Shown here piece after piece: positions 1 through 64,000 of a stretch of 64,000 nucleotides of DNA (position 1 is its first letter; the number at the start of each line of letters is the position of its first letter). The translations under genes were made by a program, and so were the position numbers. Source of the stretch: Candidatus Saccharimonadota bacterium (GTDB taxonomy: Bacteria; Patescibacteriota; Saccharimonadia; Saccharimonadales; Saccharimonadaceae); the NCBI GenBank assembly GCA_030528025.1, contig JAUMZP010000001.1:124001-188000 (forward strand), in the 5' to 3' direction. The notes beneath the pieces are model-generated. The model saw only the letters and a list, made by a program, of their open reading frames with translations, had not been told where the DNA came from and ran no database searches.

Positions 1-1
1 T

Positions 2-403
2 GCACCGCTCGCCAAGCTAACCAAGCTGACTTCGTTGACCGCTCATTCCAACCAGATCGAGTCGCTTGACCCAATCGCTGGCCTGGCAAACCTCAAGCTT
101 GTGATGGTCTCGGGCAATCCAATTGCCTCCACTAAGCCACTTGCCAAGCTTGCGCACCTTAAGCGGGTCTCGCTCTCGGGTAAAGATGGCTTTGTGCTAG
201 ACGTTGCCGACGTTGCAGCTAGCAAGGGTAGCCTGGAGTCGCTCTCACTCTACGACTATAGCCGCAAGACCACACTGGCCAACGGCAGCCAACTGGCGGC
301 ATTTAGCAGCCTCAAGAAGCTTCGCCTCACTGGTGTCAAGCTAAGTACTGCCAATAGCGCCTCCATTGACACACTCAAACTCGAAAAGCGCCGCATTGAC
401 TAG
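2..403 (+). CDS. Leucine-rich-repeat protein, C-terminal part
   Basis: The reading frame is open from the window edge, so the gene begins upstream. It shows repeated L..L..L.L..N.I..L.PLA.L units, typical of internalin-like leucine-rich repeats, which form a curved protein-binding surface. At least three repeats are visible before the repeat signal fades near the end (KLSTANSASIDTLKL). There is no C-terminal membrane anchor in the visible part. LRR proteins in host-attached bacteria are often surface adhesins, but location cannot be judged without the N-terminus. A strong terminator follows about 40 bases after the stop. Confidence 0.7.
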   Translation, partial: APLAKLTKLTSLTAHSNQIESLDPIAGLANLKLVMVSGNPIASTKPLAKLAHLKRVSLSGKDGFVLDVADVAASKGSLESLSLYDYSRKTTLANGSQLAAFSSLKKLRLTGVKLSTANSASIDTLKLEKRRID

Positions 404-440
404 GTTCCTCCCCATCAGCCAAGTCTGGTAGCGTACACAA

Positions 441-469
441 AAAGCCGAGCAGAACCGCTCGGCTTTTTT
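441..469 (+). terminator. Rho-independent terminator of the LRR gene
   Basis: GCCGAGC and GCTCGGC form a 7-bp GC-rich stem with a 6-base loop, followed directly by six T residues on the plus strand. It lies 38 bases past the LRR stop codon. Confidence 0.85.
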
Positions 470-807
470 GATGGCAAAACTATGACGAGAACCAGATTAT
501 CTCACAAATGTATTGCTATAAAGGCATGGTGTTTGGGTGGGGGATCAGCAAACGGCGTGGTATGGAAGGTTTATTTCATAGCGTAGAGTACATTTAGCGT
601 ATGTATAAAGAAAGTAAGCCTTATAAGTCGTAAAACGCTCGAGAAGGCCAGTAGAAAGCGCAGAGGAGCTTTCTACAAGGGAGATAAATAGAACGAAAAG
701 GTTCTGCGGTAGTAATCGAAGCTTACAGAGCTGTTTAAGAGAGATAGGCCTATATATGCTATAATAGACAAGGCAAAACAAAGGAATGTAATAAGGAGCA
801 TCCAAGT
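470..807. other. Intergenic region upstream of SemiSWEET
   Basis: No convincing coding sequence. A 113-aa minus-strand open frame here has no ribosome site and no family resemblance. A TATAAT -10 element lies at 760-765, with only a weak -35 match. An AAGGAG ribosome site lies at 793-798, 9 bases before the ATG at 808. The first 250 bases hold nothing I recognise. Confidence 0.5.
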
Positions 808-1068
808 ATGAAAGAAAAGCATATGCAAACCCTCGGATGGGTCGCAACAGCAATGTCGGTGATGATGTATGTGTCATACATTCCACAAATCGCGGGTAAC
901 ATGAATGGGCATAAAGGTGATTTCCTTCAGCCAGCAGTCGCAGCAGTGAACTGTACGTTGTGGGTTATCTATGGCCTATGTAAAGAGAAGCGTGACCTGC
1001 CGCTGGTTGCAGCTAACTTGCCTGGGGTTATCTTTGGCTTGATTGCAGCGACGACGGCACTTATGTAA
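808..1068 (+). CDS. SemiSWEET / PQ-loop sugar transporter
   Basis: Small membrane protein (86 aa) that should assemble as a dimer to carry sugars across the membrane down their gradient. Three hydrophobic helices are visible. The first has the PQ-loop motif SYIPQI (about residues 23-28), the second AAVNCTLWVIYGL, the third AANLPGVIFGLI. The Asn before the W..YG motif is the usual substrate-pocket residue of the family. Length matches bacterial SemiSWEETs. An AAGGAG site precedes the ATG; a second ATG five codons in is also possible. It is a single-gene unit closed by a strong hairpin. For a cell with little biosynthesis, sugar uptake from host or environment is a reasonable role. Confidence 0.85.
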   Translation: MKEKHMQTLGWVATAMSVMMYVSYIPQIAGNMNGHKGDFLQPAVAAVNCTLWVIYGLCKEKRDLPLVAANLPGVIFGLIAATTALM

Positions 1069-1104
1069 TAGCTACTTAAGCTTTCTAGTGCAATACAATA
1101 CACC

Positions 1105-1143
1105 AAATGAGCGTCTCTCCATGGTGTGTAGAGACGCTCATTT
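1105..1143. terminator. Bidirectional terminator hairpin
   Basis: AAATGAGCGTCTCT pairs with AGAGACGCTCATTT to give a 14-bp stem. A-rich on one side and T-rich on the other, it can end transcription of SemiSWEET and of the minus-strand remnant that converges on it. Confidence 0.75.
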
Positions 1144-1172
1144 GCAACTAGAGTGAGATGGGTGGGGTAATA

Positions 1173-1600
1173 CTAACTGGTTGTGCTGTGTTCGCTAGAA
1201 TCAGGCTGCACGGAATCGGCTTTTTCTGCGAATACTCTGTCAATACGGTCATAATATCTGGGTTCCTTCGTCTCTGCGATAAGCATAAGCTGGTCCTTGA
1301 GTAGCTCTGGCGTTGTTGGATATACCAATGGAATGTTGACAAATAGGTAGGAGCTGCTATTCGGCAAGCCATATGCAACATGGTCAGTGACTGGGCTGAT
1401 TACATTAACGCGTTGTTGTGCCCAACCATCCGCTTATATTTCTCTAATTTTCGTGCCGATCGGCGTTCGCGAGCCTCTGTAATTAGTTCTGTTACTCGTG
1501 AAGCTAGTGTCCCAATAGCACGTGCACCTTTAGGTGTTGGGGGGGGTGATTTCGCCAGTAGGCTCGAGCTGGCTTGATTGTGGAGAAAATTGTTCATGCA
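1173..1600 (-). pseudogene. Frameshifted gene remnant, unknown function
   Basis: Three minus-strand frames read as one continuous protein only if two frameshifts are assumed. A segment ending ..QLEPTGEITP meets PTPKGARAIGTLASRVTELI at a run of eight G at 1539-1546. That frame then reads ..RRSARKLEKYK before shifting near 1430 into WAQQRVNVISPVTDHVAYG and NIPLVYPTTPELLKDQL to a stop at 1173. The last frame has no ATG of its own. Codon use and amino-acid composition look genuine in each piece. No family is recognised. It may be a decaying gene or the result of sequencing/assembly errors at homopolymers. The upstream limit is unclear, and residues up to about 1690 may also belong. Confidence 0.45.
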
Positions 1601-1760
1601 TGTTCATGCATAGTGCGTTCATTATACTATATGTTGGCGATATGTGCCCATTAATACACAACGTCGCACGACGCTGCAGTGCGACCTTGTTGCAAGCCAA
1701 CCCGCAAGAAAACTGGGACAACCAACTGGACTGCCCCATCAACAACACCGTCTGCAACGA

Positions 1761-1792
1761 CGAAGCGCTCACCAGTGGTGGTGAGCGCTTCG
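1761..1792 (-). terminator. Hairpin downstream of tRNA-Arg
   Basis: A perfect 13-bp inverted repeat (CGAAGCGCTCACC / GGTGAGCGCTTCG) with a 6-base loop lies 60 bases past the tRNA 3' end. There is no clear T run on the minus strand, so it may act in RNA 3' end stability rather than as a classical terminator. Confidence 0.5.
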
Positions 1793-1852
1793 CATCTTCA
1801 TCAACCAACCCAGACCGTGTTACTCATGACCTAGGTTTGGGTAAGGCTATCG

Positions 1853-1929
1853 TGGTACACCCGGCGCGATTCGAACGCACGACCTTTGGCTCCGCAAGCC
1901 AACGCTCTATCCAGCTGAGCTACGAGTGC
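1853..1929 (-). tRNA. tRNA-Arg (anticodon GCG)
   Basis: A full cloverleaf can be drawn: acceptor GCACTCG/CGGGTGT (one G-U pair), D arm GCTC..GAGC with the AGCTGGATA loop, anticodon stem TTGGC/GCCAA with loop TTGCGGA, 5-base variable loop, T arm GTGCG-TTCGAAT-CGCGC, discriminator A and an encoded CCA end. The anticodon GCG reads arginine CGC (and CGU by wobble). Most bacteria instead use ACG, edited to inosine. The A in the D loop is a usual arginine identity base. The tRNA is 77 nt long. Confidence 0.93.
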
Positions 1930-2045
1930 ATACCTGGGAAACAAATGTTGCCCAGACCAAACTATAAGGTGCACTGGATAATACCAGATCGCTTATTATT
2001 GTAGCACAGAGGTGCGCCGAGGGCAAGACGCCGTGGCTAAAACTA

Positions 2046-2681
2046 CTACTGCAACCGCAGGTAAATAATTAGCCGCTCAAGCAAATCGGGCTTGCGCTCG
2101 CTCATGGGTAGGTGAGAGGCGATGAGATCAACCAGCTGCTCGCCCACATCCTCGGGGAAGTACATGACGATGGGCATAGCGAAGCGTTTGCGTGGAATGA
2201 GTGTAATCCAGTTTTGCGTGGGCTTGGCAGTAACGCTAAAGGAGCGAAAGGTGTCGTATGAGTAGGTACGCTGGCCTACCACCACCTCGGCGTGGCTGGC
2301 GCTATAATTCAGCAAGGCAGCCGGTCGCTGCAGTGAGACGATCAACGCCACAGCCATGATGGGGATAAGCAGCGCGAAGGTGTACGACTTAAACAAAAAG
2401 ATTGAAATCGCGAAGAGTACCACTACAACCACACCAAAGATCACATACCAGCCACGAGGGCGAGTGGTGTCATTTACCTCACGCTCTTGCCAGATGAGGA
2501 GCGGCTCGGTGGGGTCGGGGAAGGGCGAAACCTGCGACGAATTGCTATTGGCCTCACTCGGCCCACGACGAATCTCGAGCGGCGGGTTGGGCTCATCAGC
2601 GGCCTGCGTATCGGCACGAGCGGTGCGCAACGGGTCGGCTGCATCTGAAGCTGATGACTGATCGAATTGCGATGGCTGCAT
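2046..2681 (-). CDS. Conserved-looking membrane protein, function unknown
   Basis: I chose the ATG at 2681, which begins MQPSQFDQ. Exactly six bases separate it from a TATACT -10 element, so the mRNA probably has no leader. The first ~90 residues are polar and disordered-looking, followed by two adjacent membrane helices (about residues 105-145: YVIFGVVVVVLFAISIFLF, then YTFALLIPIMAVALIV). The remaining ~80 residues look like a compact soluble domain with alternating strands (VVVGQRTYSYDTFRSFSV) and a final amphipathic helix. The two-helix hairpin plus beta-rich domain resembles PH-like/YdbT-type membrane proteins, but no diagnostic motif is present. Probably monocistronic. Confidence 0.7.
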   Translation of the reverse strand: MQPSQFDQSSASDAADPLRTARADTQAADEPNPPLEIRRGPSEANSNSSQVSPFPDPTEPLLIWQEREVNDTTRPRGWYVIFGVVVVVLFAISIFLFKSYTFALLIPIMAVALIVSLQRPAALLNYSASHAEVVVGQRTYSYDTFRSFSVTAKPTQNWITLIPRKRFAMPIVMYFPEDVGEQLVDLIASHLPMSERKPDLLERLIIYLRLQ

Positions 2682-2748
2682 ATGTTTAGTATAGCATAGA
2701 ACATTAGCGAAAGACGATGGTTTGTAGTGGGGAATACACCGATATAAC

Positions 2749-3348
2749 CTAGCCGACAACAGAAGAATCTATTGTAAATCTAGAAGATCTCCGTTGTTCA
2801 ATAGCTTTTAGTTGTTTTTCTAGATCATCAATTATAGGAATAACTTTAAACTGCAGATCAAGAATTGCTTGATGTTCTTCCTTATCACCTGCAGCTATGG
2901 CCTTAGATTCGCGCTTTGCTAAATAGGCAAGTACCTTTCGATGGTAATACAGCTTGGTGGATAACTTCTCAAATAGAGATTGTTCTTTATTCAACCTACC
3001 CAGTAACCTACTGACTAGATTTTGATCTTTAATATTTTTAGGGCTAATCCCCTGTAAACCAGCAAAGAATTCATCAGAAATTGGGATTTCTATAGGGGTG
3101 CCTTCATAGCTCTCGTCGTTTGTTATTACTTTTCTATATCTTGGGCGTTTTTCTCCGCTTGGTTCTTCTTGATGGGTTGCTGCTGTATCGAGTGTATCCA
3201 TCGGCATGGCGTCGCACGCGGCAGACCCAATACCAGAAATTGCATTTATTTGCGTTTCTTCATCTTCATTGCGTTCTGGGGAAGGGGTTGATTCAACAGA
3301 GGTTTGCTCTGGAGTGTGGGATTGTTGAGGGTGCTCAAATGTAGACAT
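2749..3348 (-). CDS. Hypothetical coiled-coil protein
   Basis: The start at 3348 (MSTFEHPQQ) is preferred over the longer frame, which would run back toward the tRNA-Ser gene. The first ~100 residues are acidic, Ser/Thr/Pro-rich and probably disordered. The last ~95 residues are strongly helical with heptad-like Leu/Ile spacing (LVSRLLGRLNKEQSLFEKLS, then VIPIIDDLEKQLKAIEQRR), suggesting a coiled coil. There is no signal peptide, membrane helix or recognised domain. It is rather AT-rich compared with its neighbours. Function unknown. Confidence 0.6.
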   Translation of the reverse strand: MSTFEHPQQSHTPEQTSVESTPSPERNEDEETQINAISGIGSAACDAMPMDTLDTAATHQEEPSGEKRPRYRKVITNDESYEGTPIEIPISDEFFAGLQGISPKNIKDQNLVSRLLGRLNKEQSLFEKLSTKLYYHRKVLAYLAKRESKAIAAGDKEEHQAILDLQFKVIPIIDDLEKQLKAIEQRRSSRFTIDSSVVG

Positions 3349-3452
3349 TGTACGGTAACCTATGTTGTATAATTTGAATTTATAGTATACAACGAAGCCA
3401 AAATATGCAATAGCTTTGCGTAGCTCTATAGCAGTGGTCGTATCGCATAAAG

Positions 3453-3486
3453 CAAAATCCCTCGGCAGCACACTTGCTACCGAGGG
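3453..3486 (-). terminator. Terminator of tRNA-Ser
   Basis: CCCTCGG and CCGAGGG form a 7-bp stem 18 bases past the tRNA 3' end. Read on the minus strand, the stem is followed by ATTTTG. Confidence 0.75.
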
Positions 3487-3503
3487 TTCGAGTAAGCCCA
3501 ACA

Positions 3504-3592
3504 TGGCGGAGAGAGTGGGATTCGAACCCACGGTAGGGGGTGCCTACGCCGGTTTTCAAGACCGGTACCTTCAACCACTCGGTCATCTCTCC
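3504..3592 (-). tRNA. tRNA-Ser (anticodon TGA)
   Basis: An 89-nt type II tRNA: acceptor GGAGAGA/TCTCTCC, D arm with GAGTGGTTGAAGG, anticodon stem CCGGT/ACCGG with loop CTTGAAA (TGA, reads UCA), a long variable arm (GGCACCCCCTACC region), T arm GTGGG-TTCGAAT-CCCAC, discriminator G and an encoded CCA end. The long variable arm and G73 are serine identity features. Confidence 0.95.
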
Positions 3593-3687
3593 AGTCTCGC
3601 TTATTATAGCATGAGGTGGAGCAGGGCAAAAGATGAGGGTTGTTTTTCATCGATATACTACGGAAAGGCTACCGCCAAAATAGCCTG

Positions 3688-4368
3688 TTATACAAATGGC
3701 TGATGAGCCACCACCACAGCAATAACCTGCCGTGCACCAGCAGTGCGGAGGCAGCGTGCGGCATAGCGAATCGTCGCTCCCGTTGTAGAAATATCATCAA
3801 TAAGGCAATAGGTGACTTCTGAAGAAAGCGCGCGAGAGCAGGTGAATGCTTGGCGAGCTTGCCGCTGGCGCTTGGCACGGTTGCTCCCCAGCTGCACACT
3901 GTGCTGAGCGCGCGTGAGGATTGGCTGGCACGGTAGGCCACGCAGCCGGGCAAAGGCTTGGGCCAGCAACCGGCAGTGGTCATACCCACGCTGGCGCTGG
4001 TGAGCCGGAATGGTTGGGATGGGCACGATGATGGTACTTGCTGGTAGCGGCAGTGTGACGGCGTCGAGTAAGTCTGCAAGCGTGTGCTGAGCCGCTTGGG
4101 CACGCTCAAACTTATAGCGGTCGATCAATCGCTCTAGCACACCCTCACGCTGCAGAGCACACCAGGCAGCCGCATAGGGCAGCGAGCAGGTTTGGCATTG
4201 GCCAGACAGGGTAGGCTGGCCACATTCGAGACAGCGGTAGAGGGGGTCGCGAATGATGTCGTTTTTACAATTATCACAGAGTAGTGTCCCAACGATGTTG
4301 CAACCACAACAGGTATGCGGAGCAAGGAGGTTGGCAAGGTAGGTCGGTATTGTGATTTTTACACTCAT
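3688..4368 (-). CDS. comFC: ComF family protein (phosphoribosyltransferase-like, competence)
   Basis: 226 aa. The N-terminal third has four CxxC-type pairs (CCGC, CDNC, CLECG, CQTC) that should bind zinc. The C-terminal part is a type I phosphoribosyltransferase fold with the signature CLIDDISTTGATI (about residues 187-199) binding the ribose-phosphate. ComFC acts with the DNA-uptake machinery, moving incoming single strands into the cell; the enzyme activity is not established. The ATG at 4368 follows GGAGAGG. It is divergent from hsp20. Saccharibacteria commonly keep competence genes, and this is the only one in the window. Confidence 0.9.
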   Translation of the reverse strand: MSVKITIPTYLANLLAPHTCCGCNIVGTLLCDNCKNDIIRDPLYRCLECGQPTLSGQCQTCSLPYAAAWCALQREGVLERLIDRYKFERAQAAQHTLADLLDAVTLPLPASTIIVPIPTIPAHQRQRGYDHCRLLAQAFARLRGLPCQPILTRAQHSVQLGSNRAKRQRQARQAFTCSRALSSEVTYCLIDDISTTGATIRYAARCLRTAGARQVIAVVVAHQPFV

Positions 4369-4474
4369 GAGGCCTCTCCGGTTGATTATACGCCATCGAT
4401 TAGCTATAATAAATCCAGACTGTTGTCGAAATGGTAATTTGTGCATTAGCAAAAGAAAGTATGTGGAGGAAATT

Positions 4475-4999
4475 ATGGCCCGGAGTCAAGATGATGATCT
4501 TTTGATCGGTGATGAGCTTGCGGCAGCATTTTTGGAGGGTGATGACTCGCTCGCGCCAGCTGCACCAACTCACCAGCCAATGAATCACGCCCAAGCAAAC
4601 CCAATGCCTGCCCAGAGCCAGCAGAGCCAAACTTCGCCGTGGGGCGAAGAGCCTGCCCAGAGCGAGGAAGACTACACTGGCCAACTGGCAGTCGATGTGT
4701 ACGAGACCGAGACACAGCTCGTAGTAAAGGCCCGCACCGCTGGGGTGAATCGCGAGGAGCTGGATGTGAAGATTAATGACGGACTTTTGACGATCGTTGG
4801 CACCCTGAGCAGTGGTGACGACACCGTGGCTACCAAATGGCACAACCAAGAGTGCTACTGGGGTGAGTTTAGCCGTACGCTGGAGCTGCCTGTAACGGTA
4901 CGCGAAGACGAGACAACTGCCGTGCTGAAGGATGGCGTGCTGACCATCACCTTTGAGAAGGTCAAGCAAGAGCAGGCTAAGAAGATCCCGATCCTGTAG
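4475..4999 (+). CDS. hsp20: Hsp20 / alpha-crystallin small heat-shock protein
   Basis: 174 aa. An acidic, Gln/Pro-rich N-terminal arm of about 65 residues precedes the alpha-crystallin domain (LAVDVYETETQLVVKA... to ...VLTITFEKV). This domain carries the usual GVNREELDVKINDGLLTI core and ends in the hydrophobic IPIL tail, the I-x-I/V type anchor used in oligomer assembly. It should hold unfolding proteins soluble under stress. The start at 4475 has GGAGG six bases upstream. A TATAAT box lies at 4405-4410. No CIRCE inverted repeat is visible. Confidence 0.92.
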   Translation: MARSQDDDLLIGDELAAAFLEGDDSLAPAAPTHQPMNHAQANPMPAQSQQSQTSPWGEEPAQSEEDYTGQLAVDVYETETQLVVKARTAGVNREELDVKINDGLLTIVGTLSSGDDTVATKWHNQECYWGEFSRTLELPVTVREDETTAVLKDGVLTITFEKVKQEQAKKIPIL

Positions 5000-5023
5000 A
5001 GAAGGGAAAATGAGCTTTGAGAT

Positions 5024-5051
5024 GATGACCCCGCTGATGCGGGGTCGTTTT
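5024..5051 (+). terminator. Terminator of hsp20
   Basis: GACCCCG-ctgatg-CGGGGTC stem-loop followed by GTTTT, 27 bases past the stop. Confidence 0.85.
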
Positions 5052-5591
5052 GTGCTGCGGGTAGTTAGTAGGTAGTATGAGTCTTGAGGCTCTTCGTAGC
5101 GTCCTAATCTTATATGTTTTCTATTTCGTTTAGTAGAACGTGAATATTGGTGGCAGAAGGGTGTTATTTAGTATCAGCACTGAGAGACTAGCGTTCTAGA
5201 GAAAGTTCCTGTAATAACGGGAGGAGAGTGGGGGTAGTGAGAAAGAGGTGAGGAGAAGAGAAGAGGAGGTATGAGAGGCCAAACTGCTTGATGGCTAGTT
5301 TATGAGCCGAGCAAGAAAGTGTGGTTCATGAGAGATGCGACAGTAGAGAAGTGTAATGGTGGCATATAGGTTAAAGATGATAAGAGAAAGTGAGAAGCTT
5401 TTTAGTGCCAATCAGGCAGCGTTAGCGGCATATTACAAAAATTCTGAGCGCATTGGCTGAGTCGAGCGTAGCGTGATAATTATTCGGTCAGATGTGGAAC
5501 AAGAGCTTCAGTACTGTTCAAAGAATAACTAATATAAGATACCTGTAGCAGAAATAAACCCCTACATACGCGTTGATAAGCATATTCTTAA
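5052..5591. other. Gene-poor 540-bp stretch
   Basis: No open frame above 60 codons. A purine-rich (G/A) tract of about 60 bases lies at 5219-5280. A short frame at 5377-5460 (27 aa, MIRESEKLFSANQAALAAYY..) has natural-looking composition and could be a gene remnant or small peptide, but there is no clear ribosome site. Nothing else recognised. Confidence 0.4.
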
Positions 5592-5621
5592 CAAAAAGTA
5601 CCACCCTGCGAGAGGGTGGTA
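5592..5621 (-). terminator. Terminator of the pilin array
   Basis: TACCACCCT-ctcg-AGGGTGGTA type hairpin (9-bp stem), followed on the minus strand by CTTTTTG. It lies 30 bases past the stop of the last pilin gene. Confidence 0.85.
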
Positions 5622-5651
5622 TAAGAGAGCCAATAAAGAAAGGTGGTTGTG

Positions 5652-6092
5652 TTATTGCCCTTGGTTGGCACCGATGTTGACGACGACAAAGTTGACGAGT
5701 GCGTAGGCGATGATCGCAACGACAAGACCAACGATGGCGTACATGATGGTGTTCTTGGCACCAGTGACGGCATTTGAGTCACCATTTGATACGGTGTAGC
5801 GCACACCGCCGATCACGATCATGATAACGGCGACCGCACCAACGATGAAGAGAATCACGTTAACGATCGTTTGAAAAATACCAGTCCCATCAGTACAGCC
5901 TTCTTTTTCGCTACCAAAGAGACAACTTACTTGGTCGTTCCCCTTAGCAGAGCCAACCCCCTTCCTGAGGCCAAGGCCACTATCGGATGCAGCTGCTGCC
6001 CCCACGTGTGGTGCTACCAGCCCAGCAACACCTGCAGCCAGCATTGGTACAGCGAGGAGTGTAAGTATAGCTTTTTTGATATTGATTTTCAT
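5652..6092 (-). CDS. T4SS pilin-like protein (paralog 1)
   Basis: 146 aa. A signal peptide (basic start, hydrophobic core, cleavage after GAAAA) precedes a short Cys-containing segment and two membrane helices. The join between the helices carries the array motif YTVSNGDSNAV..AKNTI, followed by IVGLVVAIIAYALVNFVV. This is the VirB2/TrbC-like pilin layout, two helices with a small polar hairpin, polymerising into a pilus or conduit. The second ATG (6092) is chosen because AGGA sits seven bases upstream. The two cysteines (CLFGSEKEGC) could form a disulfide outside the cell. A 157-base gap to paralog 2 suggests its own promoter. Confidence 0.8.
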   Translation of the reverse strand: MKINIKKAILTLLAVPMLAAGVAGLVAPHVGAAAASDSGLGLRKGVGSAKGNDQVSCLFGSEKEGCTDGTGIFQTIVNVILFIVGAVAVIMIVIGGVRYTVSNGDSNAVTGAKNTIMYAIVGLVVAIIAYALVNFVVVNIGANQGQ

Positions 6093-6249
6093 TGTCATAT
6101 CCTTTCTATTGGCGTTAGTACTGTATTGTACTACCTGTACTATCTATATATACCAAAAATTTGCTAAAATGTTAAGAGCTAACGGAGAAAATTACCGAAA
6201 AAGAGCCTATTTTATTGCAGAATGCAAGCGAAGTAGGTGATAGTGGTGG

Positions 6250-6702
6250 TTAAACGTAATTATATTGGGCGGTTGGGGTAGATTGGCTGCCGCCACTCAC
6301 GAGGTTATCAACGACAAAGTTGACTATGGCATAAGCAAGAATAGCTACAACAAGGCCAACAATAGCGTAGAGAATGGTATTTTTGGCACCCTGGATGCCG
6401 TTTGAGTCGCCATTGGATGTAGTGTAGCGAATACCACCGATGACGATCATGATGACAGAGATGGCGCCGAGAGCAAAGAGCATGATGTCGATGATGCTTT
6501 TGATAGCTGAGCCAATGGTTATTTGGTTGCTGTCTCCACCAGCACCCTTGATGCCTTCCTTAACCTTTTCCTTTGCCGTAGTGCTTGCTGCAAAGGTGTT
6601 GATGGATGATGGCGCTGCAGCGCTGATCGATGGAGCAACAGCACCAGCTACAATAGTGGAGCAGATGCTTGCGCTGAGAAGTATTTTTGTAAAGGTATTC
6701 AT
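6250..6702 (-). CDS. T4SS pilin-like protein (paralog 2)
   Basis: 150 aa. Closest relative in the window of paralog 1: the hairpin reads YTTSNGDSNGIQGAKNTI and the second helix YAIVGLVVAILAYAIVNFVV. A signal peptide cuts after SISAAA. An added ~35-residue Lys/Gly/Ser linker separates the signal from helix 1, and a polar C-terminal tail (SGGSQSTPTAQYNYV) follows helix 2. Expected to be inserted in the membrane and assembled into the same structure as the neighbours. Confidence 0.8.
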   Translation of the reverse strand: MNTFTKILLSASICSTIVAGAVAPSISAAAPSSINTFAASTTAKEKVKEGIKGAGGDSNQITIGSAIKSIIDIMLFALGAISVIMIVIGGIRYTTSNGDSNGIQGAKNTILYAIVGLVVAILAYAIVNFVVDNLVSGGSQSTPTAQYNYV

Positions 6703-6718
6703 GATGGTTATATCTCCC

Positions 6719-7153
6719 TTATGTTATCGATATTCTATCAGTAATCCAATTTACTATACCATAGGCAAGTATAGCAATGACAAGACCTGTTACTGCATAG
6801 AGGATAGTGTTGCGAGCAGCCTTAACTTTCTGTGGGTCGCCACCAGCTAGTGTAAAACGAAAGCCCGCATAGACAATCATAAGAGCGGAGACGCCACCAA
6901 GAACAACGAGGGCGATGTTAATACCACGTGTGACGATTACCATCGGAGTGAGAGCACCACCTTGTGAACTTGAGGTGACGGCGTGACAGGCGTCATTGCC
7001 ATCGCCGTCGGTGGCTTTGTCACATGCGTCATCTTGCGAGAGGTTGCCGCTGAGATCGACACGTGCATGAACAGGTGGAGAATAGACAAGAGTAACACTA
7101 AACAGAAGTGCTACACCGACAAGACAAAGAATCCGCTGGAGAGATAGCTTCAT
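6719..7153 (-). CDS. T4SS pilin-like protein (paralog 3)
   Basis: 144 aa. Signal peptide with cleavage after PVHA, then an Asp-rich segment with two Cys (DDACDKATDGDGNDAC). Two helices are joined by FTLAGGDPQKVKAARNTI. The second helix is LYAVTGLVIAILAYGIVNWI. The start codon overlaps the stop of paralog 4 by one base (TAATG), so the two are translationally coupled. The paired cysteines in an acidic loop resemble those of paralog 1 in position. Confidence 0.8.
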   Translation of the reverse strand: MKLSLQRILCLVGVALLFSVTLVYSPPVHARVDLSGNLSQDDACDKATDGDGNDACHAVTSSSQGGALTPMVIVTRGINIALVVLGGVSALMIVYAGFRFTLAGGDPQKVKAARNTILYAVTGLVIAILAYGIVNWITDRISIT

Positions 7154-7443
7154 TAAAAAACTCCATTTAGAACAGTATTAGTAATGACAAAAGCGAGAAG
7201 AACAACAGCAAGGCCAACGATGGCACCAAGTAGCGTATTCTTGGCACGACTTACCTGGCCTGGATCGTCTTGCGACACGGTGTACATAAAGCCCGCTATG
7301 ATAATGACAATAACCGCAATTACCCCAGCCCAAATATAAGCAGTGTTAAGGACATTTTGAAGAATGCTTGAGTTATCCGCGGAGCTTTGGTATTTGATAT
7401 CTTGCGCACTAACACCTTTGAGGACTGAGAATATACGCCACAT
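7153..7443 (-). CDS. T4SS pilin-like protein, short form (paralog 4)
   Basis: 96 aa, the shortest of the array, with no recognisable signal peptide. It begins MWRIFSVLKGV and goes almost directly to helix 1. The hairpin motif is YTVSQDDPGQVSRAKNTL, with DD in place of the usual GD, and the second helix is LLGAIVGLAVVLLAFVITNT. Its stop overlaps the start of paralog 3, and it starts immediately after the stop of paralog 5. The lack of a leader suggests a different insertion route or a base component rather than the main pilin. Confidence 0.75.
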   Translation of the reverse strand: MWRIFSVLKGVSAQDIKYQSSADNSSILQNVLNTAYIWAGVIAVIVIIIAGFMYTVSQDDPGQVSRAKNTLLGAIVGLAVVLLAFVITNTVLNGVF

Positions 7444-7851
7444 TTAGATAACCCCCGCTACCATATCAACAATTGCTGCTGCAGAGATCGCAATAACGAG
7501 ACCGATAAGTGCGTCGCGGATCGTGTTCTTTGCCTTGGCCATTGCATCAGGGCTGCCCGAGCTCACCATATACATATAGCCGCCTTTGATAATAAACCCA
7601 ACAGCAACATAGGCAACGATAACCATTGCAGCCTGGAGAATATTGAGGGCAATTGTAAGGATCATCGTCTGGATGTCGGTTGTCTGGATTGAGCTGCAAT
7701 CGCTCGAGTCTTGGAGGCCACGATACCAGGCGGGCATACCAAGGAAATTTGGCGGGGAACAGGGTGCATCGGCATGAACAGGTGTAGCTGGTGCCAGAAC
7801 AGAAAGAATAGCGATGACACTCATGCCATATCCTAGCAAACGGCGAATCAT
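7444..7851 (-). CDS. T4SS pilin-like protein (paralog 5)
   Basis: 135 aa. The signal peptide ends PVHADA. An extracytoplasmic segment with two Cys (APCSPPNFLG..DSSDCSS) follows, then two helices joined by YMVSSGSPDAMAKAKNTI. The second helix, ALIGLVIAISAAAIVDMVAG, is more polar than in paralogs 1-3. The start overlaps the stop of paralog 6 by four bases (ATGA), which indicates coupled translation. Confidence 0.78.
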   Translation of the reverse strand: MIRRLLGYGMSVIAILSVLAPATPVHADAPCSPPNFLGMPAWYRGLQDSSDCSSIQTTDIQTMILTIALNILQAAMVIVAYVAVGFIIKGGYMYMVSSGSPDAMAKAKNTIRDALIGLVIAISAAAIVDMVAGVI

Positions 7852-8270
7852 CGGAGGATTCCTCCTGGTACAAGGAAGTTGAGTGCAATACCCATCACTG
7901 CGTATGCCAAAATACCAATGACAACATTGGTGATAACTGTCTTAGCTTGGGCTGTTTTATTAGCGTCACCGCTAGCGGTTGAGTAGAGAATACCAGCGTA
8001 AATAAGCGCGCCAACTGCTGCAATGCCAACACCGACATTCATGATTCTGAGAAAACCGACAAGTAGACTAGATATATTTTCTTCACTATCCTTATTAGCT
8101 TGAGCGTTACTATCAGTATCTGAGTATTCGGTCCTTGAACATTTGACTCCGGTAAAATCAAGGACACCACAGCCATCGCCTGCCGCCATCACCTGTGCTG
8201 GCACGGCAACGCCGCCGGCAAAAATTGCCAGCATTGCACCGAAGCCCAAGATCAATCGCTTATATTTCAT
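7848..8270 (-). CDS. T4SS pilin-like protein (paralog 6, first in operon)
   Basis: 140 aa from the ATG at 8270 (MKYKRLILGFGAML), which has AGGAA seven bases upstream. The longer upstream frame lacks a ribosome site. Signal peptide with cleavage after QVMA, a Cys pair (GCGVLDFTGVKC), an acidic loop, then two helices joined by YSTASGDANKTAQAKTVI. It is the most diverged copy at the end of helix 2. It heads the minus-strand array of six and is divergent from the VirB6-like gene, with about 345 bases between the two starts. Confidence 0.78.
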   Translation of the reverse strand: MKYKRLILGFGAMLAIFAGGVAVPAQVMAAGDGCGVLDFTGVKCSRTEYSDTDSNAQANKDSEENISSLLVGFLRIMNVGVGIAAVGALIYAGILYSTASGDANKTAQAKTVITNVVIGILAYAVMGIALNFLVPGGILR

Positions 8271-8616
8271 GATACTATTCCTACGCTGTAGTGTATACGA
8301 TATGAGCGGTGTTGTAAAGACTGGGGTGGGGTGCGGACAGAGTAGGAGCGAAGGGTTGAATGGTGACATTGGCATCGTGGCGCATAAAACTTGGGCTGCA
8401 AGGTCAATATTTTCTGAGTTAGGTTGCTTTTGTTGCTGGGTTGCTTTATGAGATGATGAGATAAATAGTGATAGTTTTTAGCTCTGCACAGGGGTAGGAC
8501 TATTCGCCAATAGCAGCCTGTATAACGCTAGAAGGGGTTGCGCAATAGATACGGCTTGACATGCAGGTAGCAAAAACTTGACCACTGTGCGATATTATGC
8601 TAATATCGAACAAGAC
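8271..8616. other. Divergent promoter region, pilin array / VirB6-like gene
   Basis: No gene fits here. Minus-strand promoter elements for the pilin array probably lie near 8290-8300 (GTATAC). A clear plus-strand promoter is listed separately. The shared region would let the pilins and the large membrane protein be controlled together. Confidence 0.5.
8578..8606 (+). promoter_or_regulatory. Promoter of the VirB6-like gene
   Basis: TTGACC (8578-8583), 17-base spacer, TAATAT (8601-8606). The ATG follows ten bases after the -10 element, so the 5' leader is at most a few bases. Confidence 0.65.
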
Positions 8617-11589
8617 ATGAACAGAGCGTGGCGAGTGTTTGCGCGGGCGAGGAGTTGTCTGCGGCAATATACGGGGTGGCTGGCACTACTAGTGGCAGTG
8701 CTGTTCGGGCTTGCGCTTGCTACTCCTACGCCAGTGCATGCTGCTGAGACGGCGCAGCGCCAGGGCGAGAACCTCATCTTTCGTCATAATACCTTCAAGC
8801 CGCATCGGGCTAGCGACAAAGATCTAACCGCTCGTGGCTTACCTGCTGGTGTGCACTTCTATGAGTATGAGCCGACGACCAACCGGCGCCAGACCATCAT
8901 CTTCCCAGCTGGTAGCGACCCACTACGTGCCAAGGAAGCGACGTATGTGGAATATATCTTTGTTGAGCCAGATACGTACAACAAGATGGATGATGCTATC
9001 GCTATCTCTGTTTCGGGGCAGCAGGAGGCCGCGCCGCAAAACAACGGTGGCCAGAACAACCAAAATAACCAAAATAACGGTGGTCAAGCTGAGCAAAACA
9101 CTGGTAATAATCAGAACAACGCCAACGGCCAAAATGGTGGGAATAACGGCCAAGCGGCAAATAATAACAATAACAACCAACCCCAAGACAAACCCGCCGA
9201 GCAAACAGATAAAGATGATGGTGCCACGACCAGTTGTAGTGGCACAGCGCTGGGAAGCATTGGCTGGATTGTCTGCCCGGTGAGTAACTTCATGGCGTGG
9301 ATTACCGACCAGCTCTACCAGCAGGTGGCGCAGTATTTGGCGGTGCAGCCACTCCAATCTGGTAGTGATGGCACACTCTTTCGCTTTTGGGCGATCATGC
9401 GCGACTTGGCTAATATTGCCTTTATCATCGTCTCGCTCATCGTAATTTATTCGCAAGTTACTAGTGTTGGTATTAGCAATTATGGCATCAAGAAGATGTT
9501 TCCGCGCCTTGTCGTGTCAATTATCGTCGTTAATATGTCGTTTTGGCTATGTGCGGCAGCGATTGATATTTCAAACATACTGGGCTTTCAGCTGCAGCAG
9601 CTGTTTGTCAATATTGCCTCAACGGTCAATGGGGCGGATTATAACACGCTTAACAAAATTACGTGGCCTAATATCATGAGTGCTCTGCTGACAGGTAGCG
9701 CTGGTGCAGTGGGTGCGGTGGTGGGAGTGAGTGCACTGGTGGGTGCGACCGATGGAGCACTGGCGATGGCTATTCCGCTGCTGGTAGGTGTTCTGCTGGC
9801 GGTTATCATCGCTGCGGTTATCATCGCGGCGCGTCAGGCGCTCATCACGATTCTTGTTATCATCTCGCCCTTTGCCTTTTTATTACATGTACTGCCTAGT
9901 ACAGAGAAGTATTTTGATAAGTGGAAGGATCTCTTTATGACGATGATGCTGATGTTTCCGCTGATGTCGATATTGTTTGGTGGATCGCGCCTGGCAGGGG
10001 TGGCTATCTTGACCAATGGCAAGGATGCGAATAATCTCAACCTCATCATCCTTGGCCTGGCAGTGCAGGTGGTGCCACTGGTGCTAACGCCCTTTGTGGT
10101 GCGGATGAGCGGCTCGCTGCTGGGGCGGCTGGGCGCAATCATGAATGACCCGCGGCGTGGTATTGTCGACCGGACGCGGACTTGGGCGCAGCAGAGGGCA
10201 GACCTGCGCAAGTCGCGCGTGCTTGCTGGCGATGCGCAGCGCAACTGGCTGGGTAATGCGGCGCGGCGGCGGGCCCTGAAGAAGCGCGCTATTCAGCAGC
10301 GAACCGATGCTTATACCAAGCGCTTTGAAACAATGGCCGACTTATCAGCGGTGGGGCGGAGCAATGATGAATATAACCGCTACACCGACCTGCGCGCCAA
10401 GGAGGGAGAAGCGCGGCGCGACCGAGCCTGGAATACTCGCCTCTTGCACGATGATGAGCTCAAGCAGCGAGCGCTCAATACCCAGCTCACCTCTGATGAG
10501 GCCAAGAATGCTGCCCACAAGCTTGATGCGCTCTACGATGAGTTGAAGCTTGGTGGTGAGGTGCCGGCTGGCCTGAGTCATGGCCTGGGGCGGCGCGCTT
10601 ATGCAGCGGCCGAGGTGGGTGCGCTAACGGAGATCCGCAGTGCGATGGCGCAGCGCGAAGTGCGGGTGAAGATCGACCGTGAACTCTTGGCTGATGGGGT
10701 AGTGGCCAATGCCGATGGTGTGGTACTGCGCGATGGCGATGGTGTTGCTCTGCGCCGCCGAATGGTCGATGGCCAGACGCTGCAAGACTACGCCACAGGG
10801 GTAGGGCATAAGAACTTGATGGTAGCAGGCCAGACGGCGCGGCTGCGCAAGGAGTTTGGTGAGCATGTTGCGGCCGAAGACCAGCTGATGCGCCACTTTA
10901 AGCTCAATAGCAGCCAATGGCAAGCTATGGCCGCTACGGGCGATACCGCCATCACCCTCACCGATGCCAGCGGCAACCAGCACACGTTCCGGGCAGATAA
11001 TGAGTATGTCAAGGAGGCGGCTATCGAGCACCAGTTCCGAGCTGGCTCGGCTGGCCAAAAGCGCGAGATTATCCGCGAGACTGGCCGCGAGATCGAATAC
11101 GTGGCAGATGATGGCACAGTGCAGGTGCGTCAGGGGTACAACTACGATGCTCGCGCAACTGTCTCGGCTGAGGCGGTGGCCTCTGGGGTGGCGGGTGCGG
11201 TGCCATTTGTTAATGACGTGACATATGATGCGATCTTGCGTGGCGAATACAACGGCACAGCTGCTGAGAAGATGCACTCGCTGCGTCAGGTCTTTGAGGG
11301 ACGGCTCAAGGCAGAAAACTTCGCAGGGGCAAATGATGGCGCGCTAGAACTGATCTATAGTATCCCCGACTTGCCCGACTACCAGCAGATCAAAGACTCG
11401 TATCTTCGCACCCTCTCGCCCGAGAAGCGGGCTGCTATCGAGCCGACTTTCGATCAAGCCTATGCTGAGCGTCACCAAGCCCTTCGTCACGATGCTTACC
11501 GCATCCTCAATACCCCAGAGCTTCGTCGCAATACCAATGCCGCCAACCGTGCTGTGTATGAGCGGTATGCAGAGCAGCCACATAGGTAG
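8617..11589 (+). CDS. VirB6/TrbL-like type IV secretion membrane protein with long C-terminal domain
   Basis: 990 aa. A signal peptide (LLVAVLFGLALATPTPVHAA) leads to an extracytoplasmic domain of about 90 residues. A low-complexity Asn/Gln/Gly linker (about residues 135-195) follows, then a polytopic region of about six or seven helices (roughly 225-505). The segment SNYGIKKMFPRLVVSIIVVN leads into WLCAAAIDISNILG, an arrangement common in Patescibacteria VirB6-like proteins. The remaining ~480 residues are soluble and rich in Arg, Ala and Glu, with no recognised domain. VirB6 proteins form the inner-membrane channel of type IV secretion systems. The position opposite six pilin-like genes supports this, although no VirB4 or VirD4 ATPase is in the window. 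The ATG at 8617 is preferred to upstream non-ATG starts. Confidence 0.75.
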   Translation: MNRAWRVFARARSCLRQYTGWLALLVAVLFGLALATPTPVHAAETAQRQGENLIFRHNTFKPHRASDKDLTARGLPAGVHFYEYEPTTNRRQTIIFPAGSDPLRAKEATYVEYIFVEPDTYNKMDDAIAISVSGQQEAAPQNNGGQNNQNNQNNGGQAEQNTGNNQNNANGQNGGNNGQAANNNNNNQPQDKPAEQTDKDDGATTSCSGTALGSIGWIVCPVSNFMAWITDQLYQQVAQYLAVQPLQSGSDGTLFRFWAIMRDLANIAFIIVSLIVIYSQVTSVGISNYGIKKMFPRLVVSIIVVNMSFWLCAAAIDISNILGFQLQQLFVNIASTVNGADYNTLNKITWPNIMSALLTGSAGAVGAVVGVSALVGATDGALAMAIPLLVGVLLAVIIAAVIIAARQALITILVIISPFAFLLHVLPSTEKYFDKWKDLFMTMMLMFPLMSILFGGSRLAGVAILTNGKDANNLNLIILGLAVQVVPLVLTPFVVRMSGSLLGRLGAIMNDPRRGIVDRTRTWAQQRADLRKSRVLAGDAQRNWLGNAARRRALKKRAIQQRTDAYTKRFETMADLSAVGRSNDEYNRYTDLRAKEGEARRDRAWNTRLLHDDELKQRALNTQLTSDEAKNAAHKLDALYDELKLGGEVPAGLSHGLGRRAYAAAEVGALTEIRSAMAQREVRVKIDRELLADGVVANADGVVLRDGDGVALRRRMVDGQTLQDYATGVGHKNLMVAGQTARLRKEFGEHVAAEDQLMRHFKLNSSQWQAMAATGDTAITLTDASGNQHTFRADNEYVKEAAIEHQFRAGSAGQKREIIRETGREIEYVADDGTVQVRQGYNYDARATVSAEAVASGVAGAVPFVNDVTYDAILRGEYNGTAAEKMHSLRQVFEGRLKAENFAGANDGALELIYSIPDLPDYQQIKDSYLRTLSPEKRAAIEPTFDQAYAERHQALRHDAYRILNTPELRRNTNAANRAVYERYAEQPHR

Positions 11590-11600
11590 AATACATAAAA

Positions 11601-11623
11601 CACTCCGCAGAGTATACGGAGTG
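11601..11623. terminator. Terminator hairpin between convergent genes
   Basis: CACTCCG..CGGAGTG, 7-bp stem with a 9-base loop, between the VirB6-like gene and the convergent 11643-12287 gene. T-rich flanks are weak, with AAAA on the left side. Confidence 0.5.
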
Positions 11624-11642
11624 ATGATTACAGTAGTGAGGT

Positions 11643-12287
11643 TTAGGCTTCTTTTTGTGTTTTTTGGGCTTTTTCTAGGTAATGCCGAGATTTTCTATCG
11701 GCATAGAAGCCTGCAGCAACCATCGCTCCACCGATGGCTACTCCAGTAGTGCCTTTCATGGCTTGGTCGAATGAATCTTGGTATCGTTGCGAATCGAGGT
11801 TGGCAACATCTGTTGGGTCAACTGTCTCTGTTTCATTTGGTGTAACTACTGTAATATGTGAAAAAATTGACGATGACTCATCTGGCTCCCAACGCGCACC
11901 ATAGCCAGTAGATAGCCTGATTCCTGCTAGGGCAACTGCCCCAAGGCTACCAATAAGGACACTAGTTCCAAACATTTTTTCAATTCTCCCGAGCCATGAT
12001 GATTCTTCTGCTCTAGTAAGAAGAGAGTCGATGTGCGCTTGATCGATTATTCTCTGGTTTGGTTGATCTGATTCGTCAACTGCAGCCTCTGGGCTTGCAG
12101 GTGTCTCGAAGCGGGCGGTTGGTGGAGTATATGGGTAGCTTGTCGTCCGGGTGGTAGGGAAGATAGCGGTTGGGCTGTCATCGCCTTTAGTGTGTTTAGT
12201 ATCGGCGAGGGTTGATGTGGGCAGCTCGGTTGCGAGGTCAGCTGGGTAGGCCTCATATGGTGCTGCATTCGCTCTTATGTCAGGCAT
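11643..12287 (-). CDS. Hypothetical membrane protein
   Basis: 214 aa with AAGGAG seven bases before the ATG. The first ~100 residues are Pro/Thr/Ala-rich and disordered-looking. A first membrane helix (TSVLIGSLGAVALAGIRLS, about residues 106-124) is followed by an acidic loop of about 50 residues, then a second helix (GVAIGGAMVAAGFYA) and a short basic tail. The Pro-rich arm plus hairpin-like membrane anchor resembles other accessory membrane proteins in this window, but no family is recognised. Function unknown. Confidence 0.65.
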   Translation of the reverse strand: MPDIRANAAPYEAYPADLATELPTSTLADTKHTKGDDSPTAIFPTTRTTSYPYTPPTARFETPASPEAAVDESDQPNQRIIDQAHIDSLLTRAEESSWLGRIEKMFGTSVLIGSLGAVALAGIRLSTGYGARWEPDESSSIFSHITVVTPNETETVDPTDVANLDSQRYQDSFDQAMKGTTGVAIGGAMVAAGFYADRKSRHYLEKAQKTQKEA

Positions 12288-12461
12288 TGTTTTCTCCTTG
12301 TGATTACTAGAAGTTATTGTGTGCTATGCCCATATATTACGAGCTGATGACATAGTTTGTCAAGCTAATAAGATCTGAAGCCTCTAACCATTACTCTCAT
12401 AATTTTAGTCTGGGTGAGGTGTGGTGGCCCAATACAGAAACTAATACTCTTATCCTCCACA

Positions 12462-12490
12462 CCCAAAACCCACCGGCCAAGCGGTGGGTT
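12462..12490 (-). terminator. Terminator of the ABC-2 exporter operon
   Basis: AACCCACCG..CGGTGGGTT, 9-bp stem with a 6-base loop. On the minus strand it is followed by TTTTGGG. It lies 30 bases past the permease stop. Confidence 0.8.
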
Positions 12491-12519
12491 ATAAAGCAAG
12501 AAACAGGGGTAATAGGCTG

Positions 12520-13734
12520 CTACTTGCGGGTAAAGATCTCGCGCAGGCTGAGCTTGCGGCTGTACTCGAGCGCGCCAAAGCGGAAGAGACGTACACCCAT
12601 CATGATGGCAATGGCGGCACAGACGGTCAAGATGCTAATGCTAATGGCAGCATCTGTCGCACTCAGGTTGCCAATCGCATTGCGCAGCATGAGTGGGATG
12701 GGCGAGGTGAGTGGGAAGTAGGTGATGATCTTGCTTGGCAGCGCGTCTGGTGTGGAGACGAGCATAGCGGCGGCATAGAGCGGCGCAAAGAGCAGGATCA
12801 TGATGGTGGCAAAGAAGCTCCCGGCTTCCTTAGCGGTTGGCACAGCAGCGCCGATTGCCACCAGCATACCGGTGAAGAAGAGGAAGCTTGCAGCAAAGGC
12901 AAGGAAGCCGACTCCAATCCGCACGGGGTCGACTGCAATGTGCGAGAGGTCGACATCGGGTAGCTGCAGCTGGTCTTTGAAGAAGATGTAGGCGATGAGT
13001 ACTGGCAAAATAACGAGCAACCCCTGAATAAACGCCAGAACGATGAGCGAGATAATCTTGCCGATGATGAGTGTGCGAGCGTGCACTGTGGTGAGGATCA
13101 TCTCGATGACACGGTTTTCCTTCTCCTCTGTTGTGCTGGTGAGCATTTGGTTGCCGAAGAAGCTAATGAGGAAGTAGAACAGCACCAAGAAAACTCCCGG
13201 TAGGATCATCTCATTGATGGCGTTGTATTCTTTGCCGTTTTTGTAGACGGTGTTTTTGGTATTGACCTTGTCTTGGATAACCATGCGCACTGCTGGGCTG
13301 ACCTCTGATTGGACAGAGTTAGAGAGCAGGCTCTTGGCAATACCGCTATAGCGGCCGTTGTCGAAGAGTCCCACGTCTTTGCCATAGACTTCCACTCGTT
13401 CCTTAGCGATGTCTTTGGGGTAGTAGATGTAGGCATCGAGCTTACCTTCTTGGACCCGCTTGATGGTGGCGTCTTTATCCGCGGCAGTGACAGGCTGAGC
13501 TTTGGTGGCGGCGAGCAGCTCTGGCTTGATGAGCTTGGACTCATCTGTCACGGCAAAGCTAAAGGCTTGCTTCTCGAGGTTCTTGGCAGCATCCGCCGAA
13601 GCTTTGTTAGAGAGGAAGATAACCCCAAAGAGCACGGCAAACACCAGCGGGAAGCTGATTGCCGCAAGCCAAAACGACTTCTTCTTGAGCGAGCGGGTAA
13701 TCTCGAACCGAATGACGGTAGATAAATTATGCAT
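12520..13734 (-). CDS. ABC-2 type transporter permease (NatB-like)
   Basis: 404 aa from the ATG at 13734. It has one N-terminal helix (FWLAAISFPLVFAVLFGVIFL), then an extracytoplasmic domain of about 150 residues. Five or so helices follow from about residue 180, beginning MILPGVFLVLFYFLISFFGN and ENRVIEMILTTV, a conserved coupling region of NatB/YhaP permeases. It should pair with the ATPase just upstream (one base between that stop and this ATG) to export a substrate such as sodium or a small toxic compound. The substrate cannot be told from sequence. Confidence 0.85.
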   Translation of the reverse strand: MHNLSTVIRFEITRSLKKKSFWLAAISFPLVFAVLFGVIFLSNKASADAAKNLEKQAFSFAVTDESKLIKPELLAATKAQPVTAADKDATIKRVQEGKLDAYIYYPKDIAKERVEVYGKDVGLFDNGRYSGIAKSLLSNSVQSEVSPAVRMVIQDKVNTKNTVYKNGKEYNAINEMILPGVFLVLFYFLISFFGNQMLTSTTEEKENRVIEMILTTVHARTLIIGKIISLIVLAFIQGLLVILPVLIAYIFFKDQLQLPDVDLSHIAVDPVRIGVGFLAFAASFLFFTGMLVAIGAAVPTAKEAGSFFATIMILLFAPLYAAAMLVSTPDALPSKIITYFPLTSPIPLMLRNAIGNLSATDAAISISILTVCAAIAIMMGVRLFRFGALEYSRKLSLREIFTRK

Positions 13735-13735
13735 G

Positions 13736-14479
13736 TTAGTTGTCCTCCTTGCTGGGCTGGCTATAGACCTCGATGAAGATATCGTCGAGCGATTTGCTGC
13801 CAAACTGCGTGCGTACCTCGTCTATTGTGCCATAGGCATGAGCCACGCCATCTTTGAGTAGCAAGATGCGGTCGCATAAGCGCTCGACTTCGTCCATCTG
13901 GTGGGTGATCATCACGACTGTGGCACCCTTGGCTTGGTGTTCCTCAATGATCTCCATCAGTAAGCGCCGGTTGACAGGGTCAAAGCCCTTGGTAGGTTCG
14001 TCGAGGATAATAAGCTCTGGGTCGTTAATAATGGTGATGCCGAGCTGGACCTTTTGTTGCTGGCCACCACTGAGCTTGTCCAGGCGGGTCTTGGCTTTGT
14101 CGGCCAGGCCAACCCGCTCGAGGAAGGCGAGTGACTTGCTGCGAGCTTCGCTGCGGCTAAGGCCCTTGAGCTGGCCAAAGTAGATCATCGTATCGATGAC
14201 ACTCTCCTTTTTGTAGAGGCCACGCTCCTCTGGCAGGTAGCCAAGCTTGACGTCGCCCGAGACAGAGTATGGTTTACCATTGACGAGTAGCTTGCCATCA
14301 GTTGGTTGATAAATGCCGAGGAGTGAGCGGATCGTGGTGGTCTTGCCCGAGCCATTACTCCCCAAAAAGCCAAACGTCTCGCCGCGTTTCACCTCAAAAC
14401 TGAGGTCGTCGATGACGCTGGTCTTGCCAAATTTCATCGAAAAATGGCTGACGGTGATAATAGAATCTGTTACTTCCAT
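13736..14479 (-). CDS. ABC transporter ATP-binding protein (NatA-like)
   Basis: 247 aa with Walker A GSNGSGKTTT, Q-loop LGYLPEERGLYKK, signature LSGGQQQKVQ, Walker B LIILDEPTKGFDP and the switch His in MITHQMDEVE. The PEERGLY Q-loop and the C-terminal extension (GSKSLDDIFIEVYS) are typical of the ABC-2/NatA subgroup. A TATGAT element lies exactly six bases before the ATG, so transcription is probably leaderless. First gene of a two-gene exporter operon. Confidence 0.92.
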   Translation of the reverse strand: MEVTDSIITVSHFSMKFGKTSVIDDLSFEVKRGETFGFLGSNGSGKTTTIRSLLGIYQPTDGKLLVNGKPYSVSGDVKLGYLPEERGLYKKESVIDTMIYFGQLKGLSRSEARSKSLAFLERVGLADKAKTRLDKLSGGQQQKVQLGITIINDPELIILDEPTKGFDPVNRRLLMEIIEEHQAKGATVVMITHQMDEVERLCDRILLLKDGVAHAYGTIDEVRTQFGSKSLDDIFIEVYSQPSKEDN

Positions 14480-14568
14480 AACAATATCATATCATATAGA
14501 GGTACGATATCAAGAGGAGCGATATAGCATCAAAAAACATAGCCCACCAACCATGCTACAATACTCCT

Positions 14569-16029
14569 ATGAAACTGAAACAACTGATGATGCCACTGCC
14601 GTATCGGCGTTTGGTGATTGCATTTGTGGCGGGGTTTTGTGTGATGGTGTTTGAGCTGGTGGCAGCGCGGGTGATGTCGCCAGTGGTAGGGGCGTCGACG
14701 TATGTGTGGGCGAGCATTATTGGTGTCATTATTGCGGCAATGAGCCTGGGCTACTGGCTGGGTGGCGTGCTAGCCGATACGCGCTCGCGCGATGGCGATG
14801 TGGCGTGGCTGCTGCTTGGTGCGGCGCTGCTAATGCTAACAATGCTATGCCAATACCACGATATATTGCGGTGGGTGGCTCAGCTACCGATCGATGTTCG
14901 CCTACAAGCTACAGTGGCGGCGAGCCTGCTCTTTGCACCAACCAGCCTGGTGCTGGGAGCAGTGAGCCCCTACCTGGTGGAGCGGCAGACAGACACGCTG
15001 GCGCGAACGGGACGGTCGGTGGCGTCACTGAGTGCGGTGAATTCGATTGGTGGGATTGTTGGTACCTTTGCGGCGGGGTTTTTCTTGTTTGACTGGTTGG
15101 GGATTCACGATGTGCTGGTGGTGCTTATTAGCCTGCTTGTGCTGGCCAGCTGGCTCATGGTGCCGGGCCAGCGTTGGCAGTGGCGCGTGGTAGTGAGTGT
15201 GCTGTGTGTGGGCTTGGCGCTGGGCTATCGCGTGGCACCAGTGGTGCGAGCCCAGGCCGCGCAGACGATCGATACCGCCGCGGCGCACTACACACTCCAG
15301 CAATGGCGCCAGCAGGATGGCGCGATTATCCGCGGGATTGCCAGTGGCCCAGCTGGTGTGCAGTCTGGTGTGTCGGTGCTGCGGCCGAATGACTTGGTGT
15401 TTTGGTACACCCAGCAGATGGCTCGGGCGGTCGAGCGGGTGCCGCACAAGCAGCGGATATTGGTGCTGGGCGGTGGCACCTTTACGTTGCCGCGTTATCT
15501 AGCGCAGCGCTATCCTGATAGTCGCATCGATGTGGTCGAGATTGACCCAGGGCTGCTGCCGGTGGCGCAGCAGTATTTTTTTTATAATAATCCTCGCAAT
15601 GTCCGGCCGATTTTTCAGGACGCTCGGGTGTTTTTGGAGCGCACTACCGAGCGTTACGACGTTGTCCTCGTTGATGTCTATAATGACGGCGATGTGCCGG
15701 CCTCGTTGGTGACTGAGGAATATGCGGCGGCTCTGCGGCGACACCTCCAGCCGCACACTCAGGTGGTGGTGAATATGATTGCTAGCCGCCAGCCGGCCTG
15801 TTTGCCGCTGTTTGCTACCCAAGATGCTCCGTATACTCGGCTTTTGGGACCGGGGCGTTTTTATTATCGGCAACCCGATGGGTCGTATAGTAATATTGTC
15901 GCCATCTATGGCCACGAGCAGCCGCAAACTGGCCAGTCTGCGCCGTTTGCTCGCCAGGCACCATACCGGGACAACTATGCACCACTCGAACGGCTACGCC
16001 AACAATGTGAGCTGGCGGTGGGGCGATAA
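14569..16029 (+). CDS. Fused membrane/spermidine-synthase-like protein
   Basis: 486 aa. The N-terminal ~220 residues hold six or seven membrane helices (FVAGFCVMVFELVAARVMSP start, typical of fused MFS/spermidine synthases). The C-terminal ~230 residues are a Rossmann methyltransferase-like domain with glycine-rich RILVLGGGTFTLPRYL (about residues 303-318), the acidic VVEIDPGL and the active-site region DVVLVDVYNDGDVP. Canonical enzymes transfer aminopropyl groups to putrescine. The membrane-fused form is of uncertain substrate. TACAAT lies six bases before the ATG (leaderless). Confidence 0.82.
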   Translation: MKLKQLMMPLPYRRLVIAFVAGFCVMVFELVAARVMSPVVGASTYVWASIIGVIIAAMSLGYWLGGVLADTRSRDGDVAWLLLGAALLMLTMLCQYHDILRWVAQLPIDVRLQATVAASLLFAPTSLVLGAVSPYLVERQTDTLARTGRSVASLSAVNSIGGIVGTFAAGFFLFDWLGIHDVLVVLISLLVLASWLMVPGQRWQWRVVVSVLCVGLALGYRVAPVVRAQAAQTIDTAAAHYTLQQWRQQDGAIIRGIASGPAGVQSGVSVLRPNDLVFWYTQQMARAVERVPHKQRILVLGGGTFTLPRYLAQRYPDSRIDVVEIDPGLLPVAQQYFFYNNPRNVRPIFQDARVFLERTTERYDVVLVDVYNDGDVPASLVTEEYAAALRRHLQPHTQVVVNMIASRQPACLPLFATQDAPYTRLLGPGRFYYRQPDGSYSNIVAIYGHEQPQTGQSAPFARQAPYRDNYAPLERLRQQCELAVGR

Positions 16030-16098
16030 CGCCTGTTGCCCGCAGCCCAGCAAACGTATATGATGAAGGGTATATTAGTTAATACTGAGGAGTTATTC

Positions 16099-17157
16099 AT
16101 GCTTGACCAACCACACGTTGTTGCCCAACACGACCCAGCCAATATGCTCGGCGTCGTTGCGCAGCTGCCCGAGCAAGCGTCTACTGATATTACTGTTGAA
16201 TCGACCACCCACCAGTCGTCACCAGCCATTGAGGCGGTCGTTCTAGCTGGGATGGGCGGCTCGGCGCTGGCGGCCGATGTGATTGCGGCACTGCTGGGTA
16301 ACCAGTTAGCTATACCACTAGTAGTTAGCAAGGGCTACGACATCCCAGCGTTTGTGAATAAAACAACACTAGTCATCACCATCAGCCACTCGGGGAATAC
16401 CGAGGAGACGCTGTCGTGCTATCAGCAGGCGCAGGAGCGTCAGGCGCAGCTGGTGGTATTATCGTCGGGTGGTACGCTGCTCGAGTGGACAGCGCGTGAC
16501 GGTGTGCCACACGTGCGTATTCCGACTGGCTGGCAGCCGCGAATGGCGACGATTTTTCATTTGCGAGCCTTGGCCAAGTTGCTGCACCATTGTGGGGTGA
16601 TTGACGGCCAGCTCTACCAGCAGATTGGCGATAACGCCGACTGGTTGGCTCAGCAAGTGGCGGCCTGGGCACCTGATGTGCCCACAGCTGACAACTATGC
16701 CAAGCAGCTAGCCATGCTTACGGTAGGCAAAATACCGGTGTTTCTGGCTGGGGAAATCACCTGGCCGCTGGCGTATAAATGGAAAATCAGCTGGAACGAA
16801 TCAGCCAAGAACATCGCCTTTTGCAATCGCTACCCCGAGTTTAGTCACAACGAATTTATTGGCTGGTCGTCACATCCGGTCGAGAAGCCATTTGCGGTGA
16901 TTGATTTGCGTAGCCAGCTCGAGCGGCCACGTATTCGCCAGCGGATGGAACTCAGTGATAAACTCCTCAGCGGCAAACGCCCCAAGGCTCACCCAGTCGA
17001 GTTGGTGGGGAAGACTTTGGTGCAGCAGATGCTCTGGGGGTTGGCGCTTGCCGACGCCGCCAGCATCTACACCGCCATCCTCAATGGCGTCAACCCCGAG
17101 CCAGTGGCCTTGGTGGAGCGCCTCAAGCACGAGTTGGCACAGATCGACCAACAATAA
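16099..17157 (+). CDS. Bifunctional phosphoglucose/phosphomannose isomerase
   Basis: 352 aa. Two SIS domains: the first contains AGMGGSALAADVI and TLVITISHSGNTEETLS (the sugar-phosphate-binding serine loop). The C-terminal part contains WKISWNESAKNIAF and FSHNEFIGW, with the catalytic Glu/His region of archaeal-type PGI/PMI. It interconverts glucose-6-P, mannose-6-P and fructose-6-P. The ATG at 16099 has GAGGAG seven bases upstream; earlier ATGs at 16060 and 16063 have none. It may be the only glucose-6-phosphate isomerase of the cell, feeding glycolysis and glycan synthesis. It ends at a strong terminator. Confidence 0.9.
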   Translation: MLDQPHVVAQHDPANMLGVVAQLPEQASTDITVESTTHQSSPAIEAVVLAGMGGSALAADVIAALLGNQLAIPLVVSKGYDIPAFVNKTTLVITISHSGNTEETLSCYQQAQERQAQLVVLSSGGTLLEWTARDGVPHVRIPTGWQPRMATIFHLRALAKLLHHCGVIDGQLYQQIGDNADWLAQQVAAWAPDVPTADNYAKQLAMLTVGKIPVFLAGEITWPLAYKWKISWNESAKNIAFCNRYPEFSHNEFIGWSSHPVEKPFAVIDLRSQLERPRIRQRMELSDKLLSGKRPKAHPVELVGKTLVQQMLWGLALADAASIYTAILNGVNPEPVALVERLKHELAQIDQQ

Positions 17158-17162
17158 TAACA

Positions 17163-17208
17163 AGCCCCGCAGTAATTGCCTGTTGCGATTGCTGCGGGGC
17201 TATTTGTT
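17163..17208 (+). terminator. Terminator of phosphoglucose/phosphomannose isomerase
   Basis: AGCCCCGCAG and CTGCGGGGCT form a 10-bp GC-rich stem with a 19-base loop, followed by ATTTGTTT. It lies directly after the stop. Confidence 0.8.
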
Positions 17209-17222
17209 TAACCGATAGTCTA

Positions 17223-18332
17223 TCAATCGGTCACTTCTTTGGGTGTGAGCTGTGGCCCCAGGTCGGCTTGGGCTGCAGCAAGCCAATGCTCGTGATGTGT
17301 CTTGGCGAGGTTTGTCAGGGCTGCTTGCTCTTTGGCAATGAGCTGGCGGCGTTGTTGCTCAATCTGGCTGGCTTTTTCATCAAGCAGAGCCTCAGCAATA
17401 TCTCGGCGAGGGTCGGTGTCTTCCATGGCATCAAGCTTATCCTGGAGGACTTTGATCTCGTCTTGGTATACATCGTCGACAAATTCCATCTGAGTTGCGA
17501 TCTCCGCGTATACTTTTTGTTTTTCAGCGGTCAGCTGATCGTGATTGATCGCCAGTTGGTCGGCTAGCTCCGCCAAATTATCGTTATACATCGTTCGCAC
17601 ATCTGCCAACCAGCCAAAGATATCGTTGTTATCGCAAAAAGCCTTCATCATCTGAGGTTTATCAGCCATCACGTCGAGTAAGCCACCACTAAAGAACTGC
17701 TGGCTGCTATCGGTCGTACCATCGGCAGGGTAGCGGTTAGTTCGTGTGTGCAATCGATGCATCAACCCGCTTGGTTGCTGTGGATTAATGGTAGTAAAGG
17801 TTAGCTCGCGGGTTCTTTTGATATGACCTGCCGTGAGTGGCTCCACTGTACCGCCGACACTGTTAAAGCCATCCACTACCCGAGCAATATCATCATCTGA
17901 TGGATGCCCAATGGTATCACAGAGAACGCTTCGCTCGCTGGCGTCTGGCACCATCTTTTCAATCAACTCACGAAACGTCTGACAGTCTCTTTTTTGGAGG
18001 TGATCAACCAATTGCGAAGCGCCGTAGTGCTGGACGATCACATCCAGCCCAGTATCGATAATGCCGCGCTCCAGCCCATCGTGAAAGTTGCGTAGCCCTT
18101 GAAGCTTGGCTATCCGTGCTTGTAACTGCTCGAATGTCTCTGGCTGCTGGCTGGTCTCGGCAGTGTCTGGCTGCGTGTCAGCAGTAGTCTCTGACTGGTC
18201 GCCTGTGGGGTCTGGTTGATAATGTTCGGTATCAGCTGGGGTTGGCTGATCGACCTCAGAAGAGCTTGGTTGCGGGATTTTAGGGTAAAGGCCGTATTCT
18301 TGGTTGCGCATGGTTGTGAGAGTACCTTTCAT
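17223..18332 (-). CDS. Large hypothetical soluble protein with coiled coil
   Basis: 369 aa with no signal peptide or membrane helix. The first ~70 residues are Gln/Thr/Pro/Asp-rich. Residues ~75-230 look like a compact alpha/beta or helical domain (LRNFHDGLERGIIDTGLDVI, then FRELIEKMVPDASERSVLCD). The last ~130 residues form long charged helices with coiled-coil spacing (AEALLDEKASQIEQQRRQLI). No family recognised. The first ATG (18332) has only a weak upstream site. An in-frame ATG at 18311 follows AAAGG and could be the true start. It is divergent from the ribonucleotide reductase locus. Confidence 0.65.
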   Translation of the reverse strand: MKGTLTTMRNQEYGLYPKIPQPSSSEVDQPTPADTEHYQPDPTGDQSETTADTQPDTAETSQQPETFEQLQARIAKLQGLRNFHDGLERGIIDTGLDVIVQHYGASQLVDHLQKRDCQTFRELIEKMVPDASERSVLCDTIGHPSDDDIARVVDGFNSVGGTVEPLTAGHIKRTRELTFTTINPQQPSGLMHRLHTRTNRYPADGTTDSSQQFFSGGLLDVMADKPQMMKAFCDNNDIFGWLADVRTMYNDNLAELADQLAINHDQLTAEKQKVYAEIATQMEFVDDVYQDEIKVLQDKLDAMEDTDPRRDIAEALLDEKASQIEQQRRQLIAKEQAALTNLAKTHHEHWLAAAQADLGPQLTPKEVTD

Positions 18333-18436
18333 ATTAATAAGTAAATCACCATAATTTTATCAAAAATGTAATATTTGTCAAGTTAACCACAAGTGATATT
18401 TACCGTTATTTTGTCGCTATTGCTATGGAGCCGAGG

Positions 18437-18465
18437 TTGCTTATTGAGGGAAATCCGGGTATAAT
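18437..18465 (+). promoter_or_regulatory. Promoter upstream of the putative small RNA
   Basis: TTGCTT (18437-18442), 17-base spacer, TATAAT (18460-18465). It lies 300 bases before nrdA and is separate from the nrdA-proximal promoter. Confidence 0.65.
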
Positions 18466-18469
18466 AACT

Positions 18470-18600
18470 CGGCATATAGCGCCCTATGCGGCGGTATCAC
18501 CACCCGCCTGGTGGGGATGGGGCGCTGCGATAATTGGCTTTTGGGGCCGTGGTAAAAATTACCGCCTCTGGTAGCGATACTTTTTGATTGTAAAATTCAC
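18470..18600 (+). ncRNA. Candidate structured small RNA or long nrd leader
   Basis: Directly after a good promoter is a GC-rich, strongly folded stretch in otherwise AT-rich intergenic DNA. AGCGCCC pairs with GGGCGCT (7 bp) around an inner CCACC/GGTGG hairpin. Further on, GTGGTAA pairs with TTACCGC (7 bp with one G-U, AAA loop), and the block ends in CTTTTTG. No long open frame spans it. I could not match it to a riboswitch, SRP RNA, tmRNA or RNase P signature. It may be an independent RNA or the 5' leader of the nrdA transcript. Confidence 0.5.
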
Positions 18601-18608
18601 AAAGTTAC

Positions 18609-18637
18609 TTGAAAGCTCCACATCTAGCGTCTATAAT
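18609..18637 (+). promoter_or_regulatory. Promoter of nrdA
   Basis: TTGAAA (18609-18614), 17-base spacer, TATAAT (18632-18637). A start near 18644 would place the CGCTA..TAGCG palindrome (18649-18664) just downstream of the start point, a usual repressor position. Confidence 0.8.
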
Positions 18638-18648
18638 GACATACATAA

Positions 18649-18664
18649 CGCTACATATATAGCG
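18649..18664 (+). promoter_or_regulatory. Palindromic operator at nrdA (NrdR-box-like)
   Basis: CGCTA-CATATA-TAGCG, five-base arms around an AT-rich centre. It shares its arms with the palindrome at 23143-23158, although the centre is two bases longer here. It resembles the AT-centred NrdR boxes found at ribonucleotide reductase genes. No nrdR gene lies in the window. Confidence 0.6.
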
Positions 18665-18759
18665 AGTACACAAATAAACACGGGAGGCAACAACAGGCAC
18701 ACAACCCCAGGCGCGCCCTGGTGGCTTGGTTTTTTGCGCCAAAAAGTAAAGGAGGGGAT

Positions 18760-21198
18760 ATGCAACCAGTTTCTATCATCAAACGAAATGGCAGTCGTGA
18801 GCCATTTGACATCAACAAAGTGAATGCCGCGCTGCTGGCCGCCAGCGAGGGCCTTGATGACCCGCTGAGCAAGATTGTGCAGATTGTTCGCGAGTTGCAG
18901 CTGACGCTGTTTGAGGGGATGACCACCAGCCAGCTGGACGAGACACTCATCCAAACAGCGGTGCAAAACATCAAAGATGACCCAGATTATGATACGATTG
19001 CTGCTCGGCTACTGCTGCGGACTATCTATCGTGATCTACTGGGTGAGTATAGTAGCGATGAGGAGCTACGCCAGCGACATGCGGCGGTGTTTCCGGATTA
19101 TATTCACCATGCGGTGGCTGATAGATTGCTTGATCCGCGAATGCAAGATCCGGGGGTGTTTGATATACCGCGGTTGGCGGCCGAGCTGGACCCCAGCAAG
19201 GATAAACTGAGCAAATACCTTGGCGTGGTGACCAACCGTAACCGCTATGCCTTGCGCAAGCAAAATGGCGACCCTCTTGAGGTGCCGCAGTTTACCAACA
19301 TGCGGATTGCTATGGGACTGAGCTTCAATGAGGCCAACCCAACAGAGGCGGCGATTGAATTTTATCATCACATGGCTAACCTCGAGTACAGCCCAGGCGG
19401 CAGCACGCGCGTCAACGCTGGTGGCTCGTTCCCACAGTTAAGCAACTGTTTTGTCATGGAAGTGGGCGACGACATGGAGTCAATCGCCAAGGCGGTTCGC
19501 GATACCATGTTTATTGCCAAGGGTACCGGCGGTATTGGCATTAGCATGAATAAATTGCGGGCGGCTGGCAGCCCCGTCAAGACCACCAACACCGAGAGCA
19601 CTGGGCCGATTCCGTTTATGAAGATGATTGACACGGCGCTGTTTGCGGTGAGTCGCAAGGGCAAAAAGGCTGGCGCTGCTGCTGCGTATATGGAAAACTG
19701 GCACCTTAATTTTCCGCAGTTTGTTGACCTGCGTATGAACTCGGGCGACCCGTATTTGCGCACGCGCTTTCTCGATACGGCGGTGTTTATTAGCGATGAA
19801 TTTATGCGCCGAGTACAAACAGACGAGGATTGGTATTTGTTTGACCCGGCTGAGGTAAGTGATCTACCCGAACTATATGGTCAGGCTTTTGCCAAGCGTT
19901 ACAATTATTACATTGAGCAGGCCGAGGCAGGCGAGCTGCGAGCATTCGAAAAAATGCCAGCACGGCAGCAATTTCACAAAATTCTCAGTAGCCTCCAAGC
20001 GACTGGCCACCCCTGGCTCACCTGGAAGGATACTATCAATCTGCGAGCGCTCAACAATAACACTGGCACCATTCACCTCAGTAACCTCTGTACCGAGATC
20101 ACCTTGCCTCAGGATGACAAAAATATTGCAGTGTGTAACCTGGTGAGTATCAATCTGAGTGCGTTTTTGGACGTGGAGACCAAAACCTGGGATTGGCAGC
20201 GGCTGGAGCAAGCCACCCGCTCGGCCACCCGTCAATTGGATAATCTGGTGGATATTACCACCACACCAATCCCCGAGGCAATGAACAGTAATGTGCAGAA
20301 TCGCGCCATTGGCCTGGGCTTTATGGGTCTGGCTGATGTCTTGGAAAAGCTAGAATTGAGCTATGAGTCGGATAAAGCCTATGACTTGGTGGACCAGTTG
20401 GCGGAGTTTATTAGCTACTATGCCATTGATGAGTCGGCCGAGCTGGCCCAAACCCGCGGCAGCTATCCCAACTTTGCGGGTAGTGGCTGGAGCAAGGGAC
20501 AGTTGCCAATTGACACACTTGATACTGTATCAAGTGATCGTCAGCTGGCGGTTGCTATCGACCATACGACGCGGCTTGATTGGGAGAGCTTGCGTGTCAA
20601 GGTCAAGCGCGGCATGCGCAACGCTACTTTGATGGCTATAGCGCCAACGGCGAATATTTCTCACGTGACGGGCACGACCCCTGGTATTGACCCGCAGTTT
20701 AGCCAAATTTTTAGCCGCAGCACCCTCAATGGTAAGTTCCTTGAAGTCAACACCAACCTGGTCAATAAGCTCAAGCAGCTGGGCCTTTGGGAAGACCTCA
20801 AAGATGAATTGTTGACCACCCAGGGCGATATCCAACACATGGAGCAGATTCCTCAGGCGGTGCGCAACGTCTACAAAACCAGCTTCCAGTTGAGCCCCTA
20901 TGCCTTTATTGAGGTGGCAGCTCGGGCGCAGAAGTGGGTTGACCAAGCCATCAGCCGCAATATGTATCTCGAGAGCCGCAACATCGACGAATATATCACT
21001 ATTTATAGCGAAGCCTGGCGTCGCGGCCTCAAGACCACCTACTACCTGCACGTCAAGCCTCGTCACCAATCGGAGCAGGTCTCTATTCGCGCTAACAAAA
21101 CCGAGCAAAAACTCCACCAAGACGCCAAGCGCGTGGGCTTTGGTGGCTTCTACCGCGCACGCAAGAAACAAGAGGAAGGGAAGGAGAAGGAATCGTGA
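18760..21198 (+). CDS. nrdA: Ribonucleoside-diphosphate reductase alpha subunit, class I, lacking the C-terminal redox tail
   Basis: 812 aa from the ATG at 18760, which has GGAGGGG just upstream. An N-terminal ATP-cone (residues ~4-95) is followed by the catalytic barrel. Visible residues are C230 (QLSNCFV) and C459 (AVCNLVS) as the reducible pair, C444 with N442 and E446 (SNLCTEI) as the thiyl-radical site, and Y761-Y762 for radical transfer. After YY the protein runs 50 more residues, ending EEGKEKES, with no cysteine. Normal NrdA ends in a CxxC or CxxxxC pair that passes electrons from thioredoxin. It should form the enzyme with NrdB and reduce NDPs to dNDPs. The stop overlaps the next gene (GTGA). 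Confidence 0.95.
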   Translation: MQPVSIIKRNGSREPFDINKVNAALLAASEGLDDPLSKIVQIVRELQLTLFEGMTTSQLDETLIQTAVQNIKDDPDYDTIAARLLLRTIYRDLLGEYSSDEELRQRHAAVFPDYIHHAVADRLLDPRMQDPGVFDIPRLAAELDPSKDKLSKYLGVVTNRNRYALRKQNGDPLEVPQFTNMRIAMGLSFNEANPTEAAIEFYHHMANLEYSPGGSTRVNAGGSFPQLSNCFVMEVGDDMESIAKAVRDTMFIAKGTGGIGISMNKLRAAGSPVKTTNTESTGPIPFMKMIDTALFAVSRKGKKAGAAAAYMENWHLNFPQFVDLRMNSGDPYLRTRFLDTAVFISDEFMRRVQTDEDWYLFDPAEVSDLPELYGQAFAKRYNYYIEQAEAGELRAFEKMPARQQFHKILSSLQATGHPWLTWKDTINLRALNNNTGTIHLSNLCTEITLPQDDKNIAVCNLVSINLSAFLDVETKTWDWQRLEQATRSATRQLDNLVDITTTPIPEAMNSNVQNRAIGLGFMGLADVLEKLELSYESDKAYDLVDQLAEFISYYAIDESAELAQTRGSYPNFAGSGWSKGQLPIDTLDTVSSDRQLAVAIDHTTRLDWESLRVKVKRGMRNATLMAIAPTANISHVTGTTPGIDPQFSQIFSRSTLNGKFLEVNTNLVNKLKQLGLWEDLKDELLTTQGDIQHMEQIPQAVRNVYKTSFQLSPYAFIEVAARAQKWVDQAISRNMYLESRNIDEYITIYSEAWRRGLKTTYYLHVKPRHQSEQVSIRANKTEQKLHQDAKRVGFGGFYRARKKQEEGKEKES

Positions 21199-21503
21199 GC
21201 CACGAGTATAGCGACACGCCAAAGGTAAGGGTGGACTCAACGGGTTATCGACATGTAGAGTTGCCAGTTGATGGGACGCAGCGACCGGAGCTTGCACCGA
21301 GTAGTGTCCAGCGCACTATCGGCACTGTAGCGATTACAAAGATAGATGGTACAGCGCCAATGTATTATATACAAGATACACTTGATGCAGGCCTGGACTC
21401 ACCACTCTTCCCAGCGCCAGAAGCGTCCGAGAGCTCGCGCCAGCAAAACAACAACTCTGCGGTTAAAGGGCGCCACCCAGCAGATATGGAACCAGAAATA
21501 TAA
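21195..21503 (+). CDS. Small hypothetical protein between nrdA and nrdB
   Basis: 102 aa starting with GTG, overlapping the nrdA stop by four bases, with GGAGAAGG upstream. Polar and Pro/Ser-rich, no cysteine, no membrane helix. The middle (GTVAITKIDGTAPMYYIQDT) could form a few strands. No family recognised. Its fixed place between the two reductase subunits suggests it is co-translated with NrdA and may act on the complex, but this is inference only. Confidence 0.6.
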   Translation: MSHEYSDTPKVRVDSTGYRHVELPVDGTQRPELAPSSVQRTIGTVAITKIDGTAPMYYIQDTLDAGLDSPLFPAPEASESSRQQNNNSAVKGRHPADMEPEI

Positions 21504-21555
21504 GCTTAGATAGTATAATAATTAATTCGTTTTTTACAAAAACAAGGAGGTAATA

Positions 21556-22533
21556 ATGGGCATTCTAGGATCAGGCGTGCGCGATGGCTTGCAGCTCAAG
21601 CCGGTGCGCTATGACTGGGCATACCGCCTATACAACCAAGCGGTGGCCAATACGTGGTTCCCTAATGAGGTGCAGTTGAGTCAGGACTTGGCGGATTTTG
21701 AGAAATTGAGTGAGGACGAAAAGCACGCCCTCAAGACGGTGATTAGCTACCTTAATCCTAACGAGCTGCTGATTAATAAATCGCTGGCTTTTGGTATTTA
21801 CCCCTGCGTGAACGCCGCTGAGTGCCACCTGTATCTTTCGAAGCAGATGTGGGAAGAGGCGAACCACTTTATGACGTTCGAATATATTATCGAGACCTTC
21901 CCGTTTGACCGTGAGGAAATTTATGCGGCGGGCTGGGGTAAAAAATCCCTGGCAGATAAAGCTGCCTTTCAGACCAAATACGTCACGCGCATGATGGAGG
22001 AGCGCCCGGATGTGACGACGCTGGAGGGCAAGAAGGACTTTGTGCGCAACTTGGTGGCGTATAACATCGTGCTAGAAGGGATTTGGTTCTACAGTGGCTT
22101 TATGGTGGGGATGAGCTTCCGTCGGCGCAACCTACTGCGCAACGTTGGCACGCTGCTCGATTGGGTGACGAAGGATGAAAACCTACACCTGGAGTTTGGC
22201 ATTAACCTACTACTAACTATTTTGCATGAAAACCCCGACCTACAGACTGAGGAGTTTGCTGAGGAAATCCGTAGCTTAATCCTGGAAGCTGTTGAGCTCG
22301 AGAAAGCGTATAACAAAGACATGCTGCCGCGTGGCATTCTGGGCCTAAACGCCGACTACGTCAACCAATACGTGATGTATATGACTGACCGGCGGCTGGA
22401 GGAGCTCGGCTTTGAGCCAGAGTATAACGTGACCAACCCAGCCAAGTGGATGGCCGCTGCCAACGACACGCTGGAGCTAGTGAACTTCTTCGAGAGTACC
22501 AATACGAGTTATGAGGTGAATACGACGAAGTAG
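21556..22533 (+). CDS. nrdB: Ribonucleoside-diphosphate reductase beta subunit, class Ic
   Basis: 325 aa with AAGGAGG upstream. Metal ligands can be placed as E70, E101, H104, E174, E208 and H211. Their spacing equals that remembered for the Chlamydia trachomatis class Ic protein (E89, E120, H123, E193, E227, H230). The residue at the radical-tyrosine position is F108 (HFMTF), so a Mn/Fe cofactor rather than a tyrosyl radical is expected. The tail has the interface Tyr (TSYEV). It generates the radical that NrdA uses. A class Ic enzyme is more resistant to oxidants that destroy tyrosyl radicals. Confidence 0.93.
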   Translation: MGILGSGVRDGLQLKPVRYDWAYRLYNQAVANTWFPNEVQLSQDLADFEKLSEDEKHALKTVISYLNPNELLINKSLAFGIYPCVNAAECHLYLSKQMWEEANHFMTFEYIIETFPFDREEIYAAGWGKKSLADKAAFQTKYVTRMMEERPDVTTLEGKKDFVRNLVAYNIVLEGIWFYSGFMVGMSFRRRNLLRNVGTLLDWVTKDENLHLEFGINLLLTILHENPDLQTEEFAEEIRSLILEAVELEKAYNKDMLPRGILGLNADYVNQYVMYMTDRRLEELGFEPEYNVTNPAKWMAAANDTLELVNFFESTNTSYEVNTTK

Positions 22534-22745
22534 TAGACAGAACAATCTTACTAGTCTATTGGTCTTATGGGAGCTCTCGCTCCATCACCAGACCGAAGGT
22601 GTTCCGGCCAGATTATACTACAGCAATCTTCCGCTTGCTAAGTAGCTGGTCTCCAGATATTTTCTTGTCTGGCAACGGAGTGAAGGCGGCTCGCTGATGC
22701 AATAAATAATATTCGCAAATTAGATACGAAAGGAATATAGCCATC
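22534..22745. other. Spacer with imperfect hairpins after nrdB
   Basis: GGTCT..AGACC encloses a GGGAGC/GCTCC hairpin at about 22559-22598. It has no T run, so it is more likely an RNA 3' end or processing structure than a classical terminator. A GAAAGGA ribosome site for the next gene lies at 22728-22734. Confidence 0.35.
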
Positions 22746-23141
22746 ATGAATACCCTTACGCAAACCATCCTCGACACCGTGCCAGTTGGTGTGCTAGCTA
22801 CCGTGAATCGTGACCGCACGCCGCTGGTAACGCCGCTGCACTTTGCTTGGGTGGGTGAGGCAATTGCCTGGCTGTCTGATCGTGAGGCGCGCCACTCGCA
22901 CAACGCCTTTCGCACTGGGCGGGCAGAGTTTGTGGTGTGGAATGACGCGAAGCAGGCTGTCTATCTCCATACCACGGTGCGCGAAGCCCGCGAGGATGAG
23001 GTCGCGGCTATTACCGAGGCATATACGGCCAAGCTGGGGAACTTCCGCCCGCAGTGTGCCCAGCCCCAGTGGTATGTCGCACCGGTTGGCCAGCTGGATG
23101 ATAATTCTACAACAGAAAATTGGGTGCATTACCTTGCGTAA
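22746..23141 (+). CDS. Pyridoxamine 5'-phosphate oxidase-like flavin-binding protein
   Basis: 131 aa. The split-barrel fold of the PPOX family is suggested by VPVGVLATVNRDRTPLVTPL, the WLSDREARHSHNAFRTGRAEFVVW core and a C-terminal WYVAP strand. Such proteins bind FMN or F420 and act as small oxidoreductases. The N-terminal LATVN..G/R.P..TP pattern is the usual signature. It lies between nrdB and the small Cys-tail protein, so a redox role linked to the reductase is possible but not shown. The start at 22746 has GAAAGGA upstream. Confidence 0.75.
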   Translation: MNTLTQTILDTVPVGVLATVNRDRTPLVTPLHFAWVGEAIAWLSDREARHSHNAFRTGRAEFVVWNDAKQAVYLHTTVREAREDEVAAITEAYTAKLGNFRPQCAQPQWYVAPVGQLDDNSTTENWVHYLA

Positions 23142-23163
23142 AACGCTATATATAGCGTAGAAT
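23134..23163 (+). promoter_or_regulatory. Promoter with palindromic operator before the Cys-tail gene
   Basis: TTGCGT (23134-23139) and TAGAAT (23158-23163) flank a perfect 16-base palindrome ACGCTATATATAGCGT (23143-23158). The core CTATATATAG matches the NrdR-box centre (C-w-A-t-A-T-a-T-w-G). A repressor bound here would block RNA polymerase directly. The same arms are found at nrdA. Confidence 0.7.
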
Positions 23164-23199
23164 AGACATTATAACCACAACGGGTCGGGAGAAATTATT

Positions 23200-23439
23200 A
23201 TGACACAAACTACAGCAACAATAACACCAATCACAGATACAACAACGACCACCACCACGCAGGCGCAGGCTAGCAAGCCTCAGCTGACGGACGACATGAC
23301 GCTGGAGGAAAAGCTTGACGCTATCGAGCAGGCACTGCTGGCTGCTCAGCAGGTTGCCGTCGACCAAGCAGTGGCGAGTGGCACTCCTGTTATTATGCCA
23401 GATCCAGCGGAGCTAACCATGTGTGAGGGCTGCCAATAG
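23200..23439 (+). CDS. Small protein with C-terminal CEGCQ: candidate ribonucleotide reductase redox tail in trans
   Basis: 79 aa with GGGAG eight bases before the ATG. Thr-rich N-terminal ~25 residues, one helix (about residues 33-58, TLEEKLDAIEQALLAAQQVA), then a Pro-containing arm ending MCEGCQ with C75 and C78 as its only cysteines. Many class I NrdA proteins end in the same kind of tail (..CEACQ by family knowledge), which shuttles electrons into the active site, and the NrdA of this genome lacks it. The gene has its own promoter with an operator related to that of nrdA. The function is inferred. Alternatives are a metal-binding or thioredoxin-substrate peptide. Confidence 0.6.
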   Translation: MTQTTATITPITDTTTTTTTQAQASKPQLTDDMTLEEKLDAIEQALLAAQQVAVDQAVASGTPVIMPDPAELTMCEGCQ

Positions 23440-23461
23440 GTGGCGCGTATCACTAACCAGC

Positions 23462-23489
23462 AAAAGACCAGCGATCGGGCTGGTTTTTT
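23462..23489 (+). terminator. Terminator of the Cys-tail gene
   Basis: GACCAGC-gatcgg-GCTGGT stem followed by six T residues, 22 bases past the stop. Confidence 0.85.
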
Positions 23490-23543
23490 GCTAGTATACT
23501 GCTTATGGATACATGCTACAATAGAACGCGAGAGGGAGATTGT

Positions 23544-25160
23544 ATGATACAGACACACCAACCAAAGTATATTTTTGTCACCGGTGGGGTACTCTCTGGG
23601 GTGGGTAAGGGCATTACGGCGGCCAGTATTGGCGCGGTGCTGCAGGCCAAGGGCTTATCTGTCTCAGTGCAAAAGTGCGACCCGTACCTTAATGTCGATG
23701 CTGGGCTGCTTAATCCCAAGGAGCATGGTGAGTGCTTCGTTACCAAAGATGGAGCGGAGACCGATCTCGACCTTGGCCACTATGAACGCTTCTTAGACCT
23801 TGAGCTCACCCAGCGCAATGCTACGCTGGCGGGGCGGCTATTGCGTGACTTGATCGCCGATGAGCGGGCTGGGAAATTTGGTGGCCAGACGGTGCAGCTG
23901 GTGCCGCACCTCACCCACGCGATTACACGAGCTATCCACCAGGCAGCAGCGGGCCAGGTGCATATTGTGGAGATTGGCGGCACGGTGGGAGATTATGAGG
24001 GACTAAGCTTCGTCGAGGCGATCCGCGAATTCTCGTTAGAGGTGGGGCGCGAGCACTGTCTCTTTGTCCATGTGGTGTATGTGCCGTTTCTTGCGACGAG
24101 CCAGGAGTACAAGACGAAGCCAGCCCAGAATGCTATGGCTGACCTGCGTGGCTTTGGTATTATGCCCGATGTGGTGGCAGTCCGCACCGAGGGTAGCATC
24201 GCGCCGCCGCGTGGCGTGGCAGATAAGATTGCTATTGCCAGTGGGGTACGGCCAGAGGGGATCATTATGATGCCAAATGTCGATACGGTCTACAAGGTAC
24301 CCCTGATGGTGGCGCGTGAATTGGGCTCGGTGCTGGCGAGCTTTACTGGTAATATGACGGTACCAGATATGACGCGTTGGCAGCAGCTCGTCCGGCATGA
24401 TAGCCAGACCTACCGTCAGCGGCTGACGATTGGCCTCGTCGCGAAATATGTTGATAATGCCGATACCTATCTCTCTATCACTGAGGCACTCAAAGCAGCT
24501 GCCTGGGCGCACCGTAGTGAGGTGACGATCCAATGGATCAATGCCGAGGCAGTGACCGACGCAGCGCTCAGTGCTGTGGATGCTGTGGTGGTGCCTGGTG
24601 GCTTTGGCAAGCGCGGGGTAGAAGGGAAGATTGCGGCGGCGAGTTACTGCTTGCAGCACAATATACCGTATCTTGGGATATGCCTGGGGATGCAGGTGGC
24701 GGTGATTGCCGCTGCCCGCCGCGGTGGTCTGGCCCAGGCTGGCAGCGCGGAGTGTGGCGCTGCGCCGGATGATGCCGTTATCTACCTTATGCCTGACCAG
24801 CAGGGCAAGCAATCGACCGGTGGGACGATGCGCCTGGGCAATTACCCAGCAGTGCTGCAAGCTGGCTCGCGCACCGCTAAGGTATATGGGAAAACAGAGG
24901 TTGTGGAGCGTCACCGTCATCGCTATGAGGTGAATCAAGCGCATCTCGCGGCTATTAACGCGGGCGGGGTTATGGTGTCAGGCACGTCACCCGATGGCAG
25001 GCTGGTCGAGTTTGTCGAGGCACCTACCTGCGACTACTTTGTTGCGACTCAGGCTCACCCAGAGTTTACCTCGCGGCCATTCCGGGCTCACCCGCTCTTT
25101 GCTGGTTTAGTGCAGGCGGCGCTCAAGCAGCAGAAACGGGTAAAGCAGGGCAAGGCTTAA
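23544..25160 (+). CDS. pyrG: CTP synthase
   Basis: 538 aa from the ATG at 23544 (GGGAG six bases upstream). The N-terminal synthetase domain starts KYIFVTGGVLSGVGKGITAAS (P-loop) and contains DGAETDLDLGHYERF. The C-terminal glutamine amidotransferase has the nucleophile Cys in YLGICLGMQ and the His/Glu pair in QAHPEFTSRP. It makes CTP from UTP, ATP and glutamine. In place of the usual DPGTMSP..HGEVFV stretch, it reads DAGLLNPKEHGECFV, a divergent form. Upstream neighbours make dNDPs, so this region is a nucleotide-supply block. Confidence 0.97.
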   Translation: MIQTHQPKYIFVTGGVLSGVGKGITAASIGAVLQAKGLSVSVQKCDPYLNVDAGLLNPKEHGECFVTKDGAETDLDLGHYERFLDLELTQRNATLAGRLLRDLIADERAGKFGGQTVQLVPHLTHAITRAIHQAAAGQVHIVEIGGTVGDYEGLSFVEAIREFSLEVGREHCLFVHVVYVPFLATSQEYKTKPAQNAMADLRGFGIMPDVVAVRTEGSIAPPRGVADKIAIASGVRPEGIIMMPNVDTVYKVPLMVARELGSVLASFTGNMTVPDMTRWQQLVRHDSQTYRQRLTIGLVAKYVDNADTYLSITEALKAAAWAHRSEVTIQWINAEAVTDAALSAVDAVVVPGGFGKRGVEGKIAAASYCLQHNIPYLGICLGMQVAVIAAARRGGLAQAGSAECGAAPDDAVIYLMPDQQGKQSTGGTMRLGNYPAVLQAGSRTAKVYGKTEVVERHRHRYEVNQAHLAAINAGGVMVSGTSPDGRLVEFVEAPTCDYFVATQAHPEFTSRPFRAHPLFAGLVQAALKQQKRVKQGKA

Positions 25161-25215
25161 ACTTTCTCGCTGCGCTTACGCTATTCTTGCGGCGCATCTG
25201 TTGTATACTATAATC

Positions 25216-26880
25216 ATGGAACAGACGATTCGTGATGCAGTATATACTCTTTATCAACAAACACCACCGGTGGAATTAACGCGGCCGGAGCCGACGTTTG
25301 GCGATTTTGCGACCAATGTCGCGCTCAAGCTTGCCAAGCCACTGGGCAAGAACCCACGAGAGATTGCCGAGGAGGTGGCGGCGGTGCTGCGCCAGACTGG
25401 CCAGTTTTCTGATGTGAGCGTGGCTGGCCCGGGTTTTATTAATCTCCGCCTGAGTGATGAAGCGCTGTGGCAGGCGGCCAATACCGCACCGCAGCAGATC
25501 TATGGAGGCATGCGTTACACGCTGGAATATAGCTGTCCCAACGCCTTTAAGGAGTTGCACACTGGCCACTTGTACCAGACGGTGTATGGCGATATATTGG
25601 CGCGGATCATCGAGTCGGTTGGCGCGGCGGTAGATCGAGCCAGCTTTGGTGGTGATGTTGGCCTGCACGTTGCTAAGTGCCTGTGGGGGATGCGCCACAG
25701 GCTAGGCGGCGAGCTACCAGAGAAGTTACCAGAGGTAGAGAGCGATGTCTTTGCTCGGGCGCGGTGGATTAGCCAAGCCTATGTGATCGGTGCTAAAGCG
25801 TACGAAGAGAACGAGACGGCGAAGCAAGAGATTATTGAGCTCAACAAGCTGGTCTACAGCTACCACGAGCATGATGAGCACAATACGCCACTGGCTCAGA
25901 TCTATTGGACGACGCGCCAGTGGAGTTTGGATTACTTTGATGCCTTTTATGTGATGATTCAGGTCGATCATCTTGACTATATTCCTGAGAGTAGCACTGC
26001 ACCGATTGGCCTGGCCGTGGTGCACGAGCAGCTCGAGCGGGGGAATTTGCAGCGCTCTGAGGGGGCAGTGGTCTTCGTCGGTGACCCCGCCAAGCATTTG
26101 CACACCCGTGTCTTTGTGACATCCAACGGCCTGCCAACGTACGAGACAAAGGATATTGGCGTTATCTGGAAAGAAGTAGAAGACTACCACTTCGACCACC
26201 GGATTCTCATCACTGGCAACGACCAAAAGGAGTATATGCGCGTGGTGTATGCTGCGGCAGAGCTCTTCCGGCCTGAACTAGCCGGGCGGATGACTCACCT
26301 GACCAATGGTACGGTGCGCTTTGGTGATGGTAGCAAGATGAGTTCGCGCCTAGGCAATGTGGCGCGAGCGGCTGATGTGCTCGCTATCGTTCAAGAGCGC
26401 GTCGCACGCCTCACGACAGACCCAGTGGTGCAGCGCCAGGTGGCCCTGGGAGCGATCAAGTACGCTTTTGCGAAGTATCGCATGGGCAACGATATCGCCT
26501 TTGATATGGATGAGACGGTGAGCCTGCAGGGCAATTCTGGCCCTTATATTCAATACGCTCATGCTCGGGCTTGCAGCATCCTGGCCAAGGCGAGTGCCGA
26601 GCCTGCCGAGCCGACCGATTGCACTGATGATGAGCGTCTGCTCCTGCGTAAGCTGAGCGAATATCCAGAGGTCGTCGAGAAGGCCGCTCGCGAGTATCTT
26701 GTGCATGGCATCTGCCACTACCTCTATGAGCTTGCCCAAGAATTTAACCGCTTCTACGAGAAAAACCGTGTCGTTGGCAGCTCGCGTCAGGCCGAGCGCC
26801 TGAGCCTGGTGCAGCGCTACCGTGATACCCTGGCTGCTGGCCTTGCTCTGCTCGGTATCGAAGCGCCGGAGCGGCTGTAG
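25216..26880 (+). CDS. argS: Arginyl-tRNA synthetase
   Basis: 554 aa. Class I synthetase with the HIGH-type motif HTGHL (in CPNAFKELHTGHL), the KMSKS-type motif KMSSR (GDGSKMSSRLGN), an N-terminal Add1-like domain (EPTFGDFATNVAL) and the C-terminal DALR anticodon domain (..SEYPEVVEKAAREYLVHGIC). It attaches arginine to tRNA-Arg. TATACT at 25204-25209 lies exactly six bases before the ATG, so the transcript is probably leaderless. Confidence 0.96.
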   Translation: MEQTIRDAVYTLYQQTPPVELTRPEPTFGDFATNVALKLAKPLGKNPREIAEEVAAVLRQTGQFSDVSVAGPGFINLRLSDEALWQAANTAPQQIYGGMRYTLEYSCPNAFKELHTGHLYQTVYGDILARIIESVGAAVDRASFGGDVGLHVAKCLWGMRHRLGGELPEKLPEVESDVFARARWISQAYVIGAKAYEENETAKQEIIELNKLVYSYHEHDEHNTPLAQIYWTTRQWSLDYFDAFYVMIQVDHLDYIPESSTAPIGLAVVHEQLERGNLQRSEGAVVFVGDPAKHLHTRVFVTSNGLPTYETKDIGVIWKEVEDYHFDHRILITGNDQKEYMRVVYAAAELFRPELAGRMTHLTNGTVRFGDGSKMSSRLGNVARAADVLAIVQERVARLTTDPVVQRQVALGAIKYAFAKYRMGNDIAFDMDETVSLQGNSGPYIQYAHARACSILAKASAEPAEPTDCTDDERLLLRKLSEYPEVVEKAAREYLVHGICHYLYELAQEFNRFYEKNRVVGSSRQAERLSLVQRYRDTLAAGLALLGIEAPERL

Positions 26881-28052
26881 TGGGTGAGCGTACGCCATAT
26901 ACCGATCCATCTGCCTTGCATGAGCCACTGGCAGCAGAACTTATGACGCCAAAGCGTCGTATTGCGGCACAAAATATCGAGATTGGCCGCGAGCGTTTGC
27001 TTGACTCTACTCAGCTCAAGATCATCGGCACAGCCTACGAGCAGTCGCCGCTGACATTTGATGACGCGATCGAAGCAGCTATTCTTGTGGGGCACTTGGT
27101 GCGGCAGACACTTGAATTTGCGCCGACCACAGATGGTACACCGCTTCTTACTGCTGAAAGTATTGCCGAGCGCGAGACAGCTAATTGCTATGGCTACACC
27201 ATTGTGGCATCGGAGTGCTTGGATCGAATAAAAGGGTTAGAGTACTATATTGGGTATGTTAATCAACATGCTGTGATTATGCTATTTGACCAGCCAAGTC
27301 AGCGCTCGTTTTTGCTTGATGTACCCACGAATGAACTATGCAAAGAAACAACAGAAGCAATAAGCGGAAAAGATCCGCAAGATCAGTTGATGAGTGGCGC
27401 GCTTCGCGCAGTGAATTGGCTACAGACAAGCGAACTAGTGAAGCATCTCCCGCCGTCAATCAATCGTGATGCCTTTGTTTCATCTCGCCCATGGTTAAAC
27501 TTTGCTGATGTTAACAGCCAGCAATATCGTGATGGTGACACGCGAAACAGTTTGCTACAACTTATCACGCTGCCATCTATCCCTGGGCGTGAGCTATTGC
27601 GCATTCATTATGATGCAATCATCCATAATCGTCATGACGAATTTAGTGCTGCATACGAAAGTTTGATCCAGCTGCCAGGCATCTACCCAGATGTTGACCG
27701 ACGTAATGACCTGAAAGAGGCCAGCCAGCTGTGCAAGAAGCTTATCGCCCAGGGTATGGGTGAGCAAGCAATTGAATTGGCGCAGACTGTCCATGCGAGC
27801 CTTTCGCCAGGTGACACGACAGTTAATCGCTTTTTCCTTGGTGATATACTACGCAAAGTAGCGACTGCCACGGGTAATGCCAAACTTGTCGAGCAAGCGA
27901 TACAGACATATAAGCACCCATTTGTTATTTTTGATGATAATGCAGATAATATCGCGACTCCGTCACAACGCCTGTCGCGAGGCTTTAAAGATTTGCAGCG
28001 TAATAAAGTCAACAAAGCACGCAAACAAACTAAGCGAATGAAGCAATCATGA
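26880..28052 (+). CDS. Unknown protein with transglutaminase/cysteine-protease-like triad
   Basis: 390 aa starting with GTG that overlaps the argS stop by one base. The middle contains NCYGYTIVASECL (C103), NQHAVIMLF (H130) and FLLDVPT (D147), in the order and spacing of a transglutaminase-like Cys-His-Asp triad. The C-terminal half is helical and looks TPR-like (AISLAQTVHASLS, DILRKVATATGNAKLVEQAI), ending in a basic tail (KVNKARKQTKRMKQS). No signal peptide. Codon use becomes more AT-rich in the second half. Function unknown; a peptidase or an inactive fold are both possible. Confidence 0.6.
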   Translation: MGERTPYTDPSALHEPLAAELMTPKRRIAAQNIEIGRERLLDSTQLKIIGTAYEQSPLTFDDAIEAAILVGHLVRQTLEFAPTTDGTPLLTAESIAERETANCYGYTIVASECLDRIKGLEYYIGYVNQHAVIMLFDQPSQRSFLLDVPTNELCKETTEAISGKDPQDQLMSGALRAVNWLQTSELVKHLPPSINRDAFVSSRPWLNFADVNSQQYRDGDTRNSLLQLITLPSIPGRELLRIHYDAIIHNRHDEFSAAYESLIQLPGIYPDVDRRNDLKEASQLCKKLIAQGMGEQAIELAQTVHASLSPGDTTVNRFFLGDILRKVATATGNAKLVEQAIQTYKHPFVIFDDNADNIATPSQRLSRGFKDLQRNKVNKARKQTKRMKQS

Positions 28053-28147
28053 AACAACAACCATAGAGCACCACCAACACAAGACCACTAGCAATTAATG
28101 CAGAATATGCTATAATTTGAATAAACAATGGTTAATAAGGAGAACCT

Positions 28148-28597
28148 ATGGTAGAACGAACAACAACCAAAACCAAAGCAGCTGCTGCAAAGAAGCCTGC
28201 TGCACGCCACACACCACGCAAGGCTGCTCAAGAGGCTGCAGCTGCCGCCCAAGCGATGGAGCAGAAGATGAAGAACAGCCACCTCGGCGGTTTTGCGGAC
28301 TTCATCCGTGAGCAGGGCGTGGTGGGCCTGGCTGTTGGTTTGGCGATTGGTACCGCCGCCGGCGACACGGTCAAAAAATTAGTCCAAGGGTTCATTAGCC
28401 CAGTGGTGCAGTTCATCGTGGGGTCGCAGAAGGGGCTCGAGGCTGCCAGCACGCACATTGAGATTGCTGGGCGCAGCGCCGACTTCGCGTGGGGAGCTTT
28501 CGTGAGCTCGCTGATCACCTTGGTCGCCACAGCATTTGTCATCTACCTGATCATCCACTTTCTCAAGCTCGACCGCTTGGACAAGAAAAAAGACTAA
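28148..28597 (+). CDS. mscL: Large-conductance mechanosensitive channel
   Basis: 149 aa. The core FADFIREQGVVGLAVGLAIGTAAGDTVKKLV is the MscL first helix, and the second helix is SLITLVATAFVIYLIIHFL. It opens under membrane tension to release solutes. An unusual Lys/Ala-rich N-terminal extension of about 40 residues, and a basic C-terminus, flank the channel. AAGGAG lies six bases before the ATG. Monocistronic with its own terminator. Confidence 0.9.
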   Translation: MVERTTTKTKAAAAKKPAARHTPRKAAQEAAAAAQAMEQKMKNSHLGGFADFIREQGVVGLAVGLAIGTAAGDTVKKLVQGFISPVVQFIVGSQKGLEAASTHIEIAGRSADFAWGAFVSSLITLVATAFVIYLIIHFLKLDRLDKKKD

Positions 28598-28619
28598 GCA
28601 GGCGAAAAGCCTCAGAGCG

Positions 28620-28651
28620 ATCAACCACACCTATCCAGGGTGTGGTTTTTC
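28620..28651 (+). terminator. Terminator of mscL
   Basis: AACCACACC-tatcca-GGGTGTGGTT stem-loop followed by TTTCT, 25 bases past the stop. Confidence 0.85.
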
Positions 28652-28905
28652 TATGGTGAATAATAAATTTGCGCACTGCCCAAACACCTACGTAGCCTGA
28701 ACACAATAATGAACCATTCGGAAATAACAGGGGTAGAGGAGATGATTTACCGCATAATTACGTCCTGGAATACGGAGCAAAAAGGGAGGCAAAGACCCCT
28801 GAACAAAAAAGTAATACACTAACTTGCACACCAGTAAAGCGTATGCTTATAACAGTAATAGCTAAGGATGAGCGCTATGTGGCGGACATGTAGTATACTA
28901 GAAGC

Positions 28906-29457
28906 ATGAAACCAAGCTTCAAACCAAAACGGATTTTGTGGGTAGACCTAGAAATGACGGGGCTGGACCCTACTGTGGATGAAATACTAGAGGTAGCGGC
29001 GATTGTGACGGACTGGACCTTTGCCGAGATTGCAACGTACGAAGGGGTGGTGCGCCATGATGCAGCTAAGCTCACGCGCCTCCTCGACGGCAACGCCAGC
29101 TTTTGGGATCAGCACCCGGCGGCGCGGCGCGGGCTCGAGGAGCAGAATGCTCAAGGCAAGCCGCTGGCGGTAATTGAGCAAGAGCTGCTGGCGTTTTGCG
29201 ATGAACAGTGTGCTGGCGAGGGGAGAATATTGCTGGCGGGGAACTCCATCCACCAAGATCGCCGCTTTATCGATCACTGGTGGCCGCAGCTGGCGCAGCG
29301 TTTGCACTACCGCATGCTCGATGTGAGCGCCTGGAAGGTGGTGATGGAGGGCAAATACGGCAAGAAATTTGCCAAGCCAGAAGACCACCGCGCGCTGGAG
29401 GATATTCGTGGTAGTATTATGGAGCTGCGCTATTATTTGCAAAAGGTCGCTCTGTAA
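28906..29457 (+). CDS. orn: Oligoribonuclease
   Basis: 183 aa, full family length. DEDDh exonuclease residues are visible: WVDLEMTG (Exo I, D and E), GNSIHQDRRFI (Exo II) and HRALEDI (Exo III, His and Asp). It degrades 2-5-nt RNA ends to mononucleotides, finishing RNA turnover begun by enzymes such as PNPase (pnp in this window). TATACT at 28894-28899 is six bases before the ATG (leaderless). Its stop overlaps the corA start by one base. Confidence 0.95.
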   Translation: MKPSFKPKRILWVDLEMTGLDPTVDEILEVAAIVTDWTFAEIATYEGVVRHDAAKLTRLLDGNASFWDQHPAARRGLEEQNAQGKPLAVIEQELLAFCDEQCAGEGRILLAGNSIHQDRRFIDHWWPQLAQRLHYRMLDVSAWKVVMEGKYGKKFAKPEDHRALEDIRGSIMELRYYLQKVAL

Positions 29458-30320
29458 TGCCCGAGCTGTGGCGCGATATTACGATCGACACAGCCGAGCA
29501 GCGGCGGGCGCTGCTAAACGAACTGCGCCTACCTGAGCTGCAGGCCCGTATGGTGCGCGAGCATCGCTGGCTGCCGCAGGCGATAGAAGGGGAGGCGTGG
29601 CTGCTGCTGACGCTGGATATACCATACGTCAGTCGGCACAATGTGAAGTACCGCACCATTACCATTTTGCTCAGTAAAACCGAGATTATTACGCTGCACC
29701 AGGGCAAGCTGGACGATGAACTCGTTCAGCGCATTACCGCGCTGCGGCCTAGTTACACAACGCCATCGCTTATTCTAGCTACTATTGCGCAGTTTTCTAT
29801 TGAGCAATTTATGCCGCTGCTTAACCATATCGACGATGTGACCGACCAGCTGGAGGATACGATGATTCGCACCCCAGATAATCGGCAGCTCCAGCAGCTT
29901 TTTGTGTACAAGCGTCAGCTGGCCGACCTGCGCAAGGTGGTGCTCCCCTTGATGAATGTACTCAACGGTCTCAGTAACGGCCGCTATGTCTTGTTTGATA
30001 AAAAATGCGCGGTGTATGTGCGCGACAGCTACGACTACGCCTGGCGCGTTCACGAGCTTATTGATACGATGCGCGATCTCCTTACCAGCGCGCTCGATAT
30101 GTATCTCTCGGTGGTATCTAACCGCATGAATGATGTGATGAAGCGCCTGACCTTGGTTGCCACTGTCTTTATGCCGGTCTCATTCTTGACGGGCCTAGGC
30201 GGGATGAACTTCGTGCAGTTGCCGTTTCGCAGTGACGTCGCCTTCTGGCTGATGATCGGCCTGATTGTCCTCATACCGCTAGCGATGGTGGGGTATTTTG
30301 TGCGGCATAAGTGGTTGTAG
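29457..30320 (+). CDS. corA: CorA-family magnesium/divalent cation transporter
   Basis: 287 aa, a little short for CorA. A cytoplasmic funnel domain occupies residues 1-220. Two C-terminal helices follow, the first ending in the signature GMN (GLGGMNFVQLPF) and the second being AFWLMIGLIVLIPLAMVGYFV. The short loop after GMN is the selectivity gate for hydrated Mg2+. Translationally coupled to orn (TAATG overlap). No positively charged C-terminal extension beyond RHKWL. Confidence 0.9.
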   Translation: MPELWRDITIDTAEQRRALLNELRLPELQARMVREHRWLPQAIEGEAWLLLTLDIPYVSRHNVKYRTITILLSKTEIITLHQGKLDDELVQRITALRPSYTTPSLILATIAQFSIEQFMPLLNHIDDVTDQLEDTMIRTPDNRQLQQLFVYKRQLADLRKVVLPLMNVLNGLSNGRYVLFDKKCAVYVRDSYDYAWRVHELIDTMRDLLTSALDMYLSVVSNRMNDVMKRLTLVATVFMPVSFLTGLGGMNFVQLPFRSDVAFWLMIGLIVLIPLAMVGYFVRHKWL

Positions 30321-30332
30321 TATCATAGTGCT

Positions 30333-30674
30333 ATGACACACAAGCAGCTCGAAGAATTTTTACTCAGCCTGCCTGGGGCGTGGCTCGACTATCCCTTTGG
30401 GGACGATATCGCGGTGTACAAGGTAGGGCGCAAGGATGTGCCTAGCCAGCAGGAGAAGATGTTTGCGCTTATTGCCGAAGGGTCGCAGCCACTAAGGGTG
30501 AGCCTCAAGTGCGACCCGCAGTTAGCCCTCACCCTGCGCGAGCGGTATGAGTCGGTCCAGCCAGGTTACCACCTCAACAAAAAACATTGGATCACTGTTA
30601 TTTGCAGTGGCCAGCTGAGTGATGATGAGGTGATTGACCTAGCGCGGCTCAGCTACCGGCTGGTGACGGAGTAG
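30333..30674 (+). CDS. MmcQ/YjbR family protein
   Basis: 113 aa. The full-length MmcQ/YjbR fold is indicated by LPGAWLDYPFGDDIAVYKVG near the start, RVSLKCDPQLALTLRERY in the middle and GYHLNKKHWITV toward the end. The fold resembles a DNA-binding CyaY-like domain, but the biological role is not known. TATCAT lies six bases before the ATG, so it may be transcribed without a leader as well as by read-through from corA. Confidence 0.85.
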   Translation: MTHKQLEEFLLSLPGAWLDYPFGDDIAVYKVGRKDVPSQQEKMFALIAEGSQPLRVSLKCDPQLALTLRERYESVQPGYHLNKKHWITVICSGQLSDDEVIDLARLSYRLVTE

Positions 30675-30710
30675 CGCGCTCGTTTTTTGAGGAGAATCGT
30701 CGGTATAGGA

Positions 30711-30740
30711 GCGCTCACGTTGTGTGAGCGTTTTTCTTTT
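30711..30740 (+). terminator. Terminator of the orn-corA-mmcQ unit
   Basis: CGCTCAC-gttgt-GTGAGCG stem followed by TTTTTCTTTTT. Confidence 0.85.
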
Positions 30741-30860
30741 TAGTATGTGATAGACATCTGACACCTTATATTTACCACCTCGTGTGGAGGACAACTCCTG
30801 GGACTACGCCATACAGCCATATGTAAGTAGATGTTTATTTTATAGTGCAGTGTACTAACA

Positions 30861-30888
30861 AAAAAGCCCGCCATAGAGGTGGGCTTTT
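30861..30888 (-). terminator. Terminator of the Pro/Gln-rich membrane protein gene
   Basis: AAAAGCCC..GGGCTTTT with inner GCC/GGT pairing, 30 bases past the stop of the minus-strand gene. T-rich on the minus strand. Confidence 0.8.
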
Positions 30889-30918
30889 GTCGATAGGGTA
30901 GCATATGTCCGTATGTTG

Positions 30919-32082
30919 CTATTTCGTCGAGGTAAAGTTACTAAACGACTTGGTGGCAGCGTCGAGCGTCTTGCTGTTGGTGGCGACGTAGTCGGTGAGG
31001 GCTTTGCGGTTGCCACTGGCGGTTTTGAGCTTCTGGAGGTAGCTCTTGAGGATGGACAGCTGGTAGCTCATCTCGCGTGCATAGACGCGGTCGAGCGATC
31101 CAGTGAGGTAAGCGTCTTCGAGCGTTTTGGAAAGCTTGTCGGAGTAGGCTTTTTCGGTCTTTTTGGCGTCGCCTAGGAGCTCGGTCTTGATCTTCGCGTC
31201 CTTGAGTGACGACTTGAGCTCTGTCTCCATACTACCGAGCGAGGTAGTGAGTGTAGTGTTCATGCTTGAGAGCTCATTCTCTGTCAGGCGTGATTGCTGC
31301 TCCTTGGTGGCTGCTTGCAGGGTCTCGATGCGGGCTAGCGTGCTTTGGGCTTGCTTGGTGTAGTTAGGCTGGCTGTTGACCATCATCATGACAACGCTAA
31401 AGGCGAGCAAGAGTACACCGCCGATCAGGCCAAACACCGCAAAACGGTTAATCTGCACTGGCTGCTGCTTGGGTGCAATCTCGTTGAGGTAATCTACCGG
31501 GAAGGAGGTGTCTGGCTCGCTTGCCGCACCAAGGTCTGCGCCGGTAGCAGCCATGGCAGTGGCGCCGAGTGGCTGCTGTGGATTGGCATATGCCTGGCCA
31601 GTGTAGCCGCCTGCTTGTGGTTGGTAGGGCTGTGCAGTGGGTTGGCTGGCACCTGGGTAGGCATCAGCATTAGCGTAGCCATGCGGCGTGTCTGTGCTGG
31701 TTTGGGGGTTGGTTGAGTGAGCCGCTGCGGCTGGCTGCTGTTCGGGCTGCGGCACGTAGTGGTATGACTGGCCTGTGCCGTAGCTAGCGGCTGGTTGGCT
31801 AGCTGGTTGGTCGTGTGGTGCCTGATACGGCTGGTAGGGCGCGGCTTGAGGTTGCGGTGATGAAGGAGTAGGCTGCTCTTGATACGGTGGCTGCGTTGGT
31901 TGACTGTGCGCTGCCGGATTATATGCACCATAGCCATAATCCTGCGCACCGTGTGACACCGCCTGGGTAGCATAATAGGGGGCATACGGAGCAGCCGCCG
32001 GCGCATTGGGCTGTGGGGGCTGTTGCTCGGGCTGCGGTGCCGAACCATTCGGTTGGGGAATGTATGGTTGCTGTGGATTCAT
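30919..32082 (-). CDS. Pro/Gln-rich single-pass membrane protein with helical outer domain
   Basis: 387 aa from the ATG at 32082 (MNPQQPYIPQPNG). Residues 1-205 are extremely Pro/Gln/Ala/Tyr-rich without repeats of fixed length. One membrane helix (FAVFGLIGGVLLLAFSVVMMMV, about residues 215-237) follows. The last ~150 residues are helical with coiled-coil spacing (MNTTLTTSLGSMETELKSSL) and probably lie outside the cell. Same design as the 59318-60325 protein. The absence of a signal peptide suggests the Pro-rich arm stays inside. Function unknown; a surface or envelope scaffold is possible. Confidence 0.65.
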   Translation of the reverse strand: MNPQQPYIPQPNGSAPQPEQQPPQPNAPAAAPYAPYYATQAVSHGAQDYGYGAYNPAAHSQPTQPPYQEQPTPSSPQPQAAPYQPYQAPHDQPASQPAASYGTGQSYHYVPQPEQQPAAAAHSTNPQTSTDTPHGYANADAYPGASQPTAQPYQPQAGGYTGQAYANPQQPLGATAMAATGADLGAASEPDTSFPVDYLNEIAPKQQPVQINRFAVFGLIGGVLLLAFSVVMMMVNSQPNYTKQAQSTLARIETLQAATKEQQSRLTENELSSMNTTLTTSLGSMETELKSSLKDAKIKTELLGDAKKTEKAYSDKLSKTLEDAYLTGSLDRVYAREMSYQLSILKSYLQKLKTASGNRKALTDYVATNSKTLDAATKSFSNFTSTK

Positions 32083-32422
32083 AGTTACTATAATACCATT
32101 TAAACACAACCACTAACAGAGGTAAAGAGCATAATCTCTAACAGAGGTCAGATGGATGAATTATATATAGTATATACCCCTATAGACTATATACTCTATA
32201 CCCCTATAGACTATATAAAAATATCTCATGTTTTGTAGTAAGAGACAGGTGTATTTTCTATACCACACGAAGTTTTTCTAGCTCATTAAAGATACGTGAT
32301 GCAACTAGCGTGCTGACAAGGCCTAGTGTGGTGTGGATGCAGCAAGCCCGGTGAGGGGATGAATAGTAAAGGAGGGCGAACACAGTTCGATTGGCCTATG
32401 CCATATGCGCTATACTATACCT
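32083..32422. other. Divergent intergenic region with tandem 21-base repeats
   Basis: Holds two copies of AACAGAGGT (32115-32123 and 32140-32148) and a 21-base direct repeat (TATACCCCTATAGACTATATA) at 32173-32193 and 32197-32217, 24 bases apart. The region is AT-rich. The dnaG -10 element is TATACT at 32411-32416. A minus-strand TATTAT lies about seven bases before the 32082 start. No gene found. Confidence 0.55.
32173..32217 (+). repeat. Tandem 21-base direct repeat upstream of dnaG
   Basis: Two identical 21-base units, TATACCCCTATAGACTATATA, separated by three bases. Period 24. No further copy was noticed in the window. It could be a pair of regulator-binding sites shared by the divergent genes. 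Confidence 0.8.
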
Positions 32423-34171
32423 ATGGATGCCAAAGAAGAGGTGCGGGCGCGCTTAAATATAGAGGATGTAGTGGGCGAATATGTGCAACTTAAGCGGGCG
32501 GGGCGGAGTTACAAAGGTTTGAGCCCCTTTACCAGTGAGCGGACGCCGAGCTTTTTTGTGAGCCCGGAGAAGAATATTTGGCATGACTTTAGTAGTGGGC
32601 GGGGCGGCGATGTCTTTAGCTTTATTATGGAAGTAGAGGGGCTAGACTTTCGCCAGGCGCTGGAGTTACTCGCGCGCAAGGCGGGGGTGGATCTTTCGCG
32701 CTATGAGCAGAAGAGTAACCGTGACCTGGCGCGGCGCAAGCAGCGGCTGCTTGAGGCGCATCGACTAGCAGCGAATTTTTATCAGCATTGTTTGGTGCGG
32801 AGCGAGGATGCACTGGTCTATGTGTTTCGGACGCGGCGGCTGAGCAAGGTGATTGTCCAACAGTTTCAGATTGGCTATGCACCGCGTGATGGTCATGCTC
32901 TGGTAACATATCTTAAGAAAAAAGGCTTTTCGCTGGCGGAGCTGCGCGAGGCGGGCCTGGTGAACCGCTACGATGGTGACCTCTTCCGCGGGCGGATGAT
33001 GGTGCCGTTAATGGATGCGAGTGGGCAGGTGATTGGTTTTACGGCGCGCTTGATTGCTGATGTGCCCAATGCACCAAAATACCTCAATACACCTCAGACA
33101 CTGCTCTATGATAAAGGCCGGCATGTCTTTGGCTTGATGCAGGCCAAGCAGACGATTCGGGCCCAGGGCTATGTGGTGATTGTCGAGGGCAATATGGATG
33201 TGATAAGCAGCCATCAGGCGGGCGAAACAGCGGTGGTAGCGACGGCGGGCACTGCTATGACGGAGCAGCATATTCGGGCGCTCAAGCGGCTGGCGGGCGA
33301 TATTCGGCTGAGTTTTGATGGTGATAATGCTGGGCGGGCTGCCACAGAGCGAGCGATTGGCCTAGCCACTCAGGCGGGGGTGGAGCTAAAGGTGGTGTCG
33401 CTGCCGACAGGGGCAAAAGACCCTGATGAACTCATCCAGCAGCAGGGGGTAGCGGCCTGGCAGCAGGCGATAGCGGCGGCTCAGCCAGCGGTGGATTGGC
33501 TCCTAGCGCAGTATCGGCAGCAGCTTGATCTTACCACAGCAGCGGGTAAGCGGCAGTTTACGACGGTTGGACTGGCACTTGTTAATCGCTTGGGTGACCC
33601 GGTCGAGCGCGAGCACTACCAGCGGCAGATTGCTCAGGCAGTGGGCTCGAGTGTCCAGGCCGTTCAGGCCAAGGCGCAGCAAACGGCACCGGCTGCCCCC
33701 ATCCGCAAGGCCGTCAAGGCGGCTGCGGCTGCGCCACGCAATCGCTACCTCGTACAAGATGATGTGCTTGCGTTGGCGATGCTCGATGGGCCGAGCCAGG
33801 AGTTGTTTGGGCAGGTTGACCGGCAGCTCTTTGCAGGGGAGGCGCGCCAGGCCTTGGCTCAGTACTATGCGGCGCACCACGGGCAACCTCTTACCACTAC
33901 GCCGCCGCCATTGCAAAATTTTGACGAGTATATTACAATGGTACGGGTACGTGCCGACGCTCGGTATGGTGCGTGGAGCGAGACCGATCGCTACTACGAG
34001 ACAGCCCGGCTTTTGCGGCAAATCGAAACCGAACATAAGCAGCAACACAAACAAGATCTCATCACCCACTTGCGCCAAGCAGAAGAGAGCGGCGATACGA
34101 CTGCTGCCGCCGCTTTGCGCGAGCAACTGAACCAATTAATCAAGGAGATAGCGCGTGGCAACCGACGATAA
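32423..34171 (+). CDS. dnaG: DNA primase without zinc-finger ligands
   Basis: 582 aa. The N-terminal domain aligns with the CHC2 zinc finger, but the ligands are gone: [20 protein letters not shown] then [12 protein letters not shown], where C/H/C/C positions are S, T, D and S. The TOPRIM domain is intact ([20 protein letters not shown], then [13 protein letters not shown]). A C-terminal helicase-interaction region is short. It makes RNA primers at the replication fork. TATACT is six bases before the ATG (leaderless). It overlaps rpoD by 17 bases, giving a dnaG-rpoD macromolecular-synthesis arrangement as in many bacteria. Confidence 0.94.
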
Positions 34172-35180
34172 GGATACCAAGCAAAAAAAACCAGCAACCA
34201 CAGCTCAGGCAGCGCCACCCGATGCCCAGCCGCCGATCGTGGATCTAGCCGTCGACGATATGGAGCCCGACCTCGCGGCACTTGAGGAAGAAGACACGCC
34301 AGAGGAGATTCTTAACAGTAACCAATACTTTGATGATATTAGTGATGACTCGGTCCGGCTACACCTGCGCGAGATCGGCAAGATCCCACTGCTCAGCGCT
34401 GACGAAGAGGTAGACCTAGCCTACCGGATTAAGCAGGGTGATAAGCGCGCCAAAGACAAAATGGCCGAGGCTAATATGCGCCTGGTGGTAAGCATTGCCA
34501 AGCGGTATAGTGGTCGTGGCCTTGATTTTCTCGATCTTATCCAGGAAGGGCACACGGGGCTATTGCGGGCGGTGGAGAAGTTTGACCCAGATAAGGGCTT
34601 TAAGTTTAGCACCTATGCTACCTGGTGGATTCGCCAGGCGATTACGCGCGCTATTGCCGACCAAGCGCGCACTATTCGTATTCCTGTCCACATGGTGGAG
34701 ACGATCAACAAGCTGCTGCGCACCCAGCGCCGCCTCACTCAAGACCTCAACCGCGAGCCAACCATTACGGAGCTTGCCAAAGAGCTTGACATGGAACCGG
34801 ATAAGGTCGAATATGTGATGAAGATTAAGCAAGACATTAGTAGCTTAGATGCTGGTGTGGGGCGCGATGGCGACGACTCGGAGGAGTCGGTGCTCGGGGA
34901 CTTTATCGAGGACGAAGATACGGTCAGCCCTGAAGAATCGGCCTCTAACCAGCTTCTCAAAGAGCAGGTGCAAGATATCCTCTCGACCTTGAGCGACCGC
35001 GAGCAGAAGATTATCAAAATGCGCTTCGGCCTGGAGAATGGCAAGAGCCATACGCTGGAGGAAGTTGGGCAGGAGTTTGCCGTGACGCGTGAGCGTATTC
35101 GTCAGATTGAGGCCAAGGCTCTGGCCAAGCTGCGTAAGCACAAGGACGCCAAGAAGCTGTATGAGTATTTGCAGCAGTAG
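34155..35180 (+). CDS. rpoD: Primary sigma factor (SigA/RpoD)
   Basis: 341 aa with GTG start and AAGGAG eight bases upstream. Region 1.2 ([17 protein letters not shown]), region 2 with [24 protein letters not shown] and the -10-recognising [19 protein letters not shown], region 3 and region 4 ([26 protein letters not shown], the -35 helix-turn-helix) are all present. The short acidic N-terminus lacks region 1.1. It directs RNA polymerase to the TTGaca/TATAmT promoters seen across the window. Confidence 0.97.
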
Positions 35181-35206
35181 GGGATAGTCCTACGATTGAG
35201 TTATGC

Positions 35207-35233
35207 AACCGGCCAGAGGTGGCCGGTTTGGCT
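35207..35233 (+). terminator. Terminator of dnaG-rpoD
   Basis: AACCGGCC-agag-GTGGCCGGTTT stem followed by GGCTTTT, 27 bases past the stop. Confidence 0.75.
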
Positions 35234-35308
35234 TTTAACAGGTCAAGGTTTCAACAGTGATCTCTTGTGTGAATAGTGAAGAATGGGAGATATTATTTAT
35301 ATTCAATG

Positions 35309-35341
35309 ACATACCCGGCATTGGTGTTATGCCGGGTATGT
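35309..35341. terminator. Hairpin between convergent genes
   Basis: ACATACCCGGCA and TGCCGGGTATGT form a 12-bp stem with a 9-base loop, 20 bases past the end of the minus-strand gene. Adjacent T runs are weak on both sides. Confidence 0.6.
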
Positions 35342-35363
35342 ATCTAGATTTTATCACCTGATC

Positions 35364-35744
35364 CTAGTAGGGATGGTAGTAGTCGAGATATGGATTGGTG
35401 AGAATAACGATGAGAACAATCAGGCCAATGATAAAGCCAAGAACTGTCCCGATAATACCCCACACCAGGCTGACGGTGCCCCAGGTGGTGGACATACCAG
35501 CTTCCTTGGATTTGCTGCGCGAGATAATGCCCAGAATGATACCACCAATGCAAATACCGAGGAGGTTAAGGACGCAGCCAATCACGCCCATCATTTCGCC
35601 TGGGTTTTCGTATTGTGGATAGGTGCCTGGATAGGGCTGTTGGTATTGGTATGGTTGTTGGGGCGATGCAGCTGGCTGGGGTGGCACAGGCTGGGGTTGA
35701 GGCTGCGGGGCAGGCGGTTGTTGGGGTGTGGGTTGGTTGTTCAT
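35364..35744 (-). CDS. Small Pro/Gln-rich membrane protein (DUF4190-like)
   Basis: 126 aa from the ATG at 35744 (AAGGA four bases upstream; an ATG four codons earlier is possible). The first ~45 residues are Pro/Gln/Tyr-rich. Two membrane helices follow (VIGCVLNLLGICIGGIILGI and VWGIIGTVLGFIIGLIVLIVI), joined by the basic/polar SRSKSKEAGMSTTWGTVSL. This layout is typical of DUF4190-type membrane proteins, whose role is unknown. The Tyr-rich tail YLDYYHPY is notable. Confidence 0.7.
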   Translation of the reverse strand: MNNQPTPQQPPAPQPQPQPVPPQPAASPQQPYQYQQPYPGTYPQYENPGEMMGVIGCVLNLLGICIGGIILGIISRSKSKEAGMSTTWGTVSLVWGIIGTVLGFIIGLIVLIVILTNPYLDYYHPY

Positions 35745-35906
35745 AAATTCCTTCATTGTCTGTTATGAGCGCCAGTGACGACGCTACTCCGTGTGCACAG
35801 AGTATACCAATGCTGCAGTGCTATGTCAAATGATGTAGTGATAGGGTGCTGGCAAAAAGTATCGATGGGTAGATTGCGCTTCTTTGCTATACCCCACTGG
35901 GGTATT

Positions 35907-36482
35907 TTACAGCCAACCAATCTCGCGGCAGAGGGCGTCGACTTGCTGGTGGAGTTCGGTGAGGTCGTGGCTGTTGGAGATGAAGTGGTCGGCAATGGCG
36001 ATGGGGCCGCCTTTCTCAATATCTTCAATTTCCGACCAGTCGCGGGCGATTGCTTCCTGCGCAGTAAAGGGCCGCTCGGGTCGCTGGGCGAGGCGACGGT
36101 GGCGGAGTTGTTTGGGTGCGACGATGGCAGCGACAACGAGCTCGCCTGGGAAGTGGTGGGTGAGGTATTTGTACTCCGTCCAGGAGTAGAGGCCATCAAA
36201 GAGGATGTGGCGCTGCCCAGCGGCGGCGAGGCGCTGCATTTGCTCGGCAGCGGTGCGAATGATGATGTCTTTGCCAGCCTCTTCGCGCCAGGCTTTGCGA
36301 AATTTGGCTTGTGACTGCGGGGTGATAGCGATGCCGCGGCGGCGCATTTCGTCGTAGAGGATGCCACCAGCGTAAACCTTGGGGATGCCGAGGCGTGCCA
36401 CGTGGTTGACCGCCTCGCTCTTGCCTGCGCCTGAGAGGCCAACGAAGGCAAGGATTGTCGTCGGGTGAGATGGATGATTCAT
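35907..36482 (-). CDS. P-loop nucleotide/CoA kinase-like protein
   Basis: 191 aa. Walker A FVGLSGAGKSEAV at residues ~13-25, then a LID/NMP-like arrangement with YAGGILYDEMRRRG, LFDGLYSWTEYKYL and VVAAIVAPKQLRHRRL. The pattern resembles dephospho-CoA kinase and adenylate kinase relatives, but the exact substrate is not clear. TATACT lies six bases before the ATG (leaderless). It is divergent from the WhiB-like genes. Confidence 0.75.
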   Translation of the reverse strand: MNHPSHPTTILAFVGLSGAGKSEAVNHVARLGIPKVYAGGILYDEMRRRGIAITPQSQAKFRKAWREEAGKDIIIRTAAEQMQRLAAAGQRHILFDGLYSWTEYKYLTHHFPGELVVAAIVAPKQLRHRRLAQRPERPFTAQEAIARDWSEIEDIEKGGPIAIADHFISNSHDLTELHQQVDALCREIGWL

Positions 36483-36548
36483 ATCTCTAGTATAGCAGAT
36501 TATGACGCTTATGGTTGGCAGCGCGGAGAGTGATACAATAAAAATAGT

Positions 36549-37268
36549 ATGGAAGAGCAGCCAGCTGCACAGCCATCACGACCAGAGCGACTCCCACGCT
36601 ACGCACCAATCGACCTTGCGTCGCGCATCTTCTACTTGCGCATACGAGTGCGGCAGCAAAGGGGAGTGGCGCTTCCACCGCAATGGATGCGCGATGCTGC
36701 CTGCAACCCGGCCACAAGTGAAGAATATTTTAGTGGCAAGCCAGAAGACACGGCACTGGCATTGCGGCGCTGCATTGGTTGTGCGGTGATTGATGTGTGT
36801 GCGGCATATGCAGTGAGAGAAGGAGTGTCGGTTGGGATCTGTGCTGGCCTCACAGCGAAGCAGCGGGAGCAACTAACGGACGAATCTGCACCGGCGGATC
36901 TCCCGAGCCAATCTACCACGCTCACCGCTGTCATGCATCACGCCGTCCACATCAATGATACGCCCGAGACGCGGATTGCCTGGGCGGAGCAGTGTATGGC
37001 CGAGCGGCGACATATTGGATATATTCCCACGTCGCAGACTTTTGCTCGCTTGGCGCTGTGTATTGATGCCGAGACGAAGCAACGGATAGAGCCCGAGCAG
37101 CGTGAAGATTGTGCTGGGTGCCCGGTGGTAGCCGAGTGCTTGCTCTTTGCGCTGCGGGGGTACCAACGTATTATCGCTGCTGGTGATGTCCGTGGCGGCA
37201 CAACCCAAGCTGACCGCCAGCAGTGGGGTGCGCCCAAACCCAAGCAGCGGCGTACTCGGCGATACTGA
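36549..37268 (+). CDS. Protein with two WhiB-like Fe-S domains
   Basis: 239 aa. Domain 1 has C52, then C75-x2-C78-x5-C84 (RRCIGCAVIDVCAAYAVR), followed by VGICAGLTAKQREQL, corresponding to the WhiB turn and basic region. Domain 2 has C171 (or C149), then C188-x2-C191-x5-C197 (EDCAGCPVVAECLLFALR) and AAGDVRGGTTQADRQQW, with a basic tail (PKPKQRRTRRY). Each four-cysteine set should hold a [4Fe-4S] cluster. WhiB proteins bind the primary sigma factor and act as redox or NO-sensing regulators. They are regarded as actinobacterial. A double-domain form is unusual. TACAAT lies nine bases before the ATG. Confidence 0.8.
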   Translation: MEEQPAAQPSRPERLPRYAPIDLASRIFYLRIRVRQQRGVALPPQWMRDAACNPATSEEYFSGKPEDTALALRRCIGCAVIDVCAAYAVREGVSVGICAGLTAKQREQLTDESAPADLPSQSTTLTAVMHHAVHINDTPETRIAWAEQCMAERRHIGYIPTSQTFARLALCIDAETKQRIEPEQREDCAGCPVVAECLLFALRGYQRIIAAGDVRGGTTQADRQQWGAPKPKQRRTRRY

Positions 37269-37384
37269 GAAGGAACGTGGTCGAGCGACGAATAGACCAT
37301 ACACTGCTTATGCTTGGCAAAACAATAGGAGTGTGGAATAATGCAGAAGCTAACGTTTTTGTATAGTAAAAAGAGTAAAGACTT

Positions 37385-37819
37385 ATGACGCGTGAACAAC
37401 AAACAAACGCAGCACCAGCCACACAGGCAATGCGAGAACAGATGAAGAGTGATGGTGTGAGCCCTGCGGTATATACTGAGCGGCTGCTTCGTGAGGGATA
37501 CAAACTAGCCCCTCGATCAGCATGGATTGGACAAGCTGCCTGCAGCCTCGAGGACGAACAGTACTTTATTGGCCTCGATGGGAGAAAGCGGGAGCATTGG
37601 GAAAATATTGAAAAAGGGAAAACAATATGCCGCCACTGCCCAGTGCAGGCTGAATGCCTTGCGGCACATATGGCGAGTGTCACAAAACACCAGCCAGATA
37701 CAGATGTTGTTGTTGGTGGAACAGACAATGTTGAGCGAGCACGTGCCCGGCGACAGGTTGCGCAGGAGTTAGCACGAAGGATGCAGAGCAGCCAAGGCGA
37801 TGGAAAGGCGTTAGCGTAG
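37385..37819 (+). CDS. WhiB-like Fe-S transcription factor
   Basis: 144 aa, single domain. C53 (QAACSLEDEQYF), then C82-x2-C85-x5-C91 (TICRHCPVQAECLAAHM), and the turn VVVGGTDNVERARARR with basic C-terminal helix. This matches the WhiB layout of four cysteines, a G[VI]WGG-like turn and a basic DNA-binding segment. The N-terminal ~45 residues are extra. It is the second WhiB-like gene in tandem and probably a regulator acting with SigA. Confidence 0.8.
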   Translation: MTREQQTNAAPATQAMREQMKSDGVSPAVYTERLLREGYKLAPRSAWIGQAACSLEDEQYFIGLDGRKREHWENIEKGKTICRHCPVQAECLAAHMASVTKHQPDTDVVVGGTDNVERARARRQVAQELARRMQSSQGDGKALA

Positions 37820-37935
37820 CGTTTCAGTGTAGTAATACTTATGCTATAACAATTGAAAAATCCGACAGAACGTGTACACTTATACATAACGTATGGGTAT
37901 ATAAGCACACATGTGTGCAGGCTGAGGAGATAATA

Positions 37936-39171
37936 GTGCAGCGACGAGGTGGGCTGGTGTATGGAGTAGTGGGTGTCCTTGTTGCGGGTGCTCTGTCGGT
38001 GATGTTTGGTGGGGCTGCCCAGGCGCAGCAGTGGCAGATGGTGTATAACGAGGAGTTTACGGCACCACTGTCGAATTGGAAGGTTCTTCAGCAAAATAAA
38101 GATAATTATGGCAAGGAGCATTTGGCATATAGCGCCAATAACGTTGCAGTGACTAACGGTTCTTTGCAAATTACGACCCGGCGTCACTGTGTGTCGAGTG
38201 TGGCTGAGCCACTGGGCGATAGCAACGCCAGCCAAGAGCCGTGCCCGTCTGGCAAGATGACACGCTACCAGAGTGGGCGAGTGGAGTCGGGTCGGGTGCT
38301 CGATGGGCATAAACCATTCCACGTCGAGGTACGAGCGAAGATTAATTGGAATGGCGAGAATGGGACGCGCCCAGCTATTTGGCTGCGCAATAGTGTGACG
38401 CTTGCCAACTGCAGCAACAACAAGCAAGCGAATGACCCTTATGGTGAGCTCGACATGCTGGAGTGGTATTCATGGACGCCGACCTACACATGGTCGACGA
38501 CGCATATTCGCTGCTACCATAGCCCGTCATCGCAGATATGGAAGACGAAGGGGTTAGGACATAGCCGAGAGAACCTCATACCGTCCCCAGTGACGTTGGC
38601 GAACAACTGGCATATCTGGGCGACGGAATATGATGGTGAGACGGTCAGATTCTTCGTGGATAACCAGCCGGTGCTGGTGTATAACTATCGAGCGGGCGAT
38701 GAGAAAAGTCATCCAACTGCTCGGGTCCCAGCAGAAAAACCAGCAAAAATGGGCATGGATGCGAATCAATTCAAGCAAGTCTTTGACGATACGTGGTATG
38801 TTATTCTCAACGATTATGTGGAGTGGAAGAGTGAGGAGCACCCGCCCGACTCATCGAAGAAGTTTGCCAACCAGACCTTCCTCATCGACTACGTCAAGAT
38901 ATACCAAAGTGGTGCTCCGACTACTGGCGAAAAACCATCAACTACCACACCAGAGAAAAAGGACGACAAGAAAGATAAAAAGCCGGGTACCAAACGGATG
39001 ACGGTGAAGAAGAAAAAGAGTGCGTTTACTGCGCAGGGTCCGCTGGCTGAGCTGATGAGCAACTTTGTGCCAGCACTGCTGCTGAGCCTGTGTTTGCTGC
39101 TTATCGCACTAGCTGGCTGGCTGGTATGGTGGTGGCGTCGCCGTCGCCACCGCATTCAGCCTACGCTGTAG
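37936..39171 (+). CDS. Surface-anchored GH16 family glycoside hydrolase
   Basis: 411 aa from GTG at 37936 (GAGGAG seven bases upstream). Signal peptide with cleavage after AAQA (about residue 30). GH16 domain: residues ~36-310, with the catalytic GELDMLEW motif (E171, D173, E176) and the usual W-rich cleft (WLRNSV, WYSWTPTYTWSTTHI). A Thr/Pro/Lys/Asp linker (KKDDKKDKK), a C-terminal helix (VPALLLSLCLLLIALAGWLVWWW) and a basic tail (RRRRHR) follow. GH16 enzymes cut beta-1,3/1,4-glucans, galactans and related polymers. The anchor would hold the enzyme on the outer face of the membrane, where a host-attached cell could attack host or biofilm glycans. Confidence 0.88.
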   Translation: MQRRGGLVYGVVGVLVAGALSVMFGGAAQAQQWQMVYNEEFTAPLSNWKVLQQNKDNYGKEHLAYSANNVAVTNGSLQITTRRHCVSSVAEPLGDSNASQEPCPSGKMTRYQSGRVESGRVLDGHKPFHVEVRAKINWNGENGTRPAIWLRNSVTLANCSNNKQANDPYGELDMLEWYSWTPTYTWSTTHIRCYHSPSSQIWKTKGLGHSRENLIPSPVTLANNWHIWATEYDGETVRFFVDNQPVLVYNYRAGDEKSHPTARVPAEKPAKMGMDANQFKQVFDDTWYVILNDYVEWKSEEHPPDSSKKFANQTFLIDYVKIYQSGAPTTGEKPSTTTPEKKDDKKDKKPGTKRMTVKKKKSAFTAQGPLAELMSNFVPALLLSLCLLLIALAGWLVWWWRRRRHRIQPTL

Positions 39172-39244
39172 CTGGAGGGTAGGAAGCAGGGTAGAAGTGC
39201 TGCGCGAGGATGTTTCTGCACGGCACCAATGCTATACTAGAACT

Positions 39245-41812
39245 ATGATGAAGCGCCTAGTAATTATCGATGGCAAAAGTGTGTTCTACCGTGGGTACTA
39301 TGCCATGCCCAACCTTTCGACGGCCGACGGGACGCCAACTGGCGGGGTGTATGGCTTTGCGGCGCTGAGCCTAGAGCTGATCAAGCGCCTCCAGCCAGAC
39401 TACGTGTGCGTGGCGTGGGATAAGCCCAAGACGAATATCCGCCGCCGTCTTGCCATTTACGACCAATACAAGGCTGGTCGTAAGCCGGCTCCGCCAGATT
39501 TTTACGCCCAGATACCACTACTCCACGAGCTTTTGCAGGCGTTTGGCTGGCCGCTGTATGAGTTTGATGACTATGAGGCAGACGATATTATGGCGACGCT
39601 CGACGCTCAGGCTGAGCAGGAGGGAGATATCGAGACGTATCTTATAACGAGCGATCTTGACGCCTTGCAAATACTCGACCAAAATACCTACCTCTATGCC
39701 TTGAAGAAAGGCTTGACCAATATCGACAAATTCGACATCGCTGCCTTTGAGCAGCGCTATGGTATTCGGATTAGCCAGTTCCTCGACTTTAAGAGCCTCA
39801 AGGGCGATGCGTCGGATAATATCCCGGGCGTGCCAGGCGTGGGGGAGAAGACGGCGGTTAAACTGCTGCAGCAATTCGACACGCTTGACAACCTTTATGA
39901 TAACCTCTGGCAGGTCAAGGATACCTTGCGCCGTAAGCTGGAGCAGGGCAAAGATTCGGCCTATATGAGCCGCGAGCTAGCCCGGCTGTATACCGATGCA
40001 TCGGTGACGCTTGACCGAGCAGCGATGGCGATGGATAACTGCGACCCAGCGACGGTGCGGGCAATGTTGCAGCGGCTGGAGTTTCGTAGCTTGCTGCGCC
40101 AATTGCCGCCACAGATGCAGGCGGCAGAGAGTGCTCAGCCATCTGATGCATCAGTGGTGCAGCATGCGACTGAGCTGCCTGCTCACCAGGCCAAGGCGCT
40201 CTTCCTGATGGCCAAAGAGCTGCTGGTCTGGCCGGTCGAGGGCGGCGTCTGGGTGAGCCACGAGCGAGGCAAGGCAGTCCGCCTAAGCTGGCGTGATGCG
40301 ATTGATGTTATTCCGCATGTGCCGATTGTTGGGCACCGCACCAAGGAATTATTACGCCACTTGCTGGCTCGTGGCGTGCGGCAGCTGCCAGTCGTGAAGC
40401 ACGATACTGCCCAAGGGTCGTTTTTGCTCAATCCACTGCGCACGTCGCGGGCGCTGGCTGATCTCGCGGGGCTGGAGTCGCTTGATGACCCACGTCTTGC
40501 TATTAGTGCGCTGTGGGCGGTGTACGATGAGCAAACTCAGGCGCTTGATGCACTGCCCGAACTTGCCCGGGTGGCACGGACGATGGACTTTCCACTTATC
40601 CCTGTGCTGGCGCGGATGGAGTGGCGCGGTATCCGGCTCGATAGCCGCACACTTGCGGCGATGCAGCGCACCTTGAGCAGCGAGATCACCGAGTTGCAGC
40701 AGCAGATTTATGGCATGGTGGGGTATGAGCTTAATATTGGCAGCCCGGCTCAACTGGCCGAGGCACTCTTTGTGAAACTCCAGCTGCCAACAGCGGGCAT
40801 TAAGAAGGGTAAGACGGGTTACTCGACGAGCCAGAAGGAGCTGGATAAGCTTCGGCCACATCACCCGATTATTGGGCTGGTGGAGCGCTACCGCGAGCTG
40901 ACGAAGCTGCAAAACACGTATGTTGAGGCACTGCCGCAGCTGACCGACGACGCAGGCTATATCCACACTACTTTTAACCAAGATGTGGTGGCGACGGGCC
41001 GGCTCAGTAGTACCGACCCAAATTTGCAAAACATCCCGATTCGCAGTGAGCTGGGGCGGCACGTTCGCGATGCCTTTGTACCAGCGCCGGGCAATGTATT
41101 TGTTAACGCTGACTATTCGCAGTTTGAGCTGCGCCTGGCGGCGGTGCTGTCGGGGGAGGAGGCGATGATTCGCGATTTTAATACCGATATCGACATCCAC
41201 GCGAACACGGCCGCCCAGGTGTATGGGGTACCGCTTGATGTCGTCACAAAGGAGCAGCGCCGCCGGGCCAAGGTGGTGAATTTTGGGGTGCTCTATGGGA
41301 TGAGCCAGCATGGCTTGGCTGCTGCAGCTCATATGAGCTATGCCGAGGCGCAGCACTTTATTGATGAGTATTATCGTCTTCGGCCGAAGCTCAAAGCCTA
41401 TATGGCGCAGACCATCCAGCAAGCGCATGATGCGGGCTTTGTCCAGACGCTGTTTGGTCGCCGCCGCTGGACGCCGGATGTTGCGTCGCGTAACTTTGCG
41501 GTGCGCAGCGCTGCCGAGCGAGCGGCTGCTAATATGCCGATCCAGGGTACCGAGGCTGATCTCATGAAGCTTGCCATGCTGGCGGTGGAAGATAAGCTGG
41601 CCCAGACTGGAGAGCAGCTAGCCGATGGCGATGGCCAGCCGCTCGGTTGGCAGGTGGTGCAGATCCACGATAGCATTATGGTTGAGTGTCCACGCGCTCA
41701 TGCCGAGCAGGTGAGCCATATCCTGCGCGAGACGATGGAGTATATTTATCCGCAGCTTGGTGTTAAGCTCAAGGTCGACGTCTCGATTGGTGAGCATTGG
41801 GGAGCGGTCTGA
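39245..41812 (+). CDS. polA: DNA polymerase I
   Basis: 855 aa. The N-terminal 5' nuclease domain (RLVIIDGKSVFYRGYYAMP, DYEADDIMATL, DASDNIPGVPGVG) is intact. The middle domain, corresponding to the 3'-5' exonuclease, has none of the D-x-E or YxxxD residues, so proofreading is expected to be absent, as in Taq polymerase. The polymerase domain carries motif A VNADYSQFELRLAA, motif B RRRAKVVNFGVLYGMS and motif C VQIHDSIMVECP. It processes Okazaki fragments and fills repair gaps. TATACT at 39233-39238 is six bases before the ATG (leaderless). Confidence 0.96.
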   Translation: MMKRLVIIDGKSVFYRGYYAMPNLSTADGTPTGGVYGFAALSLELIKRLQPDYVCVAWDKPKTNIRRRLAIYDQYKAGRKPAPPDFYAQIPLLHELLQAFGWPLYEFDDYEADDIMATLDAQAEQEGDIETYLITSDLDALQILDQNTYLYALKKGLTNIDKFDIAAFEQRYGIRISQFLDFKSLKGDASDNIPGVPGVGEKTAVKLLQQFDTLDNLYDNLWQVKDTLRRKLEQGKDSAYMSRELARLYTDASVTLDRAAMAMDNCDPATVRAMLQRLEFRSLLRQLPPQMQAAESAQPSDASVVQHATELPAHQAKALFLMAKELLVWPVEGGVWVSHERGKAVRLSWRDAIDVIPHVPIVGHRTKELLRHLLARGVRQLPVVKHDTAQGSFLLNPLRTSRALADLAGLESLDDPRLAISALWAVYDEQTQALDALPELARVARTMDFPLIPVLARMEWRGIRLDSRTLAAMQRTLSSEITELQQQIYGMVGYELNIGSPAQLAEALFVKLQLPTAGIKKGKTGYSTSQKELDKLRPHHPIIGLVERYRELTKLQNTYVEALPQLTDDAGYIHTTFNQDVVATGRLSSTDPNLQNIPIRSELGRHVRDAFVPAPGNVFVNADYSQFELRLAAVLSGEEAMIRDFNTDIDIHANTAAQVYGVPLDVVTKEQRRRAKVVNFGVLYGMSQHGLAAAAHMSYAEAQHFIDEYYRLRPKLKAYMAQTIQQAHDAGFVQTLFGRRRWTPDVASRNFAVRSAAERAAANMPIQGTEADLMKLAMLAVEDKLAQTGEQLADGDGQPLGWQVVQIHDSIMVECPRAHAEQVSHILRETMEYIYPQLGVKLKVDVSIGEHWGAV

Positions 41813-41906
41813 AAACACCGACCGAACAGAGGTCAGACTATAGACAAATCACTGGTAGTGGTGTATAATCTGGGCCGTCACAAGCAAAACAGAATAGAGG
41901 TTGGGC

Positions 41907-42704
41907 ATGGCACAAGGCGAAATGTATACATCATTTTCTAATGGTGAAGAGCGGGCTAGCGCTGAGCTGCCCAGTCCGTATAATCCAGAGGCGTCTGTCG
42001 ATAGCGTGGATCGCTATACTCCCGAGCAAAACTTTTCTGTCTACCAGGCGACGCACGATGCCATCGTCGAAGCAGCCCAGGCGAGTGGCGAATTGCAGCC
42101 CCTGACTGAGGTGGAGATAGAGCGGCGGGCGCAGCAGGAGGCAAAGGTTGAGCATCTCTTGCGAGAAGCAAGACGAGCTGAGATCTATGCACGAAACCTA
42201 CCTACAAAAGAGACCTGCACTGCACTCCAAAAGTTAGAGGAAAAAACAGTGCCGACCTTTGGCTTTTTGTATAGTCCGCAGGGGGATATGGTTGCATTTG
42301 ACCACTCTCGGTTTGGCTCGATGAACCCGGCCGATTGGCATGTGGTGTGCTGCGGTACAGCTGGCGAGCCGTATGGTGCTCGAGTGACTGATGTGTATCA
42401 ATATACACCAGAGACACATGAGAAGCTAACCGAGATGGGCATCTTGCCTGCAGCGATCGACGCGCGGATCGTCGTTACTACAGAGTTAGAGCAAGGTGGT
42501 GAAGCGGTGTATCATATTGATTGCTATGAGGGCAAACCACCAATTGTGACGGGCAAGATACTCAGCCCTCACGAGGCACATGGCGAGCCAACAGTGTATT
42601 TGGATGAGTGGGATGGCATAGATACTGCCGAAGCGGGTGCACGCGAATCTCAGGATAACCCTGCTCACGATAATAACAAAACAACACTCGTTCGCGTGGC
42701 TTAG
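41907..42704 (+). CDS. Hypothetical protein
   Basis: 265 aa from the ATG at 41907 with AGAGG six bases upstream. N-terminal ~75 residues are polar and Ser/Glu-rich. A Glu/Arg-rich helix follows (TEVEIERRAQQEAKVEHLL). The C-terminal ~130 residues have strands and aromatic residues (FGFLYSPQGDMVAFDHSRFG, WHVVCCGTAGEPYG) that look like a compact domain. No signal peptide or membrane helix. Upstream carries AACAGAGGT at 41825 and a TATAAT box near 41867. No family recognised. Confidence 0.55.
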   Translation: MAQGEMYTSFSNGEERASAELPSPYNPEASVDSVDRYTPEQNFSVYQATHDAIVEAAQASGELQPLTEVEIERRAQQEAKVEHLLREARRAEIYARNLPTKETCTALQKLEEKTVPTFGFLYSPQGDMVAFDHSRFGSMNPADWHVVCCGTAGEPYGARVTDVYQYTPETHEKLTEMGILPAAIDARIVVTTELEQGGEAVYHIDCYEGKPPIVTGKILSPHEAHGEPTVYLDEWDGIDTAEAGARESQDNPAHDNNKTTLVRVA

Positions 42705-42781
42705 CGGACAGGCTACGCATCTATTCTCCCGCTCTGCATACGCACAGTGGCTCGGTATAAAAAGCGCTAGGCTATGCTGGC

Positions 42782-42810
42782 TTGACTTTTCTTGCTGGAG
42801 GTTCTATTGT
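42782..42810 (+). promoter_or_regulatory. Promoter of the 42851 gene
   Basis: TTGACT (42782-42787), 17-base spacer, TATTGT (42805-42810), 40 bases before the ATG. Confidence 0.6.
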
Positions 42811-42850
42811 GTAACAAACTAATAACAACACACTCACGGAGATATCCCTT

Positions 42851-44077
42851 ATGACCTTAGTGCCACCAAACGGTAGAGATTTGAGCCCAGATCAGCTATG
42901 GGCGCTCAAGATGGAGCAGCGCCGCAAAGGATATGACAAAACAGCTACGCAGCAACAAGCCGAAAATGAAGCTGCCGTTAATAGTCTCTACGCTGGCCTT
43001 GGCGGCAACAGTGCGCCCAGCGGCAGTACCTTCGACAAAACAGATACTGCTATGCGAGAGAATAGCAACCCTGACCCGCGGATGAATGATCTTGCAAGGC
43101 AGGTGGATGCGCTCTATGGTCCTTCCCAAAACAGACGAGAGAACCCTGATGAGATGGCGACAAATCGCTTCTACTGGGACGTGAGCAAGACTGGCGAACC
43201 TGATGAGGCAGAGAAGGATAGTGTTCTGCCGGATGAGCAGTATGAGCCACTTACTCCTGAGGATGAAGGCGATCACGTATTGAATGGCCGCCGGACGAGT
43301 GCGCGCAAGGTGTATAATCAGCTTGATGCATCGACGGCCGATCGTTTGGCTGGAGAGGGTGACTCGCGGCTTGCGGCGCTTGATGTGATCGATGGCTTGG
43401 GCGACTCGATTCATGCCAACCAGAAGGGGAAGTTCGACAAGCAAACACATAAGACCGAGACCGAGGTGCAGAAGCAGTTTGAAAAGCTTGGCATTGACGA
43501 GCATCTTAATACACACGGTGATCGCCTCAAACAGAGCATAGAAACCCGCGTTACCACAGAAGTGCTGGAAGCTGGTGTGGGCGACACCGGTGAGTATGTG
43601 ATGGGCAAAGACCAAGTGAATACTGGGGCACATGGTGATATTCTCAATACCGACAAAGCGCATGAAGCAGTGCGAGCTGTTGCAGCAGAAGAGTTTTTGC
43701 TGTGCATCAAGAATGGTGATATTGCATATGATGCGCTTGCAGCAGCTGACCCATCACTCGCACGTTTTGTTAGTGGCTATGGGAGCTTTTTCTCTGATCG
43801 TAATATTGAGAGCGAGACGAATGAGAACCTTGCGGAGCTGGGTCGCCGTCTTGAGCAGTCGGAGCCTGCTATGCAGTTGATGCAGCAGATGCGAGAGCAA
43901 AAGCTCGATGCAGCGCCATCTCCCGAGAACCCGCAAAACCACTCAAATGTATTTGAGACATCGTCTCATCGTTCCTTTACCAAGAAGCCCGCACATACAC
44001 CAAATACGCCACTCCAAAAGAATACAAAGACGACCAATACACTCCTTGGTAGTGAGCAGCGTGTTAGCTGGCGCTAG
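42851..44077 (+). CDS. Large hypothetical hydrophilic protein
   Basis: 408 aa, very polar throughout, with GGAGA upstream of the ATG. No signal peptide or membrane helix. The middle (about residues 140-310) looks helical (ARKVYNQLDASTADRLAGEG, VRAVAAEEFLLCIKNGDIAY). The first 130 and last 80 residues are Asn/Pro/Ser-rich and disordered-looking. No domain recognised. Its composition and layout resemble the unknown soluble proteins at 17223 and 41907. A substrate of the secretion system is possible but purely speculative. Confidence 0.55.
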   Translation: MTLVPPNGRDLSPDQLWALKMEQRRKGYDKTATQQQAENEAAVNSLYAGLGGNSAPSGSTFDKTDTAMRENSNPDPRMNDLARQVDALYGPSQNRRENPDEMATNRFYWDVSKTGEPDEAEKDSVLPDEQYEPLTPEDEGDHVLNGRRTSARKVYNQLDASTADRLAGEGDSRLAALDVIDGLGDSIHANQKGKFDKQTHKTETEVQKQFEKLGIDEHLNTHGDRLKQSIETRVTTEVLEAGVGDTGEYVMGKDQVNTGAHGDILNTDKAHEAVRAVAAEEFLLCIKNGDIAYDALAAADPSLARFVSGYGSFFSDRNIESETNENLAELGRRLEQSEPAMQLMQQMREQKLDAAPSPENPQNHSNVFETSSHRSFTKKPAHTPNTPLQKNTKTTNTLLGSEQRVSWR

Positions 44078-44276
44078 CTTATAGCGTTGACGCTGAGTAT
44101 CCGAGGAAGCCGTGGGGGTAGGCTATTGCTAGTTGTATGACTCTTGAGCAAACCAAGCACCGCGAGATATGAATGATGAGTCGTATTTTGCGGTGGAGTA
44201 GCTTGGCAAGTGTTTTATAGCCTAGATTACTGCCAGAAGTGTTGAGTTTTCCTGGGGTTTGTGGTACTGTATTTCC
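44078..44276. other. Spacer without recognised gene
   Basis: No gene or clear hairpin terminator found. It ends with TACTGT (44265-44270), six bases before the next ATG. Confidence 0.4.
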
Positions 44277-44882
44277 ATGTATAAAGGCGAGCGGCCAAAA
44301 GTTTTTCCGATTATTGTCACTATTTTGGTGATTTCGTTGGTGGTGGCAGCGGTGGTGTCGGTCATCCGCATGGTGGCAACTCGCCAGGAGTCGAATAACA
44401 CCAATACGCAGCAATCGACCGAGAGCTTCTACGACCAAGTGGTGGCGCACAACGCGACCAACAGTGTACGCTGGACAGTGCGCGGGCCGATTGTGGCAGA
44501 CGAGACCTTCCGCTCGTACCAGATCGAGATTTCGCCTAATAAGCGGACATATACGGTGTATCAAGGCTACTTAGATAAGCAGCTTGACCGCAAAGAGTTT
44601 GAGAACAACCAGCAGGCCTACGAGCAGCTCGTGTATGCCCTGAGCAAGGCAAAAATCCAAGATACGCGCACGGTGGATGATGATGACGTGCGCGGGGTGT
44701 GTGCCACTGCTGGGCGGCTCTACACCTTCGAGACGATGGATAGCGGCACGACGAAGACGCGCATCTGGACATCGAGCTGCCAGGGTTCGCCTGGCTCGAT
44801 GAAGGCCGATGTACCTAAGATCCATGCACTCTTTGCCAACCAGATTCCTGGCTTTGCACCTATGTTTGATAAGACGCAATAA
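44277..44882 (+). CDS. Single-pass membrane protein, function unknown
   Basis: 201 aa from the ATG at 44277. A short basic start is followed by one long helix (VFPIIVTILVISLVVAAVVSVIRMV, about residues 9-33). The extracytoplasmic domain of about 165 residues has two Cys (RGVCATAGRL and TSSCQGSPG), which may form a disulfide, and several strands (VYQGYLDKQLDR). TACTGT precedes the ATG by six bases (leaderless). No family recognised. Confidence 0.6.
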   Translation: MYKGERPKVFPIIVTILVISLVVAAVVSVIRMVATRQESNNTNTQQSTESFYDQVVAHNATNSVRWTVRGPIVADETFRSYQIEISPNKRTYTVYQGYLDKQLDRKEFENNQQAYEQLVYALSKAKIQDTRTVDDDDVRGVCATAGRLYTFETMDSGTTKTRIWTSSCQGSPGSMKADVPKIHALFANQIPGFAPMFDKTQ

Positions 44883-45108
44883 AAAGGCGCTGTGTGGCTG
44901 GTGTCTAGGGTCTGAGCAGAGTCTTGGTGATCTTACACCGTGTCTCTTTATATTTCCATCGGGTGGAATATTATACAGGTTGATATTTTGCTCGTATGTC
45001 GGCCTTAAAAGCAATTATGATGATTTGCTTGTACAATTTATTGGATAAAAAATAGGGAAGAAGAGCTCATGCTAGCCACGCTCTACTGCCAATGATATAA
45101 TCGAGCGT

Positions 45109-45684
45109 ATGATTCGTGCAGTAATTTTTGATTGTTTTGGCGTGCTCTATGGTGGGAGCATCGAGGTGCTGATGGCGAGTAGCCCGCCAGATCGCCGGGC
45201 CGAACTAGAGGATATTAATAAGCAGTCGGACTATGGCTATATCTCGCGGCAGGAGTTTATTGCAGAGGTCGCGAGACTCTCGGAGCAGACGCCAGCTCAG
45301 ATAAATGCGTTGCTTGAGCAGGCACATGTGCGCAATAGCGAGCTGATCGCCATGATTCACGCGCTGCGCCAGCGTCACCCAGCCATTAAGGTGGGGCTGC
45401 TGAGTAATGTGGGGAGCGATACGATCGAGCGGCTGTTCACTCCTAATGAGCTGCGTGAACTCTTTGATGCCGTGGTGCTCTCGTATGTCGAGCACATTGC
45501 CAAGCCAAGCCGCGAAGCCTTCGAGTTAGCAGCAGATCGGCTCGGCGTGTTGCCTGGCCAGTGTGTGATGATCGACGACCGGCTGGACAACTGCTCTGGG
45601 GCTGAAGCTGCTGGCATGCGTGCTATTCTCCACACAGCCAATAGCCGCACAATGGCCGAGCTTGAGGAGCTACTGGGGGAGTGA
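45109..45684 (+). CDS. HAD-like hydrolase
   Basis: 191 aa. HAD motif I is FDCFGVLYG (nucleophile D8, with Phe in place of the second Asp), motif II LLSNVGSD, motif III Lys in IAKPSREAF and motif IV VMIDDRLDNCSGAE. The DxF form of motif I is found in some HAD-IA phosphatases and suggests altered or reduced phosphatase chemistry. Substrate unknown. TATAAT lies seven bases before the ATG. First gene of a unit with a membrane protein, mutM and holA. Confidence 0.82.
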   Translation: MIRAVIFDCFGVLYGGSIEVLMASSPPDRRAELEDINKQSDYGYISRQEFIAEVARLSEQTPAQINALLEQAHVRNSELIAMIHALRQRHPAIKVGLLSNVGSDTIERLFTPNELRELFDAVVLSYVEHIAKPSREAFELAADRLGVLPGQCVMIDDRLDNCSGAEAAGMRAILHTANSRTMAELEELLGE

Positions 45685-46220
45685 TGACACCCGTATGGCT
45701 TGGGCTAATGGTCGGTTGTTTGCTTGTGCTACTTGTCTACACACTATGGATGGTGCCGCCGCAGCTTGGTAAAACGCTCAGTATGCATATTGAGCAGCGG
45801 ACAAGGACGGTGATTGCAGGTAAGATCCTCTTGTCACTGACTGGCCTGAGCCTTGCGCTGTGGGCTATGCAGTCGGTATTGCCACGAGCGGTGCAGTTAC
45901 TCCTTCTTATCGTGAGCCTTAACTTTTGTGTGATGGGATTAGTGCCTTTTGGCGTGAGCCAGCGACGCACCCTGATCCATAACATTGCAGCCTGGGGCTG
46001 TATACCGGTTATAACGATCATTGAGGCGCTTGTCCTGCTGAGCAATACTCATCCAGTGGTGCGGGTGGTGACGAGCGGCGCTCTGGTGTGCCAGGCTATT
46101 GTTCTTGGCTGCTATTTCTTCGCTAAGTCGTGGCATCGCTATATTATGCTAGTGGGGCAGGCGATTTATTTTTCGCTTTTTGTGGTGATGATCTGGGCAA
46201 TGGAGTGTGTCCATGCCTGA
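45684..46220 (+). CDS. Six-helix membrane protein, unknown
   Basis: 178 aa. The ATG overlaps the HAD stop (TGATG), so translation is coupled. About five or six membrane helices span the whole length (VWLGLMVGCLLVLLVYTLWM start, LLLIVSLNFCVMGLVPFGVS middle). No charged active-site motif visible. It overlaps the mutM start by eight bases. Function unknown. Confidence 0.65.
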   Translation: MTPVWLGLMVGCLLVLLVYTLWMVPPQLGKTLSMHIEQRTRTVIAGKILLSLTGLSLALWAMQSVLPRAVQLLLLIVSLNFCVMGLVPFGVSQRRTLIHNIAAWGCIPVITIIEALVLLSNTHPVVRVVTSGALVCQAIVLGCYFFAKSWHRYIMLVGQAIYFSLFVVMIWAMECVHA

Positions 46221-47094
46221 GCTTCCCGAAGTAGAGACGATTCGTGCGAGCTTAGCTCGCTTGGTGGTGGGGAAGCAGATTATGGCAAGTATGGTGTATG
46301 ACTCGCCCAAGAGCTTTCCGAACGACCCTACGGCAGTGGCGCACTTTCTCCATGGTGCAACGATCACGGCGGTAGAGCGCCGCGCTAAGGTATTGCTGAT
46401 TCGCCTGAGCACCAACTACACACTGGTGGTACACCTCAAGATGACGGGTCAGTTGCTCTTCGTTGGTGAGGAACGCTGGGGCGGTGGCCACCCAAACGAT
46501 AGCTTTCTTCACGAACTGCCTGACCGCTTAACGCGGGCAGCGCTGACCTTTGCGGATGGCACGCATTTATATTTTAATGACCTGCGCAAATTTGGCTGGA
46601 TGAAGCTCTATCCTACACTAGAGGTGGCGCAGCTGCCCTTTATGCAAAAAGTCGGGCCCGAGCCGCTCGATCCGCATACTACGGCGGCGCAGTTTATCAC
46701 GCGCATCCGCCGGCGGAACGGCACAACTATGAAGGCGGCCATCCTTGACCAAACGACCATCGCTGGCGTGGGCAATATCTATGCCGATGAATCGCTATGG
46801 ATGACGCAGCTCCACCCTGCCACGCGGGTGCGTATGGTGAGTGATGAGCAGCTTGCCGCGCTCTTTGCTCATATTCGACAAGTGCTGCAGCTCAGTATTG
46901 ATAAGGGTGGCAGCACCGACCGCAATTACGTCGATGCTGAAGGTAAAAAGGGGAGCTACCTGGCCTTTGCGCAGGTGTTTCGGCGTGAGGGGCAGCCCTG
47001 CCCGCGCCACCCCGACGTAGAGATTATGAAGATTCGCGTGGCAGGCCGCGGGACACACATTTGCCCAGTGTGCCAGGTGAAAGTGGGGGAGTAG
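46213..47094 (+). CDS. mutM: Formamidopyrimidine-DNA glycosylase (MutM/Fpg)
   Basis: 293 aa. The start at 46213 is chosen because it gives the required MPELPEVET terminus, with catalytic Pro and Glu after Met removal. The beta-hairpin Lys region (AKVLLIRL), helix-two-turn-helix (VGNIYADESLW) and C-terminal zinc finger are present. The finger reads CPRH..CPVC, so one ligand is His instead of Cys. It removes oxidised guanine from DNA and nicks the strand. It is followed by holA four bases later. Confidence 0.94.
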   Translation: MPELPEVETIRASLARLVVGKQIMASMVYDSPKSFPNDPTAVAHFLHGATITAVERRAKVLLIRLSTNYTLVVHLKMTGQLLFVGEERWGGGHPNDSFLHELPDRLTRAALTFADGTHLYFNDLRKFGWMKLYPTLEVAQLPFMQKVGPEPLDPHTTAAQFITRIRRRNGTTMKAAILDQTTIAGVGNIYADESLWMTQLHPATRVRMVSDEQLAALFAHIRQVLQLSIDKGGSTDRNYVDAEGKKGSYLAFAQVFRREGQPCPRHPDVEIMKIRVAGRGTHICPVCQVKVGE

Positions 47095-47097
47095 CCG

Positions 47098-48039
47098 ATG
47101 CTTTATCTCATTGTAGGGAAGAATAGCTATGTAGCAGAGCAAGAGCTGACGAAGATCACTCAGCACGCATCAGTACCAGCAGAGCATATCGATACTCAGC
47201 AGCTTGATGCCGCGGGTTTGGCTGAGCTGGTGCGCGGCGTGTCGCTCTTTGCGGCGCAGCGGCTCATTGTGCTGCGACGCCTGTCTGAGCGTCCAGACCT
47301 CTGGGAGCAGCTCGGCCAATGGGCTCATGATATTCCTGACGAGACGACGCTTGTGTTGGTAGAGCCAGGGCTCGATAAGCGCACCAAAACGTACAAAACA
47401 CTGCACAAGGCCGCAACTATTATCGCTGCTGACCCACTGACCGACCGGCAGCGCCCTGCCGCCGAGCGGTGGCTGCGCCAGCTCGCCAATGCACGCGGCG
47501 TGTCGCTGAGCCCAGCGCATGTGCGCAGTATGGTAGAGCGAGCTCTGGTGCCGGATGAAAAGGGATATGGTGGGTCGATCGACCAGCTGCAGCTGGCGCA
47601 CGCTATCGACGCGTTGGCTCAGCTCGAGACTATTACCGATGATGCAATTGCCACCGTGTTACCACCGGCCCGTGAGTTCTCAGTCTTTGATGTTGTAACC
47701 CTCGCAGTAGAGTGCCGAGGCCCAGCTTTGCGAGCCGCCTTAGATGAGTTGCGCCTGAGTCATGATCCATACCAAATTGCGGCGCTTATTTGGGCGCAGT
47801 GGACTCAGCTGGCGGCGATTGCATGCTATGGCGAGGCAGGGGAGGCAGAGATTGCACGCGAGCTCTCACTCCACCCCTACGTCGTCAAAAAAACCAAGCC
47901 GCTCACCACGCAGGTCGCGCCAGCTGATATTCGCACCCTCACCCAGCGGGCTGCTCAGCTCGATGCCGACATGAAGACGACAGGCATACCACCGTGGGAT
48001 GCAGTGGAGAGCTTCTTATTTGCGGTGGTGGGGCGGTAG
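47098..48039 (+). CDS. holA: DNA polymerase III subunit delta
   Basis: 313 aa, normal length. N-terminal AAA-like domain without Walker A (MLYLIVGKNSYVAEQELTKI), then VRGVSLFAAQRLIVLRRLSE and a C-terminal helical collar ending VESFLFAVVGR. Delta opens the sliding clamp within the clamp loader. It shares a unit with mutM and is the only clamp-loader gene here. The delta family is poorly conserved, so the call rests on overall layout. Confidence 0.82.
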   Translation: MLYLIVGKNSYVAEQELTKITQHASVPAEHIDTQQLDAAGLAELVRGVSLFAAQRLIVLRRLSERPDLWEQLGQWAHDIPDETTLVLVEPGLDKRTKTYKTLHKAATIIAADPLTDRQRPAAERWLRQLANARGVSLSPAHVRSMVERALVPDEKGYGGSIDQLQLAHAIDALAQLETITDDAIATVLPPAREFSVFDVVTLAVECRGPALRAALDELRLSHDPYQIAALIWAQWTQLAAIACYGEAGEAEIARELSLHPYVVKKTKPLTTQVAPADIRTLTQRAAQLDADMKTTGIPPWDAVESFLFAVVGR

Positions 48040-48151
48040 TGTGGGGTGGCCCAGGTAGATGCGTGAGCGTTGGACAGATAAAGCACTTGGCGTATAAAAC
48101 GTGGTATACTATCACCATAACAAACACCACTGCAATGCCAAGGAGGTGTAT

Positions 48152-48673
48152 ATGGCTACAGTACAGACAACAGTTACTACTCAGACGGTGCGCACACAGC
48201 AGCATTCGCCAGGGCGGCAGTATGGTGTGCGCGCATGTCTACTCATTGCGAGCCTTGCACTGGCCTGCCAGGCGTTTGTCGATATCTTTATTGGGTGGCG
48301 TGCACATACGGTTGTTACATCAAGTGGCGGCCGGCCGACCGGATTGGCACCTGATATGACGGTGCCGAATATCTTGTTTGTCTTCGGTATTAATCTTGCA
48401 ATTCAAGCTATTTATCTTGCCTATACAGCGATTCGTCCCCGAGATATCCGGAGCAAAGGAAAGCAGGGGGTTGCCATCGTCGCTATCCTTGCTTATCCTG
48501 TTGCCGACATGGTGAAGTATACACTCTTCCACCACATTCTCCATACCGGTGTGCCATACAATACATTCCTTGATGGGCCTGTACCGTGGACGTCTGGGCT
48601 CGTGCTCACTATCGCTGGTTCACTCTACTTGTGGTATGTGCTGCTGCGGCCACAAAAGAGCGAGTGCCAGTAG
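48152..48673 (+). CDS. Four-helix membrane protein, unknown
   Basis: 173 aa from ATG at 48152 with AAGGAGG seven bases upstream. A Thr/Gln-rich N-terminus (~25 residues) precedes four helices (ACLLIASLALACQAFVDIFIG; NILFVFGINLAIQAIYLAYT; GVAIVAILAYPVADMVKYT; SGLVLTIAGSLYLWYVLL). Short loops. No recognised family. Confidence 0.6.
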   Translation: MATVQTTVTTQTVRTQQHSPGRQYGVRACLLIASLALACQAFVDIFIGWRAHTVVTSSGGRPTGLAPDMTVPNILFVFGINLAIQAIYLAYTAIRPRDIRSKGKQGVAIVAILAYPVADMVKYTLFHHILHTGVPYNTFLDGPVPWTSGLVLTIAGSLYLWYVLLRPQKSECQ

Positions 48674-48691
48674 CCCGTGGTAGCTCGGCTC

Positions 48692-48720
48692 TTTACAAAT
48701 CCTGCGCCATGCCTTATAAT
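48692..48720 (+). promoter_or_regulatory. Promoter of rpsT
   Basis: TTTACA (48692-48697), 17-base spacer, TATAAT (48715-48720), leaving about 45 bases of leader before the ATG. Confidence 0.75.
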
Positions 48721-48771
48721 GAGCGCTTGATTGTAGTACTAACCCATAATAACAAGTGATAGAGGAAATTA

Positions 48772-49026
48772 ATGCCCATCATCAAATCAGCTGTCAAACG
48801 CATGAAGCAAACGGCTACTCGCCGCCAGCGCAACATTGCTACCAAGCGCGCTATCAAGGCTAGCACCAAGGCCTTCGTTGCTGAGCCAAGCGCTGCCGCC
48901 CTGAGTCAGGCCCAGAGCGAGCTTGACAAAGCCGTCAAGAAGGGTTTGCTCAAGAAAAACACCGCAAGCCGCCGCAAGGCATCGCTCGCCAAGGCTGCCA
49001 AGGCTGCTGGCGTTAAGCTTGCGTAA
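48772..49026 (+). CDS. rpsT: 30S ribosomal protein S20
   Basis: 84 aa, Lys/Ala-rich three-helix protein with MPIIKSAVKRMKQTATRRQ start and GLLKKNTASRRKASLAKAAK end, the S20 signature. Binds 16S rRNA early in assembly. GAGG lies seven bases before the ATG. It has its own promoter and terminator. Confidence 0.95.
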   Translation: MPIIKSAVKRMKQTATRRQRNIATKRAIKASTKAFVAEPSAAALSQAQSELDKAVKKGLLKKNTASRRKASLAKAAKAAGVKLA

Positions 49027-49046
49027 AGCAATAAGCAAGAGCATAT

Positions 49047-49079
49047 ACAAAAACACCTCGAGGGAGAGGTGTTTTTGTA
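49047..49079 (+). terminator. Terminator of rpsT
   Basis: AAAAACACCTC-gaggga-GAGGTGTTTTT stem-loop, 25 bases past the stop. Confidence 0.9.
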
Positions 49080-49201
49080 TGTAGGCTAGGGTAGCTGTTG
49101 TGAAATAGTGTGAGATATAAGGATCACACATTTTTGGGATTTTTGCGCAAAAAAGAGGTGCGATACTTCGCATGGCTACCTCTGTTAACTGTGACTTGCC
49201 A

Positions 49202-49231
49202 TTGACAAAACGAAATTACTTATGGTAGGAT
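49202..49231 (+). promoter_or_regulatory. Promoter of the DHH-like gene
   Basis: TTGACA (49202-49207), 18-base spacer, TAGGAT (49226-49231). An inverted AACAGAGGT copy (49178-49186) lies just upstream. Confidence 0.6.
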
Positions 49232-49265
49232 AGATGGAGTTTTGGGTAAGGCAAAAGTAGGAGCT

Positions 49266-50810
49266 ATGGACGAGATAAAGGTGCGGCAACAAATCATCGA
49301 TAAACTAGGTGAGAGTAATAATATTTTGGTGGCGGTTAACGCCCACCCCACGGTAGATGAGCTGAGTGCAGCATTGGGGTTGACGCTTTTGCTCAATAAA
49401 CTCGACAAGCACGCCACAGCCGTCTTTAGTGGGGATGTACCAACGGCAGTAGGTTTTTTGGAGCCAGAGCGTACCTTTGAGAGCACAGTGGATAGTCTGC
49501 GAGATTTCATCATTGCCCTTGATAAGGAAAAGGCCGACCATTTGCGCTACAAGCTCGATGGCGACCTTGTTAAGATTTTTATCACACCATACCGCGCAAC
49601 GATTAGCCAGAGTGATTTGGAATTTAGCCAGGGTGACTACAATGTGCAGTTTGTCGTGACGATTGGTGTGCGCAGCGAGGATGACCTTGACCCAGCGCTC
49701 AAAGGGCATGGCCGTATTCTGCGCGAGTCACCAGTGGCAGCGCTGCATATTGATGCGCCAGGTACGCTGGGCAATATCGTCTGGACGGATCCTCAGGCCA
49801 GCAGCTATAGTGAGCTCGCGGCAAGCCTCGCTCAGGGCTTTGATAGTACGGATGATGAGCAGCCGCTCTTGGATAAGCATATTGCCACGGCCTTTTTGAC
49901 CGGTATTGTAGCGGCTACCGAGCGCTTTAGCAACGAAAAGACTACCTCGCGCGTTATGACCCTCGCCGCACAACTGATGAGTGCTGGTGGTGACCAGCAG
50001 CTGATTGCGGCCAAGCTTGCCGAGGCTAAGCAACTCGCTGCAGGCCCAATGCCTGCTAAGCCTGCCAGCAAGAAGCCTGCTCAGGCAAATAACAAAGATA
50101 AGTCACTCGTCATCTCACACAACGCTGAGGCTGGAAAAAAAAAGTTAAGCCAGACCGATGCCGACGAAGCTGAGCTGGCCCAGCAACTGGCTAAGAATAA
50201 TCCACAGCCCGAGCCCGCGCCAGCCCCGCGCCGCTCATCAGGACGCAACAGCAGCGCTGAGCCATGGCGTCAGCCCATTGAGACACCGCTGAGTGAGCCG
50301 AGCCTAGGTGGCACGCTTAATGCTACTACCAAGCAAGCGGCCGACGACAAGCGCCGTGAGAGAGAGAATGGCCGCAACAAGACCATTCTCTCGCACAAGG
50401 GTGGGCGCTACCTCGACAGTGACGACACACCAGGTAGTCAAGCGCCGCTCAATGCTGCCACGGCAGCACTCGATCACGAGCCAACCGTCCCCAATGTGAA
50501 TGATATGCCGCGTGTGCCGATGGCTCACAACGACGACATCCTTCCGCCGCCAACGGGCAAAGAAACCCTGGCCGACCTCGACGCCAAGCACCGTGCCGCG
50601 CCAGCCGACGACGCCGAAGGGCCGGCTTTGCCGCCACTGCCACCAATGCCAGATTTCTCTAGCTTGCCACCACTGCCACCAGATGTGCCACCGCTGCCTG
50701 GCCCTGATGCCGATAACCCCATGATCCAGCTCGATGCTGCGCTCCAATCTGAGGCTAAGGCCAAGAAAGACCAAGCCAACCCATCACAGTTCCACGTACC
50801 AGAGAAGTAG
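49266..50810 (+). CDS. DHH-phosphoesterase-like protein with degenerate active site and Pro-rich tail
   Basis: 514 aa from the ATG at 49266. A TTG 24 bases earlier is an alternative, and the GGAG site is very close to this ATG. The first ~260 residues resemble the NrnA-like DHH fold (NILVAVNAHPTVDELSAALG near the start), but the DHH and DxD metal-binding motifs are replaced by HPTVDEL. The enzyme is probably inactive or altered. The last ~250 residues are Ala/Pro/Asp-rich (PPLPPMPDFSSLPPLPPDVP) and disordered. No membrane helix. Role unknown; a nucleotide-binding scaffold is one possibility. Confidence 0.65.
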   Translation: MDEIKVRQQIIDKLGESNNILVAVNAHPTVDELSAALGLTLLLNKLDKHATAVFSGDVPTAVGFLEPERTFESTVDSLRDFIIALDKEKADHLRYKLDGDLVKIFITPYRATISQSDLEFSQGDYNVQFVVTIGVRSEDDLDPALKGHGRILRESPVAALHIDAPGTLGNIVWTDPQASSYSELAASLAQGFDSTDDEQPLLDKHIATAFLTGIVAATERFSNEKTTSRVMTLAAQLMSAGGDQQLIAAKLAEAKQLAAGPMPAKPASKKPAQANNKDKSLVISHNAEAGKKKLSQTDADEAELAQQLAKNNPQPEPAPAPRRSSGRNSSAEPWRQPIETPLSEPSLGGTLNATTKQAADDKRRERENGRNKTILSHKGGRYLDSDDTPGSQAPLNAATAALDHEPTVPNVNDMPRVPMAHNDDILPPPTGKETLADLDAKHRAAPADDAEGPALPPLPPMPDFSSLPPLPPDVPPLPGPDADNPMIQLDAALQSEAKAKKDQANPSQFHVPEK

Positions 50811-50844
50811 AGGTTACCACTCTAGCAATATAAAAACACCCAGA

Positions 50845-50870
50845 GAACCAGCCGCCACAGCTGGTTTTTT
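50845..50870 (+). terminator. Terminator of the DHH-like gene
   Basis: ACCAGC-cgccaca-GCTGGT stem followed by TTTTT, 36 bases past the stop and immediately upstream of truB. Confidence 0.8.
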
Positions 50871-50894
50871 GCTCCGTCATGCTATACTAACCAC

Positions 50895-51599
50895 ATGACG
50901 CGCCAAACATCCGATTCATCATACGATCGCATTCTCCACATCGACAAGCCAGCTGGTATGACGAGCTTTGGGGTGGTGGCGCGGGTGCGGCGGGTGCTGA
51001 GCCAGCAGGCTGGCAAGAAGGTGAAGGTGGGGCACTGTGGTACGCTTGACCCCTTTGCAACGGGCCTTTTGCTGCTGGTGACAGGTACGGAGTGCCGCAA
51101 TGCCATGCGCTACACCAAGCTCGACAAGACGTACGAAGCGACGATTATCCTAGGCCAAACCAGCACCACGGGCGACCCAGAAGGGGAGATTGCTCCCTAC
51201 CTGCCAGAAGATACCAAGCTGCCTATCACACCGCCATCACGTCAGCAGATTGATAAGGTGCTGCAGCATTTCATTGGCGAGACTCGCCAGCGGCCACCAA
51301 TTTTTAGTGCTATCAAGATTAATGGTCAGCGGGCTTATAAACTCGCGCGTGATGGTAAAGAGGTGGAGTTGCCAGAGCGCACCATTACGATCCACTCGAT
51401 CGAGGTGCTGGAGTATCAGTATCCGCGGCTCGTCATTCGCACGCGGGTGAGTAGTGGCACATATATTCGCAGCCTGGCGGTAGATATTGGCAAGCAGCTT
51501 GGGACAGGGGCGTACTGCGCGGCGCTGCGGCGTACAGCGATTGCCGATTGGTCAGTAGCAGAGGCGCAGCGGTTGCAGGATTTTGGGATTATTGATTAG
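50895..51599 (+). CDS. truB: tRNA pseudouridine(55) synthase
   Basis: 234 aa, slightly short. Catalytic Asp in GHCGTLDPFATGLLLL, plus KPAGMTS near the start, KTYEATIILGQTSTTGD, RPPIFSAIKINGQRAYKLAR and VSSGTYIRSLAVDIG. It makes pseudouridine 55 in the T loop of tRNAs. The C-terminal PUA-like part is reduced. TATACT at 50883-50888 is six bases before the ATG (leaderless). Confidence 0.95.
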   Translation: MTRQTSDSSYDRILHIDKPAGMTSFGVVARVRRVLSQQAGKKVKVGHCGTLDPFATGLLLLVTGTECRNAMRYTKLDKTYEATIILGQTSTTGDPEGEIAPYLPEDTKLPITPPSRQQIDKVLQHFIGETRQRPPIFSAIKINGQRAYKLARDGKEVELPERTITIHSIEVLEYQYPRLVIRTRVSSGTYIRSLAVDIGKQLGTGAYCAALRRTAIADWSVAEAQRLQDFGIID

Positions 51600-51634
51600 C
51601 CATACACAATAAATAAAGAAGCGAGGAGCAACCG

Positions 51635-52333
51635 ATGAACATCACGCTACACACTGGCACGACCACCGCAACTATCACGACAGATGGTGCATATATCACC
51701 AGTCTGACTGATGGGTATGGGGATGTATTCTACCCACTGCAGCAGCTCACTGCTCCTGATGGCGAGCGTAAAACGCGCGGTGGCTGCCATGTTTGCCTAC
51801 CCAACTTTGGTCCGGGCGGAGCGAGTGGCCTAGCGCAGCATGGCTTTGGTCGCACGAGCCAGTGGAAAATGGTGGAGCATACCAGCGACCGAGTGGAGCT
51901 CATGCTGAGGGGAAATGGTACTTATGCTGGGCTGGAGTCTCGCTTGGTGTATACAGTGGCGGAGTACCAGCTTGCAATGCAGCTCACACTGGTGAATGTT
52001 GGCGAGGATGAACTGCTTGTGGCACCAGCCTTCCACCCATATTTTGTGTATGATGGTGTGCCGGTGCTGGATGGCCAGCCACTAGCCGACCTCGCGCCGC
52101 TCGCGGAGACGATCTTTGTTGATGGATCCACACGCCAGCTTGTGACGGGCCTGCGCACTATCACGCTGCAGAGTGAGGGATTACCTCGCTGGGCGGTCTG
52201 GACAGATGGGCTGGGCCCATACCTCTGCGTTGAGCCAACACACAGCGGCAATTCCTTCGCCGATAACCCAGCTCATGCCGCAGCGCTGGCGGCAGGGCAG
52301 ATAGTGCGGTATGGCGTGCGGGTGGGGTGGTGA
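51635..52333 (+). CDS. Aldose 1-epimerase family protein
   Basis: 232 aa. Beta-sandwich mutarotase features: CLPNFGPGGASGLAQHGFGR (substrate-binding His), APAFHPYFVYDG (catalytic His) and YLCVEPTHSGNSF (catalytic Glu). It interconverts anomers of hexoses or hexose-6-phosphates. GAGGAG lies eight bases upstream of the ATG. It may serve the sugar taken up by SemiSWEET. Confidence 0.85.
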   Translation: MNITLHTGTTTATITTDGAYITSLTDGYGDVFYPLQQLTAPDGERKTRGGCHVCLPNFGPGGASGLAQHGFGRTSQWKMVEHTSDRVELMLRGNGTYAGLESRLVYTVAEYQLAMQLTLVNVGEDELLVAPAFHPYFVYDGVPVLDGQPLADLAPLAETIFVDGSTRQLVTGLRTITLQSEGLPRWAVWTDGLGPYLCVEPTHSGNSFADNPAHAAALAAGQIVRYGVRVGW

Positions 52334-52381
52334 CAAACCCCTCGATTTGACTCATTGTCCTACTACTGTCATACTTGATAT

Positions 52382-53146
52382 ATGGCAAATAACGAGATAA
52401 ATCCCGACAAGGTAAGAATAATTGGCGGTATGACGCCCGAGCAACAAGTAGCTGAGCAAGAACGACTCGGTAAAGAGCTGCGAGCTATTGCTGCAGCAAT
52501 CGACGAGCAGCTACAGGGCTACGAACCTCTGGTAAGTAGTGCGCAACCACTTACGCTCGCGGAGGCCAAGCAGCGCCCAGGTGTAGACGAAGTGGCAATA
52601 GATGATGTGAATGTACACTGGGGGTGGCCGGCAGCGGATAGTGCGGTGGATCGCACTTCACCGTATAAGGATGAGGACGAATTTTGGGAGGCATTTCTTC
52701 GCCAGCATGGGTTACGTAATACGGAAGACCCAAATAACTTTCGTGCTCGTTTGCGTGCTCCAACGGTTGATGTAGCAACACTGAAATCGGAAGAAGATAT
52801 AGAGAGCATTGGCTTTGTAGATGTGTACCATGGAACGACGCCAGCACTGCTTCGTGCTGGAGCAGTGTTTCCTGAGACTGAGCTCGTCCGAGGACTGTAT
52901 AGCACGTTATTTAAGAAGCATCTAACGATGACGGATGATGCGCGAAAAGAATTGAGATTACTTGCTCAAGAGCATCCAGTAGTGAAGATGGCATTCTTTG
53001 AAACGTATAACCATGCGCGGCGCTTGGTGAGAGAGGATGACGAGAAGCAATTTATGCAGAAACTTTCGCGGCTTGGTTATATAGGAGAAGATGCTGCCGC
53101 GCAGGTTGCTTCGATTGACCAGGCACACCAGGCGCTCTGTCGCTAG
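52382..53146 (+). CDS. Hypothetical protein
   Basis: 254 aa. CATACT lies six bases before the ATG (leaderless pattern). Acidic, soluble, with no signal peptide. The segment VDVYHGTTPALLRAGAVFPE, about residues 142-161, looks like a folded core, and the last ~90 residues are helical (RKELRLLAQEHPVVKMAFFE). YHGT followed by a hydrophobic stretch faintly recalls ADP-ribosyltransferase-like folds, which is too weak to call. Function unknown. Confidence 0.55.
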   Translation: MANNEINPDKVRIIGGMTPEQQVAEQERLGKELRAIAAAIDEQLQGYEPLVSSAQPLTLAEAKQRPGVDEVAIDDVNVHWGWPAADSAVDRTSPYKDEDEFWEAFLRQHGLRNTEDPNNFRARLRAPTVDVATLKSEEDIESIGFVDVYHGTTPALLRAGAVFPETELVRGLYSTLFKKHLTMTDDARKELRLLAQEHPVVKMAFFETYNHARRLVREDDEKQFMQKLSRLGYIGEDAAAQVASIDQAHQALCR

Positions 53147-53191
53147 CGTTTACATTGACACCGCGCCGCCCTCCTGCTACAATACACCAGT

Positions 53192-53458
53192 ATGATTACT
53201 AAGGATAACAAAGCGAAAGCGATTGCTTTGACTCAGGTCAGCGAGAATGATGTCGGTAGCCCACAGGCGCAGGTGTCTATCTTGACGGCTCGTATCAAAG
53301 AGGTGACCGAACACCTTAAGTCCAACAAGCACGACAACATGGCTCGTCGTGGCCTCAAGCAAATGGTCGGCCGGCGTAAGCGGCTGCTCCGCTACCTTGA
53401 GCGGACGAACTTTGATACCTACAAAGCAACGCTCGAAACCCTCGGCCTGCGCAAATAA
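53192..53458 (+). CDS. rpsO: 30S ribosomal protein S15
   Basis: 88 aa, four-helix protein with GSPQAQVSILTARIKEVTEH and MARRGLKQMVGRRKRLLRYL, the S15 signature. It binds the central domain of 16S rRNA. TACAAT lies eight bases before the ATG. It has its own terminator. Confidence 0.96.
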   Translation: MITKDNKAKAIALTQVSENDVGSPQAQVSILTARIKEVTEHLKSNKHDNMARRGLKQMVGRRKRLLRYLERTNFDTYKATLETLGLRK

Positions 53459-53476
53459 GCGCTCGCCACGAGATAT

Positions 53477-53506
53477 AAACCTCCCCATCTATTGGGGAGG
53501 TTTTTG
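53477..53506 (+). terminator. Terminator of rpsO
   Basis: AAACCTCCCCA-tctat-TGGGGAGGTTTTT stem-loop. Confidence 0.9.
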
Positions 53507-53596
53507 GTGGTGGGGTAGTAGTATAGTGAAGTATGATGATAGGGTATGGATATCTCCACCGGTGAGAGTGGAAGTTGAGAGCCAAGCAAGCGTCTA

Positions 53597-53625
53597 TTGA
53601 CACACCACTTAAAAATGTGTAAGAT
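53597..53625 (+). promoter_or_regulatory. Promoter of the 53661 gene
   Basis: TTGACA (53597-53602), 17-base spacer, TAAGAT (53620-53625). Confidence 0.7.
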
Positions 53626-53660
53626 ATAGTTCTACAAACAATCTTGAATAAGAGGAATAT

Positions 53661-54213
53661 ATGACCGAACTAACATTAGCATCACGACCCGCTAGTACAG
53701 CGGGTATAGAGGGAATTACCTCACGATATGAGGCAGATCGTGAGGTTGCCGAGAGAGAAGAACGAGTAGCAGCCTTCGACAAGATGGTGGGTGCGCTATT
53801 GCAAGAAGAGCAAGAAAGTAATGCCAGTGAGAGTGGTTTGCTTGGCCAAAGCAGCAATACCGAAAGCAAAAGGTATTTGCCGCAACAAGCAGAATTCGTT
53901 TCGCACTATCTGACTAACCTGCCAATGCACATTATAGTGCGAGATAGTGGAGATGACCGACGAGAAATAACGCTCCAACCTATCCTTCGCGAAGGTGAGA
54001 GTGAGACTACCCTGGCTAGCAGCAAGCAGGTCTATTTCACTGCCCCAGACAAAGCAATAACGGGGGGTGCAGTGTGAGTACTTTCCACCACACAAGCCAG
54101 GGCAGAAGGTGGAAACAACCGGTGTGCGCGATGCGTCAGACCCTGAGCTTGAGAGCCTAAAGGCTATAGTATCTGTAGCCGAACTGCGAGGTGGCAAACC
54201 ATCCTCTCGCTAA
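53661..54213 (+). pseudogene. Hypothetical gene with a frameshift at a run of six G
   Basis: The intact frame gives 138 aa, ending ..DKAITGGAV at 54077. Skipping one G of the run at 54062-54067 lets the frame continue as CEYFPPHKPGQKVETTGVRD, then PELESLKAIVSVAELRGGK and PSSR, stopping at 54213. The continuation has normal composition and no internal stop, so the full gene is likely about 183 aa. Soluble, no known domain; the first ~80 residues are Glu/Ala-rich and helical. GAGGA precedes the ATG. The shift may be real (phase-variable or decaying) or a sequencing error. Confidence 0.55.
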
Positions 54214-54375
54214 TGCTGTATTAGAAAAATAAAAAAACCACCACGAAAAGAATGGGATAGGCGAGAGCGGGTAGTGTTGCTATGATGCAACTAATTTGAC
54301 ATATGGGATGGTAATGGGTTACTATTGAGTAATTATTAACCTCGCCATATAAACATAGCAAGGAGTAGACACCAC

Positions 54376-54894
54376 ATGGAACGAAAAGTATCAGGACCAC
54401 AAGCAGTAACGGCAGAGAACCGAGACGGTACAGACCACGAGAAAGAGGCAAGTCTTGGTGAGGTAACTCGTGCGTTTATTGAAGACATTTTTGCGCAGCA
54501 TCCGGACGCTATGCAACGACGTGACCTTCATCGAGTATGCTGCGATACATCTGTTGAATTTGAGTCGGCAGAATCTGAATATGTTTGCGCAAAGGCAAGT
54601 GTTTATCAAGTCGAGTGGTGGGACAATGCTAACCGAGAGCCTGAACACAAAATTCAGGAGAACCTCGGTTTTGTTCTTAAAAAGGTTGATACAGGAACTG
54701 GCGAAGCGATTACAGAAGACCGATACTTCATCAATCAAAAAGATGGAAAAGTGTACCATATCGTATGGAAAGAAGGACAGACGCCTGAAGCTGCCCAAGC
54801 GTCTGATACATGGCTGCCTGCAACTCGCGAAGGTCTGAGCGACGCAATGGAGCAAATTAGCAAGCTGAATGTCGTTAAGGCACCTCAGGAATAG
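54376..54894 (+). CDS. Hypothetical protein
   Basis: 172 aa with AAGGAG eleven bases before the ATG. Soluble and acidic. Two Cys near the middle (RVCCDT) plus one more (YVCAKA). A likely beta-rich core (YQVEWWDNANREPEHKIQEN; LGFVLKKVDTGTGEAITEDRY) has no family signature. It is more AT-rich than its neighbours. A terminator follows. Confidence 0.55.
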   Translation: MERKVSGPQAVTAENRDGTDHEKEASLGEVTRAFIEDIFAQHPDAMQRRDLHRVCCDTSVEFESAESEYVCAKASVYQVEWWDNANREPEHKIQENLGFVLKKVDTGTGEAITEDRYFINQKDGKVYHIVWKEGQTPEAAQASDTWLPATREGLSDAMEQISKLNVVKAPQE

Positions 54895-54933
54895 TAACAA
54901 CGATACCTATCTCATATAAGTCTCGATCAAACC

Positions 54934-54962
54934 AAAACACCCACATAAATTGGGTGTTTTGT
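54934..54962 (+). terminator. Terminator of the 54376 gene
   Basis: AAAACACCCA-cataaat-TGGGTGTTTT, 10-bp stem with T-rich right side. Confidence 0.85.
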
Positions 54963-55080
54963 TGCCTGTGTGATACCATCACATACCACACAACACAACA
55001 GGGAAGTCTCCGCAAAAACATTGTGACATACACAACATAATACCCATTTGTGCACAAAGATGCTATCATAGAGAGTAACT

Positions 55081-56370
55081 ATGCAGGATGTGACAGACAC
55101 AGCACGGGCGTCCACGGGTGTGGCGATGCGGTGGAGTATGCAGCAAGTACGGCGTGCTGTGCTGATGTTTGTGGCCGCTGTGGCAGTGCTAGGGCAGCTG
55201 CTTGTACCGCAGGCGAGTGCTATGGCACCGCAGCAGTCCATCATGATGCCAGCCTATAGCTATCCCATGCAGGGTGGCAACAATCAGTATTGGAATGATA
55301 TGGCTAATGTCTCGAGTAAGACGCCCTTTGTAGTGGTTAACCCCTCGAGCGGGCCAGGTACAACGGTTAGCAGTGATTATGTAAAGGCTCTGGCGCGGCT
55401 CGATTCGCTCGGTGTCAAATACATTGGCTACGTCAAGCATGGCCGCCAGACGCGCAATATTGCTGAGGTGGCAGCAGAGATCGACCGCTGGTATGCGCTC
55501 TACCCCAACGTGAAGGGGATTTTCTTTGACGAAGCCGACAACCACAGTAGTGGCCAAAAGACCTGCTATCTGGCCAACCTCTACAACTATGTCAAGGTTA
55601 AACACCCTGGCTCCATCGTTATCCATAATGCGGGCACACGCTTCCTCGGTGAGTCTGTTATGCCTTATGGTGATGTATTTCTCAATGCCGAGACCTCGGC
55701 AGCGCGCTACCTGAGCGATAGCTACTACGACCTAAACCACCCAACTGCCACCAACTTTGAGAAAAACCCAGCCAACGCCTACAAAATGTGGCACGTCATC
55801 CACAGTGTGGGTAGCAACGAGCAGCAGGCCCAGGTGGTAGCTAAGGCCCGCGAGCGCAATGCTGGCTGGGTGTATACGACTTCCGATCGTGGCCCGACCA
55901 CACCAGCCGAGGAGGCAGACCCAAATATCAACCCGTATAATGATTCATCTACCTTGCTGGGTGGTTTGGCTGGCCTGGCGAGTATCCAACGTGGTAATGT
56001 GCCAGTGGGTGCAGCGACGCCGCTCACGGCTGATTGCGCCGACACCTTTGGCCTGAAAGTAACAGCTCAGCCCGCGCCAGCACCTGCACCAGCGCCAAAA
56101 CCTACCCCCAAGCCTGAGGAGAAGAAAAAAGATGACAAGGACAAGAAAAAAGACGAAAAGAAGGACAAGAAAAAGCCGCAGCCAAGCAAAAAGCGCCAGC
56201 AACCGACTGTACGCAAGCAAGAGGAAGGATCCAACTGGACGATCATCATTCTTATCGCTGTGGTAGTAGTTCTCACTGCAGCTGGTGGCGGTGGTGTCTG
56301 GTGGTGGTTTGTTGGCCGCAAGCGCCACCAAGCAAAGAACCGCAGCCGGTATGATAACACGATGATCTAA
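55081..56370 (+). CDS. Surface-anchored spherulin-4-like glycan hydrolase
   Basis: 429 aa. Signal region (VLMFVAAVAVLGQLLVPQASA, about residues 27-47). The Sph4-type barrel domain (residues ~52-290) starts IMMPAYSYP and continues with YIGYVKHGRQTRN, KGIFFDEADN (the acidic pair), VIHNAGT and ETSAARYL. This family is related to GH135/GH114 enzymes acting on galactosamine-containing polymers. An Ala/Pro then Lys/Asp/Glu linker, one C-terminal helix (WTIIILIAVVVVLTAAGGGG) and WWWFVGRKRH tail follow. The anchor design equals that of the GH16 protein at 37936. Some M start codons downstream (M16, M20) are alternatives. Confidence 0.85.
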   Translation: MQDVTDTARASTGVAMRWSMQQVRRAVLMFVAAVAVLGQLLVPQASAMAPQQSIMMPAYSYPMQGGNNQYWNDMANVSSKTPFVVVNPSSGPGTTVSSDYVKALARLDSLGVKYIGYVKHGRQTRNIAEVAAEIDRWYALYPNVKGIFFDEADNHSSGQKTCYLANLYNYVKVKHPGSIVIHNAGTRFLGESVMPYGDVFLNAETSAARYLSDSYYDLNHPTATNFEKNPANAYKMWHVIHSVGSNEQQAQVVAKARERNAGWVYTTSDRGPTTPAEEADPNINPYNDSSTLLGGLAGLASIQRGNVPVGAATPLTADCADTFGLKVTAQPAPAPAPAPKPTPKPEEKKKDDKDKKKDEKKDKKKPQPSKKRQQPTVRKQEEGSNWTIIILIAVVVVLTAAGGGGVWWWFVGRKRHQAKNRSRYDNTMI

Positions 56371-56599
56371 GCGACAAGTGTGTCGCACATGCCACCAATT
56401 CTCACATGCTTCTCTCGCCACTCACTGCTCAGATAGAGTAGCAGGGGAGAGGGGTGAAGGATAGAGGCGATGAGGCTGTGATATGCATAGTTGTGGTGAG
56501 GGGTTGATTGACGAATCTTGGATAACTTGTTAGAATAAAGTTGTTTTGGAGAAACAACTCTCTCGACGCAGTGAGTATATGATCTATGACTGACCACAG

Positions 56600-56826
56600 A
56601 AGGTGGAGAATGGCGTCTCGTTTGCTGTCATAGGGGATCAAGGCGAAGAAATTACTGTCATGCCACATAGTGTCGAATGGCTGAGCGCAACGTATGTGTG
56701 GTTTATAGGCAGCGCAGCGATCAAGGGCGGTGAAAAAATCTCTATATCAAGGGCGCACAGACTACATATGAAGGTGATGATACGATGCGCCTGGTAATTG
56801 ACCATAGCAGCCCAGATGGCGTGTAA
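56600..56826 (+). pseudogene. Gene remnant with frameshift
   Basis: One frame reads VENGVSFAVIGDQGEEITVM through SAAIKGGEKISI, preceded by an in-frame stop. After a shift near 56750, a second frame reads GAQTTYEGDDTMRLVIDHSS then PDGV and stops at 56824-56826. Both halves look genuine and join sensibly. There is no start codon or ribosome site in front. The extracellular-like sequence could be the C-terminus of a lost surface protein. No parent gene is visible in the window. Confidence 0.4.
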
Positions 56827-56985
56827 GCTCCGAGGCTGTCAGATATGAAGCACTACCAGTATATCCCAAAATGCGGTATACTAAAGAGAGTATATTAACG
56901 CGGCAGTGATAGCGTTGAGGGCTTGCATGAAGATGATGGGTGCGAGCATTCACCCCTGTTACTTGCCGCAAGAAAGGAGCTCTGT

Positions 56986-59103
56986 ATGAGTATTATTAAC
57001 CCAAGCGGCAAAGATGTCTTTGCTGTGACGACGCAGTTATGCGGTCGCCCTCTTACCCTGGAGGTCAACCGCGTTGGTTTTCGCTCGACGGCCAGTGTGC
57101 TAGTGCGGTACGGCGATACGGTGGTGCTGGGTACGGCCCAGGTGGGCACCCGCCCGGTAACGCTGGATTACTTCCCCTTAAGCATCGACTACGAAGAGAA
57201 GTTCTATGCTTCGGGCAAGATTAGTGGCAGCCGCTTTATTAAGCGTGAGGGCCGGCCCAGCGACGAAGCGGTGCTGATTGGCCGCCTGATCGACCGGCCG
57301 ATCCGCCCACTCTTTCCCAAAGGCTACCGCCAGGAAGTGCAGGTGGTGGCTACAGTGCTCAGTATGGACCCGAGCTTCCGCCCCGATATGGTGGCGATGG
57401 TTGCTGCCAGCAGCGCCCTGATGCTAACGGGTACGCCGTTTGATGGGCCGGTGGCGGGTCTGCGCGTGGGCCGGGTGAATGGTGAGTTTACGGCCTTCCT
57501 GACACCAGAGGAGCGTGAGCAGTCCGACCTTGACCTAGTGGTGGCGGGGATTGAGCGCGGCATTACCATGGTAGAAGCTGGCGCTAAAGAAGTACCCGAG
57601 GAGGTGATCGTCGATGCAATAGCCTGGGCGCACCAAGCGATGCAGCCAGCGATTACACTGCAACAAGAACTAGCCGCCAAGGTGGCACCAGCACCGCAAG
57701 AATATGAGCTCGTCTTGCCAAATGAAGACATCCAGGCCGTAGCCAACCAATGGGTTGATGGCAAACTAGGCGAGAAGATCCGCCGCCCATACCCCGAGCG
57801 CAATGAAGTTGTGAATGAAATTCGCTGGGCCTTCCACGAGGCCATGGCCGAGCAGCTCGGCCTTGACGGCGAGGAATACGCCGCGGTGCGTGATGAGTAC
57901 GACGAAGCCTTTACGCTGGCACTACACAACGATGTGCGCCGCGGCATTGTAGAGGAGCGCACCCGCCCCGATGGCCGCGCCCTTACAGAAATCCGCCCGC
58001 TCTCGAGCGAGGTTGGTATTTTGCCACGCACCCACGGGAGCAGCCTGTTTACCCGCGGGGTGACGCAGGGTATGAATATTGTGACGCTGGCACCGCTCAG
58101 CTACGCGCAGCTCGTCGATACCATGGAGGTAACAGAAGGCGAGCGCCGCTATATGCACCACTACAACGCCCCCGGTTATACAGTTGGTGAGGTAAAGCGC
58201 CTTGGTAGCCCTGGTCGGCGTGAAATTGGTCATGGTTACCTAGCGGAGCGCGCCCTGACGGCAGTGCTACCGAGCGAAGAAGAGTTCCCCTATGCCATCC
58301 GCAGCGTGACAGAAATTATGAGCCAGAACGGCTCCACCAGCATGGCGGCCACCTGTAGTAGTTGCTTGGCCCTGATGGATGCTGGTGTGCCCATCAAAGC
58401 CCCGGTTAGTGGTATTGCTATGGGCTTGATGATGGATGGTGACACGCCCTACGTACTGAGTGATATTGCCGACGCCGAGGACTTTGCTGGTGACATGGAC
58501 TTTAAGGTGACGGGCACGAGCAAGGGTATTACCGCCCTGCAGATGGATATGAAGGTGCATGGTCTGCCAGTGCAGGTGCTGCGCCAGGCGCTCGAGCAAA
58601 GCAAAGCTGGCCGCGTCCATATCCTAGAGCACATGCTGAGTGTGCTGCCAGCGCCACGTAAAGAACTCAGCCCCTATGCGCCGCGTATCGAAAAGCTCAA
58701 GATTAACCCGGATAAAATTGGTGCTGTTATTGGCAAGGGTGGTGAAACTATCAACAAAATCACTAGCGAAACTGGTGCCGAGGTGGATATTAAAGAAGAC
58801 GGCCTAATTACCATTGCCAGCCCCAATGGTGAGGCGATTGAGAAGGCGCTGGCCTGGATTAAAAGCCTGGTGGAAGAGCCCGAAGTTGGTCGTACCTACA
58901 CCGGCACCGTCGTGACGATTAAGGACTTTGGTGCCTTTGTAAACATCCTGCCTGGCGTGGATGGGATGGTGCATATCTCGAAGCTCGCCAAGGGCCGAGT
59001 TGGTAAGGTGACAGATGTCGTGCAAGAAGGCCAGACCGTGCAGGTGAAGATCACCGGCATTGACGAGCGCGGCAAGATTAATCTGACGATGATCGGATTG
59101 TAG
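56986..59103 (+). CDS. pnp: Polyribonucleotide nucleotidyltransferase (PNPase)
   Basis: 705 aa from the ATG at 56986 (AAAGGAG seven bases upstream). It has two RNase PH domains (first: GDTVVLGTAQVGTRPV; second, catalytic: DTMEVTEGERRYMHHYNAPG and FPYAIRSVTEIMSQNGSTSM), a linking alpha domain, a KH domain (INPDKIGAVIGKGGETINKI) and an S1 domain (TVVTIKDFGAFVNILPGVDG). It degrades RNA from the 3' end with phosphate; Orn (28906) would finish the oligonucleotides. A promoter TATACT lies near 56877. Confidence 0.96.
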   Translation: MSIINPSGKDVFAVTTQLCGRPLTLEVNRVGFRSTASVLVRYGDTVVLGTAQVGTRPVTLDYFPLSIDYEEKFYASGKISGSRFIKREGRPSDEAVLIGRLIDRPIRPLFPKGYRQEVQVVATVLSMDPSFRPDMVAMVAASSALMLTGTPFDGPVAGLRVGRVNGEFTAFLTPEEREQSDLDLVVAGIERGITMVEAGAKEVPEEVIVDAIAWAHQAMQPAITLQQELAAKVAPAPQEYELVLPNEDIQAVANQWVDGKLGEKIRRPYPERNEVVNEIRWAFHEAMAEQLGLDGEEYAAVRDEYDEAFTLALHNDVRRGIVEERTRPDGRALTEIRPLSSEVGILPRTHGSSLFTRGVTQGMNIVTLAPLSYAQLVDTMEVTEGERRYMHHYNAPGYTVGEVKRLGSPGRREIGHGYLAERALTAVLPSEEEFPYAIRSVTEIMSQNGSTSMAATCSSCLALMDAGVPIKAPVSGIAMGLMMDGDTPYVLSDIADAEDFAGDMDFKVTGTSKGITALQMDMKVHGLPVQVLRQALEQSKAGRVHILEHMLSVLPAPRKELSPYAPRIEKLKINPDKIGAVIGKGGETINKITSETGAEVDIKEDGLITIASPNGEAIEKALAWIKSLVEEPEVGRTYTGTVVTIKDFGAFVNILPGVDGMVHISKLAKGRVGKVTDVVQEGQTVQVKITGIDERGKINLTMIGL

Positions 59104-59135
59104 TAGTCTAGAGCACTAGCCTCGCAACAGAAGAC

Positions 59136-59168
59136 AAACACCCCAGCAAGGATGCGTGGGGTGTTTTG
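59136..59168 (+). terminator. Terminator of pnp
   Basis: AAACACCCCA-gcaaggatgcg-TGGGGTGTTT stem followed by TTGCTGG. The same stem sequence is used again at 60369. Confidence 0.88.
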
Positions 59169-59317
59169 CTGGTAACAACCTCCGCTTTCTTTGGTGCTGT
59201 ATGAGTGGACGTGAAGGATAGGAGGGCGCGCAGCCACAGCAAGATATATATTGGCCAATTGCTGCTATTCCGGTATAATAGTTATGGTAAATAATAGCCA
59301 AATCAACAAGGAGATGC

Positions 59318-60325
59318 ATGAGTAAGCAACCAGCAAACCCCCAGGAGCAACCCCCAGAGGCTGTCCCAACCTTTGATATGAATAACCCACCTTATACTGA
59401 GGAAGAAAAGGCCACTCTGGCCAGCAAGCGTGCTGCCGCTGAGCCAGCACCTGCAGCTCAGCCCCAGCCTCAACCTCAACCCATTTCACAGCAACCAGCT
59501 CAGCCAGCACCAGGCCAACCTCAGCCAATGCAGCCACAGCCAGGTCGGCCAATGGGCCCAATGCCACCCAAGCAGGGTATGAGCAAGGGCTTGCTATGGA
59601 GTTTGATTGGCGGCGGGATTGGTATATTTGTGCTGATCATCATTATAATCGTGTGTATCGTACTATTCTCAGGGCCAAGCACCGAGGATTACCGCAAGGC
59701 ATACGCTATGATGAATAGCTTCGACTCAACCAGCCTTAACATAGACAGGTCAGACCCAGAAACGTCAATCAACGAGGTGGTTCGCAAGGCGGATGACCAC
59801 TTCGACAAGCTCGGCAAAGCTGCTGCTATGCGCGATGGTGAGGTCAAGAAAGCCTTCGAAGAGTACAAGAGTGATTACGAAAAAGTCAAGCCGCTGCTCA
59901 AAGAATCGGGTGCGGTCGCTACTGCCTACAAAGAATACAGTAATTCGTGTCGAACAAGCTACAGCTCGCCACTCAGTAGCGCATCTGGTGATGAAGCTGG
60001 CCAGAAGTATGATGAGCAGCAAAAATCTTGCCTTAACGCCCTTAATAAGATGAAAGACTCACAGTACGCCAGCGTGCGCGACTATGCCAACGAGCAGATC
60101 AAGTATCGCAAAGAGATGCGCGCTTACTATGTGGCCCTCGTAAACTACTATAAGAACCGTGATAGCAGCAGTGGCTCACCAAAGCGCCCCGAGATCCCAA
60201 GCACATCTTTGACAAAGTCGCTCTACGACAAGCTCAAAGATGCACAGTCATCGAGCAAAGAATCTGTCCGCGAACTGCGCGATATCTTGCGCACCAAGGG
60301 TAAGATGGATACCCTTGGCGACTAA
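59318..60325 (+). CDS. Pro/Gln-rich single-pass membrane protein with helical outer domain
   Basis: 335 aa with AAGGAG six bases before the ATG. Residues ~1-88 are Pro/Gln/Ala-rich. A single membrane helix (LIGGGIGIFVLIIIIIVCIVLFSG, about residues 95-118) follows. The outer ~215 residues are helical and charged, with two Cys (YSNSCRTSYS, QQKSCLNALN) that could pair. Same plan as the 30919-32082 protein: cytoplasmic Pro-rich arm, one helix, helical outer domain. Function unknown; ends at a strong terminator. Confidence 0.65.
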   Translation: MSKQPANPQEQPPEAVPTFDMNNPPYTEEEKATLASKRAAAEPAPAAQPQPQPQPISQQPAQPAPGQPQPMQPQPGRPMGPMPPKQGMSKGLLWSLIGGGIGIFVLIIIIIVCIVLFSGPSTEDYRKAYAMMNSFDSTSLNIDRSDPETSINEVVRKADDHFDKLGKAAAMRDGEVKKAFEEYKSDYEKVKPLLKESGAVATAYKEYSNSCRTSYSSPLSSASGDEAGQKYDEQQKSCLNALNKMKDSQYASVRDYANEQIKYRKEMRAYYVALVNYYKNRDSSSGSPKRPEIPSTSLTKSLYDKLKDAQSSSKESVRELRDILRTKGKMDTLGD

Positions 60326-60368
60326 TCATCGATACTGAGATAGGCAATATAGCAGCTTATCTTATGCT

Positions 60369-60398
60369 AAACACCCCAGATGCTGCTGGGGTGTTTTT
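60369..60398 (+). terminator. Terminator of the Pro/Gln-rich gene
   Basis: AAACACCCCA-gatgctgc-TGGGGTGTTTTT stem-loop. Same stem as the pnp terminator. Confidence 0.9.
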
Positions 60399-60834
60399 GC
60401 TGGGCTTGGAGAAGCTGAGGTTCTATGCAGTTTGGGTTATCCTTGCGTTGCTGCACTGGTAGTGCGACTAGCCTTTTTATTTTTTGCTAGTTACTTGGCT
60501 GGGCGGCAAATAGTAACAATAAACGAAGTACTTGTGCTCGAGAGCAGTATATATGACCGTCATATCATCATGCGCAAATAGCCTATGTATGCTACTCATG
60601 AGCAAACGAGTCTAGCTATGCATGGCGTAGTGCTTGCCGACACTAAGCGATGCTCATTGGTGGCAGTGGAGCAGGGTAGCGATAGGGCAATACATCAAAC
60701 CGCTACTAAAAAAGATATAGAGTGAACATAATAACAGAGGTAGATTCTCTTGAAATATGCTCCTCTGACCCAAACTATACACTAAGTGTATAATAAGGCT
60801 TGCATAAGCTAGTCACTCGGTGTATAGTGGAGAT
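60399..60834. other. Intergenic region upstream of padR
   Basis: No gene recognised. It contains one AACAGAGGT copy (60733-60741) followed 23 bases later by CCTCTGACC, partly its inverse, and the operator and -10 element of padR. The first 300 bases hold nothing I recognise. Confidence 0.45.
60776..60794 (+). promoter_or_regulatory. Palindromic operator overlapping the padR -10 element
   Basis: TATACACT-A-AGTGTATA is a perfect 8+1+8 palindrome (60776-60792), overlapping TATAAT at 60789-60794. A second CACT..AGTG pair lies at about 60814-60829, next to the start codon. PadR proteins commonly bind such dyads at their own promoters. Confidence 0.7.
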
Positions 60835-61386
60835 ATGAACGTTCAATATACATTACTCGGATTGTTGGCGAATGCGCCAAACTATGGCTACGAGCTGAAG
60901 AAGCAGTATGATGGTTTCTTTGGCAAAGATAAGCCAATTTTGCCAGGGCAAGTCTACTCGACGTTGGGGCGCTTAAAACGCGACAACAAAGTGGAGGAGG
61001 TTGCCGACACTAGTGAGTCTGGTGGGCCAGACCGGGTGCGCTACGCCATTACCGAGCAGGGCAAGCAAGACCTACAGGCCTGGCTAGAAGCACCTGAGCT
61101 GCCATCGCATCAGTCGCAGGCCAATATGTACGTCAAGACCGTGCTGGCAATCCTGCGCGAAGGCGATGCCGCACCCTACCTAGACAACCAGCGGCAAGCC
61201 CATATTCAGCGGATGCGCGACCTCACAAGCCGCCGCCGCGAAAGCAACTTAGCCGACACGTTGCTTATCGACCACGCACTATACCATCTGGAGGCAGATC
61301 TGCGCTGGATTGAGCTAACGACGTCGCGCTTAACCAAACTTAAGGAGGAACTGATCAATGAGACCAACCAATCAACCAATCATTAG
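60835..61386 (+). CDS. PadR-family transcriptional regulator
   Basis: 183 aa. Winged helix N-terminal domain (YTLLGLLANAPNYGYELKKQ, GQVYSTLGRLKRDNKVEEVA, RVRYAITEQGKQDLQAWL) and a C-terminal helical dimerisation domain of the Vir_act_alpha_C type. ATG at 60835 follows TATAGT-ggagat, either a leaderless start or a close GGAG ribosome site. It overlaps the next ABC gene by 29 bases and probably represses its own operon until an inducing (perhaps toxic) ligand is bound. Confidence 0.9.
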   Translation: MNVQYTLLGLLANAPNYGYELKKQYDGFFGKDKPILPGQVYSTLGRLKRDNKVEEVADTSESGGPDRVRYAITEQGKQDLQAWLEAPELPSHQSQANMYVKTVLAILREGDAAPYLDNQRQAHIQRMRDLTSRRRESNLADTLLIDHALYHLEADLRWIELTTSRLTKLKEELINETNQSTNH

Positions 61387-62038
61387 CGCCCGCAACCTGA
61401 AGAAATCCTTCGGCCAGACGGAGGCATTGCGCGGCGTGTCGCTCGATGTAATGCCGGGCGAAGTGCTGGCTATCATGGGGCCGAGTGGCTCGGGTAAGAG
61501 TACATTGCTCCATAGCTTGGCGGCGATTACCCCTGTCGACAGTGGCGAGATTCACTGCGCAGGTAAGCGGATCGACAAGCTTAATGACGATCAGCGGAGC
61601 GTCCTCAGGCGCACAGCCTTTGGCTTTGTCTTTCAGTTTGGGCAGCTCGTGCCAGAGCTCACGGCGCTGGATAATGTCGCGCTGCCACTGCTGCTCAATG
61701 GTGAGAAGCGTGCCGTAGCGTACGAAGCTGCCCAGCGCTGGCTGGACAATGTAGAGCTGGGCGACAAGGCTGGTAACATGCTGGGTGAGCTCTCTGGTGG
61801 GCAGATGCAGCGGGTGGCGATTGCCCGGGCGATGGTTATCAAGCCGAAGGTGCTGTTTGCCGATGAGCCAACTGGCTCACTCGACAGTCTCAACTCGCAG
61901 CGTGTGATGGAACTATTTATCGCCACTGCCAAGCAATATGGTACCACAGTGATTATGGTGACCCACGAGCCAACCATTGCTGCCTATGCCGACCGCGAGA
62001 TCATCGTGCGCGATGGGCAGATCTCGGGAGGGATGTAA
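61358..62038 (+). CDS. ABC transporter ATP-binding protein (MacB/LolD type)
   Basis: 226 aa. Walker A MGPSGSGKSTLLHSL, signature LSGGQMQRVAIARAM, Walker B VLFADEPTGSLDS and switch His in MVTHEPTIAAY. LDS after Walker B and the VFQFGQLVPELTALDNV segment are typical of MacB/LolD/FtsE-like ATPases. AAGGAGG precedes the ATG. Coupled to PadR upstream and to the FtsX-like permease two bases downstream. Confidence 0.93.
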   Translation: MRPTNQPIISARNLKKSFGQTEALRGVSLDVMPGEVLAIMGPSGSGKSTLLHSLAAITPVDSGEIHCAGKRIDKLNDDQRSVLRRTAFGFVFQFGQLVPELTALDNVALPLLLNGEKRAVAYEAAQRWLDNVELGDKAGNMLGELSGGQMQRVAIARAMVIKPKVLFADEPTGSLDSLNSQRVMELFIATAKQYGTTVIMVTHEPTIAAYADREIIVRDGQISGGM

Positions 62039-62040
62039 TA

Positions 62041-64000
62041 TGAGCGTTAGTTGGTTATTACTAAAAAAATCGGGCCGGCAATCAATGATGCGCCTGGGCC
62101 TCACGGCAGCAGCTATCTCGCTTGGCATCGTTATGCTGTGCTATATGGCCGCTGGGCTTAATGGGTTGGTGGGCCGTCAAAACCGGGCGATTATCTCAAG
62201 TACTATCTCTGCAGCCAGGGATACACCCCAAAAGCCACAAGCAACCGACCAAGAGCCACTCAAAGCTGGTGGCGTCGAACGGGGCAACAAAGATGAATGG
62301 CGAGGCAAGACGATTAGCATCATCTCGCTGCAGGGCACTGAGAAGTCCGCTAAATTTGCCAAGATAGACACACCAAAGGCAGGTGAATACTACCTCTCCA
62401 AGGGCTTAGCAGCGGCGATCGCCCAACACCCAGAGGACAAGATTCTCGAGCGTTTTGGCAACCTCACCACCAACCTCGGCACACTACCAGACGAGTACTC
62501 TGCTAGCCCCGATGACCTCTTCTTAGTCAAGGGTGTGAGTGCGGAGGAGGTTGAGAAGAGCAACCAATATGCTAAGAAAAATGGGCAGCCCAACTCCTAC
62601 GCAGACGTCTACATTACCGATGTCAATGGTAAAGCGCAGAGTGTTGCCTTCGACCCATTCTCGCTGATGATGCTGGTCGTGGGTGGATCGATCTTGCTCT
62701 TCCCAATCGTCACCTTCGTTGCTGTTGCTACACAGCTGGGTGGGGCACAGCGCGAGAAGCGCTACGCCGCCCTGCGCCTTGTGGGTGCGACCAAGGGGCA
62801 AGTGGCCCGTGTGCTGCTACTCGAGTCGCTGTTTGCCTCGTTGGCTGGTGTGGTGCTAGGCCTCGTTATCTTTACGCTTACACAGAGCTCGCTTTATGGC
62901 TTCTCCTATGGCGACATGCGTTTCTGGCCAGCTGATCTTGCGCTGCAGTGGTATCAATATATTATCATCGTTGGTGTGACTCTCGGCCTGACGACGTACG
63001 TCAACTGGCGCCGGATGCGCAAGGCACAACTCTCACCACTGGGCGTCTCGCGCTCAGCCGAAAAGGCAAAGAAGCTGCGGGTGTGGCGCGTCATCCCCCT
63101 GGCATTCGGCCTCAGTATCTTTGGCTGGATGGCGTCGAAGCCTGGGCACGACTGGATAACTGAGCGAGCAAGTGAGAGCTCTATACCGACCCTCATTCTC
63201 TTCGCAGCTTTCCTCAGTGTGATGTTTGGTCTGGTGCTGGCTGGTGGCTGGCTAACGAATAAAATCGCTCGCATCGTGGCACGCTATGCACGCAGTGGCT
63301 CGGCCTTGATCGCGGGCAAGCGAATTGCCGTCCATTCACAGACTGTCTTCCGCAGTGTGAGTGGGGTAGTGCTGGCCCTCTTTGCGGGGAGCTTCTATCT
63401 CTCGGCGGTGAGTGGTATTGATGCCCTCAACGCTTCATCGGTGGCCGATAACGGCTATTCACAGCTGCGCAGCAATGCCGTAGCGATCACCTCGCAAGAT
63501 CATGTCTTGCAGCCGGATACACAAAAAATCCTGAGCGAGCAGTCATACATCACTAATGTCGCACCAATGTATCCTATTGCTGGCGACAATGGCCGCACCA
63601 AAGCTCGTGCCATCCGTTGTAGCGACTTGGCCATCTACACCGAGCACAGTTGCCCCAGCGGTGCACAGGGTGATCACTATGCTTTGCTCAACTTCAACGG
63701 TGCTGTCGTCAAGACCGTCTCGCTCGCCGAGCAGCCAGTCAACACCAATGGCCCTAAGGATTATCTCCTCACCGTTGCTCACAGCAATGACGTGGAGAAG
63801 GTGCGTGCCCTCACATATGCCCGCCAGACCCCGCAAGACTTCCTCTACATCCGCAGTGGGGACTTCGAGAAGCATCCACAGATCAACCCGATCATCAAGA
63901 ACTTCGCCGAGATGGCCTACGCTGGTATGGGTGTGACACTCTTCGTCGCAGTGGCAAGCTTGATTGTCTCGACGATCGGTGGATTGTTTGAGCGCCGTCG
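62041..64000 (+). CDS. ABC transporter permease, FtsX/MacB-like (partial)
   Basis: The frame is open from the ATG at 62041 to the window end (653 codons so far), so the gene continues. N-terminal helix (LGLTAAAISLGIVMLCYMAA), then an extracytoplasmic domain of ~170 residues. Three helices with FtsX-type features follow (FSLMMLVVGGSILLFPIVTF, then AQREKRYAALRLVGATKGQV), then a second copy of this arrangement from about residue 425 (IAGKRIAVHSQTVFRSVSGV). It should transport or extrude a substrate using the MacB-type ATPase. PadR control suggests an antimicrobial or stress-related export role. Confidence 0.9.

Follow-up and report, generated by a model that had tools for sequence, protein, structure and literature searches.

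Diverged WhiB-like proteins encoded beside the principal sigma factor gene of a Saccharibacterium, and the occurrence of WhiB across its class

WhiB proteins are regarded as characteristic of Actinobacteria and of actinophages. Saccharibacteria are epibionts that live on Actinobacteria, and a 64,000-nucleotide stretch of DNA from a member of this group (referred to here as the window) contains two adjacent WhiB-like (Wbl) genes close to rpoD/sigA (34155..35180, plus strand), which encodes the principal sigma factor SigA and is recognised by Pfam sigma-70 regions 1.2-4. The locus raises the question of how WhiB can function where SigA does not have the residue to which WhiB is anchored in other cells. 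We analysed the two proteins, named P0001 and P0002, together with the occurrence, genomic location and ancestry of WhiB in the class as a whole.

The gene pair and its source cell

The window lies on a 533-kb contig (C9) of a 1.03-Mb genome with a completeness of 98.6% and a contamination of 0.16%. This contig also carries the 16S gene (L299:424-1899), in which there are exact sites for the Saccharibacteria primers TM7314F, TM7580F and TM7-910R (primer sequences from PMC6073563), of which the TM7-910R site is not fully specific, being also present in 4 of 343 Patescibacteria outside the Saccharibacteria class. The source cell is a Saccharibacterium, as had been presumed from the window sequence. 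Epibionts get sampled together with their hosts, and one could ask whether the WhiB genes are host actinobacterial DNA assembled into a Saccharibacterial bin; a locus elsewhere (L034, on a 6.5-kb contig with 4% contamination) could be such a case. However, the WhiB genes of the window have Saccharibacterial rpoD, kinase and polA on their flanks, an arrangement shared by many independent genomes, and their location on a 533-kb contig with Saccharibacterial 16S refutes contamination at this locus. The probability of an assembly artefact is vanishingly small.

Both ORFs are intact. P0001 (36549..37268, plus strand) has 239 amino acids and two WhiB-like domains, one at residues 46-109 and the other at about 145/171-225, and P0002 (37385..37819, plus strand) has 144 amino acids and a single domain. 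When the whole genome was searched with the PF02467 profile, exactly three matches emerged, all within these two proteins: 45.7 bits for P0001 domain 1 (36684..36875, plus strand; G000:C9:160684-160875), 23.9 bits for P0001 domain 2 (37086..37223, plus strand; G000:C9:161086-161223), and 41.0 bits for P0002. All three exceed the curated Pfam cut-off of 23.6 bits, with domain 2, which aligns to profile positions 23-64, clearing it by little. The E-values of the whole proteins are 5.7e-16 for P0001 and 5.2e-10 for P0002, and domain 2 is matched separately by the WhiB-like family PHROG 31604 (residues 151-238, E 8.3e-9). The profile search confirms the WhiB-family membership that the sequence-only reading had proposed from cysteine spacing, and no different zinc-binding family was found; NCBIfam provided no WhiB-specific family for any protein compared here. 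At the level of sequence, we regard the profile match as the real proof of WhiB identity, rather than the shuffle statistics of the Cys pattern: C-x(10-45)-C-x2-C-x5-C arose in 177 shuffles of P0001 and 5 shuffles of P0002, out of 20000 for each protein.

The four-Cys set C...C-x2-C-x5-C is present in P0001 domain 1 (W46, C52/C75/C78/C84, turn GICAG at 96-100) and in P0002 (W47, C53/C82/C85/C91, turn VVVGG at 108). In P0001 domain 2, which has the turn GDVRGG at 212 and a basic tail, the last three cysteines (C188/C191/C197) are clear and the first is C171 or C149, the latter preceded by W145. The cysteine sets initially noted (C52/75/78/84, C171/188/191/197 and C53/82/85/91) are therefore correct in position, with the reservation that C149 may replace C171. 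A basic segment had also been noted after each turn; this is true of the tails of domain 2 (net charge +6) and P0002 (+3) but not of domain 1, where residues 101-125 have a net charge of -2. All three domains lack the Trp of the WhiB turn motif G[I/V]W[G/A]G, although the position of the turn is retained. The aromatic pair (YF) is retained in P0001 domain 1 and P0002, and the aromatic segment is gone from domain 2, which probably does not form a full cluster site any more. The C-terminal AT-hook RGRP of the WhiB7 type is absent from both proteins, and scans for promoters and terminators at the locus gave nothing above chance level.

The AlphaFold2 models have mean pLDDT values of 61 (low to moderate) for P0001 and 73 for P0002. 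When both models were compared with the PDB by Foldseek, the top matches were all WhiB proteins (probability 1.00, E about 0.01), with WhiB1, WhiB3 and WhiB first for P0001 and WhiB1, WhiB3 and WhiB7 for P0002. This match supports rather than proves the WhiB fold because the AlphaFold2 input alignment contained WhiB sequences. The best fold match of both models is Mycobacterium tuberculosis WhiB1 in complex with SigA region 4 (6ono, 6onu, 5oay). Among WhiB proteins it is also the closest in sequence to P0002 (E 6e-4), which keeps the Trp six residues before the first Cys but differs from WhiB1 by a loop inserted before the turn and by having V where WhiB1 has the turn Trp. The best solved match of P0001 (E 6e-5) is the Streptomyces venezuelae WhiB of the WhiB2/WhmD subclass in the RNAP-SigA-WhiA-WhiB complex (8dy7/8dy9), which is likewise the best solved match of the Saccharibacterial profile A1 (E 4e-37). 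P0001 has the W-x5-C...C-x2-C-x5-C layout and the position of the turn in common with this protein. It differs in having a second domain and no turn Trp, and in belonging to a class without WhiA and to a cell whose SigA has no His-Pro pair. We firmly conclude that P0001 and P0002 are genuine, strongly diverged members of the Wbl family.

WhiB in the class and the slot between rpoD and polA

WhiB was detected in 91 of 295 genomes of the Saccharibacterial class, including single-contig genomes and members of many families. In a phylum-wide draw, it was found in 18 of 37 members of the class compared with 0 of 343 other Patescibacteria (P = 6e-21 by Fisher's exact test). Among the sampled Patescibacteria, Wbl genes are confined to Saccharibacteria, which contradicts any notion that they are present in nearly all of the phylum. 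About a third of the sampled Saccharibacterial species carry WhiB, with insertion favoured next to the main sigma factor gene; in the genus of the window genome the proportion is 3 of 13. The WhiB family is well known, and its occurrence in Saccharibacteria extends the range of the family. A search of the open literature (subscription journals were outside its reach) retrieved no report linking WhiB and Saccharibacteria in this way. P0001 and P0002 are an odd, diverged variant, and the surprise rests on the class-wide pattern more than on the pair.

No orthologue of the pair was found. The two-domain architecture occurs only in the window genome among those sampled, in agreement with its earlier description as unusual. 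Tandem WhiBs elsewhere are separate ORFs, with four in a row in G055. Fusions of WhiB to long segments with no or weak Pfam match were noticed at loci L082, L087, L096, L097, L098, L102, L104, L106, L110 and L119, the partner in L119 being a MarR-like helix-turn-helix by a weak Pfam match. A contig labelled as Acidobacteria bacterium isolate G2_11 (L169), which is possibly misbinned, also carries a WhiB2-like gene (3001-3201) that shares 87% identity with a gene from Saccharibacteria.

The gene order dnaG - rpoD - (small genes) - AAA kinase (in reverse orientation) - polA is kept in the genus. In the window, the divergent left border of the variable interval, or slot, is an AAA-type nucleotide kinase gene (35907..36482, minus strand; PF13207), a neighbour conserved in the genus and the family, and the right border is polA (39197..41812, plus strand), with homologues 50-78% identical at the same place in related genomes. 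The slot of the window contains P0001, P0002 and a gene for a GH16-family hydrolase-like protein (37915..39171, plus strand; PF00722, 25 bits). In most genus-mates without WhiB, the gap between the kinase gene and polA amounts to tens to a few hundred bp. One genus-mate (G010) has a second sigma-70 gene in this gap, and in another (G003) the GH16 homologue is located on the opposite side of the kinase gene, between it and rpoD (L120:13472-14491).

WhiB genes are located in the rpoD-polA interval (about 0.9-5.5 kb) in 15 of the 20 WhiB-bearing genomes of the family that were examined. A binomial calculation for independent placement gives about 1e-29, a value that is overstated as the genomes share ancestry and that shows only that the placement is not random. 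The slot WhiBs of the relatives (L081, L086, L087, L092, L098 and others) are identified as occupying the same chromosomal slot by the AAA kinase and polA. They differ from P0001 and P0002 in being mostly canonical single-domain proteins like WhiB1, WhiB2 or WhiB3, several with long extensions without Pfam match. By best match, most are WhiB2-like, three genomes have WhiB1-like and three WhiB3-like proteins, and two WhiB types occur together in G019. Extra sigma-70 genes are found in the slot at loci L085, L094 and L124, with G035 and G191 among the genomes concerned. Across the family the slot holds WhiB1-, WhiB2- or WhiB3-like genes, additional sigma-70 factors, or little or nothing. The variable rpoD-polA slot is where Wbl genes accumulate in this family, and because the subclass differs from genome to genome and extra sigma-70 genes occur in the same place, it resembles a hotspot for transcription-factor cargo and not a single ancestral insertion.

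Outside the family, WhiB directly follows rpoD in G227 and is located elsewhere in other genomes. A second recurrent site lies near a gene that we take, from our own reading of its sequence, to encode a glutamyl-tRNA synthetase-like protein (G003, G144). Large orphan proteins also recur in or beside the rpoD-polA slot together with WhiB (L081:7756-9285, L082:8785-10395, L096:7659-9311, L091 and L092, the last two with ORFs of 963 and 988 amino acids); the three tested, those of L081, L082 and L096, have no Pfam match.

Ancestry of the Saccharibacterial WhiB genes

The relationship to actinobacterial WhiBs was assessed with a tree of 115 domains, 81 Saccharibacterial and 34 actinobacterial, on which subclass labels were assigned by sequence hallmarks. 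Saccharibacterial sequences nest inside actinobacterial WhiB1-, WhiB2-, WhiB3- and WhiB4-like groups, and 19 label changes are needed on the tree, at least 8 of them forced by well-supported branches. Eight slot WhiBs are about 70-83% identical to actinobacterial WhiB1 or WhiB2, and when a canonical Saccharibacterial WhiB was searched against named genomes, Actinobacteria accounted for almost all of the 80 best matches. The nesting in several actinobacterial subclasses shows that Saccharibacterial Wbl genes were acquired several times, for which independent transfers are the simplest explanation. Their source was most simply the Actinobacteria that these cells live on, or the phages of those bacteria. 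The pattern is a record of regulatory genes passing repeatedly between Actinobacteria and the epibionts that are known to live on them.

The domains of the window pair are more difficult to place. Their branch lengths of 2.5-3.2 are among the longest in the tree, so no donor can be named and no single actinobacterial subclass can be assigned. P0001 domain 1 groups with the WhiBs of G062 and of the genus-mate G003, a placement that is unsafe as long branches meet there. The sequence-only reading had suggested that the genes may derive from a host. A derivation from Actinobacteria holds for the Saccharibacterial WhiBs at large, but the window pair is too diverged to support a recent gift from the current host.

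The genes could instead have come from actinobacteriophages and not directly from a host chromosome, and have been kept for phage interference or exclusion. Actinophages widely carry WhiB (PMC8612146). In a tblastn search against phages, P0001 matched only WhiB genes, carried by phages of Gordonia, Microbacterium and Propionibacterium (best match at 34% identity with E 1e-5), and phage WhiB profiles match at E 6e-15. The similarity to the WhiB of the Gordonia phages Asapag and Malisha, however, is limited to domain 1 (34% identity over about 70 residues), belongs to a phage context, and is no closer than that to chromosomal WhiBs, such as the 35% identity to the WhiB of L118. There are no phage genes among the recognised neighbours of the locus, no plasmid match to it was found, and no IMG/VR viral contig encodes a close relative, on which grounds we rejected a prophage or plasmid origin of the locus itself. 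We consider a phage origin followed by retention for phage exclusion improbable.

WhiB and the transcription machinery of the epibiont

In M. tuberculosis, substitution of H516 in SigA, or of F31, F32 or W76 in WhiB3, abolishes the interaction between WhiB3 and SigA region 4 (PMC10245118); W76 is the turn Trp. The C-terminus of the window SigA, which aligns without gaps to solved SigAs in this part, reads K-H where actinobacterial SigA has H516-P517. The same is true more widely: all Saccharibacterial SigAs read are without His-Pro at this position, whether WhiB is present or absent, and so are nearly all of the other Patescibacteria read (L270-L298). In other bacteria, a His-Pro pair is standard where SigA region 4 ends. 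The anchor was therefore probably missing before WhiB arrived. A comparison of the His-Pro pair with WhiB presence is uninformative within the class, as every Saccharibacterial SigA read lacks the pair. The aromatic pair that contacts SigA in mycobacteria is nevertheless kept in 67 of 79 Saccharibacterial WhiB domains, and the turn Trp in 70 of 79, compared with 79 of 80 actinobacterial domains, which suggests that something still selects for the SigA-contact surface. For P0001 and P0002 themselves, binding to the SigA at 34155 in the known way is doubtful because that SigA lacks His-Pro and both proteins lack the turn Trp.

Two further components of the textbook mechanism were looked for. WhiA, the partner of Streptomyces WhiB, was found in 0 of 295 genomes of the class by PF02650, with all 3 controls positive, and a mechanism dependent on WhiA, like that of the Streptomyces WhiB/WhiA activator, was rejected. 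SufBD is absent from the window genome. In a class-wide draw of 190 genomes it exceeded the family cut-off in two genera only, neither of which has WhiB, and in none of the WhiB-bearing genomes (14 of 14 controls have it); the WhiB-bearing G176 shows a trace below the cut-off. In this survey of the SUF system, the absence raises the question whether and how Saccharibacterial WhiBs would be supplied with Fe-S clusters.

A direct way into the question of WhiB action in these cells is provided by a natural fusion. In G312, a 455-amino-acid ORF (L117:8010-9377; G312:C14:11012-12376, minus strand) contains sigma-70 regions 2, 3 and 4, with region 3 below the cut-off, and carries a WhiB domain (E 6e-10) on their C-terminal side. 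It adjoins three more WhiB genes, so that the cluster comprises four WhiB domains, one being part of the sigma fusion. Among the 295 genomes, the only full-length match to this protein is itself. The fusion and the co-location of WhiB and sigma factor genes both point to WhiB being functionally linked to sigma factors in Saccharibacterial cells.

It is conceivable that the WhiBs act in the actinobacterial host instead, where SigA has the His-Pro anchor, SUF can load the cluster and WhiA is present. Such use would explain at once why the epibiont has no SigA anchor, no WhiA in any of the 295 genomes and no SufBD in its WhiB-bearing members, because the host has all three, and it would be consistent with the widespread retention of the aromatic pair and the turn Trp. 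On the other hand, no secretion signal was noticed, and the genes sit with rpoD and extra sigma factors, one of them fused to a sigma factor, which indicates the cell's own polymerase. The window pair has lost the turn Trp, and the change in SigA is general in Patescibacteria and need not reflect WhiB biology. We regard action in the host as quite improbable, and the broader proposal, that Saccharibacteria repeatedly capture host WhiB genes for use on the host RNA polymerase and not on their own, as very improbable.

On balance, we lean towards the view that P0001 and P0002 are diverged Wbl regulators acting at the epibiont's own RNA polymerase by way of a modified sigma interface, a function that we infer from the evidence above. 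Inside the epibiont, the Cys set would hold a redox-responsive cluster or a metal, and the basic tails of P0002 and P0001 domain 2 may touch DNA. Docking would have to use an altered interface because in this cell neither partner has its half of the known anchor pair, SigA His516 on the one hand and the Wbl turn Trp on the other. The window pair would then represent a rapidly diverging and partly degenerate local version of such regulators. The pair might conceivably sense host-derived stress, as was suggested earlier.

The same divergence could also mean that the pair is decaying. The two genes would then be acquired WhiB copies under relaxed selection, with the WhiB fold but no sigma binding, serving a structural role through Cys/zinc or a disulphide, or nearing loss. 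The absence of the turn Trp from every domain and of the aromatic segment from domain 2 fits this scenario, as do the position of the pair among the longest tree branches and the patchy presence of WhiB in the genus. The codon-adaptation values of the pair, 0.63 and 0.53 compared with 0.66-0.75, are the lowest of the genes compared. However, both ORFs are intact, domain 1 and P0002 keep the four cysteines and the preceding Trp, and one would expect useless genes to be shed from a reduced genome. We consider decay unlikely, though by no means far-fetched, and continue to favour regulation at the epibiont's own polymerase.

Two other features of the window were noted in passing. Positions 8578-11589 contain an ORF of 1003 amino acids with no Pfam match, and at positions 18721-22533 NrdA, which has an ATP cone, and NrdB make up a ribonucleotide reductase pair of class I, a type that requires no radical-SAM iron-sulphur activase.

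Follow-up and report, generated by a model that had tools for sequence, protein, structure and literature searches.

The open reading frame at positions 55081 to 56370 of the window, the 64,000-nucleotide stretch of Saccharibacterium DNA analyzed here, encodes a secreted enzyme of the GH135 (spherulin-4/Sph3) family in which the catalytic acids are present, and its C-terminal tail resembles that of a GH16 protein from the same window. No sortase motif precedes the hydrophobic helix of either tail, and on the simplest reading of the sequences a sorting signal would have been exchanged at two loci for one shared membrane tail. The catalytic part belongs to a known family; what is new is the tail, as a variant of surface anchoring carried by two enzymes.

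The GH135 enzyme

The genome containing the window comprises 1.03 Mb on 15 contigs. The following features were assigned to the spherulin-4 protein, with the catalytic residues chosen by conservation among 20 aligned proteins:

55081..56370, + strand: spherulin-4/GH135 enzyme, intact open reading frame of 429 amino acids
Residues 1-47, + strand: signal peptide, recognized by eye
55237..55890, + strand: Spherulin4 catalytic domain, residues 53-270 (Pfam PF12138, E 6e-39)
55528..55533, + strand: Asp150, candidate nucleophile, and Glu151, both in an FFDE motif
55690..55692, + strand: Glu204, candidate acid/base
56116..56229, + strand: K/D/E spacer, residues 346-383
56230..56307, + strand: hydrophobic helix (residues 384-406), then WWW (residues 407-409)
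56308..56367, + strand: basic tail, residues 410-429, with 6 K/R and 1 D/E

An AGAGAG stretch lies immediately 5' of the start at 55081, and a second candidate start is found at 55126. The PF12138 match scored 134.4 bits against a cut-off of 30.2, which bears out the identification of a spherulin-4 enzyme made in the sequence-only reading. That reading had also placed the protein in a GH135/GH114 group, of which the GH135 half stands; among the Pfam matches down to E 0.1 there was no GH114 family. When the PDB was searched by sequence, two Sph3 entries were the sole clear relatives (E 4e-13). An AlphaFold model was built from the 20 aligned proteins (mean pLDDT 86.6), and the barrel fold of this predicted model was most like that of Sph3, which ranked first in Foldseek (E 2e-14, TM 0.73/0.76) and in a second structure comparison (Z 25.9, rmsd 2.5, 232 aligned residues, 28% identity), where the next entry was a GH191 enzyme at Z 15.2.

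Asp150 was invariant in 20/20 aligned proteins, Glu151 was found in 18 (Arg in locus L041 of genome G004, Gln in L145), and Glu204 in 19 (Asp in L142); all three are kept in two phage relatives. Asp150, Glu151 and Glu204 are present in a protein whose assignment the sequence-only reading had made dependent on its catalytic acids. By sequence, Asp150 aligns with the Asp of the Sph3 FFDE motif. Judged by its spacing, Glu204 is probably the counterpart of Sph3 Glu222, and the catalytic Asp of Sph3 is probably Asp166, as opposed to the Asp196 of the printed record. The residues printed in PMC12054363 are Asp196 and Glu222. GH135-type hydrolysis of an alpha-1,4-linked GalNAc polymer is predicted for the window enzyme.

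The tail shared with a GH16 protein

In the spherulin-4 protein, the catalytic domain is followed by a proline-rich stretch, the K/D/E spacer, the helix, VWWW, and a basic end containing RKRH. The same tail order was found in a GH16 protein about 16 kb away, and the two genes form no operon:

37915..39171, + strand: GH16 enzyme with the same tail (Pfam PF00722, E 1.5e-5); signal peptide recognized by eye
38953..39057, + strand: K/D/E spacer of the GH16 protein
39058..39168, + strand: hydrophobic helix, WWW, and basic tail of the GH16 protein

The PF00722 score was 25 bits against a cut-off of 22, and the acids of the motif ELDMLE, which fits the GH16 pattern ExDxxE, were invariant in 7/7 aligned proteins. 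The predicted model (pLDDT 79.7) was nearest to laminarinases, and mucin-acting GH16 enzymes ranked lower in its fold list.

The last 46 residues of both proteins align as SN[WF]...VWWW..RxRH with a score of 68. Two controls were run on this alignment, 2,000 full shuffles and 2,000 shuffles that kept the hydrophobic-then-basic layout; their maxima were 45 and 57, respectively, and 0/2000 reached 68 in either. A tblastn search with the spherulin-4 tail recovered the GH16 tail at E 5e-9. The earlier claim of a common linker-helix-WWW-basic tail is upheld, and we conclude from the alignment scores that the likeness of the two tails exceeds chance. At the DNA level, the alignment of the tails scored 35 and none of 300 codon shuffles exceeded 30, a slight similarity, and recent copying between them is therefore not claimed. 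Four places in the genome have runs of ten RAN codons, and two of them are these tails, so spacer composition alone is less telling. Insertion of the tails into the membrane is predicted from hydropathy only: in the spherulin-4 protein a hydrophobic helix (best mean hydropathy 2.70 over 17 residues) is followed by a basic tail. The spacer of this protein carries a net positive charge (17 K/R, 10 D/E), which is atypical for the outward-facing side of a helix.

To look for further carriers, we read each of the 77 TGGTGGTGG places in the genome. Five closed frames have WWW within 60 residues of the stop and a hydrophobic stretch as well. Besides the two enzymes, these are two short frames (42 and 51 amino acids) and a 226-amino-acid frame, L072, whose last 78 residues contain two hydrophobic stretches and no K/D/E spacer. 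Only the two enzymes, among long frames at the 77 TGGTGGTGG places, combine the K/D/E spacer with the helix-WWW-basic tail. The genome search proposed with the sequence-only reading thus returned no third long frame, and a larger kit of tethered enzymes was rejected.

A profile of both tails (A4) was run over 394 genomes of the family. It gave its own proteins 169 and 130 bits and nothing elsewhere above 29.4 bits; at E 0.001, matches were obtained in 49/394 genomes, the window genome included. We read 29 of the other matched loci (L154-L182), taking the longest frame over each center, although for L171 the frame taken is probably not the one matched by the profile. Most of these matches fall well inside a protein. 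Three (L158, L161, L168) are helices at the C terminus that lack WWW, with L161 ending in AAWWFLLR. A tblastn search with the spherulin-4 tail gave matches in 14/151 genomes. The spacer style is not special to the window genome, since K/D-rich spacers were also seen in the relatives at L110 and L116, ahead of VPKTG and LPKSG.

Sorting signals in relatives

Both window tails were read for an LPxTG-like motif before the helix, and neither xPxTG nor LAxTG occurs in them. Sortase-type signals of the relatives and of the paralogue were likewise read by eye. A DNA pattern for the sortase motif occurred at 9 places, fewer than in its reversed control (24). All four complete ends of saccharibacterial spherulin-4 relatives carry a sortase-type signal, namely TPNTG (genome G031), APGTG (G093), APNTG (G081), and LAETG (G110); the G004 protein (L041), which a contig end cuts, was left out of the count. 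Among GH16 relatives, the end is LADTG in G110 and LPQTG both in G032 and in one of the two copies of G055. The other G055 copy (L095) was left out because it is cut at the locus end, as was a distant GH16 protein in G122 (L097) that has neither helix nor sorting signal. The two G055 copies (L095 and L099) are closely similar, one cut at its end and the other at its start.

The window genome itself has, on the contig that includes the window, a second GH16 protein, a paralogue with 49% identity that ends in LANTG, and it has two sortase genes. The neighbor of this paralogue ends in LADTG: it is a secreted repeat protein (L101 499-1938; contig C9 of genome G000, about 398998-400437), and by eye similar repeats are seen in both proteins. 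A secreted 291-amino-acid frame with lectin-like repeats (GNLVLYSHTGTAQWASN) also adjoins the paralogue (L098 2820-3692).

Gene order ties the loci to those of relatives. The spherulin-4 gene of G031 is flanked by truB- and epimerase-like genes and, at its other end, by a pnp-like gene (names by eye). The window shows this arrangement too, and its pnp-like gene is

56923..59103, + strand: pnp-like gene (named by eye), 82% identical to the neighbor of the G031 spherulin-4 gene

Genes resembling rpoD and polA (names by eye) enclose the GH16 gene both in G110 and in the window, and the G110 spherulin-4 gene has other neighbors than in the window. At both loci, the small genes inside the shared flanks differ between window and relative. 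The G031 motif TPNTG aligns with QPSKK of the window spherulin-4 protein.

Because the relatives and the genome's own paralogue are sortase-type and two sortases are present, the two enzymes appear to have lost a wall-sorting motif and to share a membrane tail; we infer from its spread among relatives that the sortase state came first and is ancestral. Another reading of the tail is that it is an aberrant sorting signal, processed by sortase or another protease, which would leave the enzymes wall-linked or released. The helix-then-basic layout is that of a sorting signal, the genome has two sortase genes, and the aligned G031 position is a sorting motif; against this, xPxTG and LAxTG are absent from both tails, and TPNTG faces QPSKK. 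NCBIfam anchor families matched the tails below cut-off only, a weak argument given that the four sortase-type relatives failed the cut-off too. We regard processing of this kind as improbable. Less probable again is that the likeness of the tails is accidental or came about through parallel drift in low-complexity sequence: their slight DNA similarity and the K/D-rich spacers that also precede sortase signals in relatives would fit such a history, but no shuffle in either control reached the protein score, and VWWW and RxRH are nearly in register.

Distribution, substrate, and proposed role

Spherulin-4 proteins were found in 6/394 family genomes, in five of 61 genera, and a relative of the GH16 protein in 5/151 genomes. 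They occur together in two genomes of one genus, one being the window genome, and no linkage is claimed since two genomes are too few. A tree built from 20 proteins placed the six sequences of the family in a clade of 10 rows (support 100/100) that also contained Streptococcus sp. UBA6071, Selenomonas sp. F0473, and two Cardiobacterium, apart from the other ten; the tree neither shows nor excludes a single origin of the six. Streptococcus, Cardiobacterium, and Selenomonas live in the mouth. Few named organisms were sampled: of 76 pattern matches, 18 loci passed.

One 2996-amino-acid open frame of Cardiobacterium hominis contains both GH16 (E 8.7e-18) and Spherulin4 (E 1.9e-36) domains. A separate 3796-base contig (C1 of G000, L102) encodes GH16, Ig-like repeats, and an RTX-like end, as judged by eye; its DNA is 66-83% identical to stretches of Cardiobacterium loci, and it is possibly a bin contaminant or a transferred gene.

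As a tblastn query, the catalytic domain matched 5 phage records, which represent 3 distinct phages, as well as 10 plasmid records, all below 33% identity, and a mobile origin of the enzyme is not supported. In a Rothia dentocariosa phage from the human oral cavity, a spherulin-4 domain gene lies two genes after minor tail genes. Gene 21 of Rothia phage Spartoi (L183 5797-6885), annotated as hypothetical and located near minor tail genes, encodes a Spherulin4 domain protein (E 1.7e-35), possibly a depolymerase of a phage of an oral actinobacterium. A Streptococcus thermophilus phage carries such a gene between its holin and lysin genes.

Sph3 is described as specific for fully acetylated polymer (PMC12054363). 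A pel locus is reported in streptococci, actinobacteria, and part of the S. thermophilus strains (PMC7112168). According to PMC12345266, aggregates of Streptococcus intermedius depend on GalNAc-rich Pel; both Sph3 and PelA disrupt these aggregates, an effect that Ega3 lacks, and Pel biofilms of P. aeruginosa are not disrupted by Sph3. Taken together, the C. hominis fusion, the phage genes, the distribution of pel, the S. intermedius aggregates, and the specificity of Sph3 point to a neutral, GalNAc-rich Pel-like polymer as the likeliest substrate of the spherulin-4 enzyme. Such a biofilm polymer fits the evidence better than the host-surface glycans proposed earlier; of the proposed kit for these glycans, the tail common to two enzymes remains, whereas the kit has only two members and the GH16 paralogue on the same contig is sortase-type.

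Two further readings concern what the enzymes are for. They may serve feeding, through uptake of oligosaccharides cut from glycans of matrix, fungal, dietary, or salivary origin, and play no part in host contact. We hold this possible but the less likely account. In its favor, it is generally assumed that the majority of Patescibacteria obtain energy from the products of their glycoside hydrolases (PMC11665869), and the GH16 model lies nearest to laminarinases, above mucin-acting enzymes; we found no evidence against it. That the spherulin-4 enzyme instead trims a polymer made by the Saccharibacterium itself, as Sph3 does in fungal galactosaminogalactan synthesis, seems unlikely. Sph3 is reported to be bound to the membrane and required for synthesis (PMC12054363), but the neighboring genes read are housekeeping-type (by eye) or encode proteins without a Pfam match above cut-off, and the relatives found in phages and in Cardiobacterium suggest that polymers are attacked. 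Two proteins encoded between the rpsO-like and spherulin-4 genes (53661-54077 and 54376-54894) had no Pfam or NCBIfam match at E 0.1.

On balance, we favor as probable a secreted, membrane-held, endo-acting GH135 alpha-N-acetylgalactosaminidase whose tail replaced a sortase signal, as in the GH16 protein, and which together with the latter loosens a mixed matrix. The signal peptide would export the spherulin-4 enzyme, placing its catalytic barrel outside the cell; the proline-rich and K/D/E-rich spacer would carry the barrel through the wall, and the helix ending in VWWW, with the basic tail, would hold the enzyme in the Saccharibacterium's own membrane. The shared tail would have replaced the ancestral sortase signal of this enzyme, and a tail of the same kind that of the GH16 protein. 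The two would then most likely loosen the mixed biofilm matrix around the cell, with GH135 acting on a GalNAc-rich Pel-like polymer and GH16 on beta-glucan or a related polymer. Several observations count against this account: no polymer gene cluster was recognized beside the spherulin-4 gene, the two genes stand about 16 kb apart, spherulin-4 genes are rare in the family and seldom accompany the GH16 relative, the small genes inside the shared flanks differ at both loci, the spacer is net positive, and the DNA of the two tails is only slightly similar. More speculatively, and in our view rather doubtfully, the tail could be a movable, sortase-independent display module, put on two matrix-cutting enzymes in one Saccharibacterium lineage in place of wall-sorting signals. 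A GalNAc-polymer hydrolase and a glucanase would thereby act as a fixed pair in the membrane, at the point where the bacterium touches its host cell.

The two enzymes may bear on how epibiotic Saccharibacteria pass through the matrix to their host. GalNAc-rich Pel, made by Streptococcus intermedius, is a testable substrate, and the seeming exchange of wall for membrane anchoring at two loci amounts to a natural experiment. In the open-licence literature, we found no paper with both Saccharibacteria and spherulin, and surface-anchored hydrolases of Saccharibacteria appeared in no title or abstract start among the matches listed.

Known systems resemble the pair in part. Sph3 of Aspergillus clavatus (GH135; PDB 5c5g, 5d6t) has the predicted fold and the aligned FFDE Asp in common with the window enzyme, which differs in being bacterial, in its C-terminal helix and K/D/E spacer, and in a gene not seen inside a polymer cluster. 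Endo-beta-1,3-glucanases (laminarinases) of GH16, such as Thermotoga maritima 3b01, provide the nearest fold for the partner (E 1.4e-16), although identity is only about 22%. The protein of Cardiobacterium hominis NCTC10426 unites both types of catalytic domain found in the window pair, but in a single very long polypeptide whose C-terminal end is without a tail of the window type. The sortase-type spherulin-4 proteins of Saccharibacteria (G031, G110, G081, G093) are 33-47% identical to the window protein where aligned, and they end in a sorting signal where the window protein has none.
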